Position numbers and translations under genes: made by a program. Shown here in pieces: positions 1 through 64,000 of a DNA stretch of 64,000 bases. The stretch lies in the NCBI RefSeq assembly GCF_000166415.1, contig NC_014654.1, forward strand, positions 1,426,001-1,490,000, given 5' to 3'. This stretch comes from Halanaerobium hydrogeniformans (GTDB taxonomy: Bacteria; Bacillota; Halanaerobiia; Halanaerobiales; Halanaerobiaceae). The notes under the pieces were generated by a model, which saw only the letters and a program-made list of their open reading frames with translations, was not told the DNA's origin and did no database searches. The stretch's first letter is position 1. Each line of letters opens with the position of its first letter.

Positions 1-290
1 GCATGGATGATACTTGCTAGTATCTGCACATCTTCTGCACTAAAACTTCCTCTTTTTTCAATATCATCTCTATTAATATTGATTTCTGGACTGGAACTAT
101 TTCTGCTTCTGCTGCTACCAAAGGCAACTAATAAAAAAACTAAACCAAGGCCAGTATAAAGGTCTTCTTTATCAATTGAGCTTGATGCTCTCGCCCTATT
201 TACCGGATAAAGAATAGGAATAAATATACTATTAATAATCAAGATGAAACTCAAGCCTATAATAATTTTTTTAAAGGATATTTTTTGCAT
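1..290 (-). CDS. Exported protein, N-terminal part only; probable SleB-type cell wall hydrolase
   Basis: An open frame starts at the ATG at 290-288, behind a GGAG ribosome site, and runs without a stop off the left edge of the window, giving 96 codons. The product starts with a positively charged, hydrophobic segment (about residues 7-30) that could be a signal peptide or anchor. A second hydrophobic stretch follows near residues 52-60, then a Ser/Arg-rich linker. The last visible residues, DVQILASIIHA, resemble the start of the SleB hydrolase domain; the complete SleB protein at 60233-61159 has ELNLLARAVYGEARGE at the equivalent place. It is the last visible gene of the ExbB-ExbD-TonB operon, 42 bases after the SLH gene. 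The SleB call rests on about 11 residues and is an inference; the catalytic region lies outside the window. Confidence 0.5.
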   Translation of the reverse strand, partial: MQKISFKKIIIGLSFILIINSIFIPILYPVNRARASSSIDKEDLYTGLGLVFLLVAFGSSRSRNSSSPEININRDDIEKRGSFSAEDVQILASIIH

Positions 291-332
291 TATGTCTTCT
301 CCTTTTTAAAAGCCTGTTTTAGACTAGTATAT

Positions 333-1022
333 TTATAAAATTAGAGCCAATAATGCAAGGCCACCAATTATATAGCCAGTATTAATTGAATCTAATCCAG
401 CTCTTCCTCTTAAATCAGCATCTTCAGGATCAACACCAGATTCGAGTTGAGCAACTCTAGTTTCTAAATCTTCAATTCTTGATAAACTCATTTGCTGTCT
501 TTCTTGAATATCAACAAAAGTTTCATCACCTTCAAGCTGTTCTTCTAAACTGGCTAAAGTTTCAATCTGATTAGACATTACTGTTAACTCTTCCTTGAGA
601 TCAGATACTCTTATGTTAACATCTGAAATATCTTCATCTTGAATTTTATTTTGATCTTCAATTTCATTAATTCTGTCTTCAAATTCTCTTTGGTTTTGAG
701 CTACAGCTACCAATTCATCTCTAAATTCAAGTGAAAGTTCTCTAATTATATCAACATCTTCTTCAGTAAGTTCTCCTCCACCAGCTACCATATTATCAAG
801 CATGTTAGCTATAATTTCAGCTAACTCATATCTTGTAACACTTTCGTCACCATCGAAATCTTCACCTGCATATAAGCTCAAATAACCTCTTTCAGCTAGA
901 GTTTGAACACTATCATAAGCCCAGTGATCTCTTGGAACATCTTCAAATTCCTGGGCTGCTGCTCCAAAACTAAAGATAAAAGTGAAGATTAAAGCTAAGA
1001 TAATTATATTTTTTATTTTCAT
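333..1022 (-). CDS. SLH-domain coiled-coil envelope protein with C-terminal hydrophobic segment
   Basis: 229 residues. Residues 1-23 form a signal peptide ending in AAA-Q. One S-layer homology repeat follows (about 25-75, with FEDVPRDHWAYDSV and VTRYELAEIIANML). Residues about 80-198 are highly charged and predicted to form a long coiled coil. The last 15 residues (IIGGLALLALIL) are hydrophobic and end the protein. SLH domains bind pyruvylated cell-wall polymers, and in diderm Firmicutes SLH proteins of the OmpM type tie the outer membrane to peptidoglycan. Those proteins carry a beta-barrel after the coiled coil; this one has only a short hydrophobic tail. The ATG lies behind GGAGGAA inside the end of the upstream gene, two bases away, so the two are co-translated. 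Role inferred: an envelope spacer or tether working with the TonB system encoded just upstream. Confidence 0.8.
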   Translation of the reverse strand: MKIKNIIILALIFTFIFSFGAAAQEFEDVPRDHWAYDSVQTLAERGYLSLYAGEDFDGDESVTRYELAEIIANMLDNMVAGGGELTEEDVDIIRELSLEFRDELVAVAQNQREFEDRINEIEDQNKIQDEDISDVNIRVSDLKEELTVMSNQIETLASLEEQLEGDETFVDIQERQQMSLSRIEDLETRVAQLESGVDPEDADLRGRAGLDSINTGYIIGGLALLALIL

Positions 1023-1024
1023 AT

Positions 1025-3019
1025 TTATTCTTCCTCCTCAATAATATTTCTCAGCATAATTTCTATTTCATTATTGTCAGCATTTACTAAAGATAAATTT
1101 TCTATCTCAATATTTCCAATACTGTCAGATCTTTTTCTAAAGTGGACTGTTGCTATAACACCATTGAAGTGATCATAAGGTAATTCCTGTTCAAACCTTA
1201 ATTTACCAGCTTCAACTCTTTCTGGCCTATTAAAAGGCAGTAGATTATTTTGTCCAATAAAGAAGTCTCCACGAGAAACATGGCTTAAAATTAGGCTTTC
1301 ACTATCAAAAGCAAAATCAAAGTCCATTGTTTCAGCTTCACCAATATTGGCCGCAACTATATCTACAGAAAAATAGTTTTGGTCACGCTGACCTGGATTT
1401 TCTCTTAAATATATAAGGGGACTTAATTCAGGTAATTCTATTTCTTCAACAATTGTTTTTTCATATTCATTAATCCCACTTACTTTAACTGCAAATGGTA
1501 ATGTGCCATCTACCCTTAATGCTTGAATTAACCAGTTAACATTTAGACTTTCATCAGAATCTAAGATACCTAAATGTTTAGTTAATTTTTCACTAGCAGC
1601 AGCATCGAGACCAGGTGCTAAAATCAATTCAGCTTCTACTCCGTATAAAGCAGTCTCACCAACATTGCTGATATTTGCCTGAACTTTAAATGGATTTGGA
1701 TCTAATTTGCCATCTACAGCTTCAACCTCTTCCATTAAGCTTATATCTGCCTCTAATATAGGTGGTCCTAAAAACTCAACAAGTCTTTCGACCTCGTTAG
1801 AATCAGTGTTATCTGCTTCTACAATAACTCTATATGTCATATCTTCAGGTATTTCTCCATAATCTTTAGGTCTTACATTCCAGTTTATCTGACTAATACT
1901 TCCAGCTTCCATATCTCCAAGCTCTCTGCTAGTATTATTAGCTTCAAAACCATCAGGCAATTCAATATTTGCCCTTACATTTTCAGCCTCAATTTCAGAT
2001 GTATTTTCAAGATAAGCTACAACCGGAAAACTCCTTTTGTTTTCATTAAAGGTAACTTCTGCAGGAGATGTTACACCCAATGATAAAATACCGGGGACAA
2101 TAGTAATACCACCCAATCCATAATTACTGATAATAGTTTTGCTTTCACCAGCTTCAAGGATTTCAGGAACCCAATACATTGCCATTGCACTATCTATTTC
2201 AAATTCTCCTCGGCGGATAAATTCTTCACCTGGATTGAAATCAAAATCCCAGACCCCATCTGCCAGACTCCCCCAGTCTGAAAAATAGACTCGATCCGGG
2301 GTTGTAACATTTGGACCAATCAGAGTTCCCTGAGAAGTGACCTGTGGATTAGATATACTATCAAAAGCCTGCCAAAAAGTTTCTAATTGTTTGTCATAAT
2401 ATAATGTGTCTGTTGAAATAGTATCTTCTCCAAGTCTAAAAGGTGCTCCATCATTTTCACCTAACATAGTATCAATCATCAGACGGAGTCCAACTTTTTC
2501 TTCTTCATCACCTTCATTGATAATTCTATATTTTATTTGTGCAGTATCTGCTAAACCGGTGGTAGAACTTCTAACAATAGATAATATCTGCTCTACAACA
2601 ATATTATCAAATTGAGTTTTGGTAACAATTTGACCATCTTCAAGAGTTGGTTCTTGAATAACCTCACCATACTTGGCATCTTTACCAGCTCTTCTTTGTG
2701 TCTGCCCACCAAAAACATATTTTTCATCATTTAACCAGAGAGTTGTATAAGAAGTCCAGGGATTTGGTCTTCCATAAATTAAGGGTTTATTCATATCATC
2801 TTCCCTTAACGGAGCACCCCCGGTTGTTTCAACAGCAAATCTTCCCATAGCATTATCATTTTGATTCACTACAATTACTATATATTCATTACCAAAACGC
2901 AAATTATTATGTTCATCAACAGTACTAAAAGTATCATTTTGAGCATTTAAATTTACATTTATGATAAATAGAAATGTAATTACAGTTATAAAAATAAGTA
3001 TTTTTTTATATATTTTCAT
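1025..3019 (-). CDS. Large exported protein with Ig-like domains and a C-terminal cohesin-like domain
   Basis: 664 residues with a signal peptide (about 1-27, ending LNAQ). The N-terminal half (about 40-310) is a beta-rich region I cannot assign to a named family. Two Ig/CARDB-like sandwiches follow (about 320-420 and 440-530), recognisable from phrases such as YLENTSEIEAENVRANIELP. Residues about 535-655 resemble a cohesin-type domain: VSRGDFF near the middle and a late VNADNNEIEI strand. There is no transmembrane or sortase segment. The gene lies between tonB (9 bases) and the SLH gene (2 bases), and its ribosome site GGAGGTG lies in the last codons of tonB. Inferred role: a periplasmic or surface-exposed binding protein that serves the ExbB-ExbD-TonB machine. 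The cohesin call is from motif appearance only and no dockerin partner is visible. Confidence 0.65.
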   Translation of the reverse strand: MKIYKKILIFITVITFLFIINVNLNAQNDTFSTVDEHNNLRFGNEYIVIVVNQNDNAMGRFAVETTGGAPLREDDMNKPLIYGRPNPWTSYTTLWLNDEKYVFGGQTQRRAGKDAKYGEVIQEPTLEDGQIVTKTQFDNIVVEQILSIVRSSTTGLADTAQIKYRIINEGDEEEKVGLRLMIDTMLGENDGAPFRLGEDTISTDTLYYDKQLETFWQAFDSISNPQVTSQGTLIGPNVTTPDRVYFSDWGSLADGVWDFDFNPGEEFIRRGEFEIDSAMAMYWVPEILEAGESKTIISNYGLGGITIVPGILSLGVTSPAEVTFNENKRSFPVVAYLENTSEIEAENVRANIELPDGFEANNTSRELGDMEAGSISQINWNVRPKDYGEIPEDMTYRVIVEADNTDSNEVERLVEFLGPPILEADISLMEEVEAVDGKLDPNPFKVQANISNVGETALYGVEAELILAPGLDAAASEKLTKHLGILDSDESLNVNWLIQALRVDGTLPFAVKVSGINEYEKTIVEEIELPELSPLIYLRENPGQRDQNYFSVDIVAANIGEAETMDFDFAFDSESLILSHVSRGDFFIGQNNLLPFNRPERVEAGKLRFEQELPYDHFNGVIATVHFRKRSDSIGNIEIENLSLVNADNNEIEIMLRNIIEEEE

Positions 3020-3028
3020 ATTTTTTAT

Positions 3029-3976
3029 TTACTCACCTCCTGAAATGAATTGTATTTCTCCAAGTTCAACCTCAACTTGAGTATTGTCTGAATCATCAAT
3101 ATAATATTCTACTGTAACAGGTATCCGATAAGGCTGTTGATATTCTTTAAATGTCCAGCCTCTTTCAATTGTTATTGCAGCAACTCGATCCATTGATTCA
3201 TAACCAGATGATTCTACAATATCAACTTCTCTAATTTCACCCTGCCTGGATACTTCAGCACTTAATTTAACTACACCTTCAGATCTACTTCCAACTAAAT
3301 CTTTTGGAAAAGCAGGTGCTACTATCAGATTAACTAAATCTCCTGAGGTTGGAGGAGGTGGAGGTGGTGGTTCTTCTTCAACTGCAGTTTCTTCTACAGT
3401 TTCACTTTCCTGCTCTACTTCACTTTCCTGTTGAGTTTCACTTTCTTCTTGCTCAATCTGCTCAGTATCTGATGCTGTATCCTGATCCTGATCTATTTCA
3501 ATTTCCAATTCACTTTCTTCAGCAGCTATAATTTCTTGAACCTCTTCTGCGATATCTTCTTCAATTATATCCTCAACTGCTTCTTCAGCAATTTCTTCAG
3601 ATGGCTCATCAACAATAATCTCTTCTTCTTCAATTTCAATATCTTCTTCAATCACTTGTTCTTCGATTTCTTCTTCAACCGGATCATCAACTTCATCAAT
3701 TTCTTCTTCAACCGGATCATCAACTTCATCAATTTCTTCTTCCACTACTTCCTCTTCTTCCGCTTCTGCTTCAGCTTCAGGCTCCACTTGATCTACATCA
3801 GGCAGAGAAGGTTGATAATCTACCATTTGAATATATCTATAATCACTTAATTGACCATTGCTCTGTGCACTACCATGCATAAAGCCAATTGGAATAATAT
3901 AAATAATTATCAAATGAAAGATAAGTGAAAGAATTATATATTTAAGTAATTTATTTTGATCATTTTTATTCGGCAT
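3029..3976 (-). CDS. tonB: TonB-family energy-transducing protein with an acidic linker
   Basis: 315 residues. A single N-terminal membrane anchor lies at about 11-33. Residues about 60-200 are extremely Glu/Asp-rich and include two 11-residue copies of DEVDDPVEEEI. A PPPPPPP run comes near 203-209. The C-terminal TonB fold (about 212-295) has the expected pattern: VVKLSAEVSRQGEIREVDIVESSGY, then an IERGWTFKEY-like segment and VTVEYYI, with the YP-type box diverged. TonB passes the proton-motive energy harvested by ExbB/ExbD to outer-membrane receptors. Usual TonB linkers are Pro/Lys- or Pro/Glu-rich, so an almost purely acidic linker is unusual and may suit a salty periplasm. It lies 15 bases after exbD, and the ATG follows GGATGGTGAATTT. 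The family call is firm; the cognate receptor is not in the window. Confidence 0.88.
   Translation of the reverse strand: MPNKNDQNKLLKYIILSLIFHLIIIYIIPIGFMHGSAQSNGQLSDYRYIQMVDYQPSLPDVDQVEPEAEAEAEEEEVVEEEIDEVDDPVEEEIDEVDDPVEEEIEEQVIEEDIEIEEEEIIVDEPSEEIAEEAVEDIIEEDIAEEVQEIIAAEESELEIEIDQDQDTASDTEQIEQEESETQQESEVEQESETVEETAVEEEPPPPPPPTSGDLVNLIVAPAFPKDLVGSRSEGVVKLSAEVSRQGEIREVDIVESSGYESMDRVAAITIERGWTFKEYQQPYRIPVTVEYYIDDSDNTQVEVELGEIQFISGGE
3666..3741 (-). repeat. 33-base tandem repeat within tonB
   Basis: Two identical 33-base units (3666-3698 and 3699-3731) plus the first 10 bases of a third. They keep the reading frame and encode an 11-residue acidic unit (VDDPVEEEIDE) in the TonB linker. Exact identity of the copies points to recent slippage, so linker length may vary between strains. 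Confidence 0.9.
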
Positions 3977-3991
3977 AAATTCACCATCCTG

Positions 3992-4399
3992 TTAACTGCC
4001 ATCTTTTTCTGCTGCAAGTGCAAGTCTATATATTCCAGCATCCCTCATTTGATCAATTAATGCAACTACATTATCATATCTAGTTTCTTTATCTGCGCTA
4101 ATAATTATTGTCAACTGCCCTTCATTATCCTGATTTCTTAATTCTGCTTCAGAAATAATTTGAGCTAAAGTTAATGTTTCACCCTCAAAATAATATGAAC
4201 CATCAGCATCTATTTCAACTATAAAATTCGTCTCGCTCTGATCTGTTGCAGTAACAGCAGTTGGAAGCTGCATATCAATTCCCTGAGGATTTGTTCTAAA
4301 AGTTGTAAAAAGCATAAAAAAGACAAGCAAGAAAAATATTACATCAACCATTGGTATAATATTTATTGAACTTTTCTTTTTAAGAGTACTTTTGAACAT
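3992..4399 (-). CDS. exbD: ExbD/TolR-family proton-channel subunit
   Basis: 135 residues from the chosen ATG at 4399, which follows an excellent GAGGTG site six bases away; the longer reading frame starting at 4432 has no ribosome site. The single membrane helix (IIPMVDVIFFLLVFFMLFT) contains the essential proton-carrying Asp of the ExbD/TolR family in the usual context MVDV. The remainder is the periplasmic ExbD domain ending near AAEKDGS. ExbD and ExbB form the inner-membrane motor that energises TonB. The gene overlaps the end of exbB by 20 bases and is followed by tonB, the classic order. TolR is the alternative assignment, but the adjacent TonB-type protein favours ExbD. Confidence 0.9.
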   Translation of the reverse strand: MFKSTLKKKSSINIIPMVDVIFFLLVFFMLFTTFRTNPQGIDMQLPTAVTATDQSETNFIVEIDADGSYYFEGETLTLAQIISEAELRNQDNEGQLTIIISADKETRYDNVVALIDQMRDAGIYRLALAAEKDGS

Positions 4400-5030
4400 T
4401 TTCTTCACCTCGATTATTGGAAACAACATCAATAATCTCTACCATGCTTAAATTCATATTATGGGCTTTCCTTTCTACCATATGAGAGAAATATGAATAA
4501 AAAATAGCAGTAGGTATAGCAATAATTAATCCTAAAGCAGTACTAATTAAAGCAGCAGCTATTCCAGAACTGATCTGAGCTGGATTGGCTGCTCCAGCAG
4601 CAGTTCCAAGAATATTAAAACTGCTAATAATTCCAATTACAGTACCTAAAAGACCTAAAAGTGGTGAGATCATTGCAACTACATCAAGAATTGGTAAATG
4701 CTTCTCCATTTTCTTAATCTCATCTTCACCAACTGCCTGCAGCACTTCCCGGAGCCGTGCAGGATCTTCACTATTATGAGCTAAAGCAGTTGAAATTAAT
4801 TTTGCATTTGTGCTTTTTTTACCTTTAAGCTCATTTAAAGCACTTAAAATATCTCCTTCTTCAACAAGTATTTCTATTCTCTTTATTAGTCGAAAATTAT
4901 TATCTTTATTTCTGGCAAAGAAAATTGTTTTTTCTATTATTACCGCTAAACTAAAGACCGAAGCAATTAATAGTGGTAATGTCATTGGTCCACCTAATGT
5001 AAATAAATTAAAAAAACGGGTAAAATTCAA
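4380..5030 (-). CDS. exbB: ExbB/TolQ-family proton-channel subunit
   Basis: 216 residues from a TTG at 5030, chosen because AGAGGAG lies eight bases upstream; the ATG at 5078 has no ribosome site. Three membrane helices are visible: LPLLIASVFSLAVIIEKTIFF near the N terminus, and two in the conserved MotA/TolQ/ExbB core (LPILDVVAMISPLLGLLGTVIGII and a later helix around ALISTALGLIIAIPTAIFY). The family hallmarks ISPLLGLLGTV and GLIIAIP are intact. It forms the proton-conducting complex with ExbD. The histidine kinase ends 84 bases upstream with no terminator visible between, so the two-component genes and the TonB cluster probably form one transcript. Confidence 0.9.
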   Translation of the reverse strand: MNFTRFFNLFTLGGPMTLPLLIASVFSLAVIIEKTIFFARNKDNNFRLIKRIEILVEEGDILSALNELKGKKSTNAKLISTALAHNSEDPARLREVLQAVGEDEIKKMEKHLPILDVVAMISPLLGLLGTVIGIISSFNILGTAAGAANPAQISSGIAAALISTALGLIIAIPTAIFYSYFSHMVERKAHNMNLSMVEIIDVVSNNRGEENVQKYS

Positions 5031-5114
5031 TCCGATCACTCCTCTTAAATCATTATATTTGAGTTTATTAAGTTTCATAAATTACTTTGTATATAATTAA
5101 AATTTGTATTTCAA

Positions 5115-6482
5115 TTAGACTGGGAAAATAATTTTGAAAATACTACCATTATTATTACTATCCACCTCTATTTTTGCACCATGAGCTTCAATTAATTCTT
5201 TTGTAACCGCAAGTCCAATCCCGGTTCCACCATTTTCAGAAGAACGAGATTTATCTGCTCTATAAAATCTTTCAAAAATATATGGTAAATCTTCTCTAGA
5301 AATTCCATAACCCGTATCAGAAATTTGAATAATAATATTATTATCTCTTTGGCAACTTTTAATTGTAATCTTTCCATTATCTCGGTTATATTTGACAGCA
5401 TTTTCAATTAAGTTATTTAATATTTGAATCAAGCTATCTTTATCTGCCTCAATTATTAGTTCTTTTTCCAATTCTAGATTCAATTTTATATTTTTAGATT
5501 CAATCTGCTTTAGCTTTTTTTTGCTTACATTTTTAATCAGTTTGTTAATTTCTATTTGCTCTTTCTGTAGATTAAAAATCTTATTTTGAGCTTCAGCAAA
5601 TTCTTTTAATTTCTCTATTAAAGATACCATCCTTGCAATTTCTTCTTTAAGTTCATCAAGATTTTCCTGGTTTAAAGAAATTTTGCCATCTTCAAATGCT
5701 TCAATATATCCCTTGATCGTAGTAATTGGAGTTCTTAATTCATGAGCAAGATCAGATGCCGATTCTTTACGTATTTTTTCTAATTTCACTAATTTTTCTG
5801 TCATTTGATTAAATGCTGTTATTAATTCTGCTAATTCATCATCCCCATTATTAGAAATTTTTTGGTCAAAATCACCTTCTGCTACTTTGAAAGCTGCATT
5901 TTTTAATTTGATTAAGGGTTCAGTTATTATTCTAGAGATTATAAAAGAAATAATTATTACCAGAACTATCACTATTAAAGCACTAAAGATTATAGCCTGA
6001 AAAACATTTCTTCTAAAATAATTATAAAGTTCTGAATCAATCTGCTCACGAGAGCTAACTTCCTGCCAGTATAAAGTAGCCTGAAGGCTGTCTTCAACAT
6101 AAATTTCTTCTCTTCTACTTTGTCCAGGTAGAAAATCACTTCTTTCAGTCACCATATGAGAATCTCCCATCATCCTTCTCATCATTTGATGATGTTGAGT
6201 TGGAGCAAATATTATATTGCCATCTCTGTCTTCAAGCCAGACTGGGATTCTATGGGTTCTCACAAAATTATTTAAGAGTGAGTTTATCTCATTTCTTGAA
6301 CCAGCTTCAAAGTTTTCTCTTAGCATCTCTAAGAGTTCTTCTATACTTTCCTGCTGTTGTAAGTTAATAAAATCATCAAATCTTTCTCCGATCGAATAAT
6401 TGATAAAAAGACCTACTAAAAGCATAGAGAAAACAACAAGTATTAAAAAGATTATAAATAATTTTTTACCAAGTTTAGACAT
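5115..6482 (-). CDS. Membrane sensor histidine kinase with a Met/His-rich sensor loop
   Basis: 455 residues. There are two membrane helices (about 7-29 and 163-187) with an extracytoplasmic loop of about 130 residues between them. HAMP follows (about 188-240), then the HisKA dimerisation helix with the phosphorylated His near 246 in DLAHELRTP. The ATPase domain has an N box (NLIENAVKYN) and G boxes (DTGYGISREDLPYIFERFY, GGTGIGLAV). All catalytic motifs are intact. The sensor loop has a Met/His cluster near residues 95-110 (HHQMMRRMMGDSHM), reminiscent of copper- or silver-binding loops, though metal sensing is only an inference. Its start overlaps the stop of the regulator gene as TAATG, indicating translational coupling. 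The likely targets are its own operon, including exbB-exbD-tonB. Confidence 0.92.
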   Translation of the reverse strand: MSKLGKKLFIIFLILVVFSMLLVGLFINYSIGERFDDFINLQQQESIEELLEMLRENFEAGSRNEINSLLNNFVRTHRIPVWLEDRDGNIIFAPTQHHQMMRRMMGDSHMVTERSDFLPGQSRREEIYVEDSLQATLYWQEVSSREQIDSELYNYFRRNVFQAIIFSALIVIVLVIIISFIISRIITEPLIKLKNAAFKVAEGDFDQKISNNGDDELAELITAFNQMTEKLVKLEKIRKESASDLAHELRTPITTIKGYIEAFEDGKISLNQENLDELKEEIARMVSLIEKLKEFAEAQNKIFNLQKEQIEINKLIKNVSKKKLKQIESKNIKLNLELEKELIIEADKDSLIQILNNLIENAVKYNRDNGKITIKSCQRDNNIIIQISDTGYGISREDLPYIFERFYRADKSRSSENGGTGIGLAVTKELIEAHGAKIEVDSNNNGSIFKIIFPV

Positions 6483-7159
6483 TAAATATCACCGGTAAAC
6501 TTATAACCTGCTCCGTAAACAGTGACTATATATTCATCTTTTTTTAGTTTAAGTTTTTTGCGAATATTTTTTATGTGTGTATCAATAGTTCTATCAAAAC
6601 CACTGAATTCTAAACCCATTACCTTATTCGCTAATTGTTCTCTACTTAATACTTGCCTGGCATTATTTATTAATTCCATTAATATTTTGAATTCAGTTGA
6701 GGTTAAATCACAATTATCATTATCCTGTTTAACAACCATTTCTTCTGGATATATTTTTATATTACCATCTTTTAAAGTTATTATGCTTGCTTTATTGCTG
6801 TCATTGCTTCTTCTTAGAACTGCCTTTATTCTTGCTTTAAGTTCACGAGGGCTAAATGGTTTAGTGATATAATCATCAGTTCCATAATTAAAACCATCAA
6901 TTTTATTTTCTTCACTACTTTTAGCGGTGAGCATTATAATAGGAATTTGTGAACTTTGCCTTATTTTTTGACAGACTTTTTCGCCGCTTAATTTTGGGAT
7001 CATTAAATCCAGGATTATTAAATTAAAATTATTATCGGCAAATAATTTCAGTGCTTTTTCCCCATTCTCAGCTTCATAAACCTCATAATCTTCTTCCAAA
7101 TAGGAGGTTATTATTTTTCTTATTTTATATTCATCTTCAACTATTAAAATCTTATCCAT
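6482..7159 (-). CDS. OmpR/PhoB-family response regulator
   Basis: 225 residues. The receiver domain (about 1-120) has the acidic pocket at ED (8-9), the phosphorylated Asp near 51 in LIILDLMIP, the conserved Thr in MLTAKS and Lys in YITKPFSPREL. The C-terminal winged-helix DNA-binding domain (about 130-225) ends in TVYGAGYKF, typical of the OmpR family. The ATG follows GAGGTG at good spacing. It is the first gene of the operon, with a promoter candidate 57-86 bases upstream and the spoVS terminator just beyond that. It pairs with the kinase encoded directly downstream. Confidence 0.95.
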   Translation of the reverse strand: MDKILIVEDEYKIRKIITSYLEEDYEVYEAENGEKALKLFADNNFNLIILDLMIPKLSGEKVCQKIRQSSQIPIIMLTAKSSEENKIDGFNYGTDDYITKPFSPRELKARIKAVLRRSNDSNKASIITLKDGNIKIYPEEMVVKQDNDNCDLTSTEFKILMELINNARQVLSREQLANKVMGLEFSGFDRTIDTHIKNIRKKLKLKKDEYIVTVYGAGYKFTGDI

Positions 7160-7215
7160 ATCAACACCTCAATAAAGTAAAAATATTATTGGAAACCCTT
7201 AACCATCTATTATAC

Positions 7216-7245
7216 ATTATATAACTTTTAGGGCCTATAGTACAA
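7216..7245 (-). promoter_or_regulatory. Candidate sigma-A promoter for the two-component/TonB operon
   Basis: Reading the minus strand, TTGTAC (7245-7240) is followed after 18 bases by TATAAT (7221-7216). It lies between the spoVS terminator and the start of the response regulator, as expected for the operon promoter. A second TATAAT-like hexamer lies ten bases further on, so the exact start is uncertain. Confidence 0.5.
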
Positions 7246-7254
7246 GCTTAAATT

Positions 7255-7289
7255 GAAAAAATCTGTTTGCCCGTTAAGGCAAACAGATT
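7255..7289 (-). terminator. Intrinsic terminator after spoVS
   Basis: A perfect 12-base-pair stem (AATCTGTTTGCC / GGCAAACAGATT, 6-base loop) is followed on the minus strand by five T residues. It separates the spoVS transcript from the two-component operon. Confidence 0.9.
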
Positions 7290-7298
7290 AATTAAACT

Positions 7299-7559
7299 TT
7301 ATCTTGGCTCTACAATCAATTTAATGGCTGTTCGTTCTTCACTATCTATTTCTATATCTGTAAATGCAGGAATACAGATTAGATCTACTCCACTTGGAGC
7401 AACAAAACCTCTTGCAATGGCTACTGCTTTGACACCTTGATTAATTGCTCCAGCCCCAATTGCCTGCAATTCAGCATTGCCATTCTCCCTCAAAACCCCT
7501 GCTAGAGCACCAGCAACCTTGTTTGGGCTAGAACTAGATGATACTTTTAATATTTCCAT
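7299..7559 (-). CDS. spoVS: Stage V sporulation protein S
   Basis: 86 residues and full length for SpoVS, a small, highly conserved Alba-like protein. The sequence MEILKVSSSSSPNKVAGALAG and the IGAGAINQAVKA-like and APSGVDL segments are characteristic. In Bacillus it affects asymmetric septation and spore coat assembly, but it is also kept by non-sporulating relatives, so its presence does not prove sporulation. It follows rny and ymdB, the conserved Firmicute order. The ATG has AAGGAGG 11 bases upstream and the gene ends in its own strong terminator. Confidence 0.96.
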   Translation of the reverse strand: MEILKVSSSSSPNKVAGALAGVLRENGNAELQAIGAGAINQGVKAVAIARGFVAPSGVDLICIPAFTDIEIDSEERTAIKLIVEPR

Positions 7560-7655
7560 TTCATCGATTACCTCCTTGATTGGTTATATATTTATTCCCT
7601 CTATAAATTATATATTAACCGTAAATGACACATTTTCCTGCATGAAAACAAAAAA

Positions 7656-8432
7656 TTACAAATTATTTTTATTTATTATACTAATATTTTCTGTAATTCT
7701 ATTTATTTCATCTACTTCAAGGAGTACAGAATTGATTTTAACCGCTCCAGTAGCAACTTCATATCTAACTGGTAGTGAAGTTTTCATTTTCTCAACCATA
7801 TTTTCAACTTTCATACCAATAATAGAATCAACTGCACCAGTTAAACCAACATCGGTTATGTAGGCAGTTCCCTTAGGAAATATCTGAGCATCATTAGTTT
7901 GAACATGGGTATGGGTTCCTATGACAGCGGTAACCATTCCATCTACCGCTCTTGCAAATGCCATTTTCTCCCCTGATGCTTCTGCATGAAAATCAACGAT
8001 TATTATATCTGAATCCTTTATCGCTGGATAGAGTTCCATAAATTCATGATAGGGAGAATCATGAGTATTCATATAAACCTGACCGATTAAATTGACCACA
8101 GTAATATTTTTATTATTTTTATTAATTGTAATCCAACCCCTACCGGGATTATTTTTAGGAAAATTCAATGGCCTGATAATTCTCTTATTATACTCAATAA
8201 AGTTAAAGATATCTTTATTATCCCAGGTGTGATTACCCATTGTTAAAACATCTATCCCATATTCATAAAGTTCTTCAGCAGTTTTTTCGGTTATTCCAAA
8301 ACCACCAGCAGCATTTTCACCATTTGCGATTATTAAATCTACCTCATGTTTTTTTACAATCTTATCTAAGAACTTTCTTAATGCTCTGCGCCCTGCTCGA
8401 CCCATTACATCTCCAACAAATAATATATTCAT
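7656..8432 (-). CDS. ymdB: YmdB-family metallophosphoesterase (cyclic nucleotide phosphodiesterase)
   Basis: 258 residues, typical for the family. The calcineurin-like metal motifs are visible: FVGDVMGRAG at the N terminus, NGENAAGGFG, MGNHTWDNK, and HAEASGEK followed by GTHTHVQTND. In Bacillus YmdB hydrolyses 2',3'- or 3',5'-cyclic nucleotides and influences RNA decay and the choice between motility and biofilm. It lies between rny and spoVS, the usual neighbourhood, which fits a link to RNase Y. The ATG has AAGGAG eight bases upstream. A terminator hairpin separates it from rny, so read-through or its own promoter must supply expression. Confidence 0.93.
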   Translation of the reverse strand: MNILFVGDVMGRAGRRALRKFLDKIVKKHEVDLIIANGENAAGGFGITEKTAEELYEYGIDVLTMGNHTWDNKDIFNFIEYNKRIIRPLNFPKNNPGRGWITINKNNKNITVVNLIGQVYMNTHDSPYHEFMELYPAIKDSDIIIVDFHAEASGEKMAFARAVDGMVTAVIGTHTHVQTNDAQIFPKGTAYITDVGLTGAVDSIIGMKVENMVEKMKTSLPVRYEVATGAVKINSVLLEVDEINRITENISIINKNNL

Positions 8433-8520
8433 TAAAATTCTCCTTACAATTTATACTGGATTTAGATTTTATTATCCAATTATAATGTATTTTAGCAAAT
8501 TTATCAAATATTTTCATTAT

Positions 8521-8544
8521 AAAAAGGCCCCTCAAAGAGGAGCC
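8521..8544 (-). terminator. Intrinsic terminator after rny
   Basis: An 8-base-pair GC-rich stem with one G-U pair (GGCTCCTC / GAGGGGCC, loop TTT) runs directly into TTTTT on the minus strand, 26 bases after the rny stop. Confidence 0.85.
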
Positions 8545-8569
8545 CATTACTTTCAAGTTTATATTTAAC

Positions 8570-10114
8570 TTATTTAGCATAATCAACTACCCGAGTTTCT
8601 CTAATAATTACAACCTTTATTTGGCCTGGGTAGTCTAGATTTTTCTCGATTTTCTTTTTGATATCTCTAACCATTTTTGTTGATTCGAAATCATTGATTT
8701 TATCTGGTTCTACGATAACTCTAATTTCTCTTCCGGCTTGAATAGCATAAGCTTTTTCGACACCTTTAAAAGATTGTCCGATTTCTTCAAGATCTTCAAG
8801 ACGTTTAATATATGATTCGAGAGTTTCTTTTCTTGCTCCAGGTCTTGCAGCAGATATTGCATCACCAGCTGCTACTAAAACTGCTTCAACCGATTTAAAC
8901 TCTACATCACCATGATGAGCATCTATAGTATGGAGTATCTTTTCGCTCTCACCGTGTTTCCTGGCTATATCTACACCAAGATCAACATGTGTTCCTTCTA
9001 AATCATGGTCGATTGCTTTTCCAATATCATGTAGTAATCCACCACGTTTTGCTAAAGTAACATCAGCCCCTAGTTCAGCAGCCATGATACCAGCTAAATA
9101 GGATACCTCTGTTGCATGTTGTAATACATTTTGTCCATAACTTGTTCTGAATTTAAGTTTACCTAATAATCTTACAAGTTCAGGATCTAAACCATGAACA
9201 CCTGTATCAAATGTTGCCTGTTCACCTATTTCTTTAATGTGTTGGTCAAGTTCTTTTTCCGCCTTTTCTACCATTTCTTCTATTCTAGCGGGATGAATTC
9301 GACCATCATCAATTAGTTTTTCAAGTGCTATTCTTGCAATCTCACGTCTGATTGGATCAAAGCCAGAGATTACAACAGCTTCAGGAGTGTCATCTATAAT
9401 CAAATCAATTCCTGTAAGACTTTCTAATGTTCTGATATTTCTACCTTCACGACCGATAATTCTACCTTTCATATCATCATTGGGTAGATTAACAACCGAA
9501 ATGGTTGATTCAGTTACATGATCCGCTGCACTTCTCTGAATAGCAAGCGATATTATTTCTCTTGCTTTTTTATCAGCTTTTTCTTGAGCTTCTGCTTCTT
9601 TTTCTTTAATCATTTTAGCTAACTCATGATCAAGCTCAGCTTCAACTTTATTCAGCAAATATTCTTTTGCTTCACTTTCTGAAAAACTAGAAATCTTCTC
9701 TAATTTTTCAGTTTGTTCTTCTTTAATCTTTTCTATTCTTTCTTCAGTCTGACTGAGATTTTTTTCTCGATCTTTAATGCTCTGCTCTTTTCGTTCTAAG
9801 TTGTCAGCTTTGCGATCAAGGTTTTCCTCTTTTTTCATGAGGCGATTCTCAAGCTTTTGCAGCTCATCACGTCTTTTTTGACTTTCTTTATTCGCTTCTT
9901 CACGAATTTTATGAGCTTCTTCTTTAGCTTCAAGAGTAATTTCTTTTTTCTTTGCCTTAGCATCTCTTTCTGCATCTTTTAAAATCTTTTCTGCTTCATT
10001 TTCTGCAGACTGCATACGGGCTTTAGCAATATATTTTCTAATTAAATACCCGGTTACAATACCGATGGGTAGGGCTATTATAAAATACAAAACAGCTTCG
10101 TTAATAATATTCAC
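8570..10114 (-). CDS. rny: Ribonuclease Y
   Basis: 514 residues, standard for RNase Y. An N-terminal membrane helix (about 6-25) is followed by a very long charged coiled coil (about 30-200). The KH RNA-binding domain has [12 protein letters not shown] (about 220-232), and the HD phosphohydrolase domain has [10 protein letters not shown] and the later HHGD (about 360-400). It is a membrane-tethered endonuclease that starts mRNA decay. The only standard start is a GTG that overlaps the AGGAGGTG ribosome site; the in-frame ATT codons three and six bases beyond it are better placed, so a non-standard start is possible. Downstream come ymdB and spoVS; upstream recX ends in its own terminator. Confidence 0.97.
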
Positions 10115-10222
10115 CTCCTGACTTATATTCAGTTTTTAGTTGATTTTAATTTTATTTACTATTTACATTTTAACTTTTTTAAGGCCTTATGTCAAGCAAA
10201 TATATTGATATGCCTTAATAGT

Positions 10223-10244
10223 AAAAAGCCTGCAGAAGCAGGCT
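10223..10244 (-). terminator. Intrinsic terminator after recX
   Basis: A perfect 7-base-pair stem (AGCCTGC / GCAGGCT, loop TTCT) followed by TTTT on the minus strand, just after the recX stop. Confidence 0.9.
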
Positions 10245-10256
10245 TAAAGTTAAAAA

Positions 10257-10709
10257 TCATTTATCTGTTACTTCAAAAATGATATCATAGTCAAATCCTT
10301 TGTTCGAAAGATAATTTTTTAGTTTATAACTTGAGCGGTCTTCTTCTTTTCTCCGCCTCAACCATTTGTTGCTTAAATACTCTGCCATTTTTATTTCTTC
10401 TTCTCTACTTAAGTATTCATCTAGGGCAGTATTGATTATCTGTTTTTTTACCCCTTTATTTCTTAATTCTTTGTAAATTAACCTTCTACCTCTGGGATGA
10501 TTATTAATTCTAGAACGTATCCAGAGTTCTGAAAAACGTTTTTCATTTAATAAATCTTTATCGAGAAGATAATCAATAACCTTATCTATTACTTCTAAAG
10601 AAAAGTCTTTTTTTTCTAAACGATCTCTCATTTCCTGAATGGTTCTTTCTCTATAGCTAAGTAATTTAAAAGCTTTATTTTTTGCCTTTTTTAATTCTTC
10701 CTGATCCAT
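10257..10709 (-). CDS. recX: RecA regulatory protein RecX
   Basis: 150 residues, in the usual range. The RecX pattern of three-helix repeats is seen: ALKLLSYRERT-like start (KAFKLLSYRERTIQEMRDRL), LLDKDLLNEKRFSELWIRSRI, and HPRGRRLIYKELRNKGV. RecX binds inside the RecA filament groove and restrains its activity. The ATG begins three bases after the recA stop, so the two are co-transcribed and probably translationally coupled, and a terminator follows directly. Arg-rich patches such as KWLRRRKEEDR are as expected. Confidence 0.93.
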   Translation of the reverse strand: MDQEELKKAKNKAFKLLSYRERTIQEMRDRLEKKDFSLEVIDKVIDYLLDKDLLNEKRFSELWIRSRINNHPRGRRLIYKELRNKGVKKQIINTALDEYLSREEEIKMAEYLSNKWLRRRKEEDRSSYKLKNYLSNKGFDYDIIFEVTDK

Positions 10710-10712
10710 TCT

Positions 10713-11750
10713 TTATTCATCATCCTTTTCTTTTTCAACTTCTTCTTCGATTTCACCATCTTTTAAACCAACTTTAACTCTAATCTTTTCATCAATCTCA
10801 TTTAAGATATCTGGGTTATCCTGTAAAAATTCTTTTGAATTTTGTCTACCCTGACCAAGTCTAACATCTCCATAAGAATACCAGGAGCCAGCTCTATCAA
10901 CAATACCTGTATCTACCCCTAAATCTAAGACACATCCAGAACGAGAGATTCCAGTACCATACATTATATCAAATTCTGCACTTCTAAATGGAGCAGCAAC
11001 TTTGTTTTTTACAACCTTGACCTTAGCAGTACTACCGATTAATTTATCTCCATCTTTAATTGTTTGTGATCTTCTCATTTCAATTCTAACCGAAGAATAA
11101 AATTTGAGGGCTCTCCCTCCAGGAGTAGTTTCCGGATTACCAAACATTACCCCTATTTTTTCTCTAATCTGATTGATAAATATTATAGCAGTATGTGATT
11201 TGCTGATTGCTCCTGACAATTTACGCATTGCCTGAGACATCAATCTTGCCTGTAAACCCATATGTGAGTCTCCCATGTCTCCTTCTAGTTCTGCCTTAGG
11301 CACTAAAGCGGCAACAGAGTCAATTATTACTAAATCTATTGCATTACTTCTGACAAGTGCTTCTGCAATTTCTAAAGCTTCTTCTCCACTATCAGGTTGA
11401 GAAATTAAAAGATTATCAATATTTACTCCTAAATTTTTAGCATATTTAGGATCTAAGGCATGTTCAGCATCGATAAAAGCTGCTATACCATCAAGTTTTT
11501 GGGCTTCAGCTATTATGTGCAGACCAAGTGTTGTTTTACCTGAAGATTCATTACCATAAAGCTCAATAATCCTTCCTCTTGGAATACCTCCTACTCCAAG
11601 TGCCAGGTCAAGCGGCAGTGCTCCAGTTGGAATTGCCTCTACATTTAAGCTGGATGCTTCACCAAGTTTCATTATTGAACCTTTACCAAACTGTTTCTCA
11701 ATTCTTTTGACAGCTTGATCAAGCGCTTTTTCTTTATCTTTAGTTGCCAA
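10713..11750 (-). CDS. recA: Recombinase RecA
   Basis: 345 residues with all landmarks: Walker [10 protein letters not shown] (about 66-74), Walker B-like [10 protein letters not shown], the loop region around [19 protein letters not shown], and [27 protein letters not shown]. The tail is acidic. RecA catalyses strand exchange and activates LexA cleavage. The start is a TTG with GGAGGAAG upstream; no better start exists. It is preceded by a well-formed promoter that contains a LexA-type box. recX follows in the same transcript. Confidence 0.98.
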
Positions 11751-11807
11751 TATTATCTTCCTCCCTATTTGTTTTATATTTTAACTGCAGTTTTTGTCTT
11801 TAATTTT

Positions 11808-11836
11808 ATTATAGAACAAATGTTTAGATAATGCAA
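11808..11836 (-). promoter_or_regulatory. recA promoter
   Basis: On the minus strand TTGCAT (11836-11831) and TATAAT (11813-11808) are separated by exactly 17 bases. This lies just beyond the thpR stop and about 60 bases before the recA start, so recA-recX has its own promoter. Confidence 0.75.
11814..11825 (-). promoter_or_regulatory. Probable LexA (SOS) box in the recA promoter
   Basis: The 12 bases read AAACATTTGTTC on the minus strand, one mismatch from the Firmicute SOS half-site pair GAAC-N4-GTTC. The box fills the promoter spacer and abuts the -10 hexamer, an ideal position for repression. No lexA gene is in the window. Confidence 0.6.
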
Positions 11837-11838
11837 GT

Positions 11839-12393
11839 CTATTGTATTTTTTTGGAAAATAGCTCAATGTATTCTGGGCCAGCTGGATGAAGTTTACTTT
11901 GATAAAGACTGATTGTATTTAATTTAGAATATATATTAATAAAATTTTTATCTAAAAATATATCTTTAAAATCTATCGAGGCTGATTTTTTATTGCGAGC
12001 CAGGCTTAGATGGGCTGTAAATTCTCTATCATCCCTTTTAAAACCTAATTTTATCATTTCTCGCTCTATTATTTCTTTACATTGCTCTAAAAATTCACTG
12101 CCTTTAACAACTTCTAAAAATATTACCCTGGGCTCTTTTAAATTTGGAAAAGCATTTAAAGAATTAAATTGAATGTATTCTAGCGAAGTTCTAATTTCAA
12201 TTTCCTCTAGTTTTTCAATTATTTCTTCTTTCTGTTCCTCAGTACATTCACCTAAAAATTTTAAAGTTAAATGCCAGTTTTCTTTTTTTATCCATTTAAG
12301 TTTTGGGTTTAATTCTTTTTTTAAAAGTTTAACTTTTCTAGCTATTAATTCGCGGCTTCTCTCACTGATATTTACTGCAATAAAAAGACGCAT
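11839..12393 (-). CDS. thpR: RNA 2',3'-cyclic phosphodiesterase (LigT/ThpR family)
   Basis: 184 residues, normal length. Both catalytic HxTx-type motifs of the 2H phosphoesterase superfamily are present: HLTLKFLG (about 41-48) and, late in the protein, HLSLAR. The start MRLFIAVNIS is typical. The family hydrolyses 2',3'-cyclic phosphate RNA ends to 2'-phosphates, and its cellular role in Firmicutes is unclear. The ATG has AGGGGTG seven bases upstream, and the gene follows the TPR protein by 12 bases within the cinA-TPR-thpR group upstream of recA. Confidence 0.9.
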   Translation of the reverse strand: MRLFIAVNISERSRELIARKVKLLKKELNPKLKWIKKENWHLTLKFLGECTEEQKEEIIEKLEEIEIRTSLEYIQFNSLNAFPNLKEPRVIFLEVVKGSEFLEQCKEIIEREMIKLGFKRDDREFTAHLSLARNKKSASIDFKDIFLDKNFINIYSKLNTISLYQSKLHPAGPEYIELFSKKIQ

Positions 12394-12405
12394 TAATATA
12401 CACCC

Positions 12406-13584
12406 CTAATTTTTTTCGATCTCATCAAGTAAATCTCTTGCTTTTTGAAATCTATCATTTAAGTGTAGAGTCCTTCTTAGTTCAGCTCTAGCAGCTTCCA
12501 TCATATTCGCGTGATAATAAGCCAGTCCCAAATAATATCTGCTTTCAAAAAACTCAGGGTTTTTCTCTACTGCTTGTAAAAAGCTTGATATAGCATTATT
12601 ATATTCTTCTTTTTCCAAATATAATTTACCTTCTGCCAGATAAGCATTTACATAATCGGGATTATAAGTTAAAGAATTAGAATAGTAGTTTAGTGCCTGT
12701 TCATAATCTTTTCTTTCTTGAGCTATTACACCGAGCAAATAATATGCATGATAAGAATTCCTGTTTATATCTATAGCCTTGATTAAGGCGTCCTCTGCAT
12801 TTGAAAAATTATCTAAAGCAAGATAATTTTCTGCAATTTTAACATAATAAGGTACAAAATTAGGATTTGCTTTAATTCCTAATTCATATATTGATATCGC
12901 AGAATTATAATTTCCTAATCTTTGATATAAATTACCTAAATTTAAATAAATAGATTGCTGAACAGTTCCTTTAGCTAAAGCCTGCTCATAAAGTTCTACA
13001 GCTTTATTTAAATCACCATTTTCCTCATATAATTTTGCCAGATTAAGATAATCTTCTGCAATTGGGTTGTCATCAATTATTTCTTGATAAATATCTGCTG
13101 CGTTTTCTCTTTTATTGTTCTCTCGATAAGCATAGGCTAAATCTCTTTTAAATGTATTTGAACTTAAACCCAATTCTGAAGTTTTTTTTAAATATTTTAA
13201 AGCCATTTCAAAATCTGCACTGTCAAATTGTCTGTTTTTGTTTAAAAACAATTCTCCAATTTGCCAATTTAAAGTTCCGCTCTGATAACCCAGTTCTTCT
13301 AATTTTTCCACGTAATTTATTGCTGACAGAGTTCTGTTTTCTTTTACTGCTGTCATTGTAAGATAATATAATACACTGAATTTAAAACCTTCATCTAACT
13401 CATATTCGTTTAAGAGTAGAGAAAATTCTTGTTCTGCCTGATTAAAATTCTGTTGATTATAATTTTTTAATGCCTGAGAAAATAAATCTTCAGCAGTTGT
13501 TTTTGCACCCTCCTGAGCAGCTAAATTAGATGAAAACACTAATATAATGATTAAAACAATTAAAAAAAATTTCTTTTTCATCAT
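12406..13584 (-). CDS. Exported TPR-repeat protein
   Basis: 392 residues. A signal peptide (about 1-23, ending in LAAQ) is followed by at least eight tetratricopeptide repeats covering nearly the whole chain; the repeats show the typical Y-A/G-x8-A pattern, for example ALNYYSNSLTYNPDYVNAYLA. There are no catalytic motifs. TPR arrays act as protein-interaction scaffolds; here the protein would be in the periplasm or on the cell surface, consistent with a diderm envelope. It lies ten bases after cinA and just ahead of thpR. The start is one of two adjacent ATGs behind AAAGGAG. Partner and function unknown. Confidence 0.85.
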   Translation of the reverse strand: MMKKKFFLIVLIIILVFSSNLAAQEGAKTTAEDLFSQALKNYNQQNFNQAEQEFSLLLNEYELDEGFKFSVLYYLTMTAVKENRTLSAINYVEKLEELGYQSGTLNWQIGELFLNKNRQFDSADFEMALKYLKKTSELGLSSNTFKRDLAYAYRENNKRENAADIYQEIIDDNPIAEDYLNLAKLYEENGDLNKAVELYEQALAKGTVQQSIYLNLGNLYQRLGNYNSAISIYELGIKANPNFVPYYVKIAENYLALDNFSNAEDALIKAIDINRNSYHAYYLLGVIAQERKDYEQALNYYSNSLTYNPDYVNAYLAEGKLYLEKEEYNNAISSFLQAVEKNPEFFESRYYLGLAYYHANMMEAARAELRRTLHLNDRFQKARDLLDEIEKN

Positions 13585-13594
13585 GATTCTCCTT

Positions 13595-14827
13595 TTATTT
13601 TAAGAGCTTAATAGTTTCAAAAAAAGCTATTTGAGTTGCATAATAACGGTTGAGAGACCTGCCATAGTTTTTATTTAACTCTATGGTTTTAATTTCATCA
13701 TTATATTTTATTGCAATATGCATGGTTCCAGGCATCTTATCTTCCATACTACCAGGGCCAGCAACACCACTAAAGGCAATCGCAATATCACTTTTAAAAA
13801 TCTCAGCTGTATTTTTGGCCATTGCAGTTACACATTCTTTACTTATCATCCCATATTTTTTGATGATTTGAGGATCTAAATTAAGTAGATTTATTTTCGC
13901 CTCTTTAGTATATGCCACAATAGAACCCTTAAAAAATTGTGAGCTCCCAGCTTTATCACTCAACCTTTTTGCAAAAAGACCACCTGTAAAAGATTCTGCA
14001 CTTGCAATTGTTAATCTTGAGTTTTTTATTTTCTCGACAAAGATTTCTAAAATATCTTTATCGTCTTTACTATAAAGATACTCTCCTAAATGTTTGACAA
14101 GTTTTTGTTCAGCATTATCAAGCATGGTTTCAGTTTTTTCTCTATCCATAGAATCAGAAAGCAGAACCTTTAATCTTAATTTAACCTCACCCTTGGTGGC
14201 TTGATAACTTTTTTCTATTTGTGAATCAATTTTTATTTGATTAAATTTATCTTCTAGTGTTGATTCACCAATCCCAATAAAATTATATTCTCTATAAATT
14301 ATTTTGTTTTTTGATAATTTCTCAAGTTCTTTTTTTATACTATTATTAAATATTGCGACCATTTCTCTAGGAACTCCAGGTAATAAATAAAATCTAGTCT
14401 GATTATCAAAAATTTTTAAAGCTGGAGCAGTACCATTATTATTTTTAATTATTTTTGCATCTTTTGGTAGATAGGCCTGACGAAAATTATTTTCGGTCAT
14501 TTTATAATCATGCCTGGCAAAAAAATCTTTAAGACTTCTGGCAATTTCTTCAGAATAAATCAGTTCTCTGTCTAAGGCTTCTGCAAGAGCATCTCTACTT
14601 AAATCATCTTCTGTCGGTCCAAGTCCACCGGTAATAAAGATCAACTCAGCATTCTCAGAAGCAAATTTAATTGTTCTAATAATATCCTCTTTTTTGTCAC
14701 TGCTAAGATAGATACCGGTTACTGTAAATCCCAATTCTCTTAAATTTTCTGCTAAAAATTTAGAATTACTATCTTTTACTAAACCAGCTAATAATTCAGA
14801 TCCAGTTGCAATAATTGCTGTATTCAC
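13595..14827 (-). CDS. cinA: CinA-family protein (ADP-ribose pyrophosphatase / NMN deamidase)
   Basis: 410 residues from the GTG at 14827, chosen because GAGGTG lies six bases upstream and it gives the family start NTAIIATGSELLAG; the frame also opens at a GTG nine bases earlier that sits inside the ribosome site. The N-terminal MoCF-like COG1058 domain has FITGGLGPTEDDLSRDAL, and the C-terminal CinA domain has ASAESFTGGLFAKRLS and FSGVAGPG. CinA takes part in NAD by-product repair (NMN deamidation, ADP-ribose hydrolysis). Its place two genes upstream of recA is widespread in Firmicutes. Confidence 0.94.
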   Translation of the reverse strand: MNTAIIATGSELLAGLVKDSNSKFLAENLRELGFTVTGIYLSSDKKEDIIRTIKFASENAELIFITGGLGPTEDDLSRDALAEALDRELIYSEEIARSLKDFFARHDYKMTENNFRQAYLPKDAKIIKNNNGTAPALKIFDNQTRFYLLPGVPREMVAIFNNSIKKELEKLSKNKIIYREYNFIGIGESTLEDKFNQIKIDSQIEKSYQATKGEVKLRLKVLLSDSMDREKTETMLDNAEQKLVKHLGEYLYSKDDKDILEIFVEKIKNSRLTIASAESFTGGLFAKRLSDKAGSSQFFKGSIVAYTKEAKINLLNLDPQIIKKYGMISKECVTAMAKNTAEIFKSDIAIAFSGVAGPGSMEDKMPGTMHIAIKYNDEIKTIELNKNYGRSLNRYYATQIAFFETIKLLK

Positions 14828-14860
14828 TATTTTCACCTCATCATAATTATTATATCATTT

Positions 14861-14893
14861 TAAGAAAAGAAAATCGACCACAGAGGGTCGATT
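14861..14893 (-). terminator. Intrinsic terminator after pgpA
   Basis: An 8-base-pair perfect stem (AATCGACC / GGTCGATT, 6-base loop) followed by TTCTTTTCTT on the minus strand. It separates rimO-pgsA-pgpA from the cinA group. Confidence 0.8.
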
Positions 14894-14926
14894 AAATATA
14901 ATTTCTAAACTAAGTTTTTTTAATTT

Positions 14927-15367
14927 TTAAAGAAAATGAATTATTATTTTTAATATTCCCAGTGAAACAACTCCAGCCAAAACATCATCTAACATAACCC
15001 CTAATCCTGATGATAGAGACTGTACCCTATCAATTAGCCAGGGTTTTTTAATATCAAAAAACCTAAATAAGATAAAACCGGCAATTAATACTGCTACACT
15101 GGTCTGCAGGCTGTAAAAAGTTATCAGCTGGCCTGCCATCTCATCAATAACTATCTTAGAATGATCTTTGATACCGGTTCTTTTTTCCTCATAATTAGCA
15201 ACAGCTATTCCACCAATTGTTAAAGCTGTAATTAAATAAAAATTATTTAAAAATGGAAAGAAAAATAATAAAATGATAATCAGCAGTGAACCCCATGTAC
15301 CTGGTGCATAAGGCAAATACCCACTGTAAAAACCAGTGGCTAAAAAGTGGTTTATTTTATCGAGCAT
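14927..15367 (-). CDS. pgpA: Phosphatidylglycerophosphatase A-type membrane protein
   Basis: 146 residues from the ATG at 15367, chosen for the strong GGAGGAG six bases upstream; an ATG at 15388 overlapping the pgsA stop (TAATG) is a second possibility that would add seven residues. PgpA family features are ATGFYSGYLPYAPGTWGSL at the start, the acidic KIVIDEMAGQLI motif, and about four membrane helices. The enzyme dephosphorylates phosphatidylglycerol phosphate, the step after PgsA, and the two genes are adjacent and translationally coupled. Confidence is high because of both sequence and context. Confidence 0.9.
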   Translation of the reverse strand: MLDKINHFLATGFYSGYLPYAPGTWGSLLIIILLFFFPFLNNFYLITALTIGGIAVANYEEKRTGIKDHSKIVIDEMAGQLITFYSLQTSVAVLIAGFILFRFFDIKKPWLIDRVQSLSSGLGVMLDDVLAGVVSLGILKIIIHFL

Positions 15368-15387
15368 TTTTTCTCCTCCTGCTAACA

Positions 15388-15918
15388 TTATGAATAATCA
15401 ACTTCTGCTCCGGCAAAATATTTATATCCTGAATAAACTGTAATTAACACTGCTATCCAGACAAGACCTTTAGTCATATATACTGGCAAATTGATTATAT
15501 GAGGATCTATTATTAAAGCTATAACAGTAATTATTTGAATAGTAGTTTTTACTTTCCCCCATATACTGGCAGCTATAACAGATCCTTGATCAGCAGCAAC
15601 TACTCTTAAACCGGTTACTGCAAGCCCCCTTGCAATTATAATAATAACTGGCCAGGCGGTAATTTTACCGATCTGTACAAAAGCTATTAAAACACCATAG
15701 ATTAAAAGCTTATCAGCTAAAGGATCAAGAATTTTACCCAGGGCAGTTATCATGTCATATTTTCTGGCAAAATAACCATCATATCTATCAGTTATTGCAG
15801 CAGCAATAAAAACAATTAAAGCCAAAAGATCACCCACAAATGTACCGATAAATAAAAGGCCAATAATAATAGGTACCAGCAGAATTCTCAGAGCAGACAA
15901 CTTATTTGGTAGATTCAT
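15388..15918 (-). CDS. pgsA: CDP-diacylglycerol-glycerol-3-phosphate 3-phosphatidyltransferase
   Basis: 176 residues. The CDP-alcohol phosphotransferase signature is complete around residues 43-70: D, two residues later DG, then AR, G, D and D (DRYDGYFARK ... GKILDPLADK). Several membrane helices follow. The enzyme makes phosphatidylglycerol phosphate for anionic membrane lipids. The gene overlaps the end of rimO by 17 bases and its stop codon overlaps a possible pgpA start, forming a tight rimO-pgsA-pgpA operon. Confidence 0.95.
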   Translation of the reverse strand: MNLPNKLSALRILLVPIIIGLLFIGTFVGDLLALIVFIAAAITDRYDGYFARKYDMITALGKILDPLADKLLIYGVLIAFVQIGKITAWPVIIIIARGLAVTGLRVVAADQGSVIAASIWGKVKTTIQIITVIALIIDPHIINLPVYMTKGLVWIAVLITVYSGYKYFAGAEVDYS

Positions 15919-17239
15919 CTTTTATCTCTCCTTTCAATTCATAATGATAGGCTTCTGTAATAAAGGTCCTATAGATATTACCAATTTTTAAGTCATTATT
16001 CGCAACTGGAATGTAAATTTGATTATCAATCTCTGGAGAATCAAATCTAGAACGAGCCAGATAATGATCATCAGTTTTTTCTTCAATGATTACCTCAAGC
16101 TCTTGATTTAAAAGACCTTTGTTTTTCTCTAAAGAAATTTCTTGTTGAATTTCTAAAAGTTCTTCTTTTCTCTGTTTTTTAACTTCAGGAGATATTCTGT
16201 TGGGCAGATTATAGGCTGCAGTATCTTCTTCTAAAGAAAATTCAAATACTCCTAAGCGATCAAATTTAAATTCTTTTATAAAGTTTTTTAGATCTTCAAA
16301 ATCGGCTTGACTTTCACCTGGGAATCCACTTATTAAAGAAGTTCTTAATTTTACATCAGGAATTTTATTTCTTATCATATTTATTATATTAGCGATATCT
16401 TCCCTATCTCCTTTGCGATTCATTAATTTCCTAATTTTAATTGCTGAATGCTGGATTGGTAGATCAAGATAATTACATATTTTATCTTCTTCAGCAATTA
16501 CTTCTATCATCTCTTCTGTTATAAATTCTGGATAGCTATATAAGATTCTTATCCATTCAATACCCTCAACTTCAGTTAACTTTCTTAAAAGTGGGGCAAG
16601 AGCAGAACGACCATAAATATCAATTCCATACTGGGTTGTATCCTGGGCAATTAAAATTAACTCTTTGATACCGGATTCCGCTATTTTTTTGGCCTCTCTT
16701 ATTATATCAGCAATTGTTCTGCTTTTTATACCACCTCTAATCTGAGGTATACTGCAGTAACTGCAGTTGTTATTACAGCCTTCTGCAATTTTTAAATAAG
16801 CAAAAACATTATTATCAAGCTCTCTTGGTAAAGATGCACTGTAATCAAAACCGGCCTCTTCTATTCCACCGGCTTTTTTACCGGCTAAACTCTCCTTTAT
16901 TACCTCTGTTATTTTATCAAAATTAGAGGTCCCAAGTACTGCATCAATCTCTGCTATCTCATCCTGTAATTCTTCACTATATCTCTGAGTTAAACAACCG
17001 GTTACAACAACCGATCTACAATTGTGTTCTTTTTTATATTCCAGTGCTGTTAAAATTGTGTCTATAGATTCTTCTTTTGCATCCTGAATAAAACCACAGG
17101 TATTAATAATGATTACCTCTGCTTTTTCAAAGTTATTTATATATTCAAACTCGCTGTCAGAATTTAAAAAACCCTGCATATGCTGACTATCAACTTCATT
17201 TTTTGGACAACCTAATGTCATTATAGAATATTTAATCAT
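15902..17239 (-). CDS. rimO: Ribosomal protein S12 methylthiotransferase RimO
   Basis: 445 residues from the ATG at 17239, preceded by AAAGGAG; the longer frame from 17263 has that ribosome site inside it. The N-terminal UPF0004 domain has LGCPKNEVDSQ, INTCGF and VTGCLTQRY, giving the three cluster cysteines. The radical-SAM triad is in CNNCSYCSIPQIRGG (CxxxCxxC), and a C-terminal TRAM domain covers about 375-440. RimO methylthiolates an Asp of ribosomal protein S12. It is the first gene of an operon with pgsA and pgpA. Confidence 0.96.
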   Translation of the reverse strand: MIKYSIMTLGCPKNEVDSQHMQGFLNSDSEFEYINNFEKAEVIIINTCGFIQDAKEESIDTILTALEYKKEHNCRSVVVTGCLTQRYSEELQDEIAEIDAVLGTSNFDKITEVIKESLAGKKAGGIEEAGFDYSASLPRELDNNVFAYLKIAEGCNNNCSYCSIPQIRGGIKSRTIADIIREAKKIAESGIKELILIAQDTTQYGIDIYGRSALAPLLRKLTEVEGIEWIRILYSYPEFITEEMIEVIAEEDKICNYLDLPIQHSAIKIRKLMNRKGDREDIANIINMIRNKIPDVKLRTSLISGFPGESQADFEDLKNFIKEFKFDRLGVFEFSLEEDTAAYNLPNRISPEVKKQRKEELLEIQQEISLEKNKGLLNQELEVIIEEKTDDHYLARSRFDSPEIDNQIYIPVANNDLKIGNIYRTFITEAYHYELKGEIKDESTK

Positions 17240-17289
17240 TTTTACTCCTTTTTTATTAAGCATTTATTAAAAATTAAGTCTATAATTAG

Positions 17290-17310
17290 AAAAAAGCCCC
17301 TGAGGGCTTT
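17290..17310 (-). terminator. Intrinsic terminator after tRNA-Pro
   Basis: A 7-base-pair stem (AAAGCCC / GGGCTTT, loop TCAG) ending in TTTTTT on the minus strand, 15 bases beyond the CCA end of tRNA-Pro. Confidence 0.85.
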
Positions 17311-17324
17311 AAATTATTTAAAAA

Positions 17325-17401
17325 TGGTCGGGCTATCCGGATTTGAACCGGAGACCTCTACACCCCCAGTGTAGCGCGCTACCAAGCTGCGCCATAGCCC
17401 G
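17325..17401 (-). tRNA. tRNA-Pro (GGG)
   Basis: 77 bases with the CCA end encoded. The acceptor stem CGGGCTA pairs with TAGCCCG, the D arm GCGC-GCGC is regular, and the anticodon stem CTACA/TGTAG holds loop CTGGGGG, giving anticodon GGG. It reads CCC and CCU. It is a single-gene unit with its own promoter and terminator. Confidence 0.95.
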
Positions 17402-17416
17402 ATCTCAACAAGAAAT

Positions 17417-17445
17417 ATTATATATAAAGAAAAGATATTTGTCAA
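17417..17445 (-). promoter_or_regulatory. Consensus promoter for tRNA-Pro
   Basis: On the minus strand TTGACA (17445-17440) and TATAAT (17422-17417) match the consensus perfectly with a 17-base spacer, 16 bases before the tRNA. Confidence 0.9.
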
Positions 17446-17472
17446 ATTTTTTAAGCTTATTTGACTAAAAAT

Positions 17473-17766
17473 TTACTTTACATAATCTAATTTTTTTAAA
17501 AATTCCATAGTCTTATCCGGGTAATCTGTTACTACAAAAATCTCCTGCAGAGAAGAACTGTTTTTAGCTATCAATTTGATTCCACTTCTTGTATTATATT
17601 TCAACTGCAGATAAGCAGGAACTCCACTTCCCTTACGACGATTTATTCTACCAGGAATAATGCTCTTGATCAGTGCTGAAATAGCAATATCCTCTAAAAA
17701 TGGAAGTATATCTTCAATAATAGTATGCTCCTGTTTTATTTTGTTGTGTCTGTACTTATTAGCCAT
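17473..17766 (-). CDS. DUF2103-type small basic protein
   Basis: 97 residues from the ATG at 17766 with GAGG 11 bases upstream; a GTG three codons earlier sits too near that site. The sequence is basic, with KYRHNKIKQEHTIIEDILPFLE near the N terminus, the phrase IIPGRINRRKGSG near residue 40-50, and LQEIFVVTDYPDKTMEFL near the end. These match my memory of the DUF2103 family (annotated as predicted metal-binding proteins), but I see no clear metal site here and the function is unknown. It has its own promoter and lies between tRNA genes. Confidence 0.7.
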   Translation of the reverse strand: MANKYRHNKIKQEHTIIEDILPFLEDIAISALIKSIIPGRINRRKGSGVPAYLQLKYNTRSGIKLIAKNSSSLQEIFVVTDYPDKTMEFLKKLDYVK

Positions 17767-17786
17767 TTGAATCACATCCTCAATTT

Positions 17787-17815
17787 ATTATAACATTGTA
17801 GTATTATAGTAGCAA
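17787..17815 (-). promoter_or_regulatory. Candidate promoter for the DUF2103 gene
   Basis: On the minus strand TTGCTA (17815-17810), a 17-base spacer and TATAAT (17792-17787), the latter preceded by TG at the extended -10 position. It lies about 20 bases upstream of the gene. Confidence 0.55.
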
Positions 17816-17845
17816 ATCTTAAGTAAGAAAATCAACTTAAGCATT

Positions 17846-17871
17846 AAAAAAAAGAAGTCGAATTCGACTTC
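17846..17871 (-). terminator. Intrinsic terminator after tRNA-Thr, copy 1
   Basis: A perfect 18-base palindrome (GAAGTCGAATTCGACTTC) followed on the minus strand by eight T residues. Confidence 0.92.
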
Positions 17872-17884
17872 CCTGTCATATCAA

Positions 17885-17960
17885 TGGAGCTGATGACCAG
17901 ACTTGAACTGGTAACCTGCTCATTACAAGTGAGCTGCTCTACCAATTGAGCTACATCAGC
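17885..17960 (-). tRNA. tRNA-Thr (TGT), copy 1
   Basis: 76 bases including encoded CCA. The acceptor GCTGATG pairs with CATCAGC, the anticodon stem GCTCA/TGAGC holds loop CTTGTAA, and the anticodon is TGT. The body is identical to the copy at 21750-21825. It is co-transcribed behind tRNA-Trp. Confidence 0.95.
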
Positions 17961-17986
17961 CTATTATTTTATATTAATTAAAAAAA

Positions 17987-18062
17987 TGGCAGGGGAGGCA
18001 GGAATTGAACCCGCAACCAACGGATTTGGAGTCCGCTACTCTGCCAGTTGAGCTACTCCCCT
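17987..18062 (-). tRNA. tRNA-Trp (CCA), copy 1
   Basis: 76 bases including encoded CCA. The acceptor AGGGGAG pairs with CTCCCCT, the anticodon loop is CTCCAAA in a 5-pair stem, and the anticodon is CCA. It is first in its two-gene transcript and identical to the copy at 21851-21926. Confidence 0.95.
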
Positions 18063-18107
18063 AAAGCTTTCTTTAACAATAGATTTATTTTCTCAGCGAC
18101 AATTAAT

Positions 18108-18136
18108 ATTATAATCATTAAGCCGACATTTGTCAA
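18108..18136 (-). promoter_or_regulatory. Consensus promoter for tRNA-Trp/Thr, copy 1
   Basis: On the minus strand TTGACA (18136-18131), a 17-base spacer and TATAAT (18113-18108), a perfect consensus match. Confidence 0.9.
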
Positions 18137-18160
18137 GGAAATGTACTTAAAAAAGTATAA

Positions 18161-19666
18161 TTACTTTGCAGTAGAAAAAATATTATGATAGAGGTCCTGA
18201 CCATAACTGGTAATTAATGGCCTTGCTTCAACTATTTTAAAAGTTCGGCTACCATCATCTTTTCTTTCTGCTCTCAGAAATTTAACATCATCATCTTCTC
18301 TCTCATAAAAACTAGATGCAAAATTATAGAGATGAGTGACAAATAAGATTTTAATTTTTTTCTCTATTAATGCCTTTACAATCTGTCTTGCGATCTCTGA
18401 GCCTTCTTTTTCAGTTGTTGCTGCAAAAGACTCATTAAACAAAACCATAGCATTAGGCTCGAGATTATCCACTATTTTGTTCATCCGTTTTAATTCTTCA
18501 TCAAACTTTCCACTTTCCATTTCCGTGTCTTCTTCTCGTTTATAATGTGTATAAAGATCCTGGCAGAGATTAGAAGTGTATGATTCTGCTGTCACAAACA
18601 TTCCTGCCTGCATCATAAGTTGAGCTAAACCGATCGCTCTTAAAAAAGTTGATTTGCCACCTTGATTGGCCCCAGTAATAATATAAAGACTTTCTTTTTC
18701 AGCTTTTAGATCATTTCCAACAACTTTATTTTCCATGGTTAAAGCTAAACAGGGATCATATAATTCTGTAATTTGCTGTTTTCGTTCAGTAACTTTCAGT
18801 GGTTGGGGAAAACTTATCGGCTCATCTAGTTTTTCTAATTTCTTAGAAAGATTTAAACAACCAATATAGAAAGAAAGTTCTACACGTAATTTTTCAAAAA
18901 AACCCAGAATATGATCTGAGGCTTGACCAACTGTATTGGCAGTATAATTGACTGCTCTATCTTTAATCTCTGAAATGGCCCTAAAGCCAGCATCATCGCG
19001 GGAATTTATAGAGAACCTATATGAACGAGCTGAATTAAAAGAAATCTTTGACCAAAGATGTTCAAACAAATTACTGTTTTCATTTCTGAGCAGGGAATAG
19101 TTGTTTCCTTTATTACCCTCTTTCAATTCTGCTTTGATGAAAGTTCCTTGTCGGAATTTTAACTCCTCTAAATGCCCTTCTGCTTCAGCAAAAAATTGAT
19201 TATTTAGTTGTTTCTGTATTATTTCAAAAAACTGTTTAAATCCCTCAGAATCAAATTCTTCTTTATGGTTATCAGCCATCATTCTTAACTTTTCTAGCAT
19301 TTCCAGAAAATCTTTAAGTAAATTTACAGAACCACTCAATATTGATGTTGGTGATTTCCTTAAAATACCGATATAATGATTATTTTTTTTATCGATAGCT
19401 TCAATTACAAGTTTATAAAGATCTTTAACAACTTTAGTATTTTTTAAACAATCTTTTAAAATATCCTGCCGATAAATAATGTTAGAAATGTCAGTAAGAC
19501 TATTAAGTATTGTTTTTTTGACAACATCTTTAATCAAATCATCTTCATTTGCCATAGCTTTTAGTAAAGTATTAAGTTCTAGATCTTTAATCAGGGCTTT
19601 AGAATTTTCTGGCAATTTCATCTCTTGATCAAAATCTTTTTCTGGATACATTAGAAATACCTTCAT
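18161..19666 (-). CDS. MutS-family ATPase without mismatch-recognition domain (second of a tandem pair)
   Basis: 501 residues, about half the length of MutS. There is no N-terminal mismatch-reading domain; residues about 1-320 are a helical lever/clamp-like region and about 325-480 form the MutS-type ABC ATPase. Walker A is GANQGGKST (near 332-340). A signature-like region follows (THYKREEDTEMESGKFDEEL), and the Walker B is MVLFNES, with Asn where MutS has Asp; the D-loop/His region appears as VTHLYNF. The start codon overlaps the stop of the preceding paralogue by one base. Substrate unknown: family members lacking domain I act in recombination or on structured DNA rather than mismatches. 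The pair may form a heterodimer, which is an inference. Confidence 0.85.
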   Translation of the reverse strand: MKVFLMYPEKDFDQEMKLPENSKALIKDLELNTLLKAMANEDDLIKDVVKKTILNSLTDISNIIYRQDILKDCLKNTKVVKDLYKLVIEAIDKKNNHYIGILRKSPTSILSGSVNLLKDFLEMLEKLRMMADNHKEEFDSEGFKQFFEIIQKQLNNQFFAEAEGHLEELKFRQGTFIKAELKEGNKGNNYSLLRNENSNLFEHLWSKISFNSARSYRFSINSRDDAGFRAISEIKDRAVNYTANTVGQASDHILGFFEKLRVELSFYIGCLNLSKKLEKLDEPISFPQPLKVTERKQQITELYDPCLALTMENKVVGNDLKAEKESLYIITGANQGGKSTFLRAIGLAQLMMQAGMFVTAESYTSNLCQDLYTHYKREEDTEMESGKFDEELKRMNKIVDNLEPNAMVLFNESFAATTEKEGSEIARQIVKALIEKKIKILFVTHLYNFASSFYEREDDDVKFLRAERKDDGSRTFKIVEARPLITSYGQDLYHNIFSTAK

Positions 19667-21192
19667 TAACTAATCCTCTCCTTCAAGCAATCATAAGTAA
19701 GCCTGTATTTTTCAGCAATTGAAACTGCATAGGCCACCCCATTAGCTTTTTCTCTAATTAACTTATATGTTCGATTTGTGGGATCATCTGATTCAACCTG
19801 TGCTACCATACTAACTACTTTAGGGCTCATAGAAGTCAATTCGTCCAGAAAAGTTACACAGATAGCTATTGAATCTTTCTTTATTATTTTTTTAAGGACT
19901 TTTTTGCCGAGAAAAACAGCATCTCTTGCTGTTGTAGAAGTAAATATTTCATTCAAAATAACCAGGCTGCGATCTGTTATCTGATTAATAATTTTTCGAA
20001 TTCTTAAAAGATCACTTTCTAATTTTCCATGCAAATCCTTAATATTTTCTTCTCTTTCAAAGTGAGTAAAAATTCCTTCAAATAAAAAGAGCTTGGCTTT
20101 TTTAGCTGGTATAGGACAACCAAGGTTTGCTAGATAATGTAATTGTCCAAAACTACGTGCAAAGGTCGTTTTACCACCCTGGTTAGGTCCTGTTACAACT
20201 ATAATTCTTTCCCTGTCTTCTAGATAAAAATCATTACTGATCACAGTTTTTTGCTTTTTGGAATATTTTTGAGCTAGAGCAAGATCAAACATCTGCTGAC
20301 AGGATTCATTCTTATCATCAGTACTCAGTATAGGATAGCAGAAACTTAAACCAGCCTTCTTCAAAGAAGAAATATTTTCAAGATATGCTAAATAGAATTG
20401 TACCTCTCGATCAAAAACGCTAATAGTTTGGTCCAAAAAGTCAGAATGAGTATTATAATAATTATCAAGTCTAGAAAAAATATCTGGATACAGTTTTGCT
20501 ACCCTTTCAATTATTTTAGCTTCAACATGGTTCATACCTGTAGAAGTTCGCAAATTATTTTTATAATCCTTTGCTCCATTTTCTTTAAATCTTGCGAATG
20601 TTTGTTCTATTTCGGGTCGGTAATCTTTTTCACCCTGATATTCCTGAACTCTAACTTTCCCTCCATAAATATTCAGACAGTATTTAATATCTGCCAGTTC
20701 TTCTTTAATTTCCTCCATTTCTCGCTGCAGATTATTAAAATAATCAGTATCTACATAATCCAGTAGATATTCTTTAAAGCTAAGAAAACCTAATGATTTT
20801 AATTTAGTACTTTTTAATCCAGCAGTTAGTTCATTTACTGCCTGACAGTAAAGATCAACAGCCTCTAATAACCAGCCCTGCTGGTTATACTTATAGCTAA
20901 GTTCTTGAACTAGATTGAGAAACTGTCTTACCCTACGCATCTTTTTAGCAAAACTATCTATCTTTTTGTAAAGTTCATTATTTTCTAGCTCCTGCATTAT
21001 CTGCTGACGGTACTTGATATTTTCAAGGTTGCTAAGAGGTCTGTAAAAAAAAGATTTCAAGTTATATTCTTTCTTCCCAGCAGTAATATTATTAACTATC
21101 TGATCAAGATTTAGATCACCAAAAAAATCTGGTTCTTCTTCATTTCCATTATAAGTAGCATCTTTATATAATATACTATGGAAATCTTTCAT
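19666..21192 (-). CDS. MutS-family ATPase without mismatch-recognition domain (first of a tandem pair)
   Basis: 508 residues. It has the same layout as its downstream neighbour: a helical N-terminal region (about 1-320), then a MutS-type ATPase with Walker A GPNQGGKTT (near 332-340), IFTHFEREENIKDLHGKLESDL in the signature area, and Walker B LVILNEIF with the same Asp-to-Asn change. MutS would have GPNMGGKST and LLDEIGRGTS. The two proteins are clearly related but well diverged, so this is an old duplication. The ATG follows AAGGGGGA. Upstream lies a promoter-hairpin-terminator unit that could be its leader. No mutL or true mutS is nearby. Confidence 0.85.
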   Translation of the reverse strand: MKDFHSILYKDATYNGNEEEPDFFGDLNLDQIVNNITAGKKEYNLKSFFYRPLSNLENIKYRQQIMQELENNELYKKIDSFAKKMRRVRQFLNLVQELSYKYNQQGWLLEAVDLYCQAVNELTAGLKSTKLKSLGFLSFKEYLLDYVDTDYFNNLQREMEEIKEELADIKYCLNIYGGKVRVQEYQGEKDYRPEIEQTFARFKENGAKDYKNNLRTSTGMNHVEAKIIERVAKLYPDIFSRLDNYYNTHSDFLDQTISVFDREVQFYLAYLENISSLKKAGLSFCYPILSTDDKNESCQQMFDLALAQKYSKKQKTVISNDFYLEDRERIIVVTGPNQGGKTTFARSFGQLHYLANLGCPIPAKKAKLFLFEGIFTHFEREENIKDLHGKLESDLLRIRKIINQITDRSLVILNEIFTSTTARDAVFLGKKVLKKIIKKDSIAICVTFLDELTSMSPKVVSMVAQVESDDPTNRTYKLIREKANGVAYAVSIAEKYRLTYDCLKERIS

Positions 21193-21339
21193 TTAATCGT
21201 TCCCCCTTTTTAAAATAAAAGCAATAATTAGTATTTTAAAACTCTCTGTTTTAGGATATGAACTGCTTGATTACTTCTTTAATATTTTTTGTAAAATCAT
21301 AATTGTTGCAATTTTCTCTGAAAAAGTATAGTAAAATGC

Positions 21340-21390
21340 AAAAAGCCCCTATTTATCAATAAAGTCGAATCTTTACTGTTAAATAGGAGC
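21340..21390 (-). terminator. Long intrinsic terminator of the candidate small RNA
   Basis: The outer stem has 11 pairs (GCTCCTATTTA / TAAATAGGGGC), then one mismatch and an inner stem of 8 pairs (CAGTAAAG / CTTTATTG) with a 6-base loop, and the stem is followed by TTTTT on the minus strand. Confidence 0.85.
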
Positions 21391-21454
21391 CATTATCTCA
21401 AATAATTGAGCAGTTTAAGTGAGCACCTTCACTTATTTAGTTTTACTTTACTAC
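21340..21454 (-). ncRNA. Candidate small RNA or attenuated leader upstream of the MutS-like pair
   Basis: Reading the minus strand from a predicted start near 21454, three hairpins follow each other: AAGTGA/TCACTT (21434-21417), CTCAA/TTGAG (21410-21397) and a long terminator stem (21390-21345). A promoter with correct spacing precedes it, so a transcript of about 115 bases is expected. There is no credible reading frame in it. The T-box ACCGC core and common riboswitch cores are not recognisable. The MutS-like genes start 148 bases beyond the terminator, so it may be either an independent small RNA or a regulated leader. The family is unknown to me. Confidence 0.5.
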
Positions 21455-21460
21455 TTAAAT

Positions 21461-21489
21461 ATTATATTAAAATTTATTATTAAAGTCAA
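21461..21489 (-). promoter_or_regulatory. Promoter of the candidate small RNA / MutS-pair leader
   Basis: On the minus strand TTGACT (21489-21484), a 17-base spacer and TATAAT (21466-21461). It sits just upstream of the three-hairpin element. No convincing promoter was seen between the terminator and the MutS-like genes. Confidence 0.75.
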
Positions 21490-21705
21490 GATAAGCAACT
21501 TAAAAAATCATCTATTGGTCTGTTAAACAGCTAACTTTAGCTTAGATTTCATTTTTAATATCTTTTCTCCCCTTGATATACTCACTATAACTTTCCTATC
21601 TTGGCAGTTTTAGATAAAATGCTGGAAGCAGCAAAAGATAATATTCAGATGATGTATAAAAACGCAAGTGATTTTTAAATAGCAGTAAAATGGCAAAATT
21701 GCATT
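21490..21705. other. Non-coding stretch between small-RNA promoter and tRNA-Thr copy 2
   Basis: About 215 bases with no supported gene on either strand and no recognised family. It is AT-rich with scattered stops in all frames. Together with the RNA element it makes up the gap of over 550 bases between the MutS-like pair and the tRNA cassette. Confidence 0.6.
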
Positions 21706-21738
21706 AAAAAAAGGAAAGCCGAAAACATCCGACTTCCC
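21706..21738 (-). terminator. Intrinsic terminator after tRNA-Thr, copy 2
   Basis: A 9-pair stem with G-U pairs (GGGAAGTCG / CGGCTTTCC, loop GATGTTTT) followed by seven T residues on the minus strand. Only its upstream arm matches the terminator of copy 1. Confidence 0.85.
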
Positions 21739-21749
21739 TGTCATATCAA

Positions 21750-21825
21750 TGGAGCTGATGACCAGACTTGAACTGGTAACCTGCTCATTACAAGTGAGCT
21801 GCTCTACCAATTGAGCTACATCAGC
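21750..21825 (-). tRNA. tRNA-Thr (TGT), copy 2
   Basis: 76 bases with encoded CCA, anticodon TGT in loop CTTGTAA. Identical base for base to the gene at 17885-17960. Confidence 0.95.
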
Positions 21826-21850
21826 ATATTATTTTATATTAATTGAAAAA

Positions 21851-21926
21851 TGGCAGGGGAGGCAGGAATTGAACCCGCAACCAACGGATTTGGAGTCCGC
21901 TACTCTGCCAGTTGAGCTACTCCCCT
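21851..21926 (-). tRNA. tRNA-Trp (CCA), copy 2
   Basis: 76 bases with encoded CCA, anticodon CCA in loop CTCCAAA. Identical base for base to the gene at 17987-18062. A second tRNA-Trp gene is uncommon because one gene usually suffices. Confidence 0.95.
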
Positions 21927-21957
21927 AAACGCATGTATTTTCAATCAAGCAATAACT

Positions 21958-21986
21958 ATTATAATAGAGTTATGGTTTAAGGTCAA
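21958..21986 (-). promoter_or_regulatory. Promoter for tRNA-Trp/Thr, copy 2
   Basis: On the minus strand TTGACC (21986-21981), a 17-base spacer and TATAAT (21963-21958). The spacer and flanks differ entirely from those of copy 1, so both cassettes are probably expressed but from unrelated promoters. Confidence 0.88.
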
Positions 21987-22141
21987 GTGTTATTAAAGCG
22001 ATTATATAACTTTAAATTAATTTAAGTCAATTATACTCTGCTTTACGCTAAAATACTTCGCTTTTATACTGAAAATCTATTAAAAAATTACTAAGATAAT
22101 ATTGATTATTTCTCCTCTATTGTTAATATGTTTCTATTTAC

Positions 22142-22170
22142 TTGCAAAAAGATTGAGAATATATTATCAT
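22142..22170 (+). promoter_or_regulatory. Candidate promoter for the flavoprotein gene
   Basis: TTGCAA (22142-22147), a 17-base spacer and TATCAT (22165-22170), about 47 bases upstream of the ATG. Each hexamer has one or two mismatches. Confidence 0.4.
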
Positions 22171-22216
22171 TATATCGTAAAAGATGAATATTTACTTAAA
22201 ATGAGGTGGTTATAAA

Positions 22217-23620
22217 ATGGAAAAACACGATTTGATTGTTATTGGTATGGGACCTGCTGGAATGGCAGTTACAGCGATGGCAGCAAATATGAACTTAGAT
22301 GTACTTGCAATTGAAAAACATAAAGTTGGTGGAGAATGTTTAAATTATGGCTGTATTCCCAGCAAAGCTTTACTTAAAGCTGGTGAGGCAAATGAAGTTA
22401 CAAGAAACTTAAAACAATATGGAATTAAATTAGATGCAAAAACTGAAATTGATGATCCTTTAGAGGTAGTTCGAAAAAAGGTTAATCAAATTAGTGGGGC
22501 AAAAACAATGAAGGCTTTTGAGAGGGCTAATTTGATAGTTGATCAGGGAGCAGCTAAATTTGTAGATAAAAAGGTTATAGAAGTTGATGGGCAGAAATAT
22601 ACAGCAGATAAAATATTTATTGCAGCTGGAACAAGGCCTATGATACCTCCTATTCCCGGTTTAAAAGATGTCTCTAGATTAACTAATTTAAATATATTTG
22701 AACAGAAAGAGATTCCAGAAAAGCTAACTATTATTGGTGGAGGAGCAATTGGATCTGAGATGGCCCAGGCCTTCTCTAGACTTGGTTCGGAGGTAAATAT
22801 ATTTCAAATTGATAATCACCTTGTTCCTTCAGGTGATGAAGAAGCAGGCAGAGTATTGGAGGAGAAATTCAAAAAAGAAGAAATTGGAGTATTTAATAGT
22901 ACAGGAATAGACAAAGTAGAAGAGAAAAACGGCAAAATTATTACTCATACAGAAAAAGGAATATTTGAATCAGATGAAATTCTTGTCGCTGCAGGAAGAG
23001 AAATATATCTTGAGCCTTTAGAACTCGGTAAGGCAGGGATTGAATATGATCAAAATGGAATCGAAGTTAACAGCCGTTTAGAAACAAATGTCAAAGGTGT
23101 TTATGCAATAGGTGATTGCAATGGTATATCAATGTTCTCTCATGCCGCTATGCATCAGGGGATGCTTGCTTTAATGAATGCGATAAATCCTACTCCAATC
23201 AAACAATTCAAATATGAAGATTTTGTTGTACCCTGGTCTGTTTTTACAAAACCAGAAATTGCACAGGCAGGTATGACAGAAAAAGAAGCTGAAGAAAAAG
23301 GCCTTGATTTTCAGGTAATTAAATCTAAATATGGGGATTATGGCAGAACTATTGCTGATGGTAAACCTGAAGGATTTGTAAAAGTTATCTGCAGCAGTAA
23401 AGGTAAGGTATTCGGGGCCACAATCGTTGGAGAAGCAGCAAGTGAATTAATCCAGGAATGGGTGCTTGCAATTCAGCATAATCTTTCAATGTTTGATATT
23501 ATGATGACTCAGCATTCCTTCCCCACCATTTCTCTTTTAAATAAAAGGGTTGCAGAAAAATGGATGATGGGTAAAACTGATTCAGGTATAGTAACAAAAC
23601 TAGCTAAAAAATTTATATAA
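22217..23620 (+). CDS. Class I pyridine nucleotide-disulfide oxidoreductase (dihydrolipoyl dehydrogenase-like)
   Basis: 467 residues, as for lipoamide dehydrogenase, mercuric reductase and soluble transhydrogenase. The FAD-binding GMGPAGM lies near the N terminus, the redox disulfide is in GGECLNYGCIPSKAL (about 38-52), the NAD(P) site is GGGAIGSEMA, the second FAD motif is YAIGDCNG, and the C-terminal dimer-interface motif is QHSFPTISLL (family HxxPT). No lipoyl E2 genes lie nearby and there is no mercury-binding domain, so the physiological substrate is uncertain. The ATG follows GAGGTGG. It starts the short plus-strand island with ldh, which carries the same ATGAGGTGGT ribosome-site sequence. 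Confidence 0.88.
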   Translation: MEKHDLIVIGMGPAGMAVTAMAANMNLDVLAIEKHKVGGECLNYGCIPSKALLKAGEANEVTRNLKQYGIKLDAKTEIDDPLEVVRKKVNQISGAKTMKAFERANLIVDQGAAKFVDKKVIEVDGQKYTADKIFIAAGTRPMIPPIPGLKDVSRLTNLNIFEQKEIPEKLTIIGGGAIGSEMAQAFSRLGSEVNIFQIDNHLVPSGDEEAGRVLEEKFKKEEIGVFNSTGIDKVEEKNGKIITHTEKGIFESDEILVAAGREIYLEPLELGKAGIEYDQNGIEVNSRLETNVKGVYAIGDCNGISMFSHAAMHQGMLALMNAINPTPIKQFKYEDFVVPWSVFTKPEIAQAGMTEKEAEEKGLDFQVIKSKYGDYGRTIADGKPEGFVKVICSSKGKVFGATIVGEAASELIQEWVLAIQHNLSMFDIMMTQHSFPTISLLNKRVAEKWMMGKTDSGIVTKLAKKFI

Positions 23621-23633
23621 GAGCTTTAATTAA

Positions 23634-23654
23634 AAGCAGGTCTCGAGCCTGTTT
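23634..23654 (+). terminator. Weak terminator-like hairpin after the flavoprotein gene
   Basis: A 7-pair stem with one G-U pair (AAGCAGG / CCTGTTT, loop TCTCGAG), whose T residues are partly in the stem. Only a short T run follows, so read-through into ldh is possible. Confidence 0.3.
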
Positions 23655-23727
23655 AAATAACAGGTGTTAAAATAAGATTAGAATTTGATAATATACAATT
23701 TATATATTCATATGAGGTGGTAAATTA

Positions 23728-24681
23728 ATGCAAAAAAATATTAAAGCAAACAAAATTGCTGTAATTGGAGCTGGGAACGTTGGAGCTACCACAGTTTATG
23801 CTCTGATGGCTCAAGGTATTGGCTCAGAGATTGTTTTAATAGATATTAACCAGGACAAAGCCGAAGGTGAGGCGATGGATTTAATGCATGGCTCTTCTTT
23901 TGTTAAACCTGTTGATATATATGCTGGTGATTATGAAGATCTAAGTGATGCTCATTTAATTATAATAACTGCTGGAGCAGCTCAAAAAACTGGAGAAACT
24001 CGACTGGATCTCATCAAAAAGAATACTGAAATATTTAAAAATATTATTCCTTCGATTACTGAATACAACCAAGATGCTATTTTGTTAATTGTTACAAATC
24101 CAGTTGATATTTTAACCTATCTAAGCTGGAAATTATCGGATTATCCAGCTAAAAGAGTTATCGGTTCTGGAACTGTATTAGACAGCTCACGCTTTAAATC
24201 TTTATTAAGTAAACATTGTGGTGTGGCTGCAAATAATGTTCATGGATATATTATTGGAGAACACGGAGATAGTGAGGTGGCTGTCTGGAGTTTAACCAAT
24301 ATTGCTGGAACTAAGCTAAAAAATTACTGTCCAATTTGCGACAAAAATTGCCATACTAATGAACTTGAAAAAATTGCTGAAAATGTTAAAAATTCAGCCT
24401 ATGAGATTATAGATAAAAAAGGTTCTACTTTTTACGCAGTTTCTCTAGCTGCTGCTAGAATCGCCAGAGCTATTTTAAGAGACGAAAATGCTGTTTTAAC
24501 AGTATCAAGTTTAATGAAAGGATATTATGGTATCAATGATTTAAGTCTTAGTTTGCCAACTGTTGTAAACTCTACAGGTATAGAAAAAGTTCTAGATCTA
24601 CCCCTTGCTGAATCTGAAGAAAAAGATCTTAAAAAATCAGCTGCTCAATTAAAATCCAATCTTAAAAAATTAGATATTTAA
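23728..24681 (+). CDS. ldh: L-lactate dehydrogenase
   Basis: 317 residues. The NAD-binding GAGNVGAT lies at about 14-21. The substrate loop reads AAQKTGETR: Gln at the discriminating position and the catalytic Arg mark lactate rather than malate dehydrogenase. NPVDILTY and GEHGDSEVAVWS carry the remaining active-site residues, including the catalytic His. It regenerates NAD by reducing pyruvate to L-lactate during fermentation. Some residues differ from the usual motif (for example V-A-V-W-S instead of V-P-V-W-S). The ATG follows ATGAGGTGGT and the gene ends in a strong two-way terminator. Confidence 0.94.
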   Translation: MQKNIKANKIAVIGAGNVGATTVYALMAQGIGSEIVLIDINQDKAEGEAMDLMHGSSFVKPVDIYAGDYEDLSDAHLIIITAGAAQKTGETRLDLIKKNTEIFKNIIPSITEYNQDAILLIVTNPVDILTYLSWKLSDYPAKRVIGSGTVLDSSRFKSLLSKHCGVAANNVHGYIIGEHGDSEVAVWSLTNIAGTKLKNYCPICDKNCHTNELEKIAENVKNSAYEIIDKKGSTFYAVSLAAARIARAILRDENAVLTVSSLMKGYYGINDLSLSLPTVVNSTGIEKVLDLPLAESEEKDLKKSAAQLKSNLKKLDI

Positions 24682-24684
24682 TAT

Positions 24685-24712
24685 AAAAAGGATGCCAGCT
24701 GGCATCCTTTTT
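24685..24712. terminator. Bidirectional terminator between ldh and the DUF362 gene
   Basis: A symmetric hairpin (AAAAAGGATGCC / GGCATCCTTTTT, loop AGCT) with A residues on one side and T residues on the other, so it works for both converging genes. Confidence 0.93.
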
Positions 24713-24735
24713 AATATTTATTTTATTTCTGTAGA

Positions 24736-26025
24736 TTAAGCATCTAAAGCCTGCAGATCACTATTTAATTGGGCAAATACATAAATAGGTGCACAACCTT
24801 GGTATTCAGTTACATCTGCTGCTACTTCCATTGCTTTTTCTACTTCTTCTCTTGATCCAAACTTTTTCCAGCAATCTCCAACAACAAATAAATGCTTACC
24901 TACAGCATCATTATAATCTAGAGATGGAACTCCACCTGCAATTATTAAAGATTCTCCATTTTCTTCTACAAATCTTTCGGTGTCTACTCCACCTTTAAAG
25001 CTATCCATAGCTCCTCTTATATATTTATAACAGCCTGGACAGGTCTGCTGGATTAAAACATCTATTCCAGGAATAAGTCCAACTGGATTACTTGATGGAC
25101 GTTTAAAGAAACGTCTTACACTATCAGCTGAAACACCTACAACTTCTATTTCTTCTAATCTCATTTCACCCTGGCCTTCAGAAAAGGCTATTTGAGTTGA
25201 AGGAACTTCATGAGGTTCATAGCCCATAACATAAGAAGTTAGTGCATCTACTGCTACTGTATCTTCACCAGCAATTAGAAGATTCATTTCAACCGGGGTA
25301 CCTGCATGAGGTCCCTGACCTTCCATAGCTATAATAGAATCCACAATTGTTAAGTCAGCTCTCCTTATTCTTAATAAGTCTGCAATTTTTTGGTCTAAAT
25401 CTATTCTATGAGTATCCTGTTGTTCTCCGGATGGATGTACATTAGGTATAATTCCCTGCCAGTTTTTAAGTCCTAATGTAACAGTACCACCTAGGTGGGT
25501 TTTCATCTTAGGTAAATTAATAACAACATCAGCATCTAAAATAGGTCTGAATACAGATGCCTTTTTAAACACTTTTGCCATTGGAATATCAACTTGTACA
25601 GATGCTTCTTCATCAAAATAAAGAACTCTATCTGCACCACCTCTATAGGCAGCTTCTTCCATTTCAGCAGCTTTAAAAGCAGGTTTTGCTCTACCTACAT
25701 GTTTACCTAAAGATGGATTGTCACCTACCCATACTTCTCCAGCTTCAGATTCTTCTTTAAGTAAAGAAACCAAAGCTTCAATTACTCTTGGGTCGACAAC
25801 TGAGAAACTCTCTGGTGGAGCTAAAAAGGCAAGGTTAGGTTTAATTAAAACTCTGTCTCCATTTTTAATCAAATTACCAATACTACCTACACTTGCTTCA
25901 ATAACTTCTTTAAGTTTAATTTTTATCTCTTTAATATCTTCGTCATAACGAGTAAAGTTTCCACCAATAAATTCTTCATTGCCTTTTAAAGAATCAAACT
26001 TAGAAATTGCTACTTTTGCACTCAT
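24736..26025 (-). CDS. DUF362-domain protein with a C-terminal Cys-containing region
   Basis: 429 residues. The DUF362 core (about 50-290) includes RVLIKPNLAF, a VVDPRVIEALV segment, VVINLPKMKTH, GLKNWQGIIP and VDSIIAMEGQGPHAG. The family is common in anaerobes and is usually followed by a ferredoxin-type domain with two CxxCxxC clusters. Here the C-terminal part has only sparse cysteines: CPGCYKY (about 342-348), one in GDCWKK and one in YQGCAP, so a different metal or redox site is possible. The reaction is unknown. The gene is monocistronic, with AAGGGGGA before the ATG, and faces ldh across a shared terminator. Confidence 0.8.
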   Translation of the reverse strand: MSAKVAISKFDSLKGNEEFIGGNFTRYDEDIKEIKIKLKEVIEASVGSIGNLIKNGDRVLIKPNLAFLAPPESFSVVDPRVIEALVSLLKEESEAGEVWVGDNPSLGKHVGRAKPAFKAAEMEEAAYRGGADRVLYFDEEASVQVDIPMAKVFKKASVFRPILDADVVINLPKMKTHLGGTVTLGLKNWQGIIPNVHPSGEQQDTHRIDLDQKIADLLRIRRADLTIVDSIIAMEGQGPHAGTPVEMNLLIAGEDTVAVDALTSYVMGYEPHEVPSTQIAFSEGQGEMRLEEIEVVGVSADSVRRFFKRPSSNPVGLIPGIDVLIQQTCPGCYKYIRGAMDSFKGGVDTERFVEENGESLIIAGGVPSLDYNDAVGKHLFVVGDCWKKFGSREEVEKAMEVAADVTEYQGCAPIYVFAQLNSDLQALDA

Positions 26026-26123
26026 TTAGTATCCCCCTTATTAAGATTTAGTCAGAATTTTGCAACAATAATTAGCAAAAAATTTTTAGATAATCACCTG
26101 CCTTTCGTGAAAATTTATATTTA

Positions 26124-26138
26124 CTTAGCAATGCTAAG
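26124..26138. repeat. 15-base palindrome upstream of the DUF362 gene
   Basis: CTTAGCA-A-TGCTAAG, seven perfect pairs around a single centre base. It lies between mnmM and the DUF362 gene start and lacks a T tract, so an operator is as likely as a weak terminator. Confidence 0.4.
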
Positions 26139-26160
26139 AAGATTATTAAATAACTAAAAT

Positions 26161-26733
26161 TCACGCTCTTTTGATAATAGCAATAACTTCCGGTGGTTTT
26201 GCAGCTTGATTAATAAATTCATATTTTAAAACATTATATTTCTTATAGTCTAAAGCTTCAACGAAATCGATAATAGCTTTTTCTTCTTTTAAACCACCTT
26301 TATGACCTTTATATATTACTAATATTATTATACCATATTTTTTCAGAAAATCTAAACTTTTTTTTACTGCCTCTAGAGTGGATTGAGCTTTTGTTATTAT
26401 TGACTTATCTCCTCCTGGAAGATATCCTAAATTAAATAAAACTAAAGACAGCTGATTTTCATTAATATATTTATCTAAATTAGCATGAGAATCATGGATT
26501 ACTTTGACCTGAGCTTGAAGATTATTTTTTTCAAGTAGTTTTTGAGTGTTCTTAACAGCCTTTTTTTGAATATCAAAAGCAAGTATTTCTGTGTTTTGAT
26601 CTGTAAGTTCTGCCATAAATAGTGTGTCTTTTCCGTTTCCAGCTGTTGCATCTATTAAAATAGAATCGGTGTCTAAATGTTTTTTTATTAAAAAATGAGA
26701 AAATTCAACTGCATTCATAAAATCATTTTTCAC
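26161..26733 (-). CDS. mnmM: tRNA 5-aminomethyl-2-thiouridine methyltransferase (MnmM/YtqB family)
   Basis: 190 residues, normal for the family. It is a class I SAM methyltransferase: motif I is DATAGNGKDT (about 28-37), and the family-specific catalytic region is LVLFNLGYLPGGDK (about 98-111). The C terminus has QAAKPPEVIAI, also typical. In Bacillus the homologue completes the mnm5s2U modification at the tRNA wobble position. The start is a GTG; an ATG five codons later is an alternative, and neither has a strong ribosome site, consistent with coupling to surE, which it overlaps by 11 bases. Confidence 0.88.
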   Translation of the reverse strand: MKNDFMNAVEFSHFLIKKHLDTDSILIDATAGNGKDTLFMAELTDQNTEILAFDIQKKAVKNTQKLLEKNNLQAQVKVIHDSHANLDKYINENQLSLVLFNLGYLPGGDKSIITKAQSTLEAVKKSLDFLKKYGIIILVIYKGHKGGLKEEKAIIDFVEALDYKKYNVLKYEFINQAAKPPEVIAIIKRA

Positions 26734-27538
26734 TTATTTGCCTACTTTCTAAATTTAAATCTTTATTTTTTAGTTTTATTTTTTTGGGAAAATTTTTGGA
26801 TAAGAACTTAAATTGTTGATTATCAGTTAAATCAATTTTTAAAGGTGTTATTGAAATATTTCCCTTTAAATATTCTGAAATATCGGTGTTATCATCTTTT
26901 AATTTTTTGTTGCTACCATTTAACCAAAAATATTTATTACCAAAAGGATCTTCTCTTTCTACAAAACTATCAATATATAGAGATTTGCCCAATTTAGTTA
27001 TTACAATATCAGCTTCATCATTAATCTCAACAGGAAAGTTAATATTTAGCAATAAATTTTTATCATCAACTAAAATTTTATCAGAATCCAGTAAATCAAC
27101 AATATATTCAGCTGCTTTTTTAAAATCGCTTTCTTCAGTATAATTCATAGAAACAGCCAGTGAGGGAAATCCAAGCATCGAACCCTCTATTGCTGCAGAA
27201 ACTGTCCCTGAATATAATATTTCTAATCCTAAATTAGGACCATGATTGATACCTGAAATAATCAAATCAGGTTCAAAATCCAATAATTTTTCTATTGCTA
27301 ATTTAACACAATCAGCAGGTGTTCCATTTACACTGTAGACTGTTAAATCAGGTAACGAAGATCTTTTAATTTTGAGTGCTCTAAGTGGATCATGTAAAGT
27401 GATCGCATGTCCAGAAGCACTCCTTTCTCTATCTGGTGCAGCTACCGTAACATAATGCCCATTAGCAGATAAAACTGTCGCTAAATCTGTAATACCATCA
27501 GCATATACTCCATCATCATTAGTAAGTAAAATTTTCAA
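26723..27538 (-). CDS. surE: 5'/3'-nucleotidase SurE
   Basis: 271 residues from the TTG at 27538. I chose it because the product then starts KILLTNDDGVYADG as in all SurE proteins, and AGAAGGTGG lies just upstream; the open frame extends to an ATG at 27583 that lacks a ribosome site. Metal-binding Asp-Asp (TNDDG), the ERSASGHAIT loop, VNGTPADCV and SGINHGPNLG are intact. SurE dephosphorylates nucleoside monophosphates and is linked to stationary-phase survival. It is the first gene of a two-gene unit with mnmM. Confidence 0.95.
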   Translation of the reverse strand: MKILLTNDDGVYADGITDLATVLSANGHYVTVAAPDRERSASGHAITLHDPLRALKIKRSSLPDLTVYSVNGTPADCVKLAIEKLLDFEPDLIISGINHGPNLGLEILYSGTVSAAIEGSMLGFPSLAVSMNYTEESDFKKAAEYIVDLLDSDKILVDDKNLLLNINFPVEINDEADIVITKLGKSLYIDSFVEREDPFGNKYFWLNGSNKKLKDDNTDISEYLKGNISITPLKIDLTDNQQFKFLSKNFPKKIKLKNKDLNLESRQISEK

Positions 27539-27810
27539 TTTGCCACCTTCTGTATAATGAAAATAGGGAAGAACATTATACATTTCCTTTCTTTAAAATA
27601 TTGAATAGCTTTAGCTTCTGCTGTAAATTTTTTATCAGCCAGGTCTGCTCTCCCTATTAGCCATATCCAGCAGCCAAACTGATATAAAACTCTTATTTAA
27701 ATATTATTATTTTTGAAATTAATAATGTCTTTAAATAGCGAAAATTATAATATAATTGAGTAAATAGTATTTAATCTACTTAGATAAGCAATAGTAGTCT
27801 ATAAATGAAA

Positions 27811-27839
27811 TTGAACTTACTGAATAGATAATATATACT
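27811..27839 (+). promoter_or_regulatory. Promoter for tRNA-Glu/tRNA-Tyr
   Basis: TTGAAC (27811-27816), a 17-base spacer and TATACT (27834-27839), ending 26 bases before the first tRNA. Confidence 0.7.
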
Positions 27840-27865
27840 ATTAATTGTGCTTGTGAAAAACATCC

Positions 27866-27941
27866 GCCCTCATCGTCTAGGGGTCTAGGACACCAGGTTT
27901 TCATCCTGGCGGCAGGGGTTCGAATCCCCTTGAGGGTACCA
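27866..27941 (+). tRNA. tRNA-Glu (TTC)
   Basis: 76 bases with encoded CCA. The acceptor GCCCTCA pairs with TGAGGGT (first pair G-U), the anticodon stem CCAGG/CCTGG holds loop TTTTCAT, and the anticodon is TTC. It is transcribed with tRNA-Tyr four bases downstream. Confidence 0.95.
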
Positions 27942-27945
27942 AATT

Positions 27946-28030
27946 GGAGGGGTGCCCGAGTGGTTAAAGGGAGCAGACTGTAAATCTGCCGGCGATGCCT
28001 ACAAAGGTTCAAATCCTTTCCCCTCCACCA
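27946..28030 (+). tRNA. tRNA-Tyr (GTA)
   Basis: 85 bases with encoded CCA and the long variable arm of class II tRNAs. The anticodon stem GCAGA/TCTGC holds loop CTGTAAA, giving GTA. Acceptor GGAGGGG pairs with CCCCTCC. Confidence 0.95.
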
Positions 28031-28057
28031 TTAATTTTATATTTTGTAAGAATATTT

Positions 28058-28083
28058 AAACACCCATCAAATAGGGTGTTTTT
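28058..28083 (+). terminator. Terminator after tRNA-Tyr
   Basis: An 8-pair stem (AAACACCC / GGGTGTTT, 8-base loop) ending in a T run on the plus strand. It lies directly beyond the rodZ stop and may also serve rodZ weakly in the other direction. Confidence 0.8.
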
Positions 28084-28084
28084 G

Positions 28085-29158
28085 TCATTCTCTTAAATTG
28101 TTAATTTCTACATCTTCATCCCCAATCAAAATTTCAATTTCACTTATATCTCCGGTCCCAGTCCAGGGCCCATACTGCTGATTATTTATTTGAGCAGTAA
28201 CAGCCGCTGGTCTTCCTATCCGCATATATAAAATCTCTTCTGGTTCATATTCTAGACTATCTCCAGCCTGTAACAGACCACTAAAAACTGTTGCTCCATC
28301 TAAATCTACTCTTAGCCAGACTAAATCATCAGCATTAATAGTAATATTATTATCTATTACAGTCTCTGCATTTTCTACTTCCTCTTGATCAGGATCAGCA
28401 GTTACTTCTTGATTTAAGTCGGTTAAGCTTTCTTCAGAGCTGAACTCATCTTCTGTACCAAACTCTAAACTACTATCATCAATAATTATTGCAGGACTTT
28501 CAGAAATATTAATTTGTTCATCCAAAATATCACTTTCTGCTATATCGATAATGGCCTCTTCTTCATTCAGCTGAGCATCATTTAATATTCCTTCTAAACT
28601 AGTATCCAAAACATTTAGTTCTTCTTCAATACTACTGCTTATTAAAAGGTTTTCTTCTTCAATATAAGTAGCAGTTAATTCTTCGCTTTCTTCCTGTTGA
28701 TCTACAATCTCTGTATTATTATCACCATCATCTAAAATTAAATGATCAGCACTGCTAAAATATTGAAATGCATAAATTGAGGCTAAAATAATTAAAAAGC
28801 CTAAAGATATGAACAAAATAATTTTAAAAAAACTTTTTAGTTTTCTCTTTCTGCCTCCACCTGGCTTTATATTTGTTCCACTTAAATAGTCTTCATGTAT
28901 ATTCTTTTCTTTTTTTTCTTCAATATTTAAAACAGCATAATTTTCCAGGAGCTTTTGATAATTAATATCAACTTCTCTTGCATAACCCTTTATAAAAACT
29001 TTTAAATAAACCGAACCTGGCAGTCTATCAAATTCATTTTTTTCTATTGCTTCCAAATAAATCTTTCTGATTTTAGTTTTTTCCTGAATATCATCCAGGC
29101 TTAACCCCTTTTCCATCCTTGCTTTTTTTAATAACGTCCCCAGTTCCAACTCTTCCAA
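28085..29158 (-). CDS. rodZ: RodZ-type cell-shape protein with helix-turn-helix and DUF4115 domains
   Basis: 357 residues. An N-terminal HTH_25 domain (about 4-75: LGTLLKKARMEKGLSLDDIQEKTKI, YLEAIEKNEFDRLPG, FIKGYA) is cytoplasmic. A basic patch and one membrane helix follow (about 108-132), then a strongly acidic linker of about 130 residues. The C-terminal DUF4115 beta domain (about 275-350) has VWLRVDLDGATVFSGLL and a late RIGRPAAVTAQINN segment. RodZ links MreB to the wall-synthesis machinery. The acidic linker matches the trend seen in TonB. The next upstream element on this strand is the group II intron. Confidence 0.9.
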   Translation of the reverse strand: MEELELGTLLKKARMEKGLSLDDIQEKTKIRKIYLEAIEKNEFDRLPGSVYLKVFIKGYAREVDINYQKLLENYAVLNIEEKKEKNIHEDYLSGTNIKPGGGRKRKLKSFFKIILFISLGFLIILASIYAFQYFSSADHLILDDGDNNTEIVDQQEESEELTATYIEEENLLISSSIEEELNVLDTSLEGILNDAQLNEEEAIIDIAESDILDEQINISESPAIIIDDSSLEFGTEDEFSSEESLTDLNQEVTADPDQEEVENAETVIDNNITINADDLVWLRVDLDGATVFSGLLQAGDSLEYEPEEILYMRIGRPAAVTAQINNQQYGPWTGTGDISEIEILIGDEDVEINNLRE

Positions 29159-29261
29159 TGGAATGTCCTCCTTTAAAATATATCATAAATATTATAATAA
29201 TAAATTGCAGTATTTTATATTAATTTAGATTAATTTAATAGATATTTTTATTCTCTTATTC

Positions 29262-29271
29262 ATTATAACAT
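29262..29271 (-). promoter_or_regulatory. Extended -10 promoter candidate for rodZ
   Basis: On the minus strand TG-T-TATAAT gives an extended -10 element about 100 bases upstream of the rodZ start. No matching -35 hexamer is clear, which is acceptable for an extended -10 promoter. Confidence 0.45.
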
Positions 29272-29316
29272 ACTTTGACAAATTATTTAATACTATGTTA
29301 TCAATATTCGAGATTC

Positions 29317-29358
29317 TTTATCAAAATACCTTCATAATATTAAAAATATTTTGATAAA
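29317..29358. repeat. 12-base-pair inverted repeat at the 3' edge of the group II intron
   Basis: TTTATCAAAATA (29317-29328) and TATTTTGATAAA (29347-29358) form a perfect inverted repeat with an 18-base loop. The right arm touches the predicted intron end. It could be part of the original terminator region, an operator for rodZ, or a target feature for the intron. Confidence 0.7.
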
Positions 29359-29396
29359 ATAGAGTAGGACCAGCCTTTCGGCTGGGACCCTTCGTC

Positions 29397-29429
29397 AAAC
29401 TGCACGTACGGTTCTCCCGTATACAGCTT
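29397..29429 (-). other. Group II intron domain V
   Basis: A 33-base hairpin with the catalytic AGC triad near its 5' end (AAGCTG paired with CAGTTT), a two-base bulge and a GAGA tetraloop. These are the conserved features of domain V, the catalytic centre. The base pairing is intact. Confidence 0.88.
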
Positions 29430-29502
29430 TCCGTCAGTCGTTGCCCCGTCTCAAGGAATAAGTCTTCGTCGCTGTGTTACCACAGCTGTATATTTTAGCC
29501 CT

Positions 29503-30162
29503 CTAGGACAATCTAGTAAGTAGTGAAACGAGTCCCTTCTTCCTGAAAAAGGAATTGGGGATTCTTTTGTTTTGATTCATAACTGCTTTCTTCACATTTC
29601 CATGGCCGAAATAGTTAGCCCAGCCATATATTTTAGCATTTAGTCTCTTGATGATTGAGTCCACTTTCCAGGGCTGATTTCTCTTAGTAACTTTTCTAAC
29701 TTTGTCTTTGAATTTCTCTAAAGACTTCTTTCTCGGTCTTTTGTATCTCCAGGCTATGAATTCAAATCCCAAAAATACAAAACCTTCACCAAAGTTAGTT
29801 ATTACTGTCTTTTCTGGATGCAGTTCTAATTTTAGTTTTCCTGTAATAATTTCCTTAACTACCTCATAAGCTCTTTTAGCTTTCCTTTTTGACTTTGTCA
29901 TTACTACAAAATCATCAGCAAATCGCACCAGTTTGTATCCTCTTTCTGTCATCACCTTATCAAACTGATGCAGAAAGATATTTGCTAGCAGTGGCGATAT
30001 TACGCCACCCTGAGGGGTGCCTTTTTCTGTGGGTATATATTCTCCATCTTTCATGACTCCCATGGTCAGCCACGATTTTATTATTTCAATTACCCAACCA
30101 TCTGTTACTTTTTGTCTGATAAATTCTATTAGAAGCTTATGATCTATATTATCAGCTGCGTT
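29503..30162 (-). pseudogene. Group II intron reverse transcriptase/maturase, 5'-truncated
   Basis: The readable frame starts with DNIDHKLLIEFI just after an in-frame stop near 30168. It contains TPQGGVISPLLANIFL, the catalytic RFADDFVV box (family YADD) and VFLGFEF, then the maturase X region (RLNAKIYGWANYF). About the first 120-130 residues of the reverse transcriptase (domains 0-2a) are missing; upstream DNA instead looks like intron RNA domains. The first internal ATG (30063) would give 186 residues, not enough for activity. The DNA-binding and endonuclease domains also appear to be absent, as the frame ends soon after the X region. Confidence 0.85.
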
Positions 30163-30811
30163 TTAGGTTCTCACCAATCGCCCCCTCTGACATATTACTA
30201 CTGAGGTTATGGTGTTTCTAGCCTACCACCTTTGAGATTAGATTTCTCTCTACGGCTACCAACTGACCCACTGCTTTAAGCAGTGTTTAAACCATTAAAA
30301 TCTGTCTACCACTCCTGTATTATCTTCAACTTCGACTGCGCTGGCTGTCCTTTGCTAAACTGGCTTTTTCCTCCTTCAGGTCGCCCTGCTATCACCAGAC
30401 CAGTTATTATCGCTACTATTGAGGCCATCTGAACTCTGTATCTACTTTATCTTGGTTTTCCCGTTCAGGTTATGTCTCGACTTACTAAAACTAGTTTCAG
30501 TCTTAGATAAATACAGAACTCCTCCGGTCAATTATTCCATCTTACTGTCATTCCAACCCTAATCACACCTGTAAATCCGGCCTAGATTGCATGGTTGTTA
30601 TGCCGGCATTGAGCTTCTTCGTTTACTTGGCGAATCACCATTTACAGATGCCACCTCTGGTTCACATAATGTTCTGGACTAACAGCACGTCTCAGACTCT
30701 TCAGATTCCACCTCACGGTAAACAACCTGTCACTGTTGACTTCTACATGATACATGCCACAACATAGATAGGAATTCCACCTACTATCAGAATAATTTTT
30801 ACGGAGCACAC

Positions 30812-30841
30812 AAGCAAGATAGGACAGCTTTAAGCTGTCCT
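30812..30841 (-). terminator. Terminator hairpin of the nucleoside transporter operon, interrupted by the intron
   Basis: A perfect 9-pair stem (AGGACAGCT / AGCTGTCCT, loop TTA or TAA) lies 26 bases beyond the last permease gene. The T tract after it (ATCTTGCTT) is cut by the intron at 30811; the flanking DNA beyond the intron continues T-rich. Confidence 0.75.
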
Positions 30842-30866
30842 ATAATATATAATATATATTTGAATT

Positions 30867-31766
30867 CTATTTTTCACCTTTATAATAAGGTTTCCCAGAA
30901 GCTCTTGGAGGAATAGATTTACCTATAAATCCAGCTAAGACTACCAGAGTTAAAACATATGGTATAGCACTAATTAATTCTGAAGGAATAAAAACAAAAT
31001 CAACCCTAACTGCTATAGCTTCAGCATAACCAAATAACATTGCAGCTCCAAAAGCACCTACAGGATGCCATTTACCAAATATCATGGCTGCTAAAGCTAT
31101 AAAACCTCTCCCTGCAGACATTTCTCTTACAAAAGCACTGCCATCACCTATCGATAGGTGAGCACCTGCTAGACCAGCCAGTAAACCACTTATAAGCACA
31201 CAAACAAACCTCCACAGATTTACATTAATACCAAGTGTATCTGCAGCTGCTGGATGTTCTCCAATTGAGCGAATCCTTAAACCCCAATGAGTTTTATAGA
31301 AAATAAACCAGACAATTGGAACTAAAATTAATGCAATATAAGTAATCGGATTAAATCTTACTCCAAGTACCCTTAAAAATGGTAATCTCATAACTCTTGG
31401 TGAAGTTCCGCGTACTCTAAAGAAAATCTGAAGTAAAAATATTGTAATTCCTGATGCAAAAATATTTATACCAGTTCCTACAACAATTTGATCGGCTTTA
31501 AAAGTCACACAGACCAGAGCAAAAATGGCTGCAAAACTAATTCCAGCAAGCATTGAATATAAGACTCCTATCCAGGGATTACCGGTACTTGCACTTCCAT
31601 AAACAGCTGCAAATGCACCAATAAGCATCATACCTTCTAAAGCGATATTAACAACTCCTGATTTTTCAGAAAAAATTCCACCTAAGGCAGCTAAAATCAA
31701 AGGGGTTGCAAAGCGAAAACTTGCCAGTAATAAAGAGATTGATAGCATTTGCCTAATTGTATCCAT
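30867..31766 (-). CDS. Nucleoside-type ABC transporter permease (second permease)
   Basis: 299 residues, about eight to ten membrane helices. It belongs to the branched-chain-amino-acid/ribose-type permease superfamily. SGVVNIALEGMMLIGAF near residue 35-50 and AGRGFIALAAMIFGKWHPVGAF near 220-240 are typical of the NupQ/BmpD group. It pairs with the permease just upstream to form the membrane channel, and its ATG overlaps the previous stop as TAATG behind GGAGGGG. It is the last gene of the importer operon and is followed by the terminator stem. Confidence 0.92.
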   Translation of the reverse strand: MDTIRQMLSISLLLASFRFATPLILAALGGIFSEKSGVVNIALEGMMLIGAFAAVYGSASTGNPWIGVLYSMLAGISFAAIFALVCVTFKADQIVVGTGINIFASGITIFLLQIFFRVRGTSPRVMRLPFLRVLGVRFNPITYIALILVPIVWFIFYKTHWGLRIRSIGEHPAAADTLGINVNLWRFVCVLISGLLAGLAGAHLSIGDGSAFVREMSAGRGFIALAAMIFGKWHPVGAFGAAMLFGYAEAIAVRVDFVFIPSELISAIPYVLTLVVLAGFIGKSIPPRASGKPYYKGEK

Positions 31767-32878
31767 TATTCAACCCCTCCTTTAGCTTTTCTTTTAGCAA
31801 GATAAACTTTTAGTACCTGTAAACTTGCAACAAAGAAAATTACTAAAGCCTGTATAATCATTACAATATCTGATGGTACACCAGCAAATTGCATTTCAAG
31901 TCCACCCTGAGCTAAAGCTCCAAATAATAGTCCACCAAAAATTACACCAATTGGATGGGTCTGACCGATCAAAGCAACTGCAATCCCGGTAAATCCGTGT
32001 CCGGCATCCATACCTGCCATAAAGCTTAGATGGGTTCCCAGTGCTTCTCCAACTCCTGCCAGTCCTGCAACTGCACCACTTATAAACATGGCTAAAATAA
32101 CTCCCTTACTGGGATTAATTCCACCATATTCTGCACCATCTGGATTAAAACCAACTGCTCTCATTTCATAACCAAGCGTAGTTTTAAAAAGTAGAAACCA
32201 TAAAATTATTGCAGATATGATAGCAAAGATAAAATTTATATGTAAACGTATACCAGGTTGCTCAAAAATTTCAATAAAAGGTATCCTGCCAAAAATCACA
32301 TGATCTACCATATCATTAAAACGCAGTAGAGCAGCACTCTCCAGGATTCTAGGTGTTGCCTGCCTTCCAGTCTCTCTAAAATAATTTATCCCATAATTTA
32401 TTGTAAGTGCGATCGCGATATTGTTTAACATTATGGTCGAAATTACTTCATGCACATCCATTTTAGCCTTTAAAAATCCAGGAAGACCACCCCAGATTCC
32501 ACCAACCAAAACTCCTGCTAAAACTGCAAAAGGCAGATGTATAAAACCAGGTAATGAAGTAAAGTAAAACCCAACTACACCAGCTGTGAAACCTCCCATT
32601 AAAAGCTGACCTTCTGCACCTATATTAAATAATCCTGCTCTAAATGGCAGAGCTACTGCAAGCCCAGTTAAAATTAATGGAGTAGAACGCCAGAGGGTAT
32701 TTAAAATTGCTCTGAAATCGCCAAAAGCACCTTCATATAAAGCTGAATAAGCTGTTATTGGAGATTGTTCTGTTAATAGGATAAAGAAAATCCCAAAAAT
32801 AAGTGCAATTATAATAGATAATAAAGATAAGCCTAAATTAATAAGTATAGTTTTAACTTTATCGACTAGATTATTCAA
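31766..32878 (-). CDS. Nucleoside-type ABC transporter permease (first permease)
   Basis: 370 residues from the TTG at 32878, chosen because GGAGGTG lies six bases upstream, inside the end of the ATPase gene; the frame opens seven codons earlier at an ATG without a ribosome site. About ten membrane helices. RAGLFNIGAEGQLLMGGF (about 80-97), and MDAGHGFTGIAVALIGQTHPIGV near the C terminus, are characteristic of the NupP/YufP permeases. It is translationally coupled on both sides. Likely substrate: purine nucleosides, by comparison with the Bacillus guanosine importer. Confidence 0.92.
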   Translation of the reverse strand: MNNLVDKVKTILINLGLSLLSIIIALIFGIFFILLTEQSPITAYSALYEGAFGDFRAILNTLWRSTPLILTGLAVALPFRAGLFNIGAEGQLLMGGFTAGVVGFYFTSLPGFIHLPFAVLAGVLVGGIWGGLPGFLKAKMDVHEVISTIMLNNIAIALTINYGINYFRETGRQATPRILESAALLRFNDMVDHVIFGRIPFIEIFEQPGIRLHINFIFAIISAIILWFLLFKTTLGYEMRAVGFNPDGAEYGGINPSKGVILAMFISGAVAGLAGVGEALGTHLSFMAGMDAGHGFTGIAVALIGQTHPIGVIFGGLLFGALAQGGLEMQFAGVPSDIVMIIQALVIFFVASLQVLKVYLAKRKAKGGVE

Positions 32879-34421
32879 GCGTTTCACCTCCAGCTTCATC
32901 AGCTTTAGAACCGGTCATTAATTTACCAAGTTCCATTTCATCTGTTTCTGAAGCTTCTAAAATATCAACTATTTCACCTTCGAAAATTACTGCAATTCTA
33001 TCACTTAAAGATAAAATTTCACTTAATTCAGCAGAAACCAATAATACGGCAGCTCCATTATCTCTTCTATCAATAATTTGTTTATGTATAAATTCTATAG
33101 ATCCTACATCAACACCTCTTGTCGGTTGAGAAGCAATTAATAATTCTGGGTCATGAGAAAATTCTCTTGCTACAATTAGTTTTTGCTGATTTCCACCAGA
33201 CAAATTTTTGGCAAAAGATTGCATTCCTGCACCTCTAATATCATATTCTTTAATTAATTTAGTAGTATATTTTGCTATATTCTCATAATTCATGATTCCT
33301 TTTTTTGAAAATTTATCTAAATCATGATATCCCAAAATAGTGTTTTCTTTTAAATCGAAATCCATGATCAAACCATGTTTGTGTCTATCTTCAGGTATAT
33401 GGGCAACTTTTTCTCTTTTTATCTTACGAGCAGTATAATTTGAGATTTCTTTATTTCTCAATTCTATAGAACCACTTTTAATCTCTCTCAAACCCGTTAA
33501 AGCTTCTACCAGCTCAGATTGTCCATTACCTTCAACTCCTGCTATACCTAAAATTTCTCCTTTTTTTACTGAAAGAGAAACATCTTTTACAGCAGGAAGT
33601 CCACGATTATCATCAACTTTTAAATTTTTTATATTTAAAATTTCTTCAGTAGGTTGAGCTGGTGTTTTTTCTACTTTCAATAATACCTGTCTTCCTACCA
33701 TTAATTCAGCTACATCTGCTTCTGTAACTTCATTAGTTTCAACAGTGTCAACACTTTTGCCATCTCTTAAAACAGTAATTCTATCTGATATAGCTTTTAC
33801 TTCTTTAAGTTTATGGGTGATAAAAATTATTGTTTTACCCTGTTTTTTTAAAGAACGAAAAATTTCAAAAAGTTCTTTTATTTCTTGTGGGGTTAAAACT
33901 GCTGTAGGCTCATCAAAAATGAGTAATTCGGCACCTCTATAAAGAGTTTTTATAATTTCTACTCGCTGCTGCATTCCTACCGAAATATCCCTTATTTTAG
34001 CATCAGGATCAACAAAAAGCCCATATTTTTTAGAAATATCCTGTACCTCTTTTTTTGCTTTCCTTCGGTCAAGCATTAAACCTTTATTTTTTCGAGGCTC
34101 ATTACCCAAAATTATATTTTCCGTAACAGTTAGCGGTTGAACCAACATAAAATGTTGGTGAACCATGCCTATTCCCAGGTCAATAGCTTTTTGAGGATCT
34201 TTCAATTTAACTTTCTTCCCTTTATAATAGATTTCGCCTCCATCTGGATCATAAAGACCATATAAGATATTCATTAAAGTAGTTTTACCTGCACCATTTT
34301 CACCAACCAGTGCATGGATTTCACCAGTTTTAATTGATAAATTAACATTATCATTTGCTTTTACACCTGGAAATAATTTGGTGATATTACGCATATCAAG
34401 AAAATACTCTTCCCTGGCCAT
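32871..34421 (-). CDS. Nucleoside-type ABC transporter ATPase with two nucleotide-binding domains
   Basis: 516 residues with two fused ATPase domains, as in the ribose/nucleoside (NupO/YufO) class. The first has Walker A GENGAGKTT (about 37-45), signature VGMQQRVEI and Walker B LLIFDEPTAVLTP. The second has the degenerate Walker A GVEGNGQSE, signature LSGGNQQKL and a Walker B region LLIASQPTRGVDVG where the usual Glu is replaced by Gln. Asymmetric sites of this kind are normal for the class. The ATG follows GGGAGGAA. The preceding binding-protein gene is separated by a terminator-like hairpin. Confidence 0.94.
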   Translation of the reverse strand: MAREEYFLDMRNITKLFPGVKANDNVNLSIKTGEIHALVGENGAGKTTLMNILYGLYDPDGGEIYYKGKKVKLKDPQKAIDLGIGMVHQHFMLVQPLTVTENIILGNEPRKNKGLMLDRRKAKKEVQDISKKYGLFVDPDAKIRDISVGMQQRVEIIKTLYRGAELLIFDEPTAVLTPQEIKELFEIFRSLKKQGKTIIFITHKLKEVKAISDRITVLRDGKSVDTVETNEVTEADVAELMVGRQVLLKVEKTPAQPTEEILNIKNLKVDDNRGLPAVKDVSLSVKKGEILGIAGVEGNGQSELVEALTGLREIKSGSIELRNKEISNYTARKIKREKVAHIPEDRHKHGLIMDFDLKENTILGYHDLDKFSKKGIMNYENIAKYTTKLIKEYDIRGAGMQSFAKNLSGGNQQKLIVAREFSHDPELLIASQPTRGVDVGSIEFIHKQIIDRRDNGAAVLLVSAELSEILSLSDRIAVIFEGEIVDILEASETDEMELGKLMTGSKADEAGGETLE

Positions 34422-34451
34422 TCTTATTCCTCCCTGAAAAATACTTAATCT

Positions 34452-34484
34452 AAAAAAATAGGACCCTGCATAACAGCAGAGCCC
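34452..34484 (-). terminator. Partial terminator between the binding-protein gene and the ATPase gene
   Basis: A 9-pair stem with G-U pairs (GGGCTCTGC / GCAGGGTCC, 6-base loop) followed by TATTTTTTT on the minus strand. Such hairpins often let only some transcripts continue, giving more binding protein than channel. Confidence 0.75.
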
Positions 34485-34514
34485 TTCAACTTTAATTATA
34501 CTTTAAAGAGAATA

Positions 34515-35606
34515 TTATAGTTCATCAGGTCTGCCTATTTCTCCCCAATTGTCAACTTCAATTTCACCATTGATAATCATTTCTTCAATCTCAGCTATTT
34601 TTTCAGCGTGAGGAGCAGTAAGCTCTTCTTTCATTTCTCTAATTATTTCTAATTCTTCTTCACTAATAATTCCTTCTTCATAAGCCTGAATTTCTTCTAC
34701 AGCTAATTCTTCTAAATCGGTAATTCCAACTCCTTTATCAGCAAGTGTGAAATACAAGTTTTGTCCACCTTCATAAGTACCATCAACAACAGATTCTACT
34801 GTTTCATATACAGCATTATCTACTCTTTTTAACATACTTGCAATTACATGGCCTGGAGCGACATGGTTCTGGTTAGAGTCAACCCCAATTGCATAACGAT
34901 CTTCTTCTTCAGCGGCTTCAAAAACTCCGGTCCCTGTTCCACCAGCAGCATGATAAATTACATCAGCACCATTATCGTACATACCGAGTGCAATTTCACG
35001 TCCTCTAGCAGGATCACCAAAGTCATCTGCATATCTTATTTGAACCTCAATATCTGGATTTATATATTTAGCTCCCTGATAAAATCCACCTTCAAAACGG
35101 TGAATCAAGGCAAAGTCAACTCCACCAACATAACCAACATTGTTTGTTTCACTAACTAAAGCTGCCAGAGCACCTGCTAAAAATGAACCTTCCCATTCTG
35201 CAAAGTTCAGACTGACAACGTTATCTAAAATATCAGGAAATGCTTCATCAACATGGGCAAAATTAACATGTGGATAATCCATAGCAACTATTTCTAAGCT
35301 ATCAGACATCTGGAAACCTACCCCAATAACCAGATCATAACCTCTCTCTGCAAAACGACGCAGAGCAGTTTCATCTTCTGCAGGGTCAGCAGGCTCAATA
35401 TAATCAAATTCTATGCCGAGTTCACTTTCTGCTCTCTGCAAACCACGATAAGCAGCATCATTAAAAGAAAGATCACCAAGCCCACCAGTTGAAAGCACAA
35501 TTCCAACTCGGGTATCCTGAGCAGAAGTTGCTTCTGGAGCTGCAGCAAAAACCACCATAAATATAAAAGCAAAAACAACAGATAATGCTAAAACTTTTTT
35601 AAACAA
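34515..35606 (-). CDS. BMP-family substrate-binding protein (purine nucleoside receptor-like), soluble form
   Basis: 363 residues. A signal peptide (about 1-30, ending TSAQ) has no lipobox Cys, in contrast to most Firmicute homologues, which are lipoproteins. The BMP fold follows: VGIVLSTGGLGDLSFNDAAYRGL, VIGVGFQMSD, VSLNFAEWEGSFLAGALAAL, VGYVGGVDFALIHRFEGGFYQGA, HAAGGTGTGVFEAAEE and AIGVDSNQN. It binds nucleosides and delivers them to the permeases encoded next. The C-terminal 60 residues are unusually acidic. The start is a TTG behind AAGGGGG. A promoter lies just upstream. Confidence 0.92.
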   Translation of the reverse strand: MFKKVLALSVVFAFIFMVVFAAAPEATSAQDTRVGIVLSTGGLGDLSFNDAAYRGLQRAESELGIEFDYIEPADPAEDETALRRFAERGYDLVIGVGFQMSDSLEIVAMDYPHVNFAHVDEAFPDILDNVVSLNFAEWEGSFLAGALAALVSETNNVGYVGGVDFALIHRFEGGFYQGAKYINPDIEVQIRYADDFGDPARGREIALGMYDNGADVIYHAAGGTGTGVFEAAEEEDRYAIGVDSNQNHVAPGHVIASMLKRVDNAVYETVESVVDGTYEGGQNLYFTLADKGVGITDLEELAVEEIQAYEEGIISEEELEIIREMKEELTAPHAEKIAEIEEMIINGEIEVDNWGEIGRPDEL

Positions 35607-35663
35607 AATTTTAACCCCCTTGTATATTTTTTTATACTTCTAAAAATTTTTAAACACAATTAT

Positions 35664-35692
35664 AATATAACATTTTTTTATTATATTTGCAA
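35664..35692 (-). promoter_or_regulatory. Promoter of the nucleoside importer operon
   Basis: On the minus strand TTGCAA (35692-35687), a 17-base spacer with TG next to the -10, and TATATT (35669-35664), about 58 bases before the binding-protein start. No purine riboswitch is recognisable in the short leader. Confidence 0.6.
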
Positions 35693-35759
35693 GATAAATA
35701 GTTCCGTAGAAAATAGCGTAATCCTTGCTAAATTAAGCTTTATCGCGAAATTTATTCAC

Positions 35760-38018
35760 TTATTTAAAATCTTCATCATTGGAAATATCAAGATCCATTA
35801 TCTTATCAAGGTCTTCAGTCTCAACAAGGACTTCTCTTGGTTTACTGCCAGCATAAGGCCCTACTATACCATCTTCTTCCATTTGATCGATCAATCTAGC
35901 TGCTCTAGAGTGACCTATATGTAATCTTCTCTGCAGCATTGAAATTGATGCTCTATATTTTACTACCAGTTTTACTGCATCCTCATATAACTCGTCCTGT
36001 TCATCATCTAAAGAAAGCTCTACTTCTTTTATATCATCTTTTTCTATTTCATACTCTGTTTTCGCCTGTGATTTTACAAATTCAGTTATTTTATTTAATT
36101 CAGGATCAGTTAAGTAGGCACCCTGAATTCTCATCGGTTTTTGCATACCAACCGGAGCAAACAACATATCCCCATTTCCTAAAAGCTTTTCTGCTCCTCC
36201 CATATCTAAAATAGTTCTTGAATCAGTAGCAGATGAGACTGCAAAAGAAATCCTGCTGGGAATATTAGCTTTAATCAAACCTGTAATCACATCAACTGAA
36301 GGCCTTTGAGTTGCAATAATTAAATGGATACCAGCAGCTCTTGACATTTGAGCTAAACGGCAAATATTGTCTTCTACCTCATTAGCTGCAACCATCATTA
36401 GATCAGATAACTCATCAATAACAACAACAATATAAGGTAACATATCATCTTTTGCAGCACACTGCTGATTATAAGATTTAATACCTCTGCTCGCTGTTTT
36501 AGAAAAAAGGTCATATCTATCTTCCATCTCTTCAACTAGTAATTTTAATACATTAGCCGCTTTTTTGGGATCTGTAACAACAGGGGTAAGCAAATGAGGT
36601 AAACCCTGATAACTATTTAACTCAACCTTTTTAGGGTCGATCAAAAGAAGCTTGACTTCTTCAGGGGTAGCCCTAAATAATATACTGCTGATCAAAGTAT
36701 TTATACAGACACTTTTTCCTGAACCTGTTGCACCAGCAACCAATAAGTGGGGCATTTTGCTTAGATCAAAGACAACTGTATCCCCATCTATCCCCTTACC
36801 AAGGGCAAGCTTTAATTTACCTTTAGAACTCTGAAATTCTTCAGATACAACAACATCTCTAAAAGATACTGTTATATCATTACCATGAGGAACCTCAATA
36901 CCTACAGCAGCTTTACCAGGAATTGGTGCTTCAATCCGAACATCTCTTGCTGCTAAAGCCAGGGCAATATCATCTGATAAAGTAACTATTTTACTTACTT
37001 TTACTCCTGTAGCAGGCTGAATCTCATATCGGGTAATTGTCGGCCCATGGTTTACATTTATAACCTTTGCTTCCACTCCAAAACTACTTAATGTTTCTTC
37101 TAAAAGCTGACTCTTATTTGCTAGCTGGGCCCTTTTTTTACCATTGTCATTTAAAAGCGAAATCCCGGGTAATGTATAATCACCATGTTTTTCACCTTCG
37201 TCTGTTATATTATCAGATTGATCTTTACTGATATCAAAATTCTCAGTTAAGGAACTACTTTCCTGTTTTTGAACACTCTTTTTTCTTGCTTTTCTTTTCT
37301 GCTTTGTATTAATATTTTCTTCAACTACAAAACTGTCTTCTTGCTTATTTTTTGAATTATAATTAGCTTTGCTGTTGCAATCTTCTTCAAATTCGTTAGG
37401 CTCTTTTTTCTTTTTAACACTTTTAAAAAATGAAAATACTTTATCTTTTTTTGCTCCAAGCTTCTCCCTTAATAGATTAAATTTATTTTTGATAGCCTGA
37501 ACTGCTTTTTTGGGTAAAAGCAGTAACGACTTAATTTTTTTAAAAATAGTATCCAGAAATAAGTCAAATAAAAGCATTAAGCCGATCAACATTAGCATAG
37601 ACAAAATTATGTATGCCCCATTGTAGGCAAATAATTCAACTAAAGAATAGCTAATACTGCGTCCAATTATTCCCCCTGCATAACCCTGTCTTAAGTCAAT
37701 TATTTGATTTTGATAATTATTTAAATCAATAATAGATATAATAGTAATAAAAGTAATGATAAATCCAAGCAGCCGGCTAGAAAAAATTATCTTTTTGGCT
37801 CTAATCAGCTTAATCCCCCAATAAATAAATATAAAAGGTAAAATATAACTTCCACTACCCACTAAATAATAATAGGCAGCACTTATACTATCACCAATTA
37901 AACCTGCAGAACTACTGAAAATAGCAAAAAAACTTATAGCAGCAAAAGTAATTAAAAATAAGCCCAATAATTCATTTTTTCTTTTTTCAAGTTTTAAATC
38001 TTGTTTATTCTTAGCCAC
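35760..38018 (-). CDS. ftsK: DNA translocase FtsK/SpoIIIE
   Basis: 752 residues. Four N-terminal membrane helices (about 20-165) anchor it at the septum. A basic and acidic linker of about 120 residues precedes the motor (alpha and beta domains), with Walker [13 protein letters not shown] and Walker [13 protein letters not shown], and the [12 protein letters not shown] loop. The C-terminal winged-helix gamma domain (about 675-745: [30 protein letters not shown]) reads polar DNA motifs. It pumps chromosome ends out of the closing septum. The start is a GTG behind GGGGGTG. It is downstream of rnj, separated by a terminator hairpin. Confidence 0.95.
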
Positions 38019-38112
38019 AGCTGCACCCCCTTTAACTTTTTTTCTTTAAATACCTTTATAATTAATATAATTATAACACATTTAGAAACATATGTTCAAG
38101 AATTGGCCAAAT

Positions 38113-38145
38113 TTAAAACCAGCTGGATTTAACTCACAGCTGGTT
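38113..38145 (-). terminator. Terminator after rnj
   Basis: A perfect 9-pair stem (AACCAGCTG / CAGCTGGTT, 11-base loop) followed by TTAAATTT on the minus strand, 24 bases beyond the rnj stop. The T run is short. Confidence 0.6.
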
Positions 38146-38169
38146 AATTTATAAATCTAGCTTAAATTA

Positions 38170-39846
38170 TTATACCTCCATTATAACAGGTAAAATCATT
38201 GGATTTCTCTTGATTTTTTGGTAGACATAATTATTAAGTGAATTTCTAATTGTATTCTTTAAAACTGACCATTCTGTGACATTATTTTCTTCACATTCTT
38301 TAAGTGCATCTTCAACCCTTTGGGTAGCAGCTTCAATTAATTCTTCAGATTCTCTAATATAGACAAAACCTCTGGTAATAATATCCGGACCAACCAGAAT
38401 ATTACCTTTTTTATCAATTGTAACTACAACAATAATAATACCGTCTTCAGAAAGCATCTTTCTATCTCTTAAAACTATATTACCAACATCTCCAATACCT
38501 AAACCATCTATCAATACATCACCTGATTGGACATTATCCTTTTTAGAAACTTTATCTTCCGCAAAGTTTATCTTATCTCCAACATCAGCAATATAAATAT
38601 TATCTCTAGGAATACCGACTTCTTCAGCCAAATTTGCATGTTTATAAAGATGTCTGTATTCTCCATGAACTGGAACAAAGTATTTTGGCTTAACTAGATT
38701 TAACATTAGTTTTAATTCTTCTTTACTAGCATGTCCAGATACATGAACACCTGATACATCTTCATAAATAACATTAGCTCCTCTTCTAAAAAGCTTATTA
38801 ATGGTCTCTCCTACATATTTCTCGTTTCCAGGTATCGCAGAGGCTGAAATCATAACTGTATCTCCCTCTTTGATATTGATATGATAATGATCACCACGGG
38901 CCATTCTAGTTAAAGCTGCCATGGGTTCTCCCTGACTACCGGTTGTAAGCAGGGTTACTTCATTATCAGGCAGACTAGAGCAGTCCCTGATATCTACAAT
39001 CATATCTTCTGGAACCTGAAGATAACCAAGTCGGCGCGCAATATCAACATTATTAAGCATACTACGACCTGTAAAAGCTACTTTTCTATTATACTTAAAT
39101 GCAGCATCTACAACCTGCTGAACACGATGTATATTAGAAGCAAAAGTAGCAACAATTATCCTTTCTTTGGCACCTCTAAAAATCTCATCAACAGTTTCCC
39201 CAACAACTTTTTCAGATAATGTATAACCATCCCGTTCTACATTTGTACTATCTGAAAAAAGGGCTAAAACCCCTTCTGGGCTATCACCTAGTTCAGCAAA
39301 TTTATGAAAATCTGCCACTTCTCCATCGACTGGAGTTTGGTCAAATTTAAAGTCACTTGCATAAACTATCGGTCCAAGGGGAGTATGGATAGCCAGGGCA
39401 CAGGTATCGGCAATACTGTGATTAACTCTAATAAATTCTACAGTAAAATTACCAACCTGAATTTCCTTTCCAGAGTGAACTATTTTTAATCTACAATCTT
39501 TTAAAAGCCTATGTTCCTTTAAATTGCCCTCTAAAAGACCAAGAGTAAGTTTAGTCCCATAAATTGGTGCATTAATTTCTTTTAACAGATATGGTAATCC
39601 ACCAATATGATCTAAATGACCGTGGGTTAAAACGATTCCATTAATCCGATCCTTGTTTTTAATCACATATTCGAAATCAGGAATCACTAAATCAATTCCT
39701 AATAAATCATTTTCTGGAAATTTAACTCCCGAGTCAATTATCAACATATCTTCTCCAATTTCCAGAACCCACATGTTTTTTCCAATCTCTCCCACTCCAC
39801 CGAGTGTTGTCATAGTAACATTTTTTATTTTATTTTTATCATTCAT
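38170..39846 (-). CDS. rnj: Ribonuclease J
   Basis: 558 residues, standard length. The metallo-beta-lactamase core has the metal motif HGHLDHIGG (about 76-84) and further His/Asp ligands (VNHSIADTC, VYASDFKFDQ). The beta-CASP part has LFSDSTNVERDGYT, FASNIHRVQQV and the late SGHAS and VHGEYRH motifs. A small C-terminal domain completes it. It acts as a 5' exonuclease and endonuclease in mRNA decay and rRNA maturation, alongside RNase Y encoded at 8570-10114. GGAGGTG lies 13 bases before the ATG, slightly far. Confidence 0.96.
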   Translation of the reverse strand: MNDKNKIKNVTMTTLGGVGEIGKNMWVLEIGEDMLIIDSGVKFPENDLLGIDLVIPDFEYVIKNKDRINGIVLTHGHLDHIGGLPYLLKEINAPIYGTKLTLGLLEGNLKEHRLLKDCRLKIVHSGKEIQVGNFTVEFIRVNHSIADTCALAIHTPLGPIVYASDFKFDQTPVDGEVADFHKFAELGDSPEGVLALFSDSTNVERDGYTLSEKVVGETVDEIFRGAKERIIVATFASNIHRVQQVVDAAFKYNRKVAFTGRSMLNNVDIARRLGYLQVPEDMIVDIRDCSSLPDNEVTLLTTGSQGEPMAALTRMARGDHYHINIKEGDTVMISASAIPGNEKYVGETINKLFRRGANVIYEDVSGVHVSGHASKEELKLMLNLVKPKYFVPVHGEYRHLYKHANLAEEVGIPRDNIYIADVGDKINFAEDKVSKKDNVQSGDVLIDGLGIGDVGNIVLRDRKMLSEDGIIIVVVTIDKKGNILVGPDIITRGFVYIRESEELIEAATQRVEDALKECEENNVTEWSVLKNTIRNSLNNYVYQKIKRNPMILPVIMEV

Positions 39847-40015
39847 TTAAAAAACAAAACACCTCCATATTTTTATAAAACATAAACCATTCTAAAACAC
39901 AACTAAACAATTGAAACTATAATTCTAAAGTATAACATTATCGATATTTAAGATAAATTTTAAGAAAATAAAGACCCGATCCAAAGCGTTAATACTATTA
40001 TACATATTTAATTTA

Positions 40016-40043
40016 TAAAAAACAAGCGTAAAATAAATTTCGC
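40016..40043 (-). terminator. Possible terminator after asd
   Basis: An imperfect stem (GCGAAAT against ATTTTACGC, with a small bulge) followed by TTGTTTTTT on the minus strand, just after the asd stop. Confidence 0.4.
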
Positions 40044-40047
40044 CTAA

Positions 40048-41061
40048 TTAAAGCATATCATGTTCTGCTAAATATTCAGCAATCTGTACTGCATTTAAAG
40101 CAGCACCTTTTCTGAGATTATTTGCGGTCAACCATAAATTTATAGTGTTTTCTTTAGAATAATCTCTTCTAATCCTTCCCACTAAAATATTATCATTATT
40201 TTCTGTATCAATCTGCAGAGGATATTTTTCTTGAGCAGGATTATCAATCAGCTCTACATTTTTGGTGTTAGCAAAAATATTTTTAATATCATTAATATTA
40301 TAGGTAGAATTTAACTCAATATTTAAAGATTCTCCATGGCCAAAGATAACTGGTATTCTAACACAGGTTGCAGTTACTGCTAAATCCTCATCAGCCATTA
40401 TTTTTTTGCATTCATTAACCATTTTCATTTCTTCTTTGGTATAATCATTATCTAAAAATGTATCAATTTGTGGAATTGCATTAAAAGCAATCTGATGATT
40501 AAAGTTTTCTTTTTTAATTTCCTCTTTGTTTAAATAAGCTTTAGTTTGCTCGATAAGTTCATCAACAGCTTTTTTTCCAGCTCCAGAAACCGCCTGATAA
40601 GTGTTAATAACTATTCTTTTGAGTCCATAACTATCTGCTAAAGGTTTTAAAAGCATAACCATCTGAATTGTAGAACAGTTTGGATTTGCAATAATTTGCT
40701 GATGGTCATTTAGAGCCTCACCATTTACTTCAGGCACGATCAGAGGAACATTTTTATCCATTCTAAAAGCATTACTATTATCAATAACTATTCCACCTGC
40801 TTTTTTTACAAGTGGAGCCACCTCTTTTGAAATATCACTTCCTGCACTAAAAAGGGCGATATCTATCCCTTCAAAACAACCTTCTTTTACTACTTCTACG
40901 GTTAATTTTCTATCTTCAAATTCTATTATTTTCCCCTCTGAACGACTGCTGGCAAAGACCTTTAAATCAGCAATCGGAAAATTTCTTTCACTAAGTATTT
41001 TTAACATTTCTCGACCGACTAAACCTGTTGCACCTACTACTGCTATATTATATTCTTTCAT
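40048..41061 (-). CDS. asd: Aspartate-semialdehyde dehydrogenase
   Basis: 337 residues. The NADP-binding GATGLVGREML lies at the N terminus, the catalytic Cys is in IIANPNCSTIQM (about 128), and the substrate-binding Arg and His are in IRVPVIFGHGESL. It reduces aspartyl phosphate to aspartate semialdehyde for lysine, threonine and methionine. The partner aspartate kinase and homoserine dehydrogenase are 14 kb away at 55194-57735. The ATG has AAGGAGA upstream and the gene overlaps the end of the EamA gene by 14 bases. Confidence 0.96.
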   Translation of the reverse strand: MKEYNIAVVGATGLVGREMLKILSERNFPIADLKVFASSRSEGKIIEFEDRKLTVEVVKEGCFEGIDIALFSAGSDISKEVAPLVKKAGGIVIDNSNAFRMDKNVPLIVPEVNGEALNDHQQIIANPNCSTIQMVMLLKPLADSYGLKRIVINTYQAVSGAGKKAVDELIEQTKAYLNKEEIKKENFNHQIAFNAIPQIDTFLDNDYTKEEMKMVNECKKIMADEDLAVTATCVRIPVIFGHGESLNIELNSTYNINDIKNIFANTKNVELIDNPAQEKYPLQIDTENNDNILVGRIRRDYSKENTINLWLTANNLRKGAALNAVQIAEYLAEHDML

Positions 41062-41980
41062 TATATGTCTCCTTCCTTATTATAGGACGTCCAAAATAAT
41101 TTGTACCCCAAACACCAATAATTATCAAAAATGCACCTAATGCCTGTAATTTATAAAATGATTCACCTCTTAAAAAAACTCCCGCTAAGATAGAAACCAC
41201 AGTGGTAAAGTTTGCAAATACTGCAGCCTGGGCCGCATTAATCTTAGAGAGGGTATAATTCATCATGAAAAATGCTACTACAGAAGATAAAAGTCCTAGA
41301 TATAAAATTGCAATCAATGCATCTCTATCTGATATAATACTAAAATAACTTTCCAGGCTAAAATCAAGCTCATAAATAGCTATAATATTAAAAACAAAAG
41401 CACCAAAACCCATCATAACATATGTAATTTCTATTGTAGAAAATTCTAGAGAAAGTTTTCTAGAAATTATATTATAAAAAGCTGCTGCAATTACAGCTAC
41501 TCCCAGTAATAAAAGACCAAATAAATTTCCTTCTATTCCACTACTGCCTCTGTTAAAAATTATCAAAGCTGCACCAAAAACAGATAAAAGCACAAAGATG
41601 CTCTGTTTAAATGTAGTTTTTTCTTTCAAAATAAATGCTGCTAAAATAGTTACAGCTATCGGTATTAATGCAATCATCATTCCAGCCTCTGAAGATGTAG
41701 TATAAATCATTCCGGTTGTTTCAAAAACAAAATAAATTCCTGGCTGAAATAGGGCCAGCAAAAGCAGCATTTTAATATTTTTTGATTTTAAATCGATTTT
41801 AATTATACCAGCAATCCTCAAAATACTCAAGCTTAAAAAAGCTAAAGCAAAACGAAAACCAAGTAAGTGGAATGGAGCCATTAACTCCAAACCCTCCTTG
41901 GTAAATAAAAAAGAAAAGCCAAATATTGAGCTAAATATCAGACCAGCAAAATAAGGAGCAAATCTGCGTAATTTTTTCAT
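41048..41980 (-). CDS. EamA/DMT-family membrane transporter
   Basis: 310 residues from the ATG at 41980; a TTG five codons earlier overlaps the stop of the previous gene and is the alternative. Ten predicted membrane helices form two EamA repeats (about 10-140 and 155-295). Marks of the family are SIFGFSFLFTKEGLELM in helix 1 and VAFFMMNYTLSKINAAQAAVFANFTTVVSILAG split over helices 8 and 9. Members export amino acids or other metabolites. Its coupling to asd suggests an amino-acid-pathway metabolite, but this is only an inference. Confidence 0.85.
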   Translation of the reverse strand: MKKLRRFAPYFAGLIFSSIFGFSFLFTKEGLELMAPFHLLGFRFALAFLSLSILRIAGIIKIDLKSKNIKMLLLLALFQPGIYFVFETTGMIYTTSSEAGMMIALIPIAVTILAAFILKEKTTFKQSIFVLLSVFGAALIIFNRGSSGIEGNLFGLLLLGVAVIAAAFYNIISRKLSLEFSTIEITYVMMGFGAFVFNIIAIYELDFSLESYFSIISDRDALIAILYLGLLSSVVAFFMMNYTLSKINAAQAAVFANFTTVVSILAGVFLRGESFYKLQALGAFLIIIGVWGTNYFGRPIIRKETYNERI

Positions 41981-41991
41981 TAACAAACCAC

Positions 41992-43131
41992 TCAATTCTT
42001 GGGAGGCCAGGGACCATAATATTGATAATAATGTGTTTCCATCCCACCACTGTATAATTTTCTTCTTTTATCTGCTTCTTTAGCAAAAATCTCTTCGAAA
42101 TTTGGATGAGAGGTAATTATATAATAGGACCAGGTATCTAAATCCCGAAACTTTTCCCCCATTTTTTTATATAAAGCTTCAACTTCTTCTTGATCGGACA
42201 TTCTTTTACCATAGGGTGGATTTGTAATAATATATCCATATTTTCTGCTGCTAGAAAAGTCTTCAAACTTTTTTTCTTGAAAATGAATCAAATCATCTAC
42301 CCCGGCTTTTTTTGCATGATAACGGGCTATACTAATTGCTTCAGGATCATGATCATAACCCATGATAAGTCTTGGCTCAACATCAATTTTTTTTGCTTTT
42401 TTCGCCTCAACTCTGGTCTTTGCCCAGAGCATATTATCAAAGATTGGCCATTTTTCAGAAATAAAGTTTCTTTTAAGCCCCGGAGCCTGATTTTTGGCAA
42501 TCATTGCTGCCTCTATTAAAATAGTTCCTGAGCCACAAAAAGGATCAATTAAAATTCTATCTTTATCCCAGCGGCTTAAATAAATCATTCCTGCTGCAAT
42601 TGTTTCCTGAATTGGAGCGGTTACCGTTAGATCTCGGTAGCCTCTTTTATGCAGACCAGTACCAGAACTATCGATTGTCAATAGAGCTTGATCTTTATAT
42701 AAGGCAATTTCTATTGGATAAAGTGGGCCATCTTCTGGAAACCACTGATCTCCATATTTTTCTTTCATACTGTCAACTACAGCTTTTTTTACTACAGACT
42801 GACAGGTTGGAACACTGCTCAATTGAGAGTCTATTGATTTACCACTAACAGGAAACTCTGCATTTTCAGGCAGCCATTTCGGCCAGTCAAGAGCTTTTAC
42901 TCCTTCATATAACTGATCGAAGTCCAATGCCTCAAACTCTCCTATTTTAATCATCACTCTTTCTGCAGTTCTAAGCCACAAATTAGCTTCAGCAACCGCC
43001 TTTAAATCTCCGGTAAATGTTATCCGGCCATTTTTTACTTCTGTTATTTCATAACCTAATTTTTTTATTTCTTTTTTTACAAGAGCTTCCATTCCAAATG
43101 TACTGCTTGCTATAATTGATAAATTAGTCAA
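41992..43131 (-). CDS. THUMP-domain class I RNA methyltransferase (YpsC/RlmL-like)
   Basis: 379 residues. An N-terminal ferredoxin-like plus THUMP RNA-binding region (about 1-155) is followed by a Rossmann methyltransferase with DPFCGSGTILIEAA (about 190-203) and the catalytic IITNPPYGKRM (about 300). This pattern indicates N2-methylation of guanine in rRNA (the RlmL N-terminal half). It lacks the second methyltransferase domain of E. coli RlmL, as is usual in Firmicutes. The start is a TTG behind GGAGGAAA. It is followed by the EamA gene. Confidence 0.9.
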   Translation of the reverse strand: MTNLSIIASSTFGMEALVKKEIKKLGYEITEVKNGRITFTGDLKAVAEANLWLRTAERVMIKIGEFEALDFDQLYEGVKALDWPKWLPENAEFPVSGKSIDSQLSSVPTCQSVVKKAVVDSMKEKYGDQWFPEDGPLYPIEIALYKDQALLTIDSSGTGLHKRGYRDLTVTAPIQETIAAGMIYLSRWDKDRILIDPFCGSGTILIEAAMIAKNQAPGLKRNFISEKWPIFDNMLWAKTRVEAKKAKKIDVEPRLIMGYDHDPEAISIARYHAKKAGVDDLIHFQEKKFEDFSSSRKYGYIITNPPYGKRMSDQEEVEALYKKMGEKFRDLDTWSYYIITSHPNFEEIFAKEADKRRKLYSGGMETHYYQYYGPWPPKN

Positions 43132-43142
43132 AAAATTTCCTC

Positions 43143-43739
43143 CTAAATTAAATTAACACCTGCTTGTTTGAGTTCTTGATTACACTTTTCTATTTCATCC
43201 GGATTAACAGCTGCAGAAGCTGCCTGAATAATATTTGTTTTAAAAGCATTTTTAACACTATCAAGAGCAGTATATTTTACACAGACATCATATGCTAAAC
43301 CACAAATATCTACTTCTTCTATCCCAAAAGACTTGAGTAGAGCTGCCAAGCCTAAATCACTACCATCATTGTCTTGAAAGGCAGAATAACTATCAACTTC
43401 TGGATCTGTTCCTTTACGAAGTATATAATCGAACTTATGGGTCTTAACTTCACTGTTAAATTCTGCACCCTCACTTTTTTGCACACAGTGATCAGGCCAG
43501 AGAACTGGCCCTAGTCCTTCTTCTTTGTCATAAGGTGTAAATGCTTTTTCACCATGAACAGAAGCAAAACTGCGGTGATTTTGAGGATGCCAGTCTTGAG
43601 AAGCAACAATAATCTCATACTCTTCTGATTCCAGTAATTCATTTACCTTCTGATTTATCTTAGATGCAGCTGGAACAGCTAATGCCCCATCTTCATAAAA
43701 GTCATTTTGTAAATCAACGGCTAATAATGCTTTTTTCAT
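43143..43739 (-). CDS. pncA: Nicotinamidase (isochorismatase family)
   Basis: 198 residues from the ATG at 43739, which has AGAGGTGG five bases upstream; the frame opens three codons earlier at a GTG inside that site. The catalytic triad is visible: Asp in VDLQNDF, Lys in ILRKGTD and Cys in AYDVCVKYTALD. The metal site is DWHPQNHRSF. It deamidates nicotinamide to nicotinate for NAD salvage. It starts just two genes ahead of rlmL-asd, and 11 bases after acylphosphatase. Confidence 0.94.
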   Translation of the reverse strand: MKKALLAVDLQNDFYEDGALAVPAASKINQKVNELLESEEYEIIVASQDWHPQNHRSFASVHGEKAFTPYDKEEGLGPVLWPDHCVQKSEGAEFNSEVKTHKFDYILRKGTDPEVDSYSAFQDNDGSDLGLAALLKSFGIEEVDICGLAYDVCVKYTALDSVKNAFKTNIIQAASAAVNPDEIEKCNQELKQAGVNLI

Positions 43740-43750
43740 AATATCCACCT

Positions 43751-44032
43751 CTAAAGTCTTATTTCAAATTTCCTAAAATCCTCACACTCTTCATTTTTTA
43801 TTTCAATATCTTCTACCCTGGCAAAAGATGGCCCTTCTTTAACATTCTCAACCATCTTCTCTACCTTAGCAGGCTGACCCTGAATTACAAGTTCAACTCT
43901 ACCATCTCTAAGGTTGCGAACCCAACCTTTGATACCTAAAGTTCGGGCAGTGCTTCTACAAAATGCTCTAAAACCAACACCTTGAACTCTACCTGAGATA
44001 TAGATATGCTTTTGAATATCTTTTTCAGCCAT
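43751..44032 (-). CDS. acyP: Acylphosphatase
   Basis: 93 residues from the ATG at 44032, with GGAGGTG five bases upstream. Both catalytic residues are present: Arg in GRVQGVGFR (about 12-20) and Asn in GWVRNLRDG (about 38). It hydrolyses acyl phosphates such as acetyl phosphate and carbamoyl phosphate. It lies directly ahead of pncA with an 11-base gap, so the two are co-transcribed. Confidence 0.95.
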   Translation of the reverse strand: MAEKDIQKHIYISGRVQGVGFRAFCRSTARTLGIKGWVRNLRDGRVELVIQGQPAKVEKMVENVKEGPSFARVEDIEIKNEECEDFRKFEIRL

Positions 44033-44113
44033 CTTATCCACCTCCATCTGTTTACATTATACATTTTAATATAATATCTGGCAAATTTAAATGGCTGAAT
44101 TTAAATAATTATT

Positions 44114-45301
44114 TTAAGCTAAGTGTTGATTAACTCTCAAAGCTGCTTTAGCACCTTCTGCAGCTGATATTATAATCTGTTTATCCATAATATTGCTGAC
44201 ATCTCCAGCTGCCCAGATACCTTTTTCAGATGTTTCATTTTTTTCGTTAATAATTATCTCTTTTTGTTGATTTAATTTAACCATATCACTAACAAAATCA
44301 CTATTAGCAATTAGACCTATTTCTATAAAAAGTGCATCTACATCAAGCTCTTTTTGAGAAGAATCATTTAAGCTTTCAACTACTATTGACTGCAGTTTTT
44401 CTTCACCATTAATTTCACTAACTTTTGCTGAGGTGTGAACTTCGATCTTATCACTATTATAAATTTTTTCTTGTAAATATTCATCCCCCATTAAAGAAGG
44501 CTCAATCTCGATTAAATCGACCTCACAACCTATTTTTGCCAGATCAAGGGCACCTTCTAAACCAGAATTCCCTCCACCTACAACAGCAACAGCTTGTTCT
44601 GCATATAAAAAGCCATCACAATTAGTACAGTAGTGAACCCCTTTACCACTTAAAACATATTCCTGTTTCATACCTAATCTTCTTTTCTTTGCTCCGGTAG
44701 CAATTATCACTGTTTTAGTCAGATACTCTTTATCATTATCTGTTTTAATTATTTTTTGGCCATTTTTCGAATTTACTGCAGTTGCTTTTTCTCCGATAAC
44801 TGTTTTAATATCATATTTGCTGATATGAGACCAAAAATCATAAACAAGATCGGCTCCAGTTGTTCCTGCTTTCCCTAAATAATTATCTATTTCATCAGTA
44901 TTAATTACCTGGCCTCCAATATCTTTAGTTAAGAGTAGAACTTTTATTCCTTTTCTGGCTGCATAAAGTGAGGCATTTAAAGCTGCAGGTCCAGCTCCAA
45001 GAATTATTAATTCCCATTCTTCTTCTGAATAGTCAATATTTTCTCTACCGATTAACTGATTAAATTCACCATTTTTTTCTAATTCAATAATATCATCATA
45101 ACCACCTAAACTTTTATCATTTATGATGATCTGAGGAACGGTTTTGTTAGAAGTTCTTTTTTTCATTATCTCATAATTATCGGCTTCATTAATGTTAATT
45201 TCTTCAAATTCTAAACCCTTGCTTTTTAAAAAAGCTTTAGCTTTTTTGCAGTATGGACACCAGTCTTTAGAATAAACTTCGATCTTTAATTCTTTCTTCA
45301 T
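44114..45301 (-). CDS. Glutaredoxin-thioredoxin reductase fusion protein
   Basis: 395 residues. The first 80 are a glutaredoxin/NrdH-like domain with the active site WCPYC (about 14-18) and the cis-Pro in TVPQIII. Residues about 95-395 form a thioredoxin-reductase-type flavoenzyme: FAD site GAGPAALNASLYAARKG, redox pair HYCTNCDG (CxxC), NAD(P) site GGGNSGLEGA and WAAGDVSN. The usual CATCDG is CTNCDG here. The fused glutaredoxin is probably reduced directly by the flavin domain, giving a self-contained reductase. No separate thioredoxin gene lies nearby. The ATG follows AGGAGGG. It is divergent from the YlbF-family gene. Confidence 0.93.
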   Translation of the reverse strand: MKKELKIEVYSKDWCPYCKKAKAFLKSKGLEFEEININEADNYEIMKKRTSNKTVPQIIINDKSLGGYDDIIELEKNGEFNQLIGRENIDYSEEEWELIILGAGPAALNASLYAARKGIKVLLLTKDIGGQVINTDEIDNYLGKAGTTGADLVYDFWSHISKYDIKTVIGEKATAVNSKNGQKIIKTDNDKEYLTKTVIIATGAKKRRLGMKQEYVLSGKGVHYCTNCDGFLYAEQAVAVVGGGNSGLEGALDLAKIGCEVDLIEIEPSLMGDEYLQEKIYNSDKIEVHTSAKVSEINGEEKLQSIVVESLNDSSQKELDVDALFIEIGLIANSDFVSDMVKLNQQKEIIINEKNETSEKGIWAAGDVSNIMDKQIIISAAEGAKAALRVNQHLA

Positions 45302-45339
45302 TTTTATTTAAACCCTCCTAATTAAATATCTCTCAGCAT

Positions 45340-45368
45340 TTGACATAATAAGAGTAGAATGTTAACAT
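45340..45368 (+). promoter_or_regulatory. Promoter for the YlbF-family gene
   Basis: A perfect TTGACA (45340-45345), a 17-base spacer with TG next to the -10, and TAACAT (45363-45368). It shows that the frame opening at 45359 lies too far upstream to be the real start. Confidence 0.6.
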
Positions 45369-45424
45369 TAATATGGTTAGTTAGTATGAAAATAAAAAAT
45401 AAAACTCAAAATGAGGTGAAATTA

Positions 45425-45769
45425 ATGGCAACAGTAATTAATTATGCAGAAGAACTCGCAGATGCAATTGTTGAATCCAGTGAATTTCAAGAGCTGAAAG
45501 AAAAAGAAGAAATAATGGTCGGAGATGACGAAGCTAAATCAATGCTTGATGATTTAAACGCAAAATATCAGCAGGTACAAATGATGCAGCAAAATGGTCA
45601 AGAGATTAGCGATGAAAAGAAACAAGAATTAAGTATGATGGAACAAAAAATGAAGCAAAATGAAAAAATTGCTGAATTTTATGAAGCTCAAAATCACTTT
45701 AATCAACTAATGAATTCTGTAAACCAGGTAATTACCGATAAACTGCAGAACTTTGAAGAAGCAGAGTAA
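45425..45769 (+). CDS. YlbF/YmcA-family protein
   Basis: 114 residues from the ATG at 45425, with GAGGTG seven bases upstream. The open frame extends 22 codons further back, but a promoter lies there. The chain is almost all helical, with repeated Gln/Met/Lys runs (YQQVQMMQQNGQEI and later LSMMEQKMKQNEKIAEFY). Bacillus relatives (YlbF, YmcA, YheA) form helical complexes that influence competence, biofilm formation and RNase Y-dependent mRNA processing, so a link to rny at 8570-10114 is plausible but inferred. It is a single-gene unit with its own promoter and terminator. Confidence 0.85.
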   Translation: MATVINYAEELADAIVESSEFQELKEKEEIMVGDDEAKSMLDDLNAKYQQVQMMQQNGQEISDEKKQELSMMEQKMKQNEKIAEFYEAQNHFNQLMNSVNQVITDKLQNFEEAE

Positions 45770-45786
45770 TTATACTTATGAACTAA

Positions 45787-45819
45787 GACCGCAGTTTTAA
45801 AACTGCGGTCCTTTTTTTT
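45787..45819 (+). terminator. Terminator after the YlbF-family gene
   Basis: A 24-base perfect palindrome (arms GACCGCAGTTTT / AAAACTGCGGTC) followed by C and eight T residues on the plus strand. Confidence 0.93.
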
Positions 45820-45831
45820 ATTATATAAACC

Positions 45832-47055
45832 TTAGACACTATTACCTGCTTTATAACCACTTGAAAATGCAATCTGCAGATTATAGCCCCCGGTCATTGC
45901 TGCAACATCCATGATCTCTCCAGCAAAATATAAATTTTCTATTACTTTAGATTCTAATGTATTTGGATCAATTTGATCTGTATCAACTCCACCCCTAGTT
46001 ACAATCGCCCTTTTAAAACCCTTTTTGGCTGTTATTGTCAGACTAAGTTCTTTAAATAATTTTAACAGTTCCTGCCTTTCCTCTGCAGTAATCTGATTTA
46101 CTGTTTTATCATAATCGATGGAAGAAAGTTTAATAAAGACCGATCTTAGTTTTATAGGAAGCAGATCATCTAAGCTATTAGCAAAATACTTATTATTATA
46201 TTTGGCAAAGTCTCTTAAAATACGCTGATCAAGAGTTTCATAATCAAGAGCAGGTTTTAAATCAAGCTTCAGCTGATAAGAACTTTCTTTTTTAAAATCA
46301 AGCATCATACTGGCAGAGATAATCATCGGACCATCTAAATATCCATCTCTAATTTCCAATTCTCCAAAATCCGAATATATTTTTTGCCCCTTATTGTTAT
46401 AGACTTCAAGCCCGGTATTCCTTAATTTTAGCCCCTGAGCTTCATAAATCCATTTTTCTTCACAAATTAATGCTGTTAAACCTGGAGAGGGTTCAACGAT
46501 ATTGTGGCCGCATTTTTCGGCTAATTTAAAGCCACTGCCATCTGAACCTGTTTCCGGATAAGAACAACCTCCAGTAGCTAAAATAATCCTATCTCCCTTT
46601 AAGATATCACCATATTTTAGCTTTACTCCTACAGCCTTCTCATCTTCAATAATTACTTCCTGTACAAAATCTTGAATTATTTTAACATCTTTGTTTAGTA
46701 ATTCTTTTTTTAAAACCCTTAAAACATCTGAAGCACGCTTGGACCTGGGAAAGATTCTATTACCACGCTGTATTTCAAGCTCCAATCCCAGTTGAGAAAA
46801 ATATGAAAAAAGTCGATATGCATCAAATTCAGCCAGCAAGCTGTATAGAAATTTAGGGTTATCGACAATATTATCAATATGTTCATTAATTGCTGAGTAA
46901 TTGCTTATATTACAACGACCTTTACCAGTTATTAATAATTTTTTACCAAGTCTTTTATTCCTTTCAATTATATAAACATCATTATCATTAGCAGCAGCCT
47001 CAATAGCAGCTATCATTCCAGCTGGACCACCACCAATAATTAATACTTTCTGCAA
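45832..47055 (-). CDS. HI0933/YhiN-family flavoprotein
   Basis: 407 residues. The FAD-binding motif GGGPAGMIAAI is at the N terminus, followed by ERNKRLGKKLLITGKGRCNISN, which is diagnostic of the HI0933 (BaiN/YhiN) family. Later motifs are LATGGCSYPETGSDG, VTRGGVDTDQI and FAGEIMDVAAMTGGYNLQIAFSSG split near the C terminus. The physiological reaction of most members is uncertain; relatives act as NAD(P)H-dependent reductases in bile-acid-transforming clostridia. It is downstream of the PatB-type gene by 23 bases. Confidence 0.9.
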   Translation of the reverse strand: MQKVLIIGGGPAGMIAAIEAAANDNDVYIIERNKRLGKKLLITGKGRCNISNYSAINEHIDNIVDNPKFLYSLLAEFDAYRLFSYFSQLGLELEIQRGNRIFPRSKRASDVLRVLKKELLNKDVKIIQDFVQEVIIEDEKAVGVKLKYGDILKGDRIILATGGCSYPETGSDGSGFKLAEKCGHNIVEPSPGLTALICEEKWIYEAQGLKLRNTGLEVYNNKGQKIYSDFGELEIRDGYLDGPMIISASMMLDFKKESSYQLKLDLKPALDYETLDQRILRDFAKYNNKYFANSLDDLLPIKLRSVFIKLSSIDYDKTVNQITAEERQELLKLFKELSLTITAKKGFKRAIVTRGGVDTDQIDPNTLESKVIENLYFAGEIMDVAAMTGGYNLQIAFSSGYKAGNSV

Positions 47056-47078
47056 AATATTCCTCCATTCAAATAAAA

Positions 47079-48296
47079 TTATGCCATTTTTTCAACCGCA
47101 TTTTTTATTCTAATTAAAGCAGTTTTTAGCCTTTTTTTAGGGCAGGCGATATTTAATCTCATAAAGCCACTTCCAGCTTTACCAAACCAGATTCCTGGAT
47201 TTAAACCAACTCCAGCTTCTTCAATCATAAATTTCCTCAGTTTTTGATCATTCTCAAAATTTAAATCTCTGCAGTCTAACCAGATTAAAAAAGTCCCTTC
47301 CTGTTCAAACAATTTGATAGCTGGGATTTCATTTTCAATAAAGTTTTGAAGATAATTTTTATTTTCAACTATATATTGGAGCTGTTCTTCCAGCCATTTT
47401 TCCCCATTATTATATGCACTTTTTAAAGCTTCTAAACCAAAAGGACTATTACCAGAAGAAAATCCATTTTTAGTTCTGTTATATTTTCTTTTCAATTTAT
47501 CAGAACTTATAATAGTATATGAAGTATGTAAACCAGCAATATTAAACGTTTTACTAGCCGCCATATAAGTAATTATTTTTTTTCTGTAAGCTTCTAATTC
47601 AGGATTATCATCTATAATTTTTAAGCTGGGATAATGATCATAAGCTGGATAAACTAAATCAGAATGGATCTCATCACTTAATAAATAGATATTTTCTCTT
47701 TTTAAAATTTTAATTAATCTTTTTAATTCAGATTGTTTCCAGACCCTGCCAACCGGATTATGAGGGCTACAAAAAATCAAGGCTTTAATGTCTCCTTTTT
47801 TGTCTTTCCAATCAGCTATTATTTTTTCCAGTCCAGCAAAATCAATTTTATAATGTCTGTCTTTAATGACCAAGCTATTTTTTATCAGTTCACAGTCATT
47901 ATTTTTTACTGCAGAAAAAAAAGGTCTATAAACTGGTGGTTGAATAACAACACCATCACCAGCTTTAGTAATTGCTTTTAAAGTAAAATTTATAGCGGGG
48001 ACAACCCCGGTATCGAAAACAAGCCAGTTTTTATCAATTTCCAGGTCAAATCTTTTACTTAACCAGTTTTTAACTGCAGTTTTAACTTTTTGATCAGCGA
48101 AAGTATAACCAAGTATACCGTTTTCAGCTTTGTTGATTAGAGCAGCTTTGATTTCTGGAGCAGTAGGCCAGTCAGAATCAGCAACCCAGAGGGGAAGAAT
48201 ATCATCTTTACCAAAAATTTCTTCACATTTATCCCATTTTACTGACATTGTATTATTTCTATTATGTAGTTTTGAAAAATTATATTTATCTTCCAT
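47079..48296 (-). CDS. patB: PatB/MalY-type PLP-dependent aminotransferase (cystathionine beta-lyase)
   Basis: 405 residues. It is a fold-type I aminotransferase with the MalY/PatB pattern: WDKCEEIFGKDDILPLWVADSDW near the N terminus, IQPPVYRPFF, CSPHNPVGRVW, LLSDEIHSDLVY and the PLP-Lys in MAASKTFNIAGL. These enzymes cleave cystathionine or cysteine conjugates to release homocysteine, pyruvate and ammonia. That fits the aspartate/methionine pathway genes elsewhere in the window. It forms a short transcript with the flavoprotein downstream. Confidence 0.9.
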   Translation of the reverse strand: MEDKYNFSKLHNRNNTMSVKWDKCEEIFGKDDILPLWVADSDWPTAPEIKAALINKAENGILGYTFADQKVKTAVKNWLSKRFDLEIDKNWLVFDTGVVPAINFTLKAITKAGDGVVIQPPVYRPFFSAVKNNDCELIKNSLVIKDRHYKIDFAGLEKIIADWKDKKGDIKALIFCSPHNPVGRVWKQSELKRLIKILKRENIYLLSDEIHSDLVYPAYDHYPSLKIIDDNPELEAYRKKIITYMAASKTFNIAGLHTSYTIISSDKLKRKYNRTKNGFSSGNSPFGLEALKSAYNNGEKWLEEQLQYIVENKNYLQNFIENEIPAIKLFEQEGTFLIWLDCRDLNFENDQKLRKFMIEEAGVGLNPGIWFGKAGSGFMRLNIACPKKRLKTALIRIKNAVEKMA

Positions 48297-48328
48297 CTTC
48301 TAACCTCCAGTCTCTTACTTCTCTTAAG

Positions 48329-48559
48329 TTATATTAAAAATCTATCATTTAAATATAAATTATAGCTGGATTGGGAATTTAACACTTCATTTTCTTGACT
48401 CATATTATTTGCAGCAAAAAAAGCTAAAAGCAGTCCTAGAATTAAAACAATTAAAGCAACTTTTCTATTTCTTATTCTAAGTGAAATCAAATCACCTTTT
48501 AACAAAGCAACTAATCCTACAGCAGCCAGTAAAGCTCCAAGATTGGCTAAAAGTTCCAC
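48329..48559 (-). CDS. Small membrane protein, unknown
   Basis: 76 residues. Two hydrophobic helices are visible (about 3-20, LANLGALLAAVGLVALL, and 33-50, VALIVLILGLLLAFFAA) with a short basic loop (RIRNRK) between them, followed by a polar tail. The GTG start has GGAGGGG at good spacing, so translation is plausible. I do not recognise a family. It lies between pepV and patB on the same strand. Confidence 0.6.
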   Translation of the reverse strand: MELLANLGALLAAVGLVALLKGDLISLRIRNRKVALIVLILGLLLAFFAANNMSQENEVLNSQSSYNLYLNDRFLI

Positions 48560-48603
48560 AAAAACCCCTCCATTTAATATATTTTATTTTAACATTTAAT
48601 ATT

Positions 48604-49998
48604 TTACCCTGTGATATCAATTATTGCTTTTGCGTAAATAGCAGCACTCTTGAGCAGGTTATCTATCACTATATATTCATCTTTTTGATGAGCCAGTTCT
48701 TCCTGTCCTGGAAAAAGCGGACCAAATGCAACTCCTTTTTTCACCTTTCTGGCATAGGTGCCTCCCCCAATTGCGATAGGCTGACCCTTATCTCCCGTTA
48801 TTTCTTGATAGGCATTCATCAATTTTTGGATAAAAAGATCATCTTTTTCAATATAGAGAGGTTCAGCATCACTCTGCAGTTCTACTTCTATATTATAATC
48901 TTTAATGGAATTTTTTATAGAATTTATCACTTTAGAACTACTTGATTTAACAGGATAGCGAATATTTACTATTAACTTTATTTCTCTCTGATTTAAAGCT
49001 ACTATCCCAGAATTAAAAGTTAACTTTGTCGGTATATCATCTTCTTCTGCACACCCAATTGAACTCCCATCATATTCTAAAGCTATTTTACTTTGATAAA
49101 ATTCAAGAAAATCAGCAACATCAGATTCAGTAAATGGTAATTGAGCAAGGATATTTATTAAATGGGAAATGGCATTTTCCCCATCCTCTGGCAAACTAGC
49201 ATGGGCAGAAACTCCATTATAACTGAGTTTTAATCCTTTTTTACTTTCGCTTATCTGCAGTTTATCTTTTTCATACTCGATTTCTGCCAGGATATTCTGC
49301 AGCTCATTTTTATCTATACCCTTAATAACTGCCTCTGCATAATCTGCAACCATATTAGCAGCATTACCCCCTTTTAAAGCAATTAATTGGAGGCTTGAAT
49401 CAACGTTCTTTGTGATTTTTTTAGAAAATTTGAGATCAAGAATTCCTTTTTCTGCATGAATAGCCGGAAATACTGCATCTGGACTAAAGGATAATTCAGG
49501 CATTTTTTCTTTTTTAAAATAATAATCTATAGATTCCATACCGCTTTCTTCATCAGTACCCAAAATCAATCTTACTTTTTTACTTAAATTTATATCAAGC
49601 ATATCAACAATTTTCATAGCATAAAGTGCAGCAACAGTTGGCCCTTTGTCATCTATTGCACCTCTACCATAAATCTTTCCTGCATGAATTTCTGCTGCAT
49701 AGGGAGGGTATGTCCAGTTGCTTCCCTCAGGTACAACATCTAAATGACATAAAATACCTAAAATCTCTTCTCCCTCGCCTATTTCAATATGGCCAGCATA
49801 ATTATCAATATTTTTTGTTTTAAAACCGAGCTCAGAGGCAATATCTAAAGCTTTTTCTAAAGCTAAATAAACATTTTCCCCATATGGATATTTTTCTTCT
49901 TTTTTTGCTTTAACACTTGGTATTTGTATTAATTCTTGAGTGCTTTTAATAATATCATCTTTCAGCTTTTCAGCCTGTTTTAATATCTTCTCTTTCAT
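48604..49998 (-). CDS. pepV: Dipeptidase PepV (M20 family)
   Basis: 464 residues, right for PepV/Sapep. Metal-binding sites appear as ILCHLDVVPEG (His, Asp), YGRGAIDDKGPT (Asp), and GTDEESGMES (the catalytic and metal Glu). The late HQKDEYI segment carries the last His. Between them is the lid domain insertion. It splits dipeptides in the cytoplasm. The translation start is odd: the ATG at 49998 has only AGGA two bases away, while a perfect AAGGAGGTG lies about 34 bases upstream, separated by a hairpin. Confidence 0.93.
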   Translation of the reverse strand: MKEKILKQAEKLKDDIIKSTQELIQIPSVKAKKEEKYPYGENVYLALEKALDIASELGFKTKNIDNYAGHIEIGEGEEILGILCHLDVVPEGSNWTYPPYAAEIHAGKIYGRGAIDDKGPTVAALYAMKIVDMLDINLSKKVRLILGTDEESGMESIDYYFKKEKMPELSFSPDAVFPAIHAEKGILDLKFSKKITKNVDSSLQLIALKGGNAANMVADYAEAVIKGIDKNELQNILAEIEYEKDKLQISESKKGLKLSYNGVSAHASLPEDGENAISHLINILAQLPFTESDVADFLEFYQSKIALEYDGSSIGCAEEDDIPTKLTFNSGIVALNQREIKLIVNIRYPVKSSSSKVINSIKNSIKDYNIEVELQSDAEPLYIEKDDLFIQKLMNAYQEITGDKGQPIAIGGGTYARKVKKGVAFGPLFPGQEELAHQKDEYIVIDNLLKSAAIYAKAIIDITG

Positions 49999-50039
49999 AG
50001 TCCTGTTTAATAGATTAAACTATTAAACTTCACCTCCTT
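49999..50039 (-). promoter_or_regulatory. Distant ribosome site and hairpin ahead of pepV
   Basis: On the minus strand AAGGAGGTG (50039-50031) is followed by AA, then a perfect 8-pair hairpin (GTTTAATA / TATTAAAC with an 8-base loop, 50028-50005), then AGGACT and the ATG. If the hairpin folds, the spacing from ribosome site to ATG becomes eight bases, which is optimal. Confidence 0.5.
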
Positions 50040-50179
50040 GAACATAAGTTATCTATATCAATTTCTTAAGTTATATTTTCCACTCAACTTATATTTTATC
50101 ATTTATCAGAAGTTATTTAAATTAAATCTTAAAAATAAATTATTGAAATTTAAATATATTGTAATTTGTAGATTTATCA

Positions 50180-50208
50180 TTGTAAAAAAAAACAAAAAAT
50201 GTTATATT
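50180..50208 (+). promoter_or_regulatory. Promoter for the alpha/beta hydrolase gene
   Basis: TTGTAA (50180-50185), a 17-base spacer with TG next to the -10, and TATATT (50203-50208). The predicted RNA would start right at the ribosome site, so the leader is very short. Confidence 0.6.
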
Positions 50209-50226
50209 AATTTCGAGGTGATAAAA

Positions 50227-51033
50227 TTGCAAATAAAAAAAATAAGTACAGAAACTAAAATTAATCCCTTAGCTGAAGAAATAAAACTTGGCTTTAATGA
50301 TAAATCTCTAGATAAAGCAGTTCTGTTGCTCCATGGTTTTGCTGGCAGGAGCAATAACTGGAAATATATCGCAGAAAAAATTTATCAGCAAAAAAATACT
50401 GCTGTCTATGTACCAAGACTACCTGGTCATGGAAGCAGCTCAAGTGATTTTAGGGCAAGTAATTCAGAACAGTGGCTGCGCAAAAGTGTTGATAGTTATT
50501 TGTATTTAAAAAGTAATTTTGAAAAAATTTACCTTGCCGGATTGTCAATGGGAGGGCTGCTCGCAGCATTATTAGCAGCAAATTTCAAGATCGAAAAGCT
50601 CTCTTTAATTGCTCCTGCTTTTTATAGCAGAGATAAAAAAATCGCCCTAACCCCAATCGGTAAATATTTTATTGAAAAAATTGATCATCCATCTGCAGAA
50701 GAAAATAAAGAAGATCTTTCAGAAGAAGAACTGGATTATAGAAATAATTACAATAAATATTATTATCTCGAACAGTTGGCCGAATTATATGCTTTGATGA
50801 AAAAGGCTAGAAAAGAGATTTCAAAGCCCAAAATACCAACTCAATTAATAATCAGCAAAAATGACCGGACAATTGCCAATACAAAGACTCTGGAGTTTTT
50901 AAACAAAAAAATGGGACAATCTTTAAAAGATATAAAAATATATCAAGAATCGTCCCATGTAATTACTAATGATGTTGAAAAAGAAAAATGTGCTTCTGAT
51001 ATAATTGACTTCTTTTTCAATCTACAAAATTAG
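50227..51033 (+). CDS. Alpha/beta hydrolase (carboxylesterase-like)
   Basis: 268 residues from the TTG at 50227, with GAGGTG six bases upstream and a promoter ending at 50208. The open frame runs back to 50038, but that part lies upstream of the promoter and is low-complexity. The oxyanion region is LLLHGFAGRSNNW (about 33-45), the nucleophile elbow is LAGLSMGGLLA (Ser), the acid is in SKNDRTI and the His in ESSHVITND. The pattern resembles monoacylglycerol lipase or Est30-type carboxylesterases. The natural substrate is unknown. Confidence 0.88.
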   Translation: MQIKKISTETKINPLAEEIKLGFNDKSLDKAVLLLHGFAGRSNNWKYIAEKIYQQKNTAVYVPRLPGHGSSSSDFRASNSEQWLRKSVDSYLYLKSNFEKIYLAGLSMGGLLAALLAANFKIEKLSLIAPAFYSRDKKIALTPIGKYFIEKIDHPSAEENKEDLSEEELDYRNNYNKYYYLEQLAELYALMKKARKEISKPKIPTQLIISKNDRTIANTKTLEFLNKKMGQSLKDIKIYQESSHVITNDVEKEKCASDIIDFFFNLQN

Positions 51034-51049
51034 CTATTTTTGTTCAACT

Positions 51050-52846
51050 TTAAATTAAGTCTTTTAATTTTTTTAAATAGCGGCTAAATTTATCAACAGC
51101 ATTTTCTATCACCAGTGGTTTTTCCATATTTACGCCTGCATTTTTTAAGATATTTAAGGGATAATCACTGCCACCAGCCCTCAAAAAATCTAGGTATCTT
51201 TCTGCAGCTTCACCACCTTCATTTTTTATTTTTTCTGCCAGTGCGGTTGCTGCAGAGTAACCTGTTGCATATTTATAAACATAAAAATTATAATAGAAAT
51301 GCGGGATTCTGGCCCATTCGTAATCAAGTTTTTTATCAATTGCGAGTTGATCTCCAAAATATTTTTTGTTCAAATTATTATATTTTTGCTGCATACTTTG
51401 AGAAGTTAAACCCGCTCCTTTTTCTACCTCTTGATGAATTAATTTTTCAAATTCTGCAAACATTGTCTGTCTATAAACCGTTCCTCTAAAACCTTCTAAA
51501 AAATAATTTAATAAATAAAGTTTTTCTTCTCTACTTTCAGCATTATTTAACATGTAATCAACCAGTAAGTTTTCATTTAAAGTAGAGGCAACTTCAGCGA
51601 CAAAAATCTTATATTTAGAATAGATATAGGGTTGGTTTTTATTTGTATAATAGCTGTGCAGAGCATGTCCCATTTCATGAATTAAAGTAAATAGATTGCT
51701 TATATCTTTAGTATAATTCATGAGAATAAAAGGATGGACACCATAACAGCCGCTGGAATAGGCCCCTGATCTTTTACCCTTGTTTTCATAAACATCTATC
51801 CAGCCTGAATTAAAGGCTTTATCCACTATGGAAACATAATCTTCTCCAAGTGGTTGTAAAGCTTTTTTTATAATATCTTTAGATTCCTCATATTCAAATT
51901 TAAGGTCGATTTCTTTTATCAATGGAGTATATGTATCATAAATATGTAGTTCATCAAGTTCTAACATTTCTTTTTTTAGTTCCATATACTCATGTAGGGG
52001 GGCTAAGTTATCAGAGATACTGTTGATTAAATTATCATAAACATCAACACTGATATTGTCATCATCAAGTGAGGCTTCTAAAGAACTTTCATATTTTCTG
52101 GCCCTTGCATAAAAAATATCACCTTTGACACTACTGTCTAATACAGCTGCAAAGGTATTATCAAGCTTTTCATATTCGCCATGCATACCATTAAAAGCCT
52201 CTTTTCTAACTTCCCTATCCTCATTTTTTAAGAGATCGATATATCGACCGTGAGTTAGCCTTATTTCTTCTCCATTTTCATCTTCAATTAGCGGAAATTC
52301 TAGATCAGCATTGTTTAACATGCTAAAAATATTTTCAGAACTCTGGGTTACTTCTCCAGCCAGAGCTAAAATCTTTTCTTCATCAGCTGATAAATAATGA
52401 TCTTTCTGCCTCATTATATTATCAAAAAAATGTTCATAAAATGATAACTCCTCGTTTTCTTTAATATATTCTTTTAATTTTTCTTCTCCCAACTCAATTA
52501 TTGCAGGTAACATAAATGAGGTGGAATTATTCAAATTATTATAGGCAGTCATAGCCTTGTTTTTATAATTTTGATATTTCTCATTTTTAGTATTCTGATC
52601 ATATTTCATGTGAGCATAGGCATATAAACGTGAAGTTTTTTCCTCAACCTTTATAATTTCATTTAAAGCATTATAAAGCTTTTCTCCATCTTCACAAAAG
52701 TCATTTTTATAATTTTTTATTGCTTCAATTTTCTGCAACACTTTCTGCAGTTCTATTTCAAAGCTATTATCATCTGCATAAATATGATCTAAGTTCCATT
52801 TATATTGATCTGAAATCGAATTTCTATCTTTTAATTCCTTAGACAA
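51050..52846 (-). CDS. pepF: Oligoendopeptidase F (M3B family)
   Basis: 598 residues, full length. The zinc motif HEMGHALHS (HExxH) lies near residue 390, with the third ligand Glu in the following AEVASTLNE segment. The protein is mostly helical, with the family start NSISDQYKWNLDHIY. It degrades oligopeptides in the cytoplasm, complementing PepV. The start is a TTG with AGGAAG seven bases upstream, and the gene overlaps the end of ogt by 16 bases. Confidence 0.96.
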   Translation of the reverse strand: MSKELKDRNSISDQYKWNLDHIYADDNSFEIELQKVLQKIEAIKNYKNDFCEDGEKLYNALNEIIKVEEKTSRLYAYAHMKYDQNTKNEKYQNYKNKAMTAYNNLNNSTSFMLPAIIELGEEKLKEYIKENEELSFYEHFFDNIMRQKDHYLSADEEKILALAGEVTQSSENIFSMLNNADLEFPLIEDENGEEIRLTHGRYIDLLKNEDREVRKEAFNGMHGEYEKLDNTFAAVLDSSVKGDIFYARARKYESSLEASLDDDNISVDVYDNLINSISDNLAPLHEYMELKKEMLELDELHIYDTYTPLIKEIDLKFEYEESKDIIKKALQPLGEDYVSIVDKAFNSGWIDVYENKGKRSGAYSSGCYGVHPFILMNYTKDISNLFTLIHEMGHALHSYYTNKNQPYIYSKYKIFVAEVASTLNENLLVDYMLNNAESREEKLYLLNYFLEGFRGTVYRQTMFAEFEKLIHQEVEKGAGLTSQSMQQKYNNLNKKYFGDQLAIDKKLDYEWARIPHFYYNFYVYKYATGYSAATALAEKIKNEGGEAAERYLDFLRAGGSDYPLNILKNAGVNMEKPLVIENAVDKFSRYLKKLKDLI

Positions 52847-53370
52847 AAGTAATCTTCCTTTCTAAGCTTTTGAGTTTTTCTTTTTTCGTGCTCTAAAAGC
52901 CATTTTTTTCTCCAGATACCATCTGCATAACCATGTAAACTACCATCACTGGCTATTACTCTGTGACAGGGGATAATAATTGAAATGGGATTATTATTAT
53001 TAGCTTGGCCAACGGCTCTTGCTGCAGCCGGCTTATCAATAGCTTTTGCAAGCTCTAAATAAGACATAGTTTTAGCATAAGGGATTTTTTGTAAACAATT
53101 CCAAACCTTTAGTTGAAACTCACTCCCATTTAAGGATAAGGGTAAGTCAAATTCTCTTCTCTCACCCATAAAATACTGGTTAAGTTGATCAAAAATCATA
53201 TTATATATTTTTAGGACTTTTTTGTCCTGATAAAAGTTTTCTCTACAATTATTTTTAATTTCTCGAATCTTATCTTCAAAATCAATTCTAAGTAAAGCAG
53301 AATTATTGAATTTTATTTTCAAGATTCCTATTGGAGAAGGATAATATGTAAGATAATTCTTTTTTTCCAA
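52831..53370 (-). CDS. ogt: Methylated-DNA-protein-cysteine methyltransferase
   Basis: 179 residues from the TTG at 53370, where AGGGGTG lies six bases upstream; a GTG three codons earlier overlaps that site. The acceptor Cys is in IIPCHRVIASDG (about 140), the Arg finger in AARAVGQANNNNP, and the helix-turn-helix is normal. It removes methyl groups from O6 of guanine in a suicide reaction. The gene follows asnS by 44 bases. Confidence 0.95.
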   Translation of the reverse strand: MEKKNYLTYYPSPIGILKIKFNNSALLRIDFEDKIREIKNNCRENFYQDKKVLKIYNMIFDQLNQYFMGERREFDLPLSLNGSEFQLKVWNCLQKIPYAKTMSYLELAKAIDKPAAARAVGQANNNNPISIIIPCHRVIASDGSLHGYADGIWRKKWLLEHEKRKTQKLRKEDYFCLRN

Positions 53371-53414
53371 GCTATTCACCCCTAATCTTTTTTAGCGCAA
53401 AAATATTTTAGCTT

Positions 53415-54806
53415 CTAGAATTTTGCAGTACCAGGTGTCCTAGGGAAAGGTATTATATCTCGAATATTTTGCATACCTGATAAATACATTAAAAGCCTTT
53501 CAAATCCAAGTCCAAATCCTGAATGGGGTACTGTTCCGTATTTTCTGATCTCTAAAAACCACTGATATTCGTCCAGATCCATCTTTAGTTCCTGCATCCT
53601 GGACTTTAATTTTTCGTATCTTTCTTCTCTCTGGCTACCCCCGATGATTTCTCCTACTCCAGGAACAAGACAATCCACAGCAGCAACGGTTTTATTATCA
53701 TCATTTTGCCGCATATAAAAAGCTTTTATATCTTTAGGATAATCTTTAACCATAATTGGTTTTTTAAAGAATTTTTCTGTCAAAAACCTCTCATGTTCAG
53801 ACTGAAGATCAATTCCCCAGCTAACCGGATATTCAAAATCAACTCCGCTTTTTTCTAAAATATCAATAGCTTCTGTATATGTGATTTTAGCAAAATCAGC
53901 TTCAATGATATTGGCGATTATTTCTCTTCTCCCTTTATCGATCTGTTTGTTAAAAAAATCCATTTCTTCTGCTGCTTCATTAAGGGCAAAAGTAAAAAGT
54001 TTTTTAATAAAATCTTCGATTAAAACCATCATTTCATCTAAATTACAAAAAGCCATTTCTGGTTCTATCATCCAAAACTCTGAAGCATGACGTGATGTAT
54101 TAGACTTTTCGGCTCTAAAAGTAGGGCCAAAAGTATATACATCTCCTAAAGCAGAAGCCATTAATTCTGCTTCCAGCTGACCACTAACAGTTAAGCCGGT
54201 TTCTTTACCAAAAAAATCCTGGCTATAATCGATCTCTCCATTTTCAGCTTTTGCTAGTTTTTCAAAATCAAGAGTAGTAACCTTAAAAATTTCTCCGGCT
54301 CCTTCGGCATCACCTGATGTTATAATCGGAGTATGTATATATTTAAAATCTTTATTATAAAAATAATCATGGACAGCATATGACATTTTACTGCGGAATC
54401 TATTAACAACCCCAAAAGTATTTGTTCTTGCCCGCAGATGGGCGATCTCTCTTAAAAATTCAAAACTGTGTCTCTTTTTTTGGAGAATAAAATCTTCTGG
54501 AGCTTCACCAATTATATCGATTTTTTCGGCTTTCATCTCTAAATCCTGTTCTCTACCTTCAACTTTATCTATATAGCCCGTAACCTTTATGCTGGCCCCT
54601 CTATTTATATCATCTAGAGGAAATTCTGAAGGATTTAAAATAACAATTTGCAGATTATTCAAACAACTTCCATCATTAATTTCTATAAAGGCGATATTTT
54701 TAGAGACCCTTTTGGTTCTTACCCAGCCCATAACAATAACATCTTTATAGCTATCAATATTGTCTGCTAGAATATCTTTTATTTTTTTTCGTTGAAAATA
54801 ATTCAT
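53415..54806 (-). CDS. asnS: Asparaginyl-tRNA synthetase
   Basis: 463 residues. An N-terminal OB-fold anticodon-binding domain (about 17-110) is followed by the class II catalytic core: FRSKMSYAVHDYF in motif 1, TFRAEKSNTSRHASEFWMIEPE across motif 2 (split here for length), and GFGLGFERLLMYL in motif 3. The sequence around the active site (EPEMAF, no Asp-specific motif) supports Asn rather than Asp. It charges tRNA-Asn directly. The ATG follows AAGGAAG. No T-box is recognisable in the short upstream gap. Confidence 0.95.
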   Translation of the reverse strand: MNYFQRKKIKDILADNIDSYKDVIVMGWVRTKRVSKNIAFIEINDGSCLNNLQIVILNPSEFPLDDINRGASIKVTGYIDKVEGREQDLEMKAEKIDIIGEAPEDFILQKKRHSFEFLREIAHLRARTNTFGVVNRFRSKMSYAVHDYFYNKDFKYIHTPIITSGDAEGAGEIFKVTTLDFEKLAKAENGEIDYSQDFFGKETGLTVSGQLEAELMASALGDVYTFGPTFRAEKSNTSRHASEFWMIEPEMAFCNLDEMMVLIEDFIKKLFTFALNEAAEEMDFFNKQIDKGRREIIANIIEADFAKITYTEAIDILEKSGVDFEYPVSWGIDLQSEHERFLTEKFFKKPIMVKDYPKDIKAFYMRQNDDNKTVAAVDCLVPGVGEIIGGSQREERYEKLKSRMQELKMDLDEYQWFLEIRKYGTVPHSGFGLGFERLLMYLSGMQNIRDIIPFPRTPGTAKF

Positions 54807-54934
54807 CCAAAACTTCCTTTCCCTTGTCTAAATTATTTATATATATTTTGACTATTATATTATTTCTTGCAATCTCAACTAAATCCTTTAAAAAAATCAA
54901 ATGAATTTAATTTAATTTTAATCTCAAATTATAA

Positions 54935-54966
54935 AGTTTTAAAGAGCCCGGTTTTTATGCCGGGCT
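54935..54966 (-). terminator. Terminator after the desulforedoxin gene
   Basis: A perfect 7-pair GC-rich stem (AGCCCGG / CCGGGCT, 8-base loop) followed by CTTTAAAACTTT on the minus strand. The T run is weak. Confidence 0.65.
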
Positions 54967-54986
54967 GATTGATACATTTTTTATAC

Positions 54987-55112
54987 CTATTCTTCTTCTA
55001 ATGTCATGTCCTGTCCACAGCAGACGAGAGTCCCGCCGCCAACATCTTTTACTTCTACAACATTACCACAAACTTCACAATGATAAACTTCACCTTTTTT
55101 CTTTACAGCCAT
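54987..55112 (-). CDS. Desulforedoxin (stand-alone FeCys4 protein)
   Basis: A 41-residue frame too short for routine gene calls but complete: MAVKKKGEVYHCEVCG and a later GGGTLVCCGQDM. The four Cys (CxxC and an adjacent CC pair) are the exact ligand pattern of desulforedoxin and of the N-terminal domain of desulfoferrodoxin. GAGGAGG lies eight bases before the ATG, and it has its own promoter and terminator, so it is a real gene. The FeCys4 centre serves electron transfer, often in superoxide or peroxide defence of anaerobes. No superoxide reductase catalytic domain is attached or nearby. Confidence 0.9.
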   Translation of the reverse strand: MAVKKKGEVYHCEVCGNVVEVKDVGGGTLVCCGQDMTLEEE

Positions 55113-55159
55113 CTTAAAACCTCCTCTTTTATAAGATTTGACAAATAATAACTATTAAT

Positions 55160-55188
55160 ATTATAAAGCATCTGTCAAATTTTTTCAA
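55160..55188 (-). promoter_or_regulatory. Promoter for the desulforedoxin gene
   Basis: On the minus strand TTGAAA (55188-55183), a 17-base spacer and TATAAT (55165-55160), placed just beyond the lysC stop. Confidence 0.6.
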
Positions 55189-55193
55189 TAATA

Positions 55194-56417
55194 TTATTTA
55201 TTTACTCTGTCAAGAGAAAATTCTTCATGTAAAACATTTACTGCTTTGTCTGCTAAATCTTTTTTGATTAAACAAGAAATTTTGATTTCAGAAGTTGTAA
55301 TCATTTGAATATTAATTTGATCACGGCCTAAGGCAGAAAACATTCTTGCTGCAATACCAGGAGTAGACTGCATACCAGCTCCAACTATAGATATTTTTGC
55401 AACATCTCTATCTATATTATAATTATTAATTTTTAATTCTGGTTTTATTTTTTCTAAAACATTGACTGCTCTTTTTTCATGATCATTATTAATAGTAAAG
55501 GTAATATCATTTAAATTATCACGCTGCAGGTTCTGAATAATCATATCAACATTAACTCCTGCATCAGCTAGAGAATTAAATAATTTACCAGCTACTCCAG
55601 GTTGATCTGGTATTCTTTCTACAGTTATTTTTATTTCATTAATATCACTGGCCACTCCAACTACATTTTGTTTTCCTTCCATTTTGTCATCTCCTCTAAC
55701 AATTGTTCCTAATTTGTTATTGAAACTTGAAGCAATATATAATTTTAGACCATAATGATTTGCCAGTTCTACGGCTCTAGGATGGAGCACATTAGCACCT
55801 AAATTGGCAAGTTCAAGCATTTCTTCATAAGAAATATAATCTAATTTACTGGCATTTTTAACGATTCTAGGGTCAGCTGTATAAACACCATCAACATCAG
55901 AATAAATCTCACATCTATCAGCTTCTACGGCTGCAGCAACTGCAACTGTGGTGGTGTCTGAACCACCTCTACCAAGTGTTGTGAAATCATGATTATCATT
56001 TACACCTTGAAAACCGGCTACTATTACTATTTTGTTTTGTGCCAGTTCTTTAAGTAGTCTGCTGGTATCTATATCGGTTATTATTGCCTGGTTGTGTTTT
56101 TCATTTGTTTTGATCTTCATCTGGCTTCCAGTTAATGAAATTGCAGGATAACCATAAGAATGGATTGCCATTGTCAACAGAGCTATAGAAACCTGTTCTC
56201 CAGTTGTTAAAAGCATATCAACTTCACGAGGGTCTGGATCATCTGTAATCTGTCCCATTAAATCGATTAGCTTATCTGTTGTATCTCCCATTGCTGAAAC
56301 AACAACAATCATTTGATTGCCTTTTTTATATCCTTCAATTACTCTTTTTGCTACATTATCAATCAACTCTGGATTAGCAACAGAGCTGCCTCCATATTTT
56401 TGTACAATTAGTGACAC
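55194..56417 (-). CDS. lysC: Aspartate kinase
   Basis: 407 residues from the GTG at 56417, which has AAGGTG six bases upstream; the frame opens three codons earlier at a GTG without spacing. The kinase signature VQKYGGSSVAN lies at the N terminus, with VVVSAMGDTTDKL and GRGGSDTTTVAVAAA in the core. Two ACT domains fill about 265-405 and provide feedback control, probably by lysine and/or threonine. It catalyses the first step of the aspartate pathway. It is the last gene of the thrB-hom-lysC group, 31 bases after hom. Confidence 0.95.
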   Translation of the reverse strand: MSLIVQKYGGSSVANPELIDNVAKRVIEGYKKGNQMIVVVSAMGDTTDKLIDLMGQITDDPDPREVDMLLTTGEQVSIALLTMAIHSYGYPAISLTGSQMKIKTNEKHNQAIITDIDTSRLLKELAQNKIVIVAGFQGVNDNHDFTTLGRGGSDTTTVAVAAAVEADRCEIYSDVDGVYTADPRIVKNASKLDYISYEEMLELANLGANVLHPRAVELANHYGLKLYIASSFNNKLGTIVRGDDKMEGKQNVVGVASDINEIKITVERIPDQPGVAGKLFNSLADAGVNVDMIIQNLQRDNLNDITFTINNDHEKRAVNVLEKIKPELKINNYNIDRDVAKISIVGAGMQSTPGIAARMFSALGRDQINIQMITTSEIKISCLIKKDLADKAVNVLHEEFSLDRVNK

Positions 56418-56448
56418 ATCTTTCACCTTCCCTATTGTTCTAATAATT

Positions 56449-57735
56449 CTAAATAACTGTATCTTTAATAGGAATAATATTATTTATTGTTAATACACCT
56501 TTTAAAGATTCTATTTTTTTGATAATTTTCTCTAATTTATCTTCCCTGATTTTTTTAGTTATAATAATTACCGGCAGTAAAGGTGTTTCTGTTTTATTAT
56601 CTTTAAAAAATAATTCTGCCAGATCTTTTTCTGCAAAAATTTCTTTTATTTTATTTATTGTTTGATCATCTTTTTCTATTTGAATCCTAATATAAAATGA
56701 TTGCTCAAGATAAGCATGTAAATCAAATGTTGTTGTTTTTTCTAATGGATTAAGATCCATTTTTGTTTTATTTTCTTTAATAGTTTTTGCAGCTTCAATC
56801 AAATCAGAAATAACTGCATTTGCACTGGGATATTTGCCAGCCCCCATACCATCAAAGCTAAGTTTTTGTGAATACCGTGAATAAACTTCTATTCCATTAA
56901 AAACTCCATCAATTGATGCTAAATACTCTTCTTTCTCAACTAAATTTGGCCTTACTCCAATATTTATCTTGTTGTTTATATTTTTTATACTTGCTATCAG
57001 TTTAATTTTATAACCCAGTTCAGAAGCATAAATCAAATCATAACTTGTAATCCCTTTAATACCTTTACAGGGAATATCTTCAGGGTTTACCGAAATATCG
57101 AAAGCTAAATTCGCTAAAATGCAAATCTTATATAAAACATCATAACCTTCTAGATCTTCTTCTGGATCCTGTTCTGCATAACCCATTTCCTGTGCTTTTT
57201 GAATTGTTTCTTTCATACTGATAGTTTTTTCTTCCATAATCGAAAGAATATAATTTGTAGTACCATTTAAAATCGCATCTATTTCCTGGATATTATCTCC
57301 AGCTAGATGTTCTCTTATTGCTTTGATAATTGGAATCCCACCACCAACACTACCCTCAAAATAAATATGGGTATCATTATTTTCAGCTAAAGCCAGTAAT
57401 TGATTATAATGTTTAGCAATCAATAGTTTATTAGCTGTTATAACAATTTTATTCTTTTTTAAAGAATTCGTGATATATTGATAGGCAGCTTGTTCTCCCC
57501 CAATTAATTCTACAACAATATCTACTTCGGGGTCCATTAAAATTTTATTGAAATCATCAGTTAAAATAGATTTATCTTCAAGATTTTCTCTTTTTTTATT
57601 AAGATCTTTTATTAAAATATGTTTAAGCTTGATTTTTTCTTTAACTATATTTTCAATTTTATTTTTATTATTTTTTAATATTTCATAAAAGCCACTGCCT
57701 ACAGTTCCATAACCCAATAGGGCAATGTTAATCAT
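56449..57735 (-). CDS. hom: Homoserine dehydrogenase
   Basis: 428 residues. The NAD(P)-binding GYGTVGSGFYEIL lies at the N terminus, ANKLLIAKH at about 100, the substrate region GGGIPIIKAIREHLAGD and the catalytic Lys region GYAEQDPEEDLEGYD. A C-terminal ACT-like regulatory domain spans about 350-428. It reduces aspartate semialdehyde to homoserine. It lies three bases after thrB and feeds threonine and methionine synthesis. Confidence 0.96.
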   Translation of the reverse strand: MINIALLGYGTVGSGFYEILKNNKNKIENIVKEKIKLKHILIKDLNKKRENLEDKSILTDDFNKILMDPEVDIVVELIGGEQAAYQYITNSLKKNKIVITANKLLIAKHYNQLLALAENNDTHIYFEGSVGGGIPIIKAIREHLAGDNIQEIDAILNGTTNYILSIMEEKTISMKETIQKAQEMGYAEQDPEEDLEGYDVLYKICILANLAFDISVNPEDIPCKGIKGITSYDLIYASELGYKIKLIASIKNINNKINIGVRPNLVEKEEYLASIDGVFNGIEVYSRYSQKLSFDGMGAGKYPSANAVISDLIEAAKTIKENKTKMDLNPLEKTTTFDLHAYLEQSFYIRIQIEKDDQTINKIKEIFAEKDLAELFFKDNKTETPLLPVIIITKKIREDKLEKIIKKIESLKGVLTINNIIPIKDTVI

Positions 57736-57738
57736 ATA

Positions 57739-58659
57739 TTAGTGCCTCCCTTTTAAATACTCATATAAGTTATAATTACAGCCTTTTAAAATAAAACTAC
57801 TGCAATTAATATTTCTTGCTTTAAAAGGTTTTTTCATTTCTTCAGCTATTTTTTCAGTATTTTTATCAGCTACAGCAATTATAGTCGGTCCAGCTCCACT
57901 CAAAGCTGCCCCATATGCTCCCCATTCATAAGCTTTAGATAAAACTTGATCAAATTCTTCAATTAATTCTTTTCTGTAGGGCTGATGTATTTTATCTTCC
58001 ATTGCCTTTTTTAATAGTTGATATTCATTATTAATAAATGCTGCTGTAAATAAAGCAGTCCTACTTAAATTAAAGATCGCATCAGGATAAGTTATTTTAT
58101 CTGGCAAAACTGCCCGCAATTCTTTAGTTTTTAATTCGTAATCTGGAACAACTAAAACAAAAGAAATATTTTGACTTACATTTATTTTATAATAACTATA
58201 GTCCTCATTGCAATTATAATTTATTGTTAACCCACCAACTAAAGCAGGAACTACATTATCAGGATGTTTTTCAAGTAAAACTGCAAGTTTAATAAAATCT
58301 TTTTCTTCAATTACTTTTTCAGAAACAATAGCTGCTGCTGTAAGTCCACCAATAATTGCGGATGCACTACTACCTAAACCTCTTGCCAGGGGTGTTTGCA
58401 TAGTTTCAATAATTTCTACCCCAGAAGCTTTTTGATTAATAAAGTTAAAATAACTTTTATAAGCTAATGAGATTAAATCATTTGCCGGGTTGAGCTTTAA
58501 AACATGATCATTATTGCTCTTATCTATAACCTTTACCTTTATTAAATCATCTTTTCTTTTTTTTACTTTAAAATTATTAAAAAGATTTAGAGCCATTCCT
58601 ATTGTATCATAGCCTGGACCTAAATTAGCTGATGTAGCTGGTACTTTAAATTCATCCAT
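57739..58659 (-). CDS. thrB: Homoserine kinase
   Basis: 306 residues of the GHMP kinase family. The start PATSANLGPGYDTIGMALNL and the ATP-binding LARGLGSSASAIIGGLTAA are diagnostic, and the late GAALSGAGPTIIAVAD is the third GHMP motif. It phosphorylates homoserine for threonine synthesis. threonine synthase is not visible nearby. The gene is followed by hom within three bases and preceded by mtnA with a 21-base gap. Confidence 0.95.
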   Translation of the reverse strand: MDEFKVPATSANLGPGYDTIGMALNLFNNFKVKKRKDDLIKVKVIDKSNNDHVLKLNPANDLISLAYKSYFNFINQKASGVEIIETMQTPLARGLGSSASAIIGGLTAAAIVSEKVIEEKDFIKLAVLLEKHPDNVVPALVGGLTINYNCNEDYSYYKINVSQNISFVLVVPDYELKTKELRAVLPDKITYPDAIFNLSRTALFTAAFINNEYQLLKKAMEDKIHQPYRKELIEEFDQVLSKAYEWGAYGAALSGAGPTIIAVADKNTEKIAEEMKKPFKARNINCSSFILKGCNYNLYEYLKGRH

Positions 58660-58680
58660 TTTTATATTCCTCTCTAGAAA

Positions 58681-59724
58681 TTAATAAGCTTGAAATAATT
58701 TTGCAATAGATTTTTTCTTAGGATTTTTTACAATACCTTTTTCAGTTATAATAGCACTTATATTTTCTGCAGGAGTAACATCAAAGGCAGGATTATAGAC
58801 TTTAACATTATCTGGAGCAATCTGTACTCCTTCAATATGAGTTATTTCTTGACTATCTCTTGCTTCGATTTCGATCTGGCTGCCGCTTTCAAGTTTTCTA
58901 TCAATAGTGGATAATGGAGCAGCAACATAAAAAGGAACATTGAAATTCTTCGCCAGTTCAGAGAGCATAAATGTACCAATTTTATTTGCTGTATCACCAT
59001 TTGCTGCAATTCTATCTGCACCAGTAATGATATAGTCAATTTTAGCATCTCTAATTAAAGTAGCTGCTGTACTATCTGCAATTAAAGTAACATCTATCCC
59101 TTCTTCCATTAGTTCAAAGGCGGTTAGCCTGGCTCCCTGTAATCTTGGTCTTGTCTCATCGGCAAAAACCTTTATATTTTTATTACTAAAATGAGCTTCT
59201 CTGATGACCCCTAATGCAGTCCCATATTCAACCGTTGCCAGTGCACCTGCATTACAATGGGTTAAAATTACCGCATTATCTTTAATTAATGTATTACCGT
59301 TTTCTGCCATCTTTTTGTTAATTTTTCTGTCAGAATCAGCAATATTATCTGCCTTATTTTTTAAAATTGTTAAAAATTCATCTTTAGATTTATCTAAATT
59401 ATCTAAAGCTAGTTCTAAAAGCTGTTCAACCGCCCAGCTTAAATTAACGGCAGTAGGACGAGCAGCGATTAATTCTTCTGCCGCTTTTTTTAGTTCTTTT
59501 TTTAATTCTACTTTTTCCAGATCAGCAAATTCTAAAGCAGCAAGATAAAATCCATAAGCTGCTGCTGCTCCAATTGCTGGAGCACCTCTTACAACCATAT
59601 CAGAAATTGCAAACTCTGTATCCTGATAATTTTTACAACTGAAATATTCAATTTCACCAGGTAGTTTTCGTTGATCGAGTAATTTTAATTGTTCATCTTT
59701 AAAATACATAGTTTCATTTTTCAT
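58681..59724 (-). CDS. mtnA: Methylthioribose-1-phosphate isomerase
   Basis: 347 residues, normal for MtnA. Conserved regions are VVRGAPAIGAAAAYG, RPTAVNLSWAVEQL, LTHCNAGALATVEYGTALG (catalytic Cys), FADETRPRLQGARLTAFEL split, and IITGADRIAANGDTANKIGT with the catalytic Asp. It belongs to the methionine salvage route, or in anaerobes to related methylthioadenosine disposal routes. No other salvage gene is seen here, though the neighbouring genes make methionine precursors. It lies between dut and thrB on one probable transcript. Confidence 0.95.
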   Translation of the reverse strand: MKNETMYFKDEQLKLLDQRKLPGEIEYFSCKNYQDTEFAISDMVVRGAPAIGAAAAYGFYLAALEFADLEKVELKKELKKAAEELIAARPTAVNLSWAVEQLLELALDNLDKSKDEFLTILKNKADNIADSDRKINKKMAENGNTLIKDNAVILTHCNAGALATVEYGTALGVIREAHFSNKNIKVFADETRPRLQGARLTAFELMEEGIDVTLIADSTAATLIRDAKIDYIITGADRIAANGDTANKIGTFMLSELAKNFNVPFYVAAPLSTIDRKLESGSQIEIEARDSQEITHIEGVQIAPDNVKVYNPAFDVTPAENISAIITEKGIVKNPKKKSIAKLFQAY

Positions 59725-59744
59725 TATCCTGCCCTCCAGTTAGA

Positions 59745-60185
59745 TTATTTGCCTTTAACTCCTGTATGACCAAAGCCTCCTGAACCTCTATCGCTTTCTT
59801 CTAAATCATCAACAAGCTCCCACTCAATTAGATTAACTTTTTGAATTATTAACTGGGCGATTCTATCATTAAAATTTATTTTAAAATCTTCACTGCCGTG
59901 GTTAATTAATATTACTGCGACTTCTCCTCTATAACCGGAATCAATAACTCCATCTGCATTTAAAACAGTGATACCATGTTTTAATGCAAGTCCACTTCTT
60001 GGATAGACAAAAGCAGCATAACCTTTGGGAACCGCTATTTTTAATCCTGTTTTAATTAATTCATATTCACCACTTTTAATGATAACTTCTTCAGCAGCAT
60101 GAAGATCTAAACCTGCATCTTCTCCAAAATGTTGATATTCAGGTAATTTAACCTGATCATTAAGCTTTTCAACTTTGATATTCAT
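59745..60185 (-). CDS. dut: dUTP diphosphatase
   Basis: 146 residues, a trimeric-type dUTPase with its five motifs: EDAGLDLHA, PRSGLALKHGI, LNADGVIDSGYRGEV, RIAQLIIQ and the C-terminal RGSGGFGHTG. It hydrolyses dUTP to dUMP, keeping uracil out of DNA. The gene follows the SleB hydrolase by 47 bases and precedes mtnA by 20 bases. Confidence 0.97.
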   Translation of the reverse strand: MNIKVEKLNDQVKLPEYQHFGEDAGLDLHAAEEVIIKSGEYELIKTGLKIAVPKGYAAFVYPRSGLALKHGITVLNADGVIDSGYRGEVAVILINHGSEDFKINFNDRIAQLIIQKVNLIEWELVDDLEESDRGSGGFGHTGVKGK

Positions 60186-60232
60186 ATTATCATCCTCTCT
60201 GAGATTGTACAGTAAAATTTTATAGATGATAG

Positions 60233-61159
60233 TTATTCTATAAAAAGATGTTCACCAATTTTTGTGATTACCCTTCTCCCCTGAAAAAAGTTCGTATTTG
60301 TGGCAGTTCTAGGATTATAGAAGTAGAGAGCTCCATTGGTAGGGTCATTACCATTTAAAGCATCTCTGGCAGCATTATAGGCTTGCTGATTGGGAGTTAG
60401 GTTAATCTGACCATCACTAACTACACAAAATTGACCCTGTTGGTAAATAACTTCTGCAAAAGAGTTTGGAAACTGTCTACTTAAAACCCTGTTAATTATA
60501 ACGGCTGCAACAGCAACCTGGCCCAGATAGGGCTCTCCTCTAGCTTCACCATAAACTGCTCTAGCTAAAAGATTTAATTCCTGTCTGCTGACTCTTTTGT
60601 TTAAAATCTGATGAGAGGTTAAATTATGTACAGGCAACCTCAGCTTTTCTCCACTTCTCAAAAAATTATTTTCTTTATTATTTAAAGCCATAATCGTTCC
60701 AATTGTTGTACTAAAATCTCTAGCTAGATCATATAAAGTATCACCCGGACCCACATAATAATCGATAATTTTATCTTCAGGTATATCACTGATATCTGGC
60801 TGCTGCTGAGATGGATTTATTCTGACAGCATAATTTGTATTAACAGCAAAAGATAGTTGTTTCTTTTTTGATTGATAATCAGAAAAAAGCTGATCATCCT
60901 TTTTTATTTTCTCATTTTTTGCTTCAGGTAAAGGGATTAAAAGTTCATCACCCATTTTTATAGAAGAATTAATGTTAATCTCATTTAAATCTCTTAATTC
61001 ACTTGTTGAAATATCAAAATCAGAAGCTATTTCTGATAGTGTATCTCCCTGCTGAATTACATAGACTAAACTTAAATTCGGAGCAGCAGAAGCACTGTTA
61101 ACAGCTAAAAAAACAAAAGCAATAAATATTATTAGTACTAGTTTATCCCTATTTTTCAT
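60233..61159 (-). CDS. sleB: LysM-containing SleB-type cell wall hydrolase
   Basis: 308 residues from the ATG at 61159, with GGAG nine bases upstream; the frame opens five codons earlier without advantage. A signal peptide (about 1-25, ending SASA) precedes two LysM domains (about 29-77 with IQQGDTLSEIASDF, and about 133-178 with VGPGDTLYDLARDF). The C-terminal Hydrolase_2 domain begins ARAVYGEARGEPYLGQVAVAAVIINR, with its catalytic Glu, and ends at GEHLFIE. Relatives are spore cortex lytic transglycosylases, but many act on vegetative peptidoglycan. It overlaps the end of the helicase gene by 11 bases. Confidence 0.92.
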   Translation of the reverse strand: MKNRDKLVLIIFIAFVFLAVNSASAAPNLSLVYVIQQGDTLSEIASDFDISTSELRDLNEININSSIKMGDELLIPLPEAKNEKIKKDDQLFSDYQSKKKQLSFAVNTNYAVRINPSQQQPDISDIPEDKIIDYYVGPGDTLYDLARDFSTTIGTIMALNNKENNFLRSGEKLRLPVHNLTSHQILNKRVSRQELNLLARAVYGEARGEPYLGQVAVAAVIINRVLSRQFPNSFAEVIYQQGQFCVVSDGQINLTPNQQAYNAARDALNGNDPTNGALYFYNPRTATNTNFFQGRRVITKIGEHLFIE

Positions 61160-63614
61160 CAATTCCAGCTCCATTATCTAAGATTTTCTGCTTAATTGTT
61201 TCTAAATTAACTTCATTAACCGGACAGCCTTCGGGTAGTGACTTTAAGAAACTTTTTCCGTAAGATCTGCTGACAACCCGACGATCGAAAAGAATTATTA
61301 AACCATGATCTTTACGAGAACGGATCAATCTCCCAAAACCCTGTCTAAATCGAATAACAGCTTCTGGAAGGGCAAGATTATAAAAAGGATTTAAACCCTC
61401 TTTTTTCAAGAGATCCTCTTTAGCCTTGTAAAGAGGTTGTCCAGGAACTGGAAATGGCAATTTAACCATTACTAAAAATTTCAACAAATCTCCTGGCAGG
61501 TCTACTCCCTCCCAAAAACTAGAGGTACCAAAAATAACAGTATTATAAGATGCACGAAACTCCTTCATAATATAATTTCTCGATAATTCTGATTGTGATA
61601 AAATCCTGATACCCTTTTTCTCAACCTTATCTTTAAGGTTATTATAACTGTAATTTAACATCCGATAAGAAGTAAAAAGAACCAGGGTTGAGCCACCTGA
61701 ATTAATTATGATTTCATAAAGATTTTTGACAAGTTCTTTTAAAAAAATATCAGCTCCAGGCTCCGGAAAATTCAATGGAATTAACAGCTCTGCCTGTTTA
61801 GAATAATCAAAAGGTGATTCTAATTTTAATTCTTCAGCCTTTTTAATTCCTGTTGAGCGATAAAAATATTCAAAAGATCCAGCTGCAGTTATTGTAGCAG
61901 AAGTAAATATAATATTACTCAGCTTTGACCATAACAATTCTGGCAAAAATTTACCAGAATCGATCGGAACAGATTTCTGAACCAGCTGTTCACTCCCCCG
62001 ATAAAAACTTGACTCCAGCCAGTATACATAATCTTCGTCTTCTGCTTTTAAATTAAATTCTATTCTTTCGATCAAAGTGTGACAGCGGTTGATGCTGGAT
62101 GTTATTTTCATTTCGTTTTCATCTGTGTTATCATCTATGTCTAAATATAAATTATCATAAATAATTTGCAGAAACCCGGCAATATTTTTTAAATAACCAG
62201 CCAGATTTTCAGCAGTAGTTTTAAATTCCTGCCATTTAGAGGTGCTTTTTAATTTTTGATCAACAGTTATTTTTCGTTTTTGATAGTTATTAACTATAGT
62301 TTTTAATTCATTAAAGTATTGAGGAATTAAATCATTTATCTTCTGAGAAGCCGGTATTACCTTAGCATCTAAAACCTTACGGAGCCTGGCCTGGTCACTA
62401 TCTAAATAAAAGGCTATATCTTCTCTTATCTCAGAAATTAAAGAATTTTTTTCTCCGCTTAAACTTTTTAACCATTTATCTAATAATGGTTTATATAAGG
62501 GGTGACCAAGATGTTCTGTTGCTATATCACCAATATTATGAGCTTCATCAATAATCAAATGATTAAAATTTGGCAGTATACCCCTATCAACAGAACCGGT
62601 ATCTTCTTTTAACCTTGCATCTGATAATAGCAGATGATGGTTAACAATTAGTATATCTGCCTTATATACTTTTTTTCTGGCCTGCATAAAATAACATGCT
62701 TTAAAAAAAGGACAGACAGTATTAAGACATAAATCACTTTCTGCAGCAATTTTATTCCAGATTGAAGATTTTATCTGAAAATTAATCTCAGATTTTTCAC
62801 CGCTTTTGCTTTCTTCTTTCCATTCCTGCAGCTCAGAAAATAGTTCTTTTTCGATCTCTATTTCCCCGTTTTCAAAATTGTTTTTAAAATTTTTATATTT
62901 TCGCAAACAAAGATAATTATTTCTACCTTTAACCAATACAGCCTTAAAGTCAAAATCCAAAATTCTGGCCAGGGTGACTAAATCTTTGTTTATTAATTGT
63001 TCCTGTAAATTAATAGTATTTGTAGAAACTACAATTCTGCTTTTGTTTATATTATTATAAAAAAGAGCAGGAATTAGATAGGCAAAAGACTTGCCTGTTC
63101 CAGTACCTGCTTCAATAAAGTCAAACTGATGATTATTAAAAGAATCTATTATTTTTTCTGCTGCACTAAGCTGTTCTTTTCTTTCTGAAAAACGTTCTAG
63201 TTCTTTAGAAAGTTTTCCTTCAGCTTTAAATAAATTTAGAATCTTTTCTTTTGGCAGGACTTTGCTTTTTTCTTTTTTACCGGGCTCAACTACAACATAG
63301 ATATCTTCAGCCTTATTATCAATAATTGCAAAGCCAACTTCTCTTGCAGCCATTTTTGAAGCAAGACGAATGTCAGCAGCAGATGGAGTTAGATCTCCTG
63401 AAGGATGATTATGAATAATCATCTCCCCTGCCATTATATTATTAATCACAGCTGGAGCAGAATAACTATTTCCTCTGGCTAACACTTCAAAAGAATCAAT
63501 AATATTTTTATCATTAAGTTGAGCTCTAATAAAAATTTCATTGCCAGAGGCTGATTCGATTTCTTTTTTTAAGCTTTTTGCTGCTTTTTTTAGCAGTTGA
63601 TCTCTGACAGACAA
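61149..63614 (-). CDS. dinG: DinG-type Fe-S helicase fused to a RadC-like JAMM domain
   Basis: 821 residues. Residues about 1-115 form a JAMM/MPN domain with the complete RadC-type metal motif HNHPSGDLTPSAAD. Residues about 140-815 are a DinG/XPD-type superfamily 2 helicase: Walker A EAGTGTGKS, four cluster cysteines (one in YLCLRKY, three in LCLNTVCPFFKAC), DEAH in LIIDEAHNIG, and helicase motifs V/VI near the end (GTSSFWEGVDLPG, VIRFRQGFGRLIRS). Bacillus DinG instead carries a DnaQ exonuclease at its N terminus. The fusion suggests metalloprotease or metal-dependent processing coupled to unwinding of damaged or R-loop DNA, which is an inference. The start is a TTG behind AAGGGGG, and the neighbour nfo is a repair gene too. 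Confidence 0.9.
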   Translation of the reverse strand: MSVRDQLLKKAAKSLKKEIESASGNEIFIRAQLNDKNIIDSFEVLARGNSYSAPAVINNIMAGEMIIHNHPSGDLTPSAADIRLASKMAAREVGFAIIDNKAEDIYVVVEPGKKEKSKVLPKEKILNLFKAEGKLSKELERFSERKEQLSAAEKIIDSFNNHQFDFIEAGTGTGKSFAYLIPALFYNNINKSRIVVSTNTINLQEQLINKDLVTLARILDFDFKAVLVKGRNNYLCLRKYKNFKNNFENGEIEIEKELFSELQEWKEESKSGEKSEINFQIKSSIWNKIAAESDLCLNTVCPFFKACYFMQARKKVYKADILIVNHHLLLSDARLKEDTGSVDRGILPNFNHLIIDEAHNIGDIATEHLGHPLYKPLLDKWLKSLSGEKNSLISEIREDIAFYLDSDQARLRKVLDAKVIPASQKINDLIPQYFNELKTIVNNYQKRKITVDQKLKSTSKWQEFKTTAENLAGYLKNIAGFLQIIYDNLYLDIDDNTDENEMKITSSINRCHTLIERIEFNLKAEDEDYVYWLESSFYRGSEQLVQKSVPIDSGKFLPELLWSKLSNIIFTSATITAAGSFEYFYRSTGIKKAEELKLESPFDYSKQAELLIPLNFPEPGADIFLKELVKNLYEIIINSGGSTLVLFTSYRMLNYSYNNLKDKVEKKGIRILSQSELSRNYIMKEFRASYNTVIFGTSSFWEGVDLPGDLLKFLVMVKLPFPVPGQPLYKAKEDLLKKEGLNPFYNLALPEAVIRFRQGFGRLIRSRKDHGLIILFDRRVVSRSYGKSFLKSLPEGCPVNEVNLETIKQKILDNGAGIDEK

Positions 63615-63626
63615 AATAAAGCCCCC

Positions 63627-64000
63627 TTAATATCTTAATTTTTCTAGCAAAATAACATCTTGATCAACTTCATCTTCAAACCATGGTGTTTCTAAAATAA
63701 AAGGCAGATCTTTTAGTTTAGGATGATTGATAAGCTCTTTAAAACCGTTTTCACCTATCTTACCTTCTCCAATATGAGCATGCTCATCTTTGTTTTCACA
63801 ACAATTATGTTTGGAGTCATTTAAGTGAATAACCTTTAACATAGAAAGTCCGATATCATCATCTAAATCTGAAAGTAATTTATTGAGCCCCGATTTTTGC
63901 TGGAGATTGTATTTTGCAGCAAAAGCATGACAGCTATCTATACAGATACCAAGTTTTTCTGACTGTTCAACTTTATCAATGATAGCTTTAAGCTCTGAAA
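63627..64000 (-). CDS. nfo: Endonuclease IV, C-terminal part
   Basis: The frame enters from the right edge and ends at 63627; 123 residues are visible. GICIDSCHAFAA carries a metal-binding Asp and His, and HLNDSK, then DEHAHIGEGKIG and LPFILETP, carry the remaining zinc ligands of the AP endonuclease 2 family. It cleaves DNA at abasic sites during base-excision repair. An internal ATG at 63842 is not the start, because the conserved region extends well upstream of it. It lies 12 bases ahead of the DinG-type gene. Confidence 0.95.
   Translation of the reverse strand, partial: SELKAIIDKVEQSEKLGICIDSCHAFAAKYNLQQKSGLNKLLSDLDDDIGLSMLKVIHLNDSKHNCCENKDEHAHIGEGKIGENGFKELINHPKLKDLPFILETPWFEDEVDQDVILLEKLRY

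Follow-up and report, generated by a model that had tools for sequence, protein, structure and literature searches.

In Halanaerobium hydrogeniformans, 3.7 kb of acquired DNA with a putative fluoride-induced operon of two MutS-like ATPases has probably interrupted an old tandem array of tRNA-Trp and tRNA-Thr genes. The locus lies in the window, i.e., the whole 64,000-nt stretch of DNA that was analyzed. The initial annotation suspected a mobile circle here. We replace it with an order of events in which the tandem tRNA array came first, and an insertion then left each tRNA unit with a promoter and a terminator. Insertions of accessory operons into tRNA arrays are an ordinary kind of event, and the history of this one is well resolved. 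The locus further draws attention to a widespread pair of MutS-like genes under putative fluoride control, recorded in 2010 only as 'mutS' and unlikely to serve mismatch repair.

The two tRNA cassettes and the DNA between them

Cassette A (17885-18062) and cassette B (21750-21926) both lie on the minus strand, and B comes first in the order of transcription (Table 1). ARAGORN, Rfam, and sequence comparison confirmed the earlier description of two direct copies with identical tRNA bodies and about three spacer differences: the tRNA genes are pairwise identical, the Trp-Thr spacers (26 and 25 nt) differ at 3 positions, and the exact runs common to both cassettes are 96, 18, and 84 nt long. The start-to-start distance of 3,864-3,865 bp agrees with the 3.9 kb first given. 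The copies had been put at 200 bases; the repeat is real, but the homology is longer, as it continues for 20 exact nucleotides beyond tRNA-Thr and into the terminator. The exact tRNA-Trp anticodon-arm pattern GGACTCCAAATC occurs at only two sites in the 2.61-Mb single-contig genome, and these are the two cassettes. Between them lie only the MutS-like gene pair, a fluoride riboswitch, and short flanks, in line with the gene pair and small RNA unit reported there, the latter being the fluoride riboswitch (RF01734).

Table 1. Features of the split tRNA array and its insert (positions in the window)
Feature	Position	Strand	Description
Terminator after cassette A	17851..17874	-	Ancestral array terminator, common to relatives
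tRNA-Thr(TGT), cassette A	17885..17960	-	ARAGORN, Rfam
tRNA-Trp(CCA), cassette A	17987..18062	-	ARAGORN, Rfam
Extra DNA between cassettes compared with G003	18063..21749		3,687 bp; G003 has 5 nt (TTTTT) here
Promoter of cassette A	18108..18136	-	TTGACA-17-TATAAT, 12/12; within the insert
MutS-like protein 2 (501 aa)	18161..19666	-	MutS domain V ATPase; Walker B N411-E412
MutS-like protein 1 (508 aa)	19666..21192	-	MutS core and domain V ATPase; Walker B N414-E415
Hairpin with T-run overlapping the aptamer 3' end	21344..21391	-	Putative transcriptional expression platform
Fluoride riboswitch aptamer (RF01734)	21377..21442	-	35.3 bits against a gathering score of 34; full-length match (1-64)
Promoter for riboswitch and MutS-like pair	21461..21489	-	TTGACT-17-TATAAT
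Probable decayed IS remnant	21597..21618	+	22-nt match to the outer tip of the resident IS605 (left end and adjoining target bases)
Terminator after cassette B	21712..21739	-	5' part identical to that of A, hairpin different
tRNA-Thr(TGT), cassette B	21750..21825	-	ARAGORN, Rfam
tRNA-Trp(CCA), cassette B	21851..21926	-	ARAGORN, Rfam
Promoter of cassette B	21958..21986	-	TTGACC-17-TATAAT; ancestral array promoter, nearly identical in G003

The promoters and terminators of the cassettes were called by a consensus scan, and the two promoters are indeed unrelated, as had been noted. Promoter B with its leader differs by only one or two changes from that of G003, the sister species of the host (RimO tree, support 100/99), and its pattern is common to all relatives. 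The region of the -10 box and the start of promoter A differs from the ancestral array promoter and resembles the promoters of Halanaerobium rRNA and tRNA operons. Here, 22 of 22 nt equal a region upstream of the 16S rRNA gene in G009, and similar stretches precede the 16S gene in G004 and a Pro-Gly-Arg-His tRNA operon in G008. Promoter A is therefore of the stable-RNA type of the genus. Terminator A and the sequence downstream of it match G003 and form the end of the ancestral array. The first 20 nt of terminator B are exactly those of terminator A; it keeps the array-type stem and then diverges, and it aligns with the terminators of all relatives. The stretch 21700-21929 is 89.6% identical over 230 bp to the terminal cassette and terminator of G003 (BLAST). 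From these comparisons, promoter B with its leader and terminator A are the old parts of the locus, and promoter A and terminator B the new ones. Both cassettes have the appearance of complete transcription units, since one side of the insert supplies a terminator and the other a stable-RNA promoter.

The locus in relatives and the history of the insertion

We searched for the cassette in 14 Halanaerobiaceae genomes (G000 to G013, the host being G000) and examined its surroundings up to 20 kb. G003, G004 (a single-contig assembly), G005, G006, G007, and G010 each have two cassettes in direct tandem, G008 has three, and G001, G002, G011, and G013 have one, with the caveat that draft assemblies may collapse 180-bp tandem repeats. 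G009 has the order Thr-Trp-Thr, with the first tRNA-Trp decayed, and G012 has Trp-Thr followed by a lone Thr 4.4 kb further on. The MutS-like pair is absent from the locus in each of these genomes. Protein searches did not recover it from any of the 13 other Halanaerobiaceae genomes; what they returned there was limited to ordinary MutS and MutS2, plus a few weak matches of the KamC type. The initial annotation had suggested looking for relatives with one cassette and no pair. Such relatives exist, but those with two and three cassettes all lack the pair as well. Since the sister species and most of the genus carry tandem cassettes without the pair, the tandem array most simply predates the insert, and from the sequences compared the tRNA repeat is most likely the older of the two.

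G003 is collinear with the window on both flanks (84 to 86% identity), and the break runs exactly from 18065 to 21748. The insertion part of the earlier proposal, a past insertion with target duplication, is thus upheld by the 3,687 bp that are extra compared to G003, but the target duplication is not, as relatives have tandem cassettes without the pair. The other proposal, that gene conversion kept the copies alike, fits the data well. Within G003, G004, G005, G007, G008, and G010 the Trp-Thr spacers are identical or nearly so, but they differ between species, which indicates concerted evolution of the tandem cassettes. As recombination routinely homogenizes the copies, the likeness of A and B gives no date for the insertion.

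We consider it probable that the acquired DNA split an existing array. A donor segment would have carried its own promoter, a Trp/Thr cassette, an array-type terminator, and the MutS-like operon, and it would have entered through homologous recombination between the donor cassette and a resident one. The resulting order would be ancestral promoter, cassette, donor terminator, cargo, donor promoter, cassette, and ancestral terminator, and later gene conversion would keep both cassettes alike. An array-type terminator is not expected from a chance insert, and recombination with a donor cassette gives exactly the order observed. Duplication through homologous (Campbell-type) integration is likewise compatible with the terminators and promoters. 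Because the copy number of the array is labile (1, 1.5, 2, or 3), the immediate ancestor could have had a single cassette. The G+C contents of the pair genes (31.6 and 32.2%) equal that of the host, so that the composition shows no sign of foreign origin. No donor or intermediate-state strain was found, and the entry route is therefore the one that we infer from the order of the parts.

A less probable account, although one to be taken seriously, is that a ready-made segment with terminator, riboswitch, MutS-like pair, and promoter was inserted into the 5-nt spacer of a tandem pair without the help of cassette homology. G003 has exactly such a tandem pair with TTTTT in between, the breakpoints fall exactly there, and the number of cassettes need not change. 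However, terminator B is of the array type and begins with the same 20 nt as terminator A, which a random insert would not bring. One-sided gene conversion running past tRNA-Thr could repair this objection, and when direct insertion with such a conversion is weighed against entry by homologous recombination, we find the latter the more probable by a moderate margin.

It is unlikely that the cassette was duplicated in this lineage alone, independently of the arrays of the relatives, for example by a segmental duplication at a time when the pair already lay next to a single cassette. The single cassettes in G001, G002, G011, and G013 do show that the array gains and loses copies, and array-type terminators end both cassettes, but tandem arrays are present in the sister species and in most of the genus, and a segmental duplication would not give the unrelated promoters.

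Very improbable is the reading of the 3.9 kb as a mobile element that leaves as a circle, with the cassettes as its att sites or as a target duplication, produced by a tRNA-targeting integrase or a transposase. In its favor, the segment is bounded by direct repeats, integration into tRNA genes is common, and a 22-nt IS605 tip is located within the segment. However, relatives have duplicated cassettes without the insert, the repeat consists of two whole genes with unlike promoters and not of a 3' gene fragment, and genes for an integrase, a recombinase, or replication are missing from the segment. Moreover, IS200/IS605 elements do not duplicate their target (PMC7290912), and a tRNA gene is near only 1 of 48 other pair loci. 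For a tRNA-integrated mobile element, neither an integrase nor an att repeat from a tRNA 3' end was found, and neither of the two coding genes of note is a recombinase. IS transposition with target duplication was rejected on the repeats of about 200 bp, which are whole genes and stand in tandem in relatives without the insert. A habitual link of the MutS-like pair to tRNA genes was also rejected, as the single tRNA gene among the 48 other loci scanned lies 3.4 kb away. The IS605 tip itself, located between the riboswitch and tRNA-Thr, occurs 21 more times in the genome when up to 2 mismatches are allowed and matches the outer end of the resident IS605 element; the ends of this element have been described (PMC7290912). 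There was no further credible IS605 part in the insert, and a search for the source of the insert flank 21443-21726 gave no full-length match elsewhere in the 14 genomes, only this tip. Deletion of the pair by RecA-type recombination between the cassettes, leaving one cassette, is possible in principle, but it would be a passive event. The data examined show no sign of excision, and neither an integrase or replication gene nor an att site was seen in the segment.

Two relatives show other changes in the array. In G009, the promoter and leader persist 5' of the first Thr and are followed by the fragment AGGGGTGGTGA where tRNA-Trp was. An interruption of this array is also seen in G012, from another genus of the family (L110, G012:C29:180801-200800, about 5450-10120): Trp-Thr with its own terminator is followed by 4.4 kb with five unrelated genes, among which a peptidyl-prolyl isomerase and a BMP-type lipoprotein were assigned by eye, and then by the lone Thr with its own promoter. 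The Trp/Thr array may be a recurrent place of insertion.

The fluoride riboswitch and the distribution of the gene pair

The aptamer upstream of the pair exceeds the RF01734 gathering score, but only just. An intrinsic terminator overlaps it, a 20-bp hairpin (21391-21344) followed by a U-run, and a stretch of 111 nt has a folding energy of -34.6 kcal/mol (z -7.0). This is the layout of a riboswitch upstream of a gene, and the next gene starts at 21192. Fluoride-bound riboswitch would be expected to block the overlapping terminator and so switch on the MutS-like pair. The association of riboswitch and mutS is already known since 2010, and the gene family is neglected but was previously noticed. 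Weinberg et al. (PMC2864571) place this riboswitch class, with overlapping terminators, upstream of genes that include 'DNA repair (mutS)', and the window has the same arrangement of riboswitch, terminator, and mutS. The relevant passages of that paper name mutS in passing, whereas the two-gene family, the Walker B change, and the placement in a tRNA array are not described in them. In our literature search, fluoride riboswitches or fluoride resistance were relevantly joined with MutS only in PMC2864571.

The host genome has a second fluoride riboswitch, and a CrcB gene was not found in it. The second riboswitch (L144, G000:C1:745401-748467, at 1501-1567) precedes a short open reading frame and not a fluoride exporter; this frame reads like the start of a dynamin-like GTPase (GQFKRGKSTLINAL). 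CrcB (PF02537) was found in only 1 of the 14 Halanaerobiaceae genomes, G009, which has no fluoride riboswitch. Each of the remaining 11 genomes of the genus has one or two fluoride riboswitches and lacks CrcB.

We define the fluoride-linked MutS-like gene pair as a group in this analysis, and the window has its features: adjacent, unlike MutS-like genes in a fixed order, with Asn-Glu at Walker B. Relatives of the upstream gene with 40 to 56% identity occur in Clostridia, Thermotogota, Chloroflexota, Proteobacteria, Acidobacteria, and one archaeal MAG, as well as on 46 plasmid records, and wherever the contig allows, the second gene follows the first in the same order. In Bacillota the pair is patchy, with 19 of 398 sampled genomes (host included) carrying it. 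Among a first set of 27 loci, 20 had at least one fluoride riboswitch, and in 13 a gathering-level one, pointing the same way, stood no more than about 650 nt upstream; in a second set, which has at least one contig in common with the first, a fluoride riboswitch lay within 500 nt upstream in 10 of 19 loci. Neighbors in several loci are genes for enolase, phosphoglycerate mutase, CrcB, a P-type ATPase, a universal stress protein, and antiporters, and on the Citrobacter plasmid NZ_CP011133.1 the pair stands beside genes for enolase, phosphoglycerate mutase, CrcB, a universal stress protein, and an antiporter. In several loci the pair thus sits among genes such as those of fluoride-resistance islands (GI3 of Enterobacter cloacae FRM [PMC5533749] and plasmid islands), for which horizontal transfer is common. 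In contrast to these islands, the pair in the window has no exporter or enzyme genes beside it. In PMC5533749, the six genes of the GI3 operon that was tested do not include mutS. Judged by its sequences and their distribution, the pair appears to be a horizontally acquired, conserved two-gene family, linked to fluoride riboswitches and scattered across phyla and plasmids.

A pair of MutS-like ATPases with an altered Walker B motif

The two genes overlap, and both proteins have the domain V ATPase of MutS1 (PF00488, 79 to 80 bits). Known MutS families did not fit otherwise. Full-length MutS1 was rejected (NF003810, 83 to 94 bits against 480), as the proteins are only 501 to 508 aa long and have no Pfam match to the mismatch-binding domains I and II. 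MutS2 (TIGR01069, 82 to 86 bits against 400; Smr not matched) and the KamC reactivase (NF052383, 62.6 to 72.6 bits against a cutoff of 300) were rejected as well. PADLOC matches to antiphage defense were marginal (24 and 18 bits) and presumably reflect the common ATPase motif, and a peptide-pattern scan of IMG/VR for viral carriage found no relative of the pair.

Walker A is kept in the pair. In Walker B, all aligned sequences of the two subfamilies (23 of 23 and 21 of 21) have Asn in place of the Asp that adjoins the catalytic Glu. AlphaFold models of both proteins had pLDDT values of 86.6 and 84.0, and the model of protein 1 was compared with the PDB. It aligned with 8rz9_A (VIA-align Z 30.7, 3.7 Å over 385 residues) and with the MutS2 core 7vuk_B (Z 28.4, 3.5 Å over 370 residues), so that the predicted fold of protein 1 matches the cores of MutS, MSH2, and MutS2. 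The pair differs from the MutS and MutS2 families in that it lacks a Pfam match for mismatch recognition or Smr, has Asn in place of the Walker B Asp, and always occurs as a pair of unlike subunits. KamB and KamC (lysine 5,6-aminomutase reactivase) are likewise MutS-like ATPases named for a role other than mismatch repair, although their profile match to the pair is weak.

The conserved pairing, the fold, and the company of the genes make it more likely that the pair forms a fluoride-stress ATPase complex than a mismatch-repair MutS, and we infer a two-subunit, fluoride-induced ATPase with a role other than mismatch recognition. More tentatively, and with some doubt, it might be a machine dedicated to fluoride stress, a two-subunit MutS-like ATPase that lacks mismatch-recognition domains and has the Walker B Asp changed to Asn in both subunits. 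It would act by remodeling a target damaged by fluoride, such as ribosomes or enzymes trapped by Mg-F complexes, and would spread horizontally as a minimal unit of riboswitch and operon.

A 548-aa MutS-like open reading frame of G004 (L038), KamC-like by size only, differs from the pair in that its Walker B is the usual Asp-Glu. Asn in Walker B is also seen in two distant MutS-like genes of G030 (L097 and L098). Among the PDB matches, the entry 3k0s is titled D693N and contains E. coli MutS with this deliberate change; by our reading of the motif, the changed position would correspond to the Walker B Asn of the pair.
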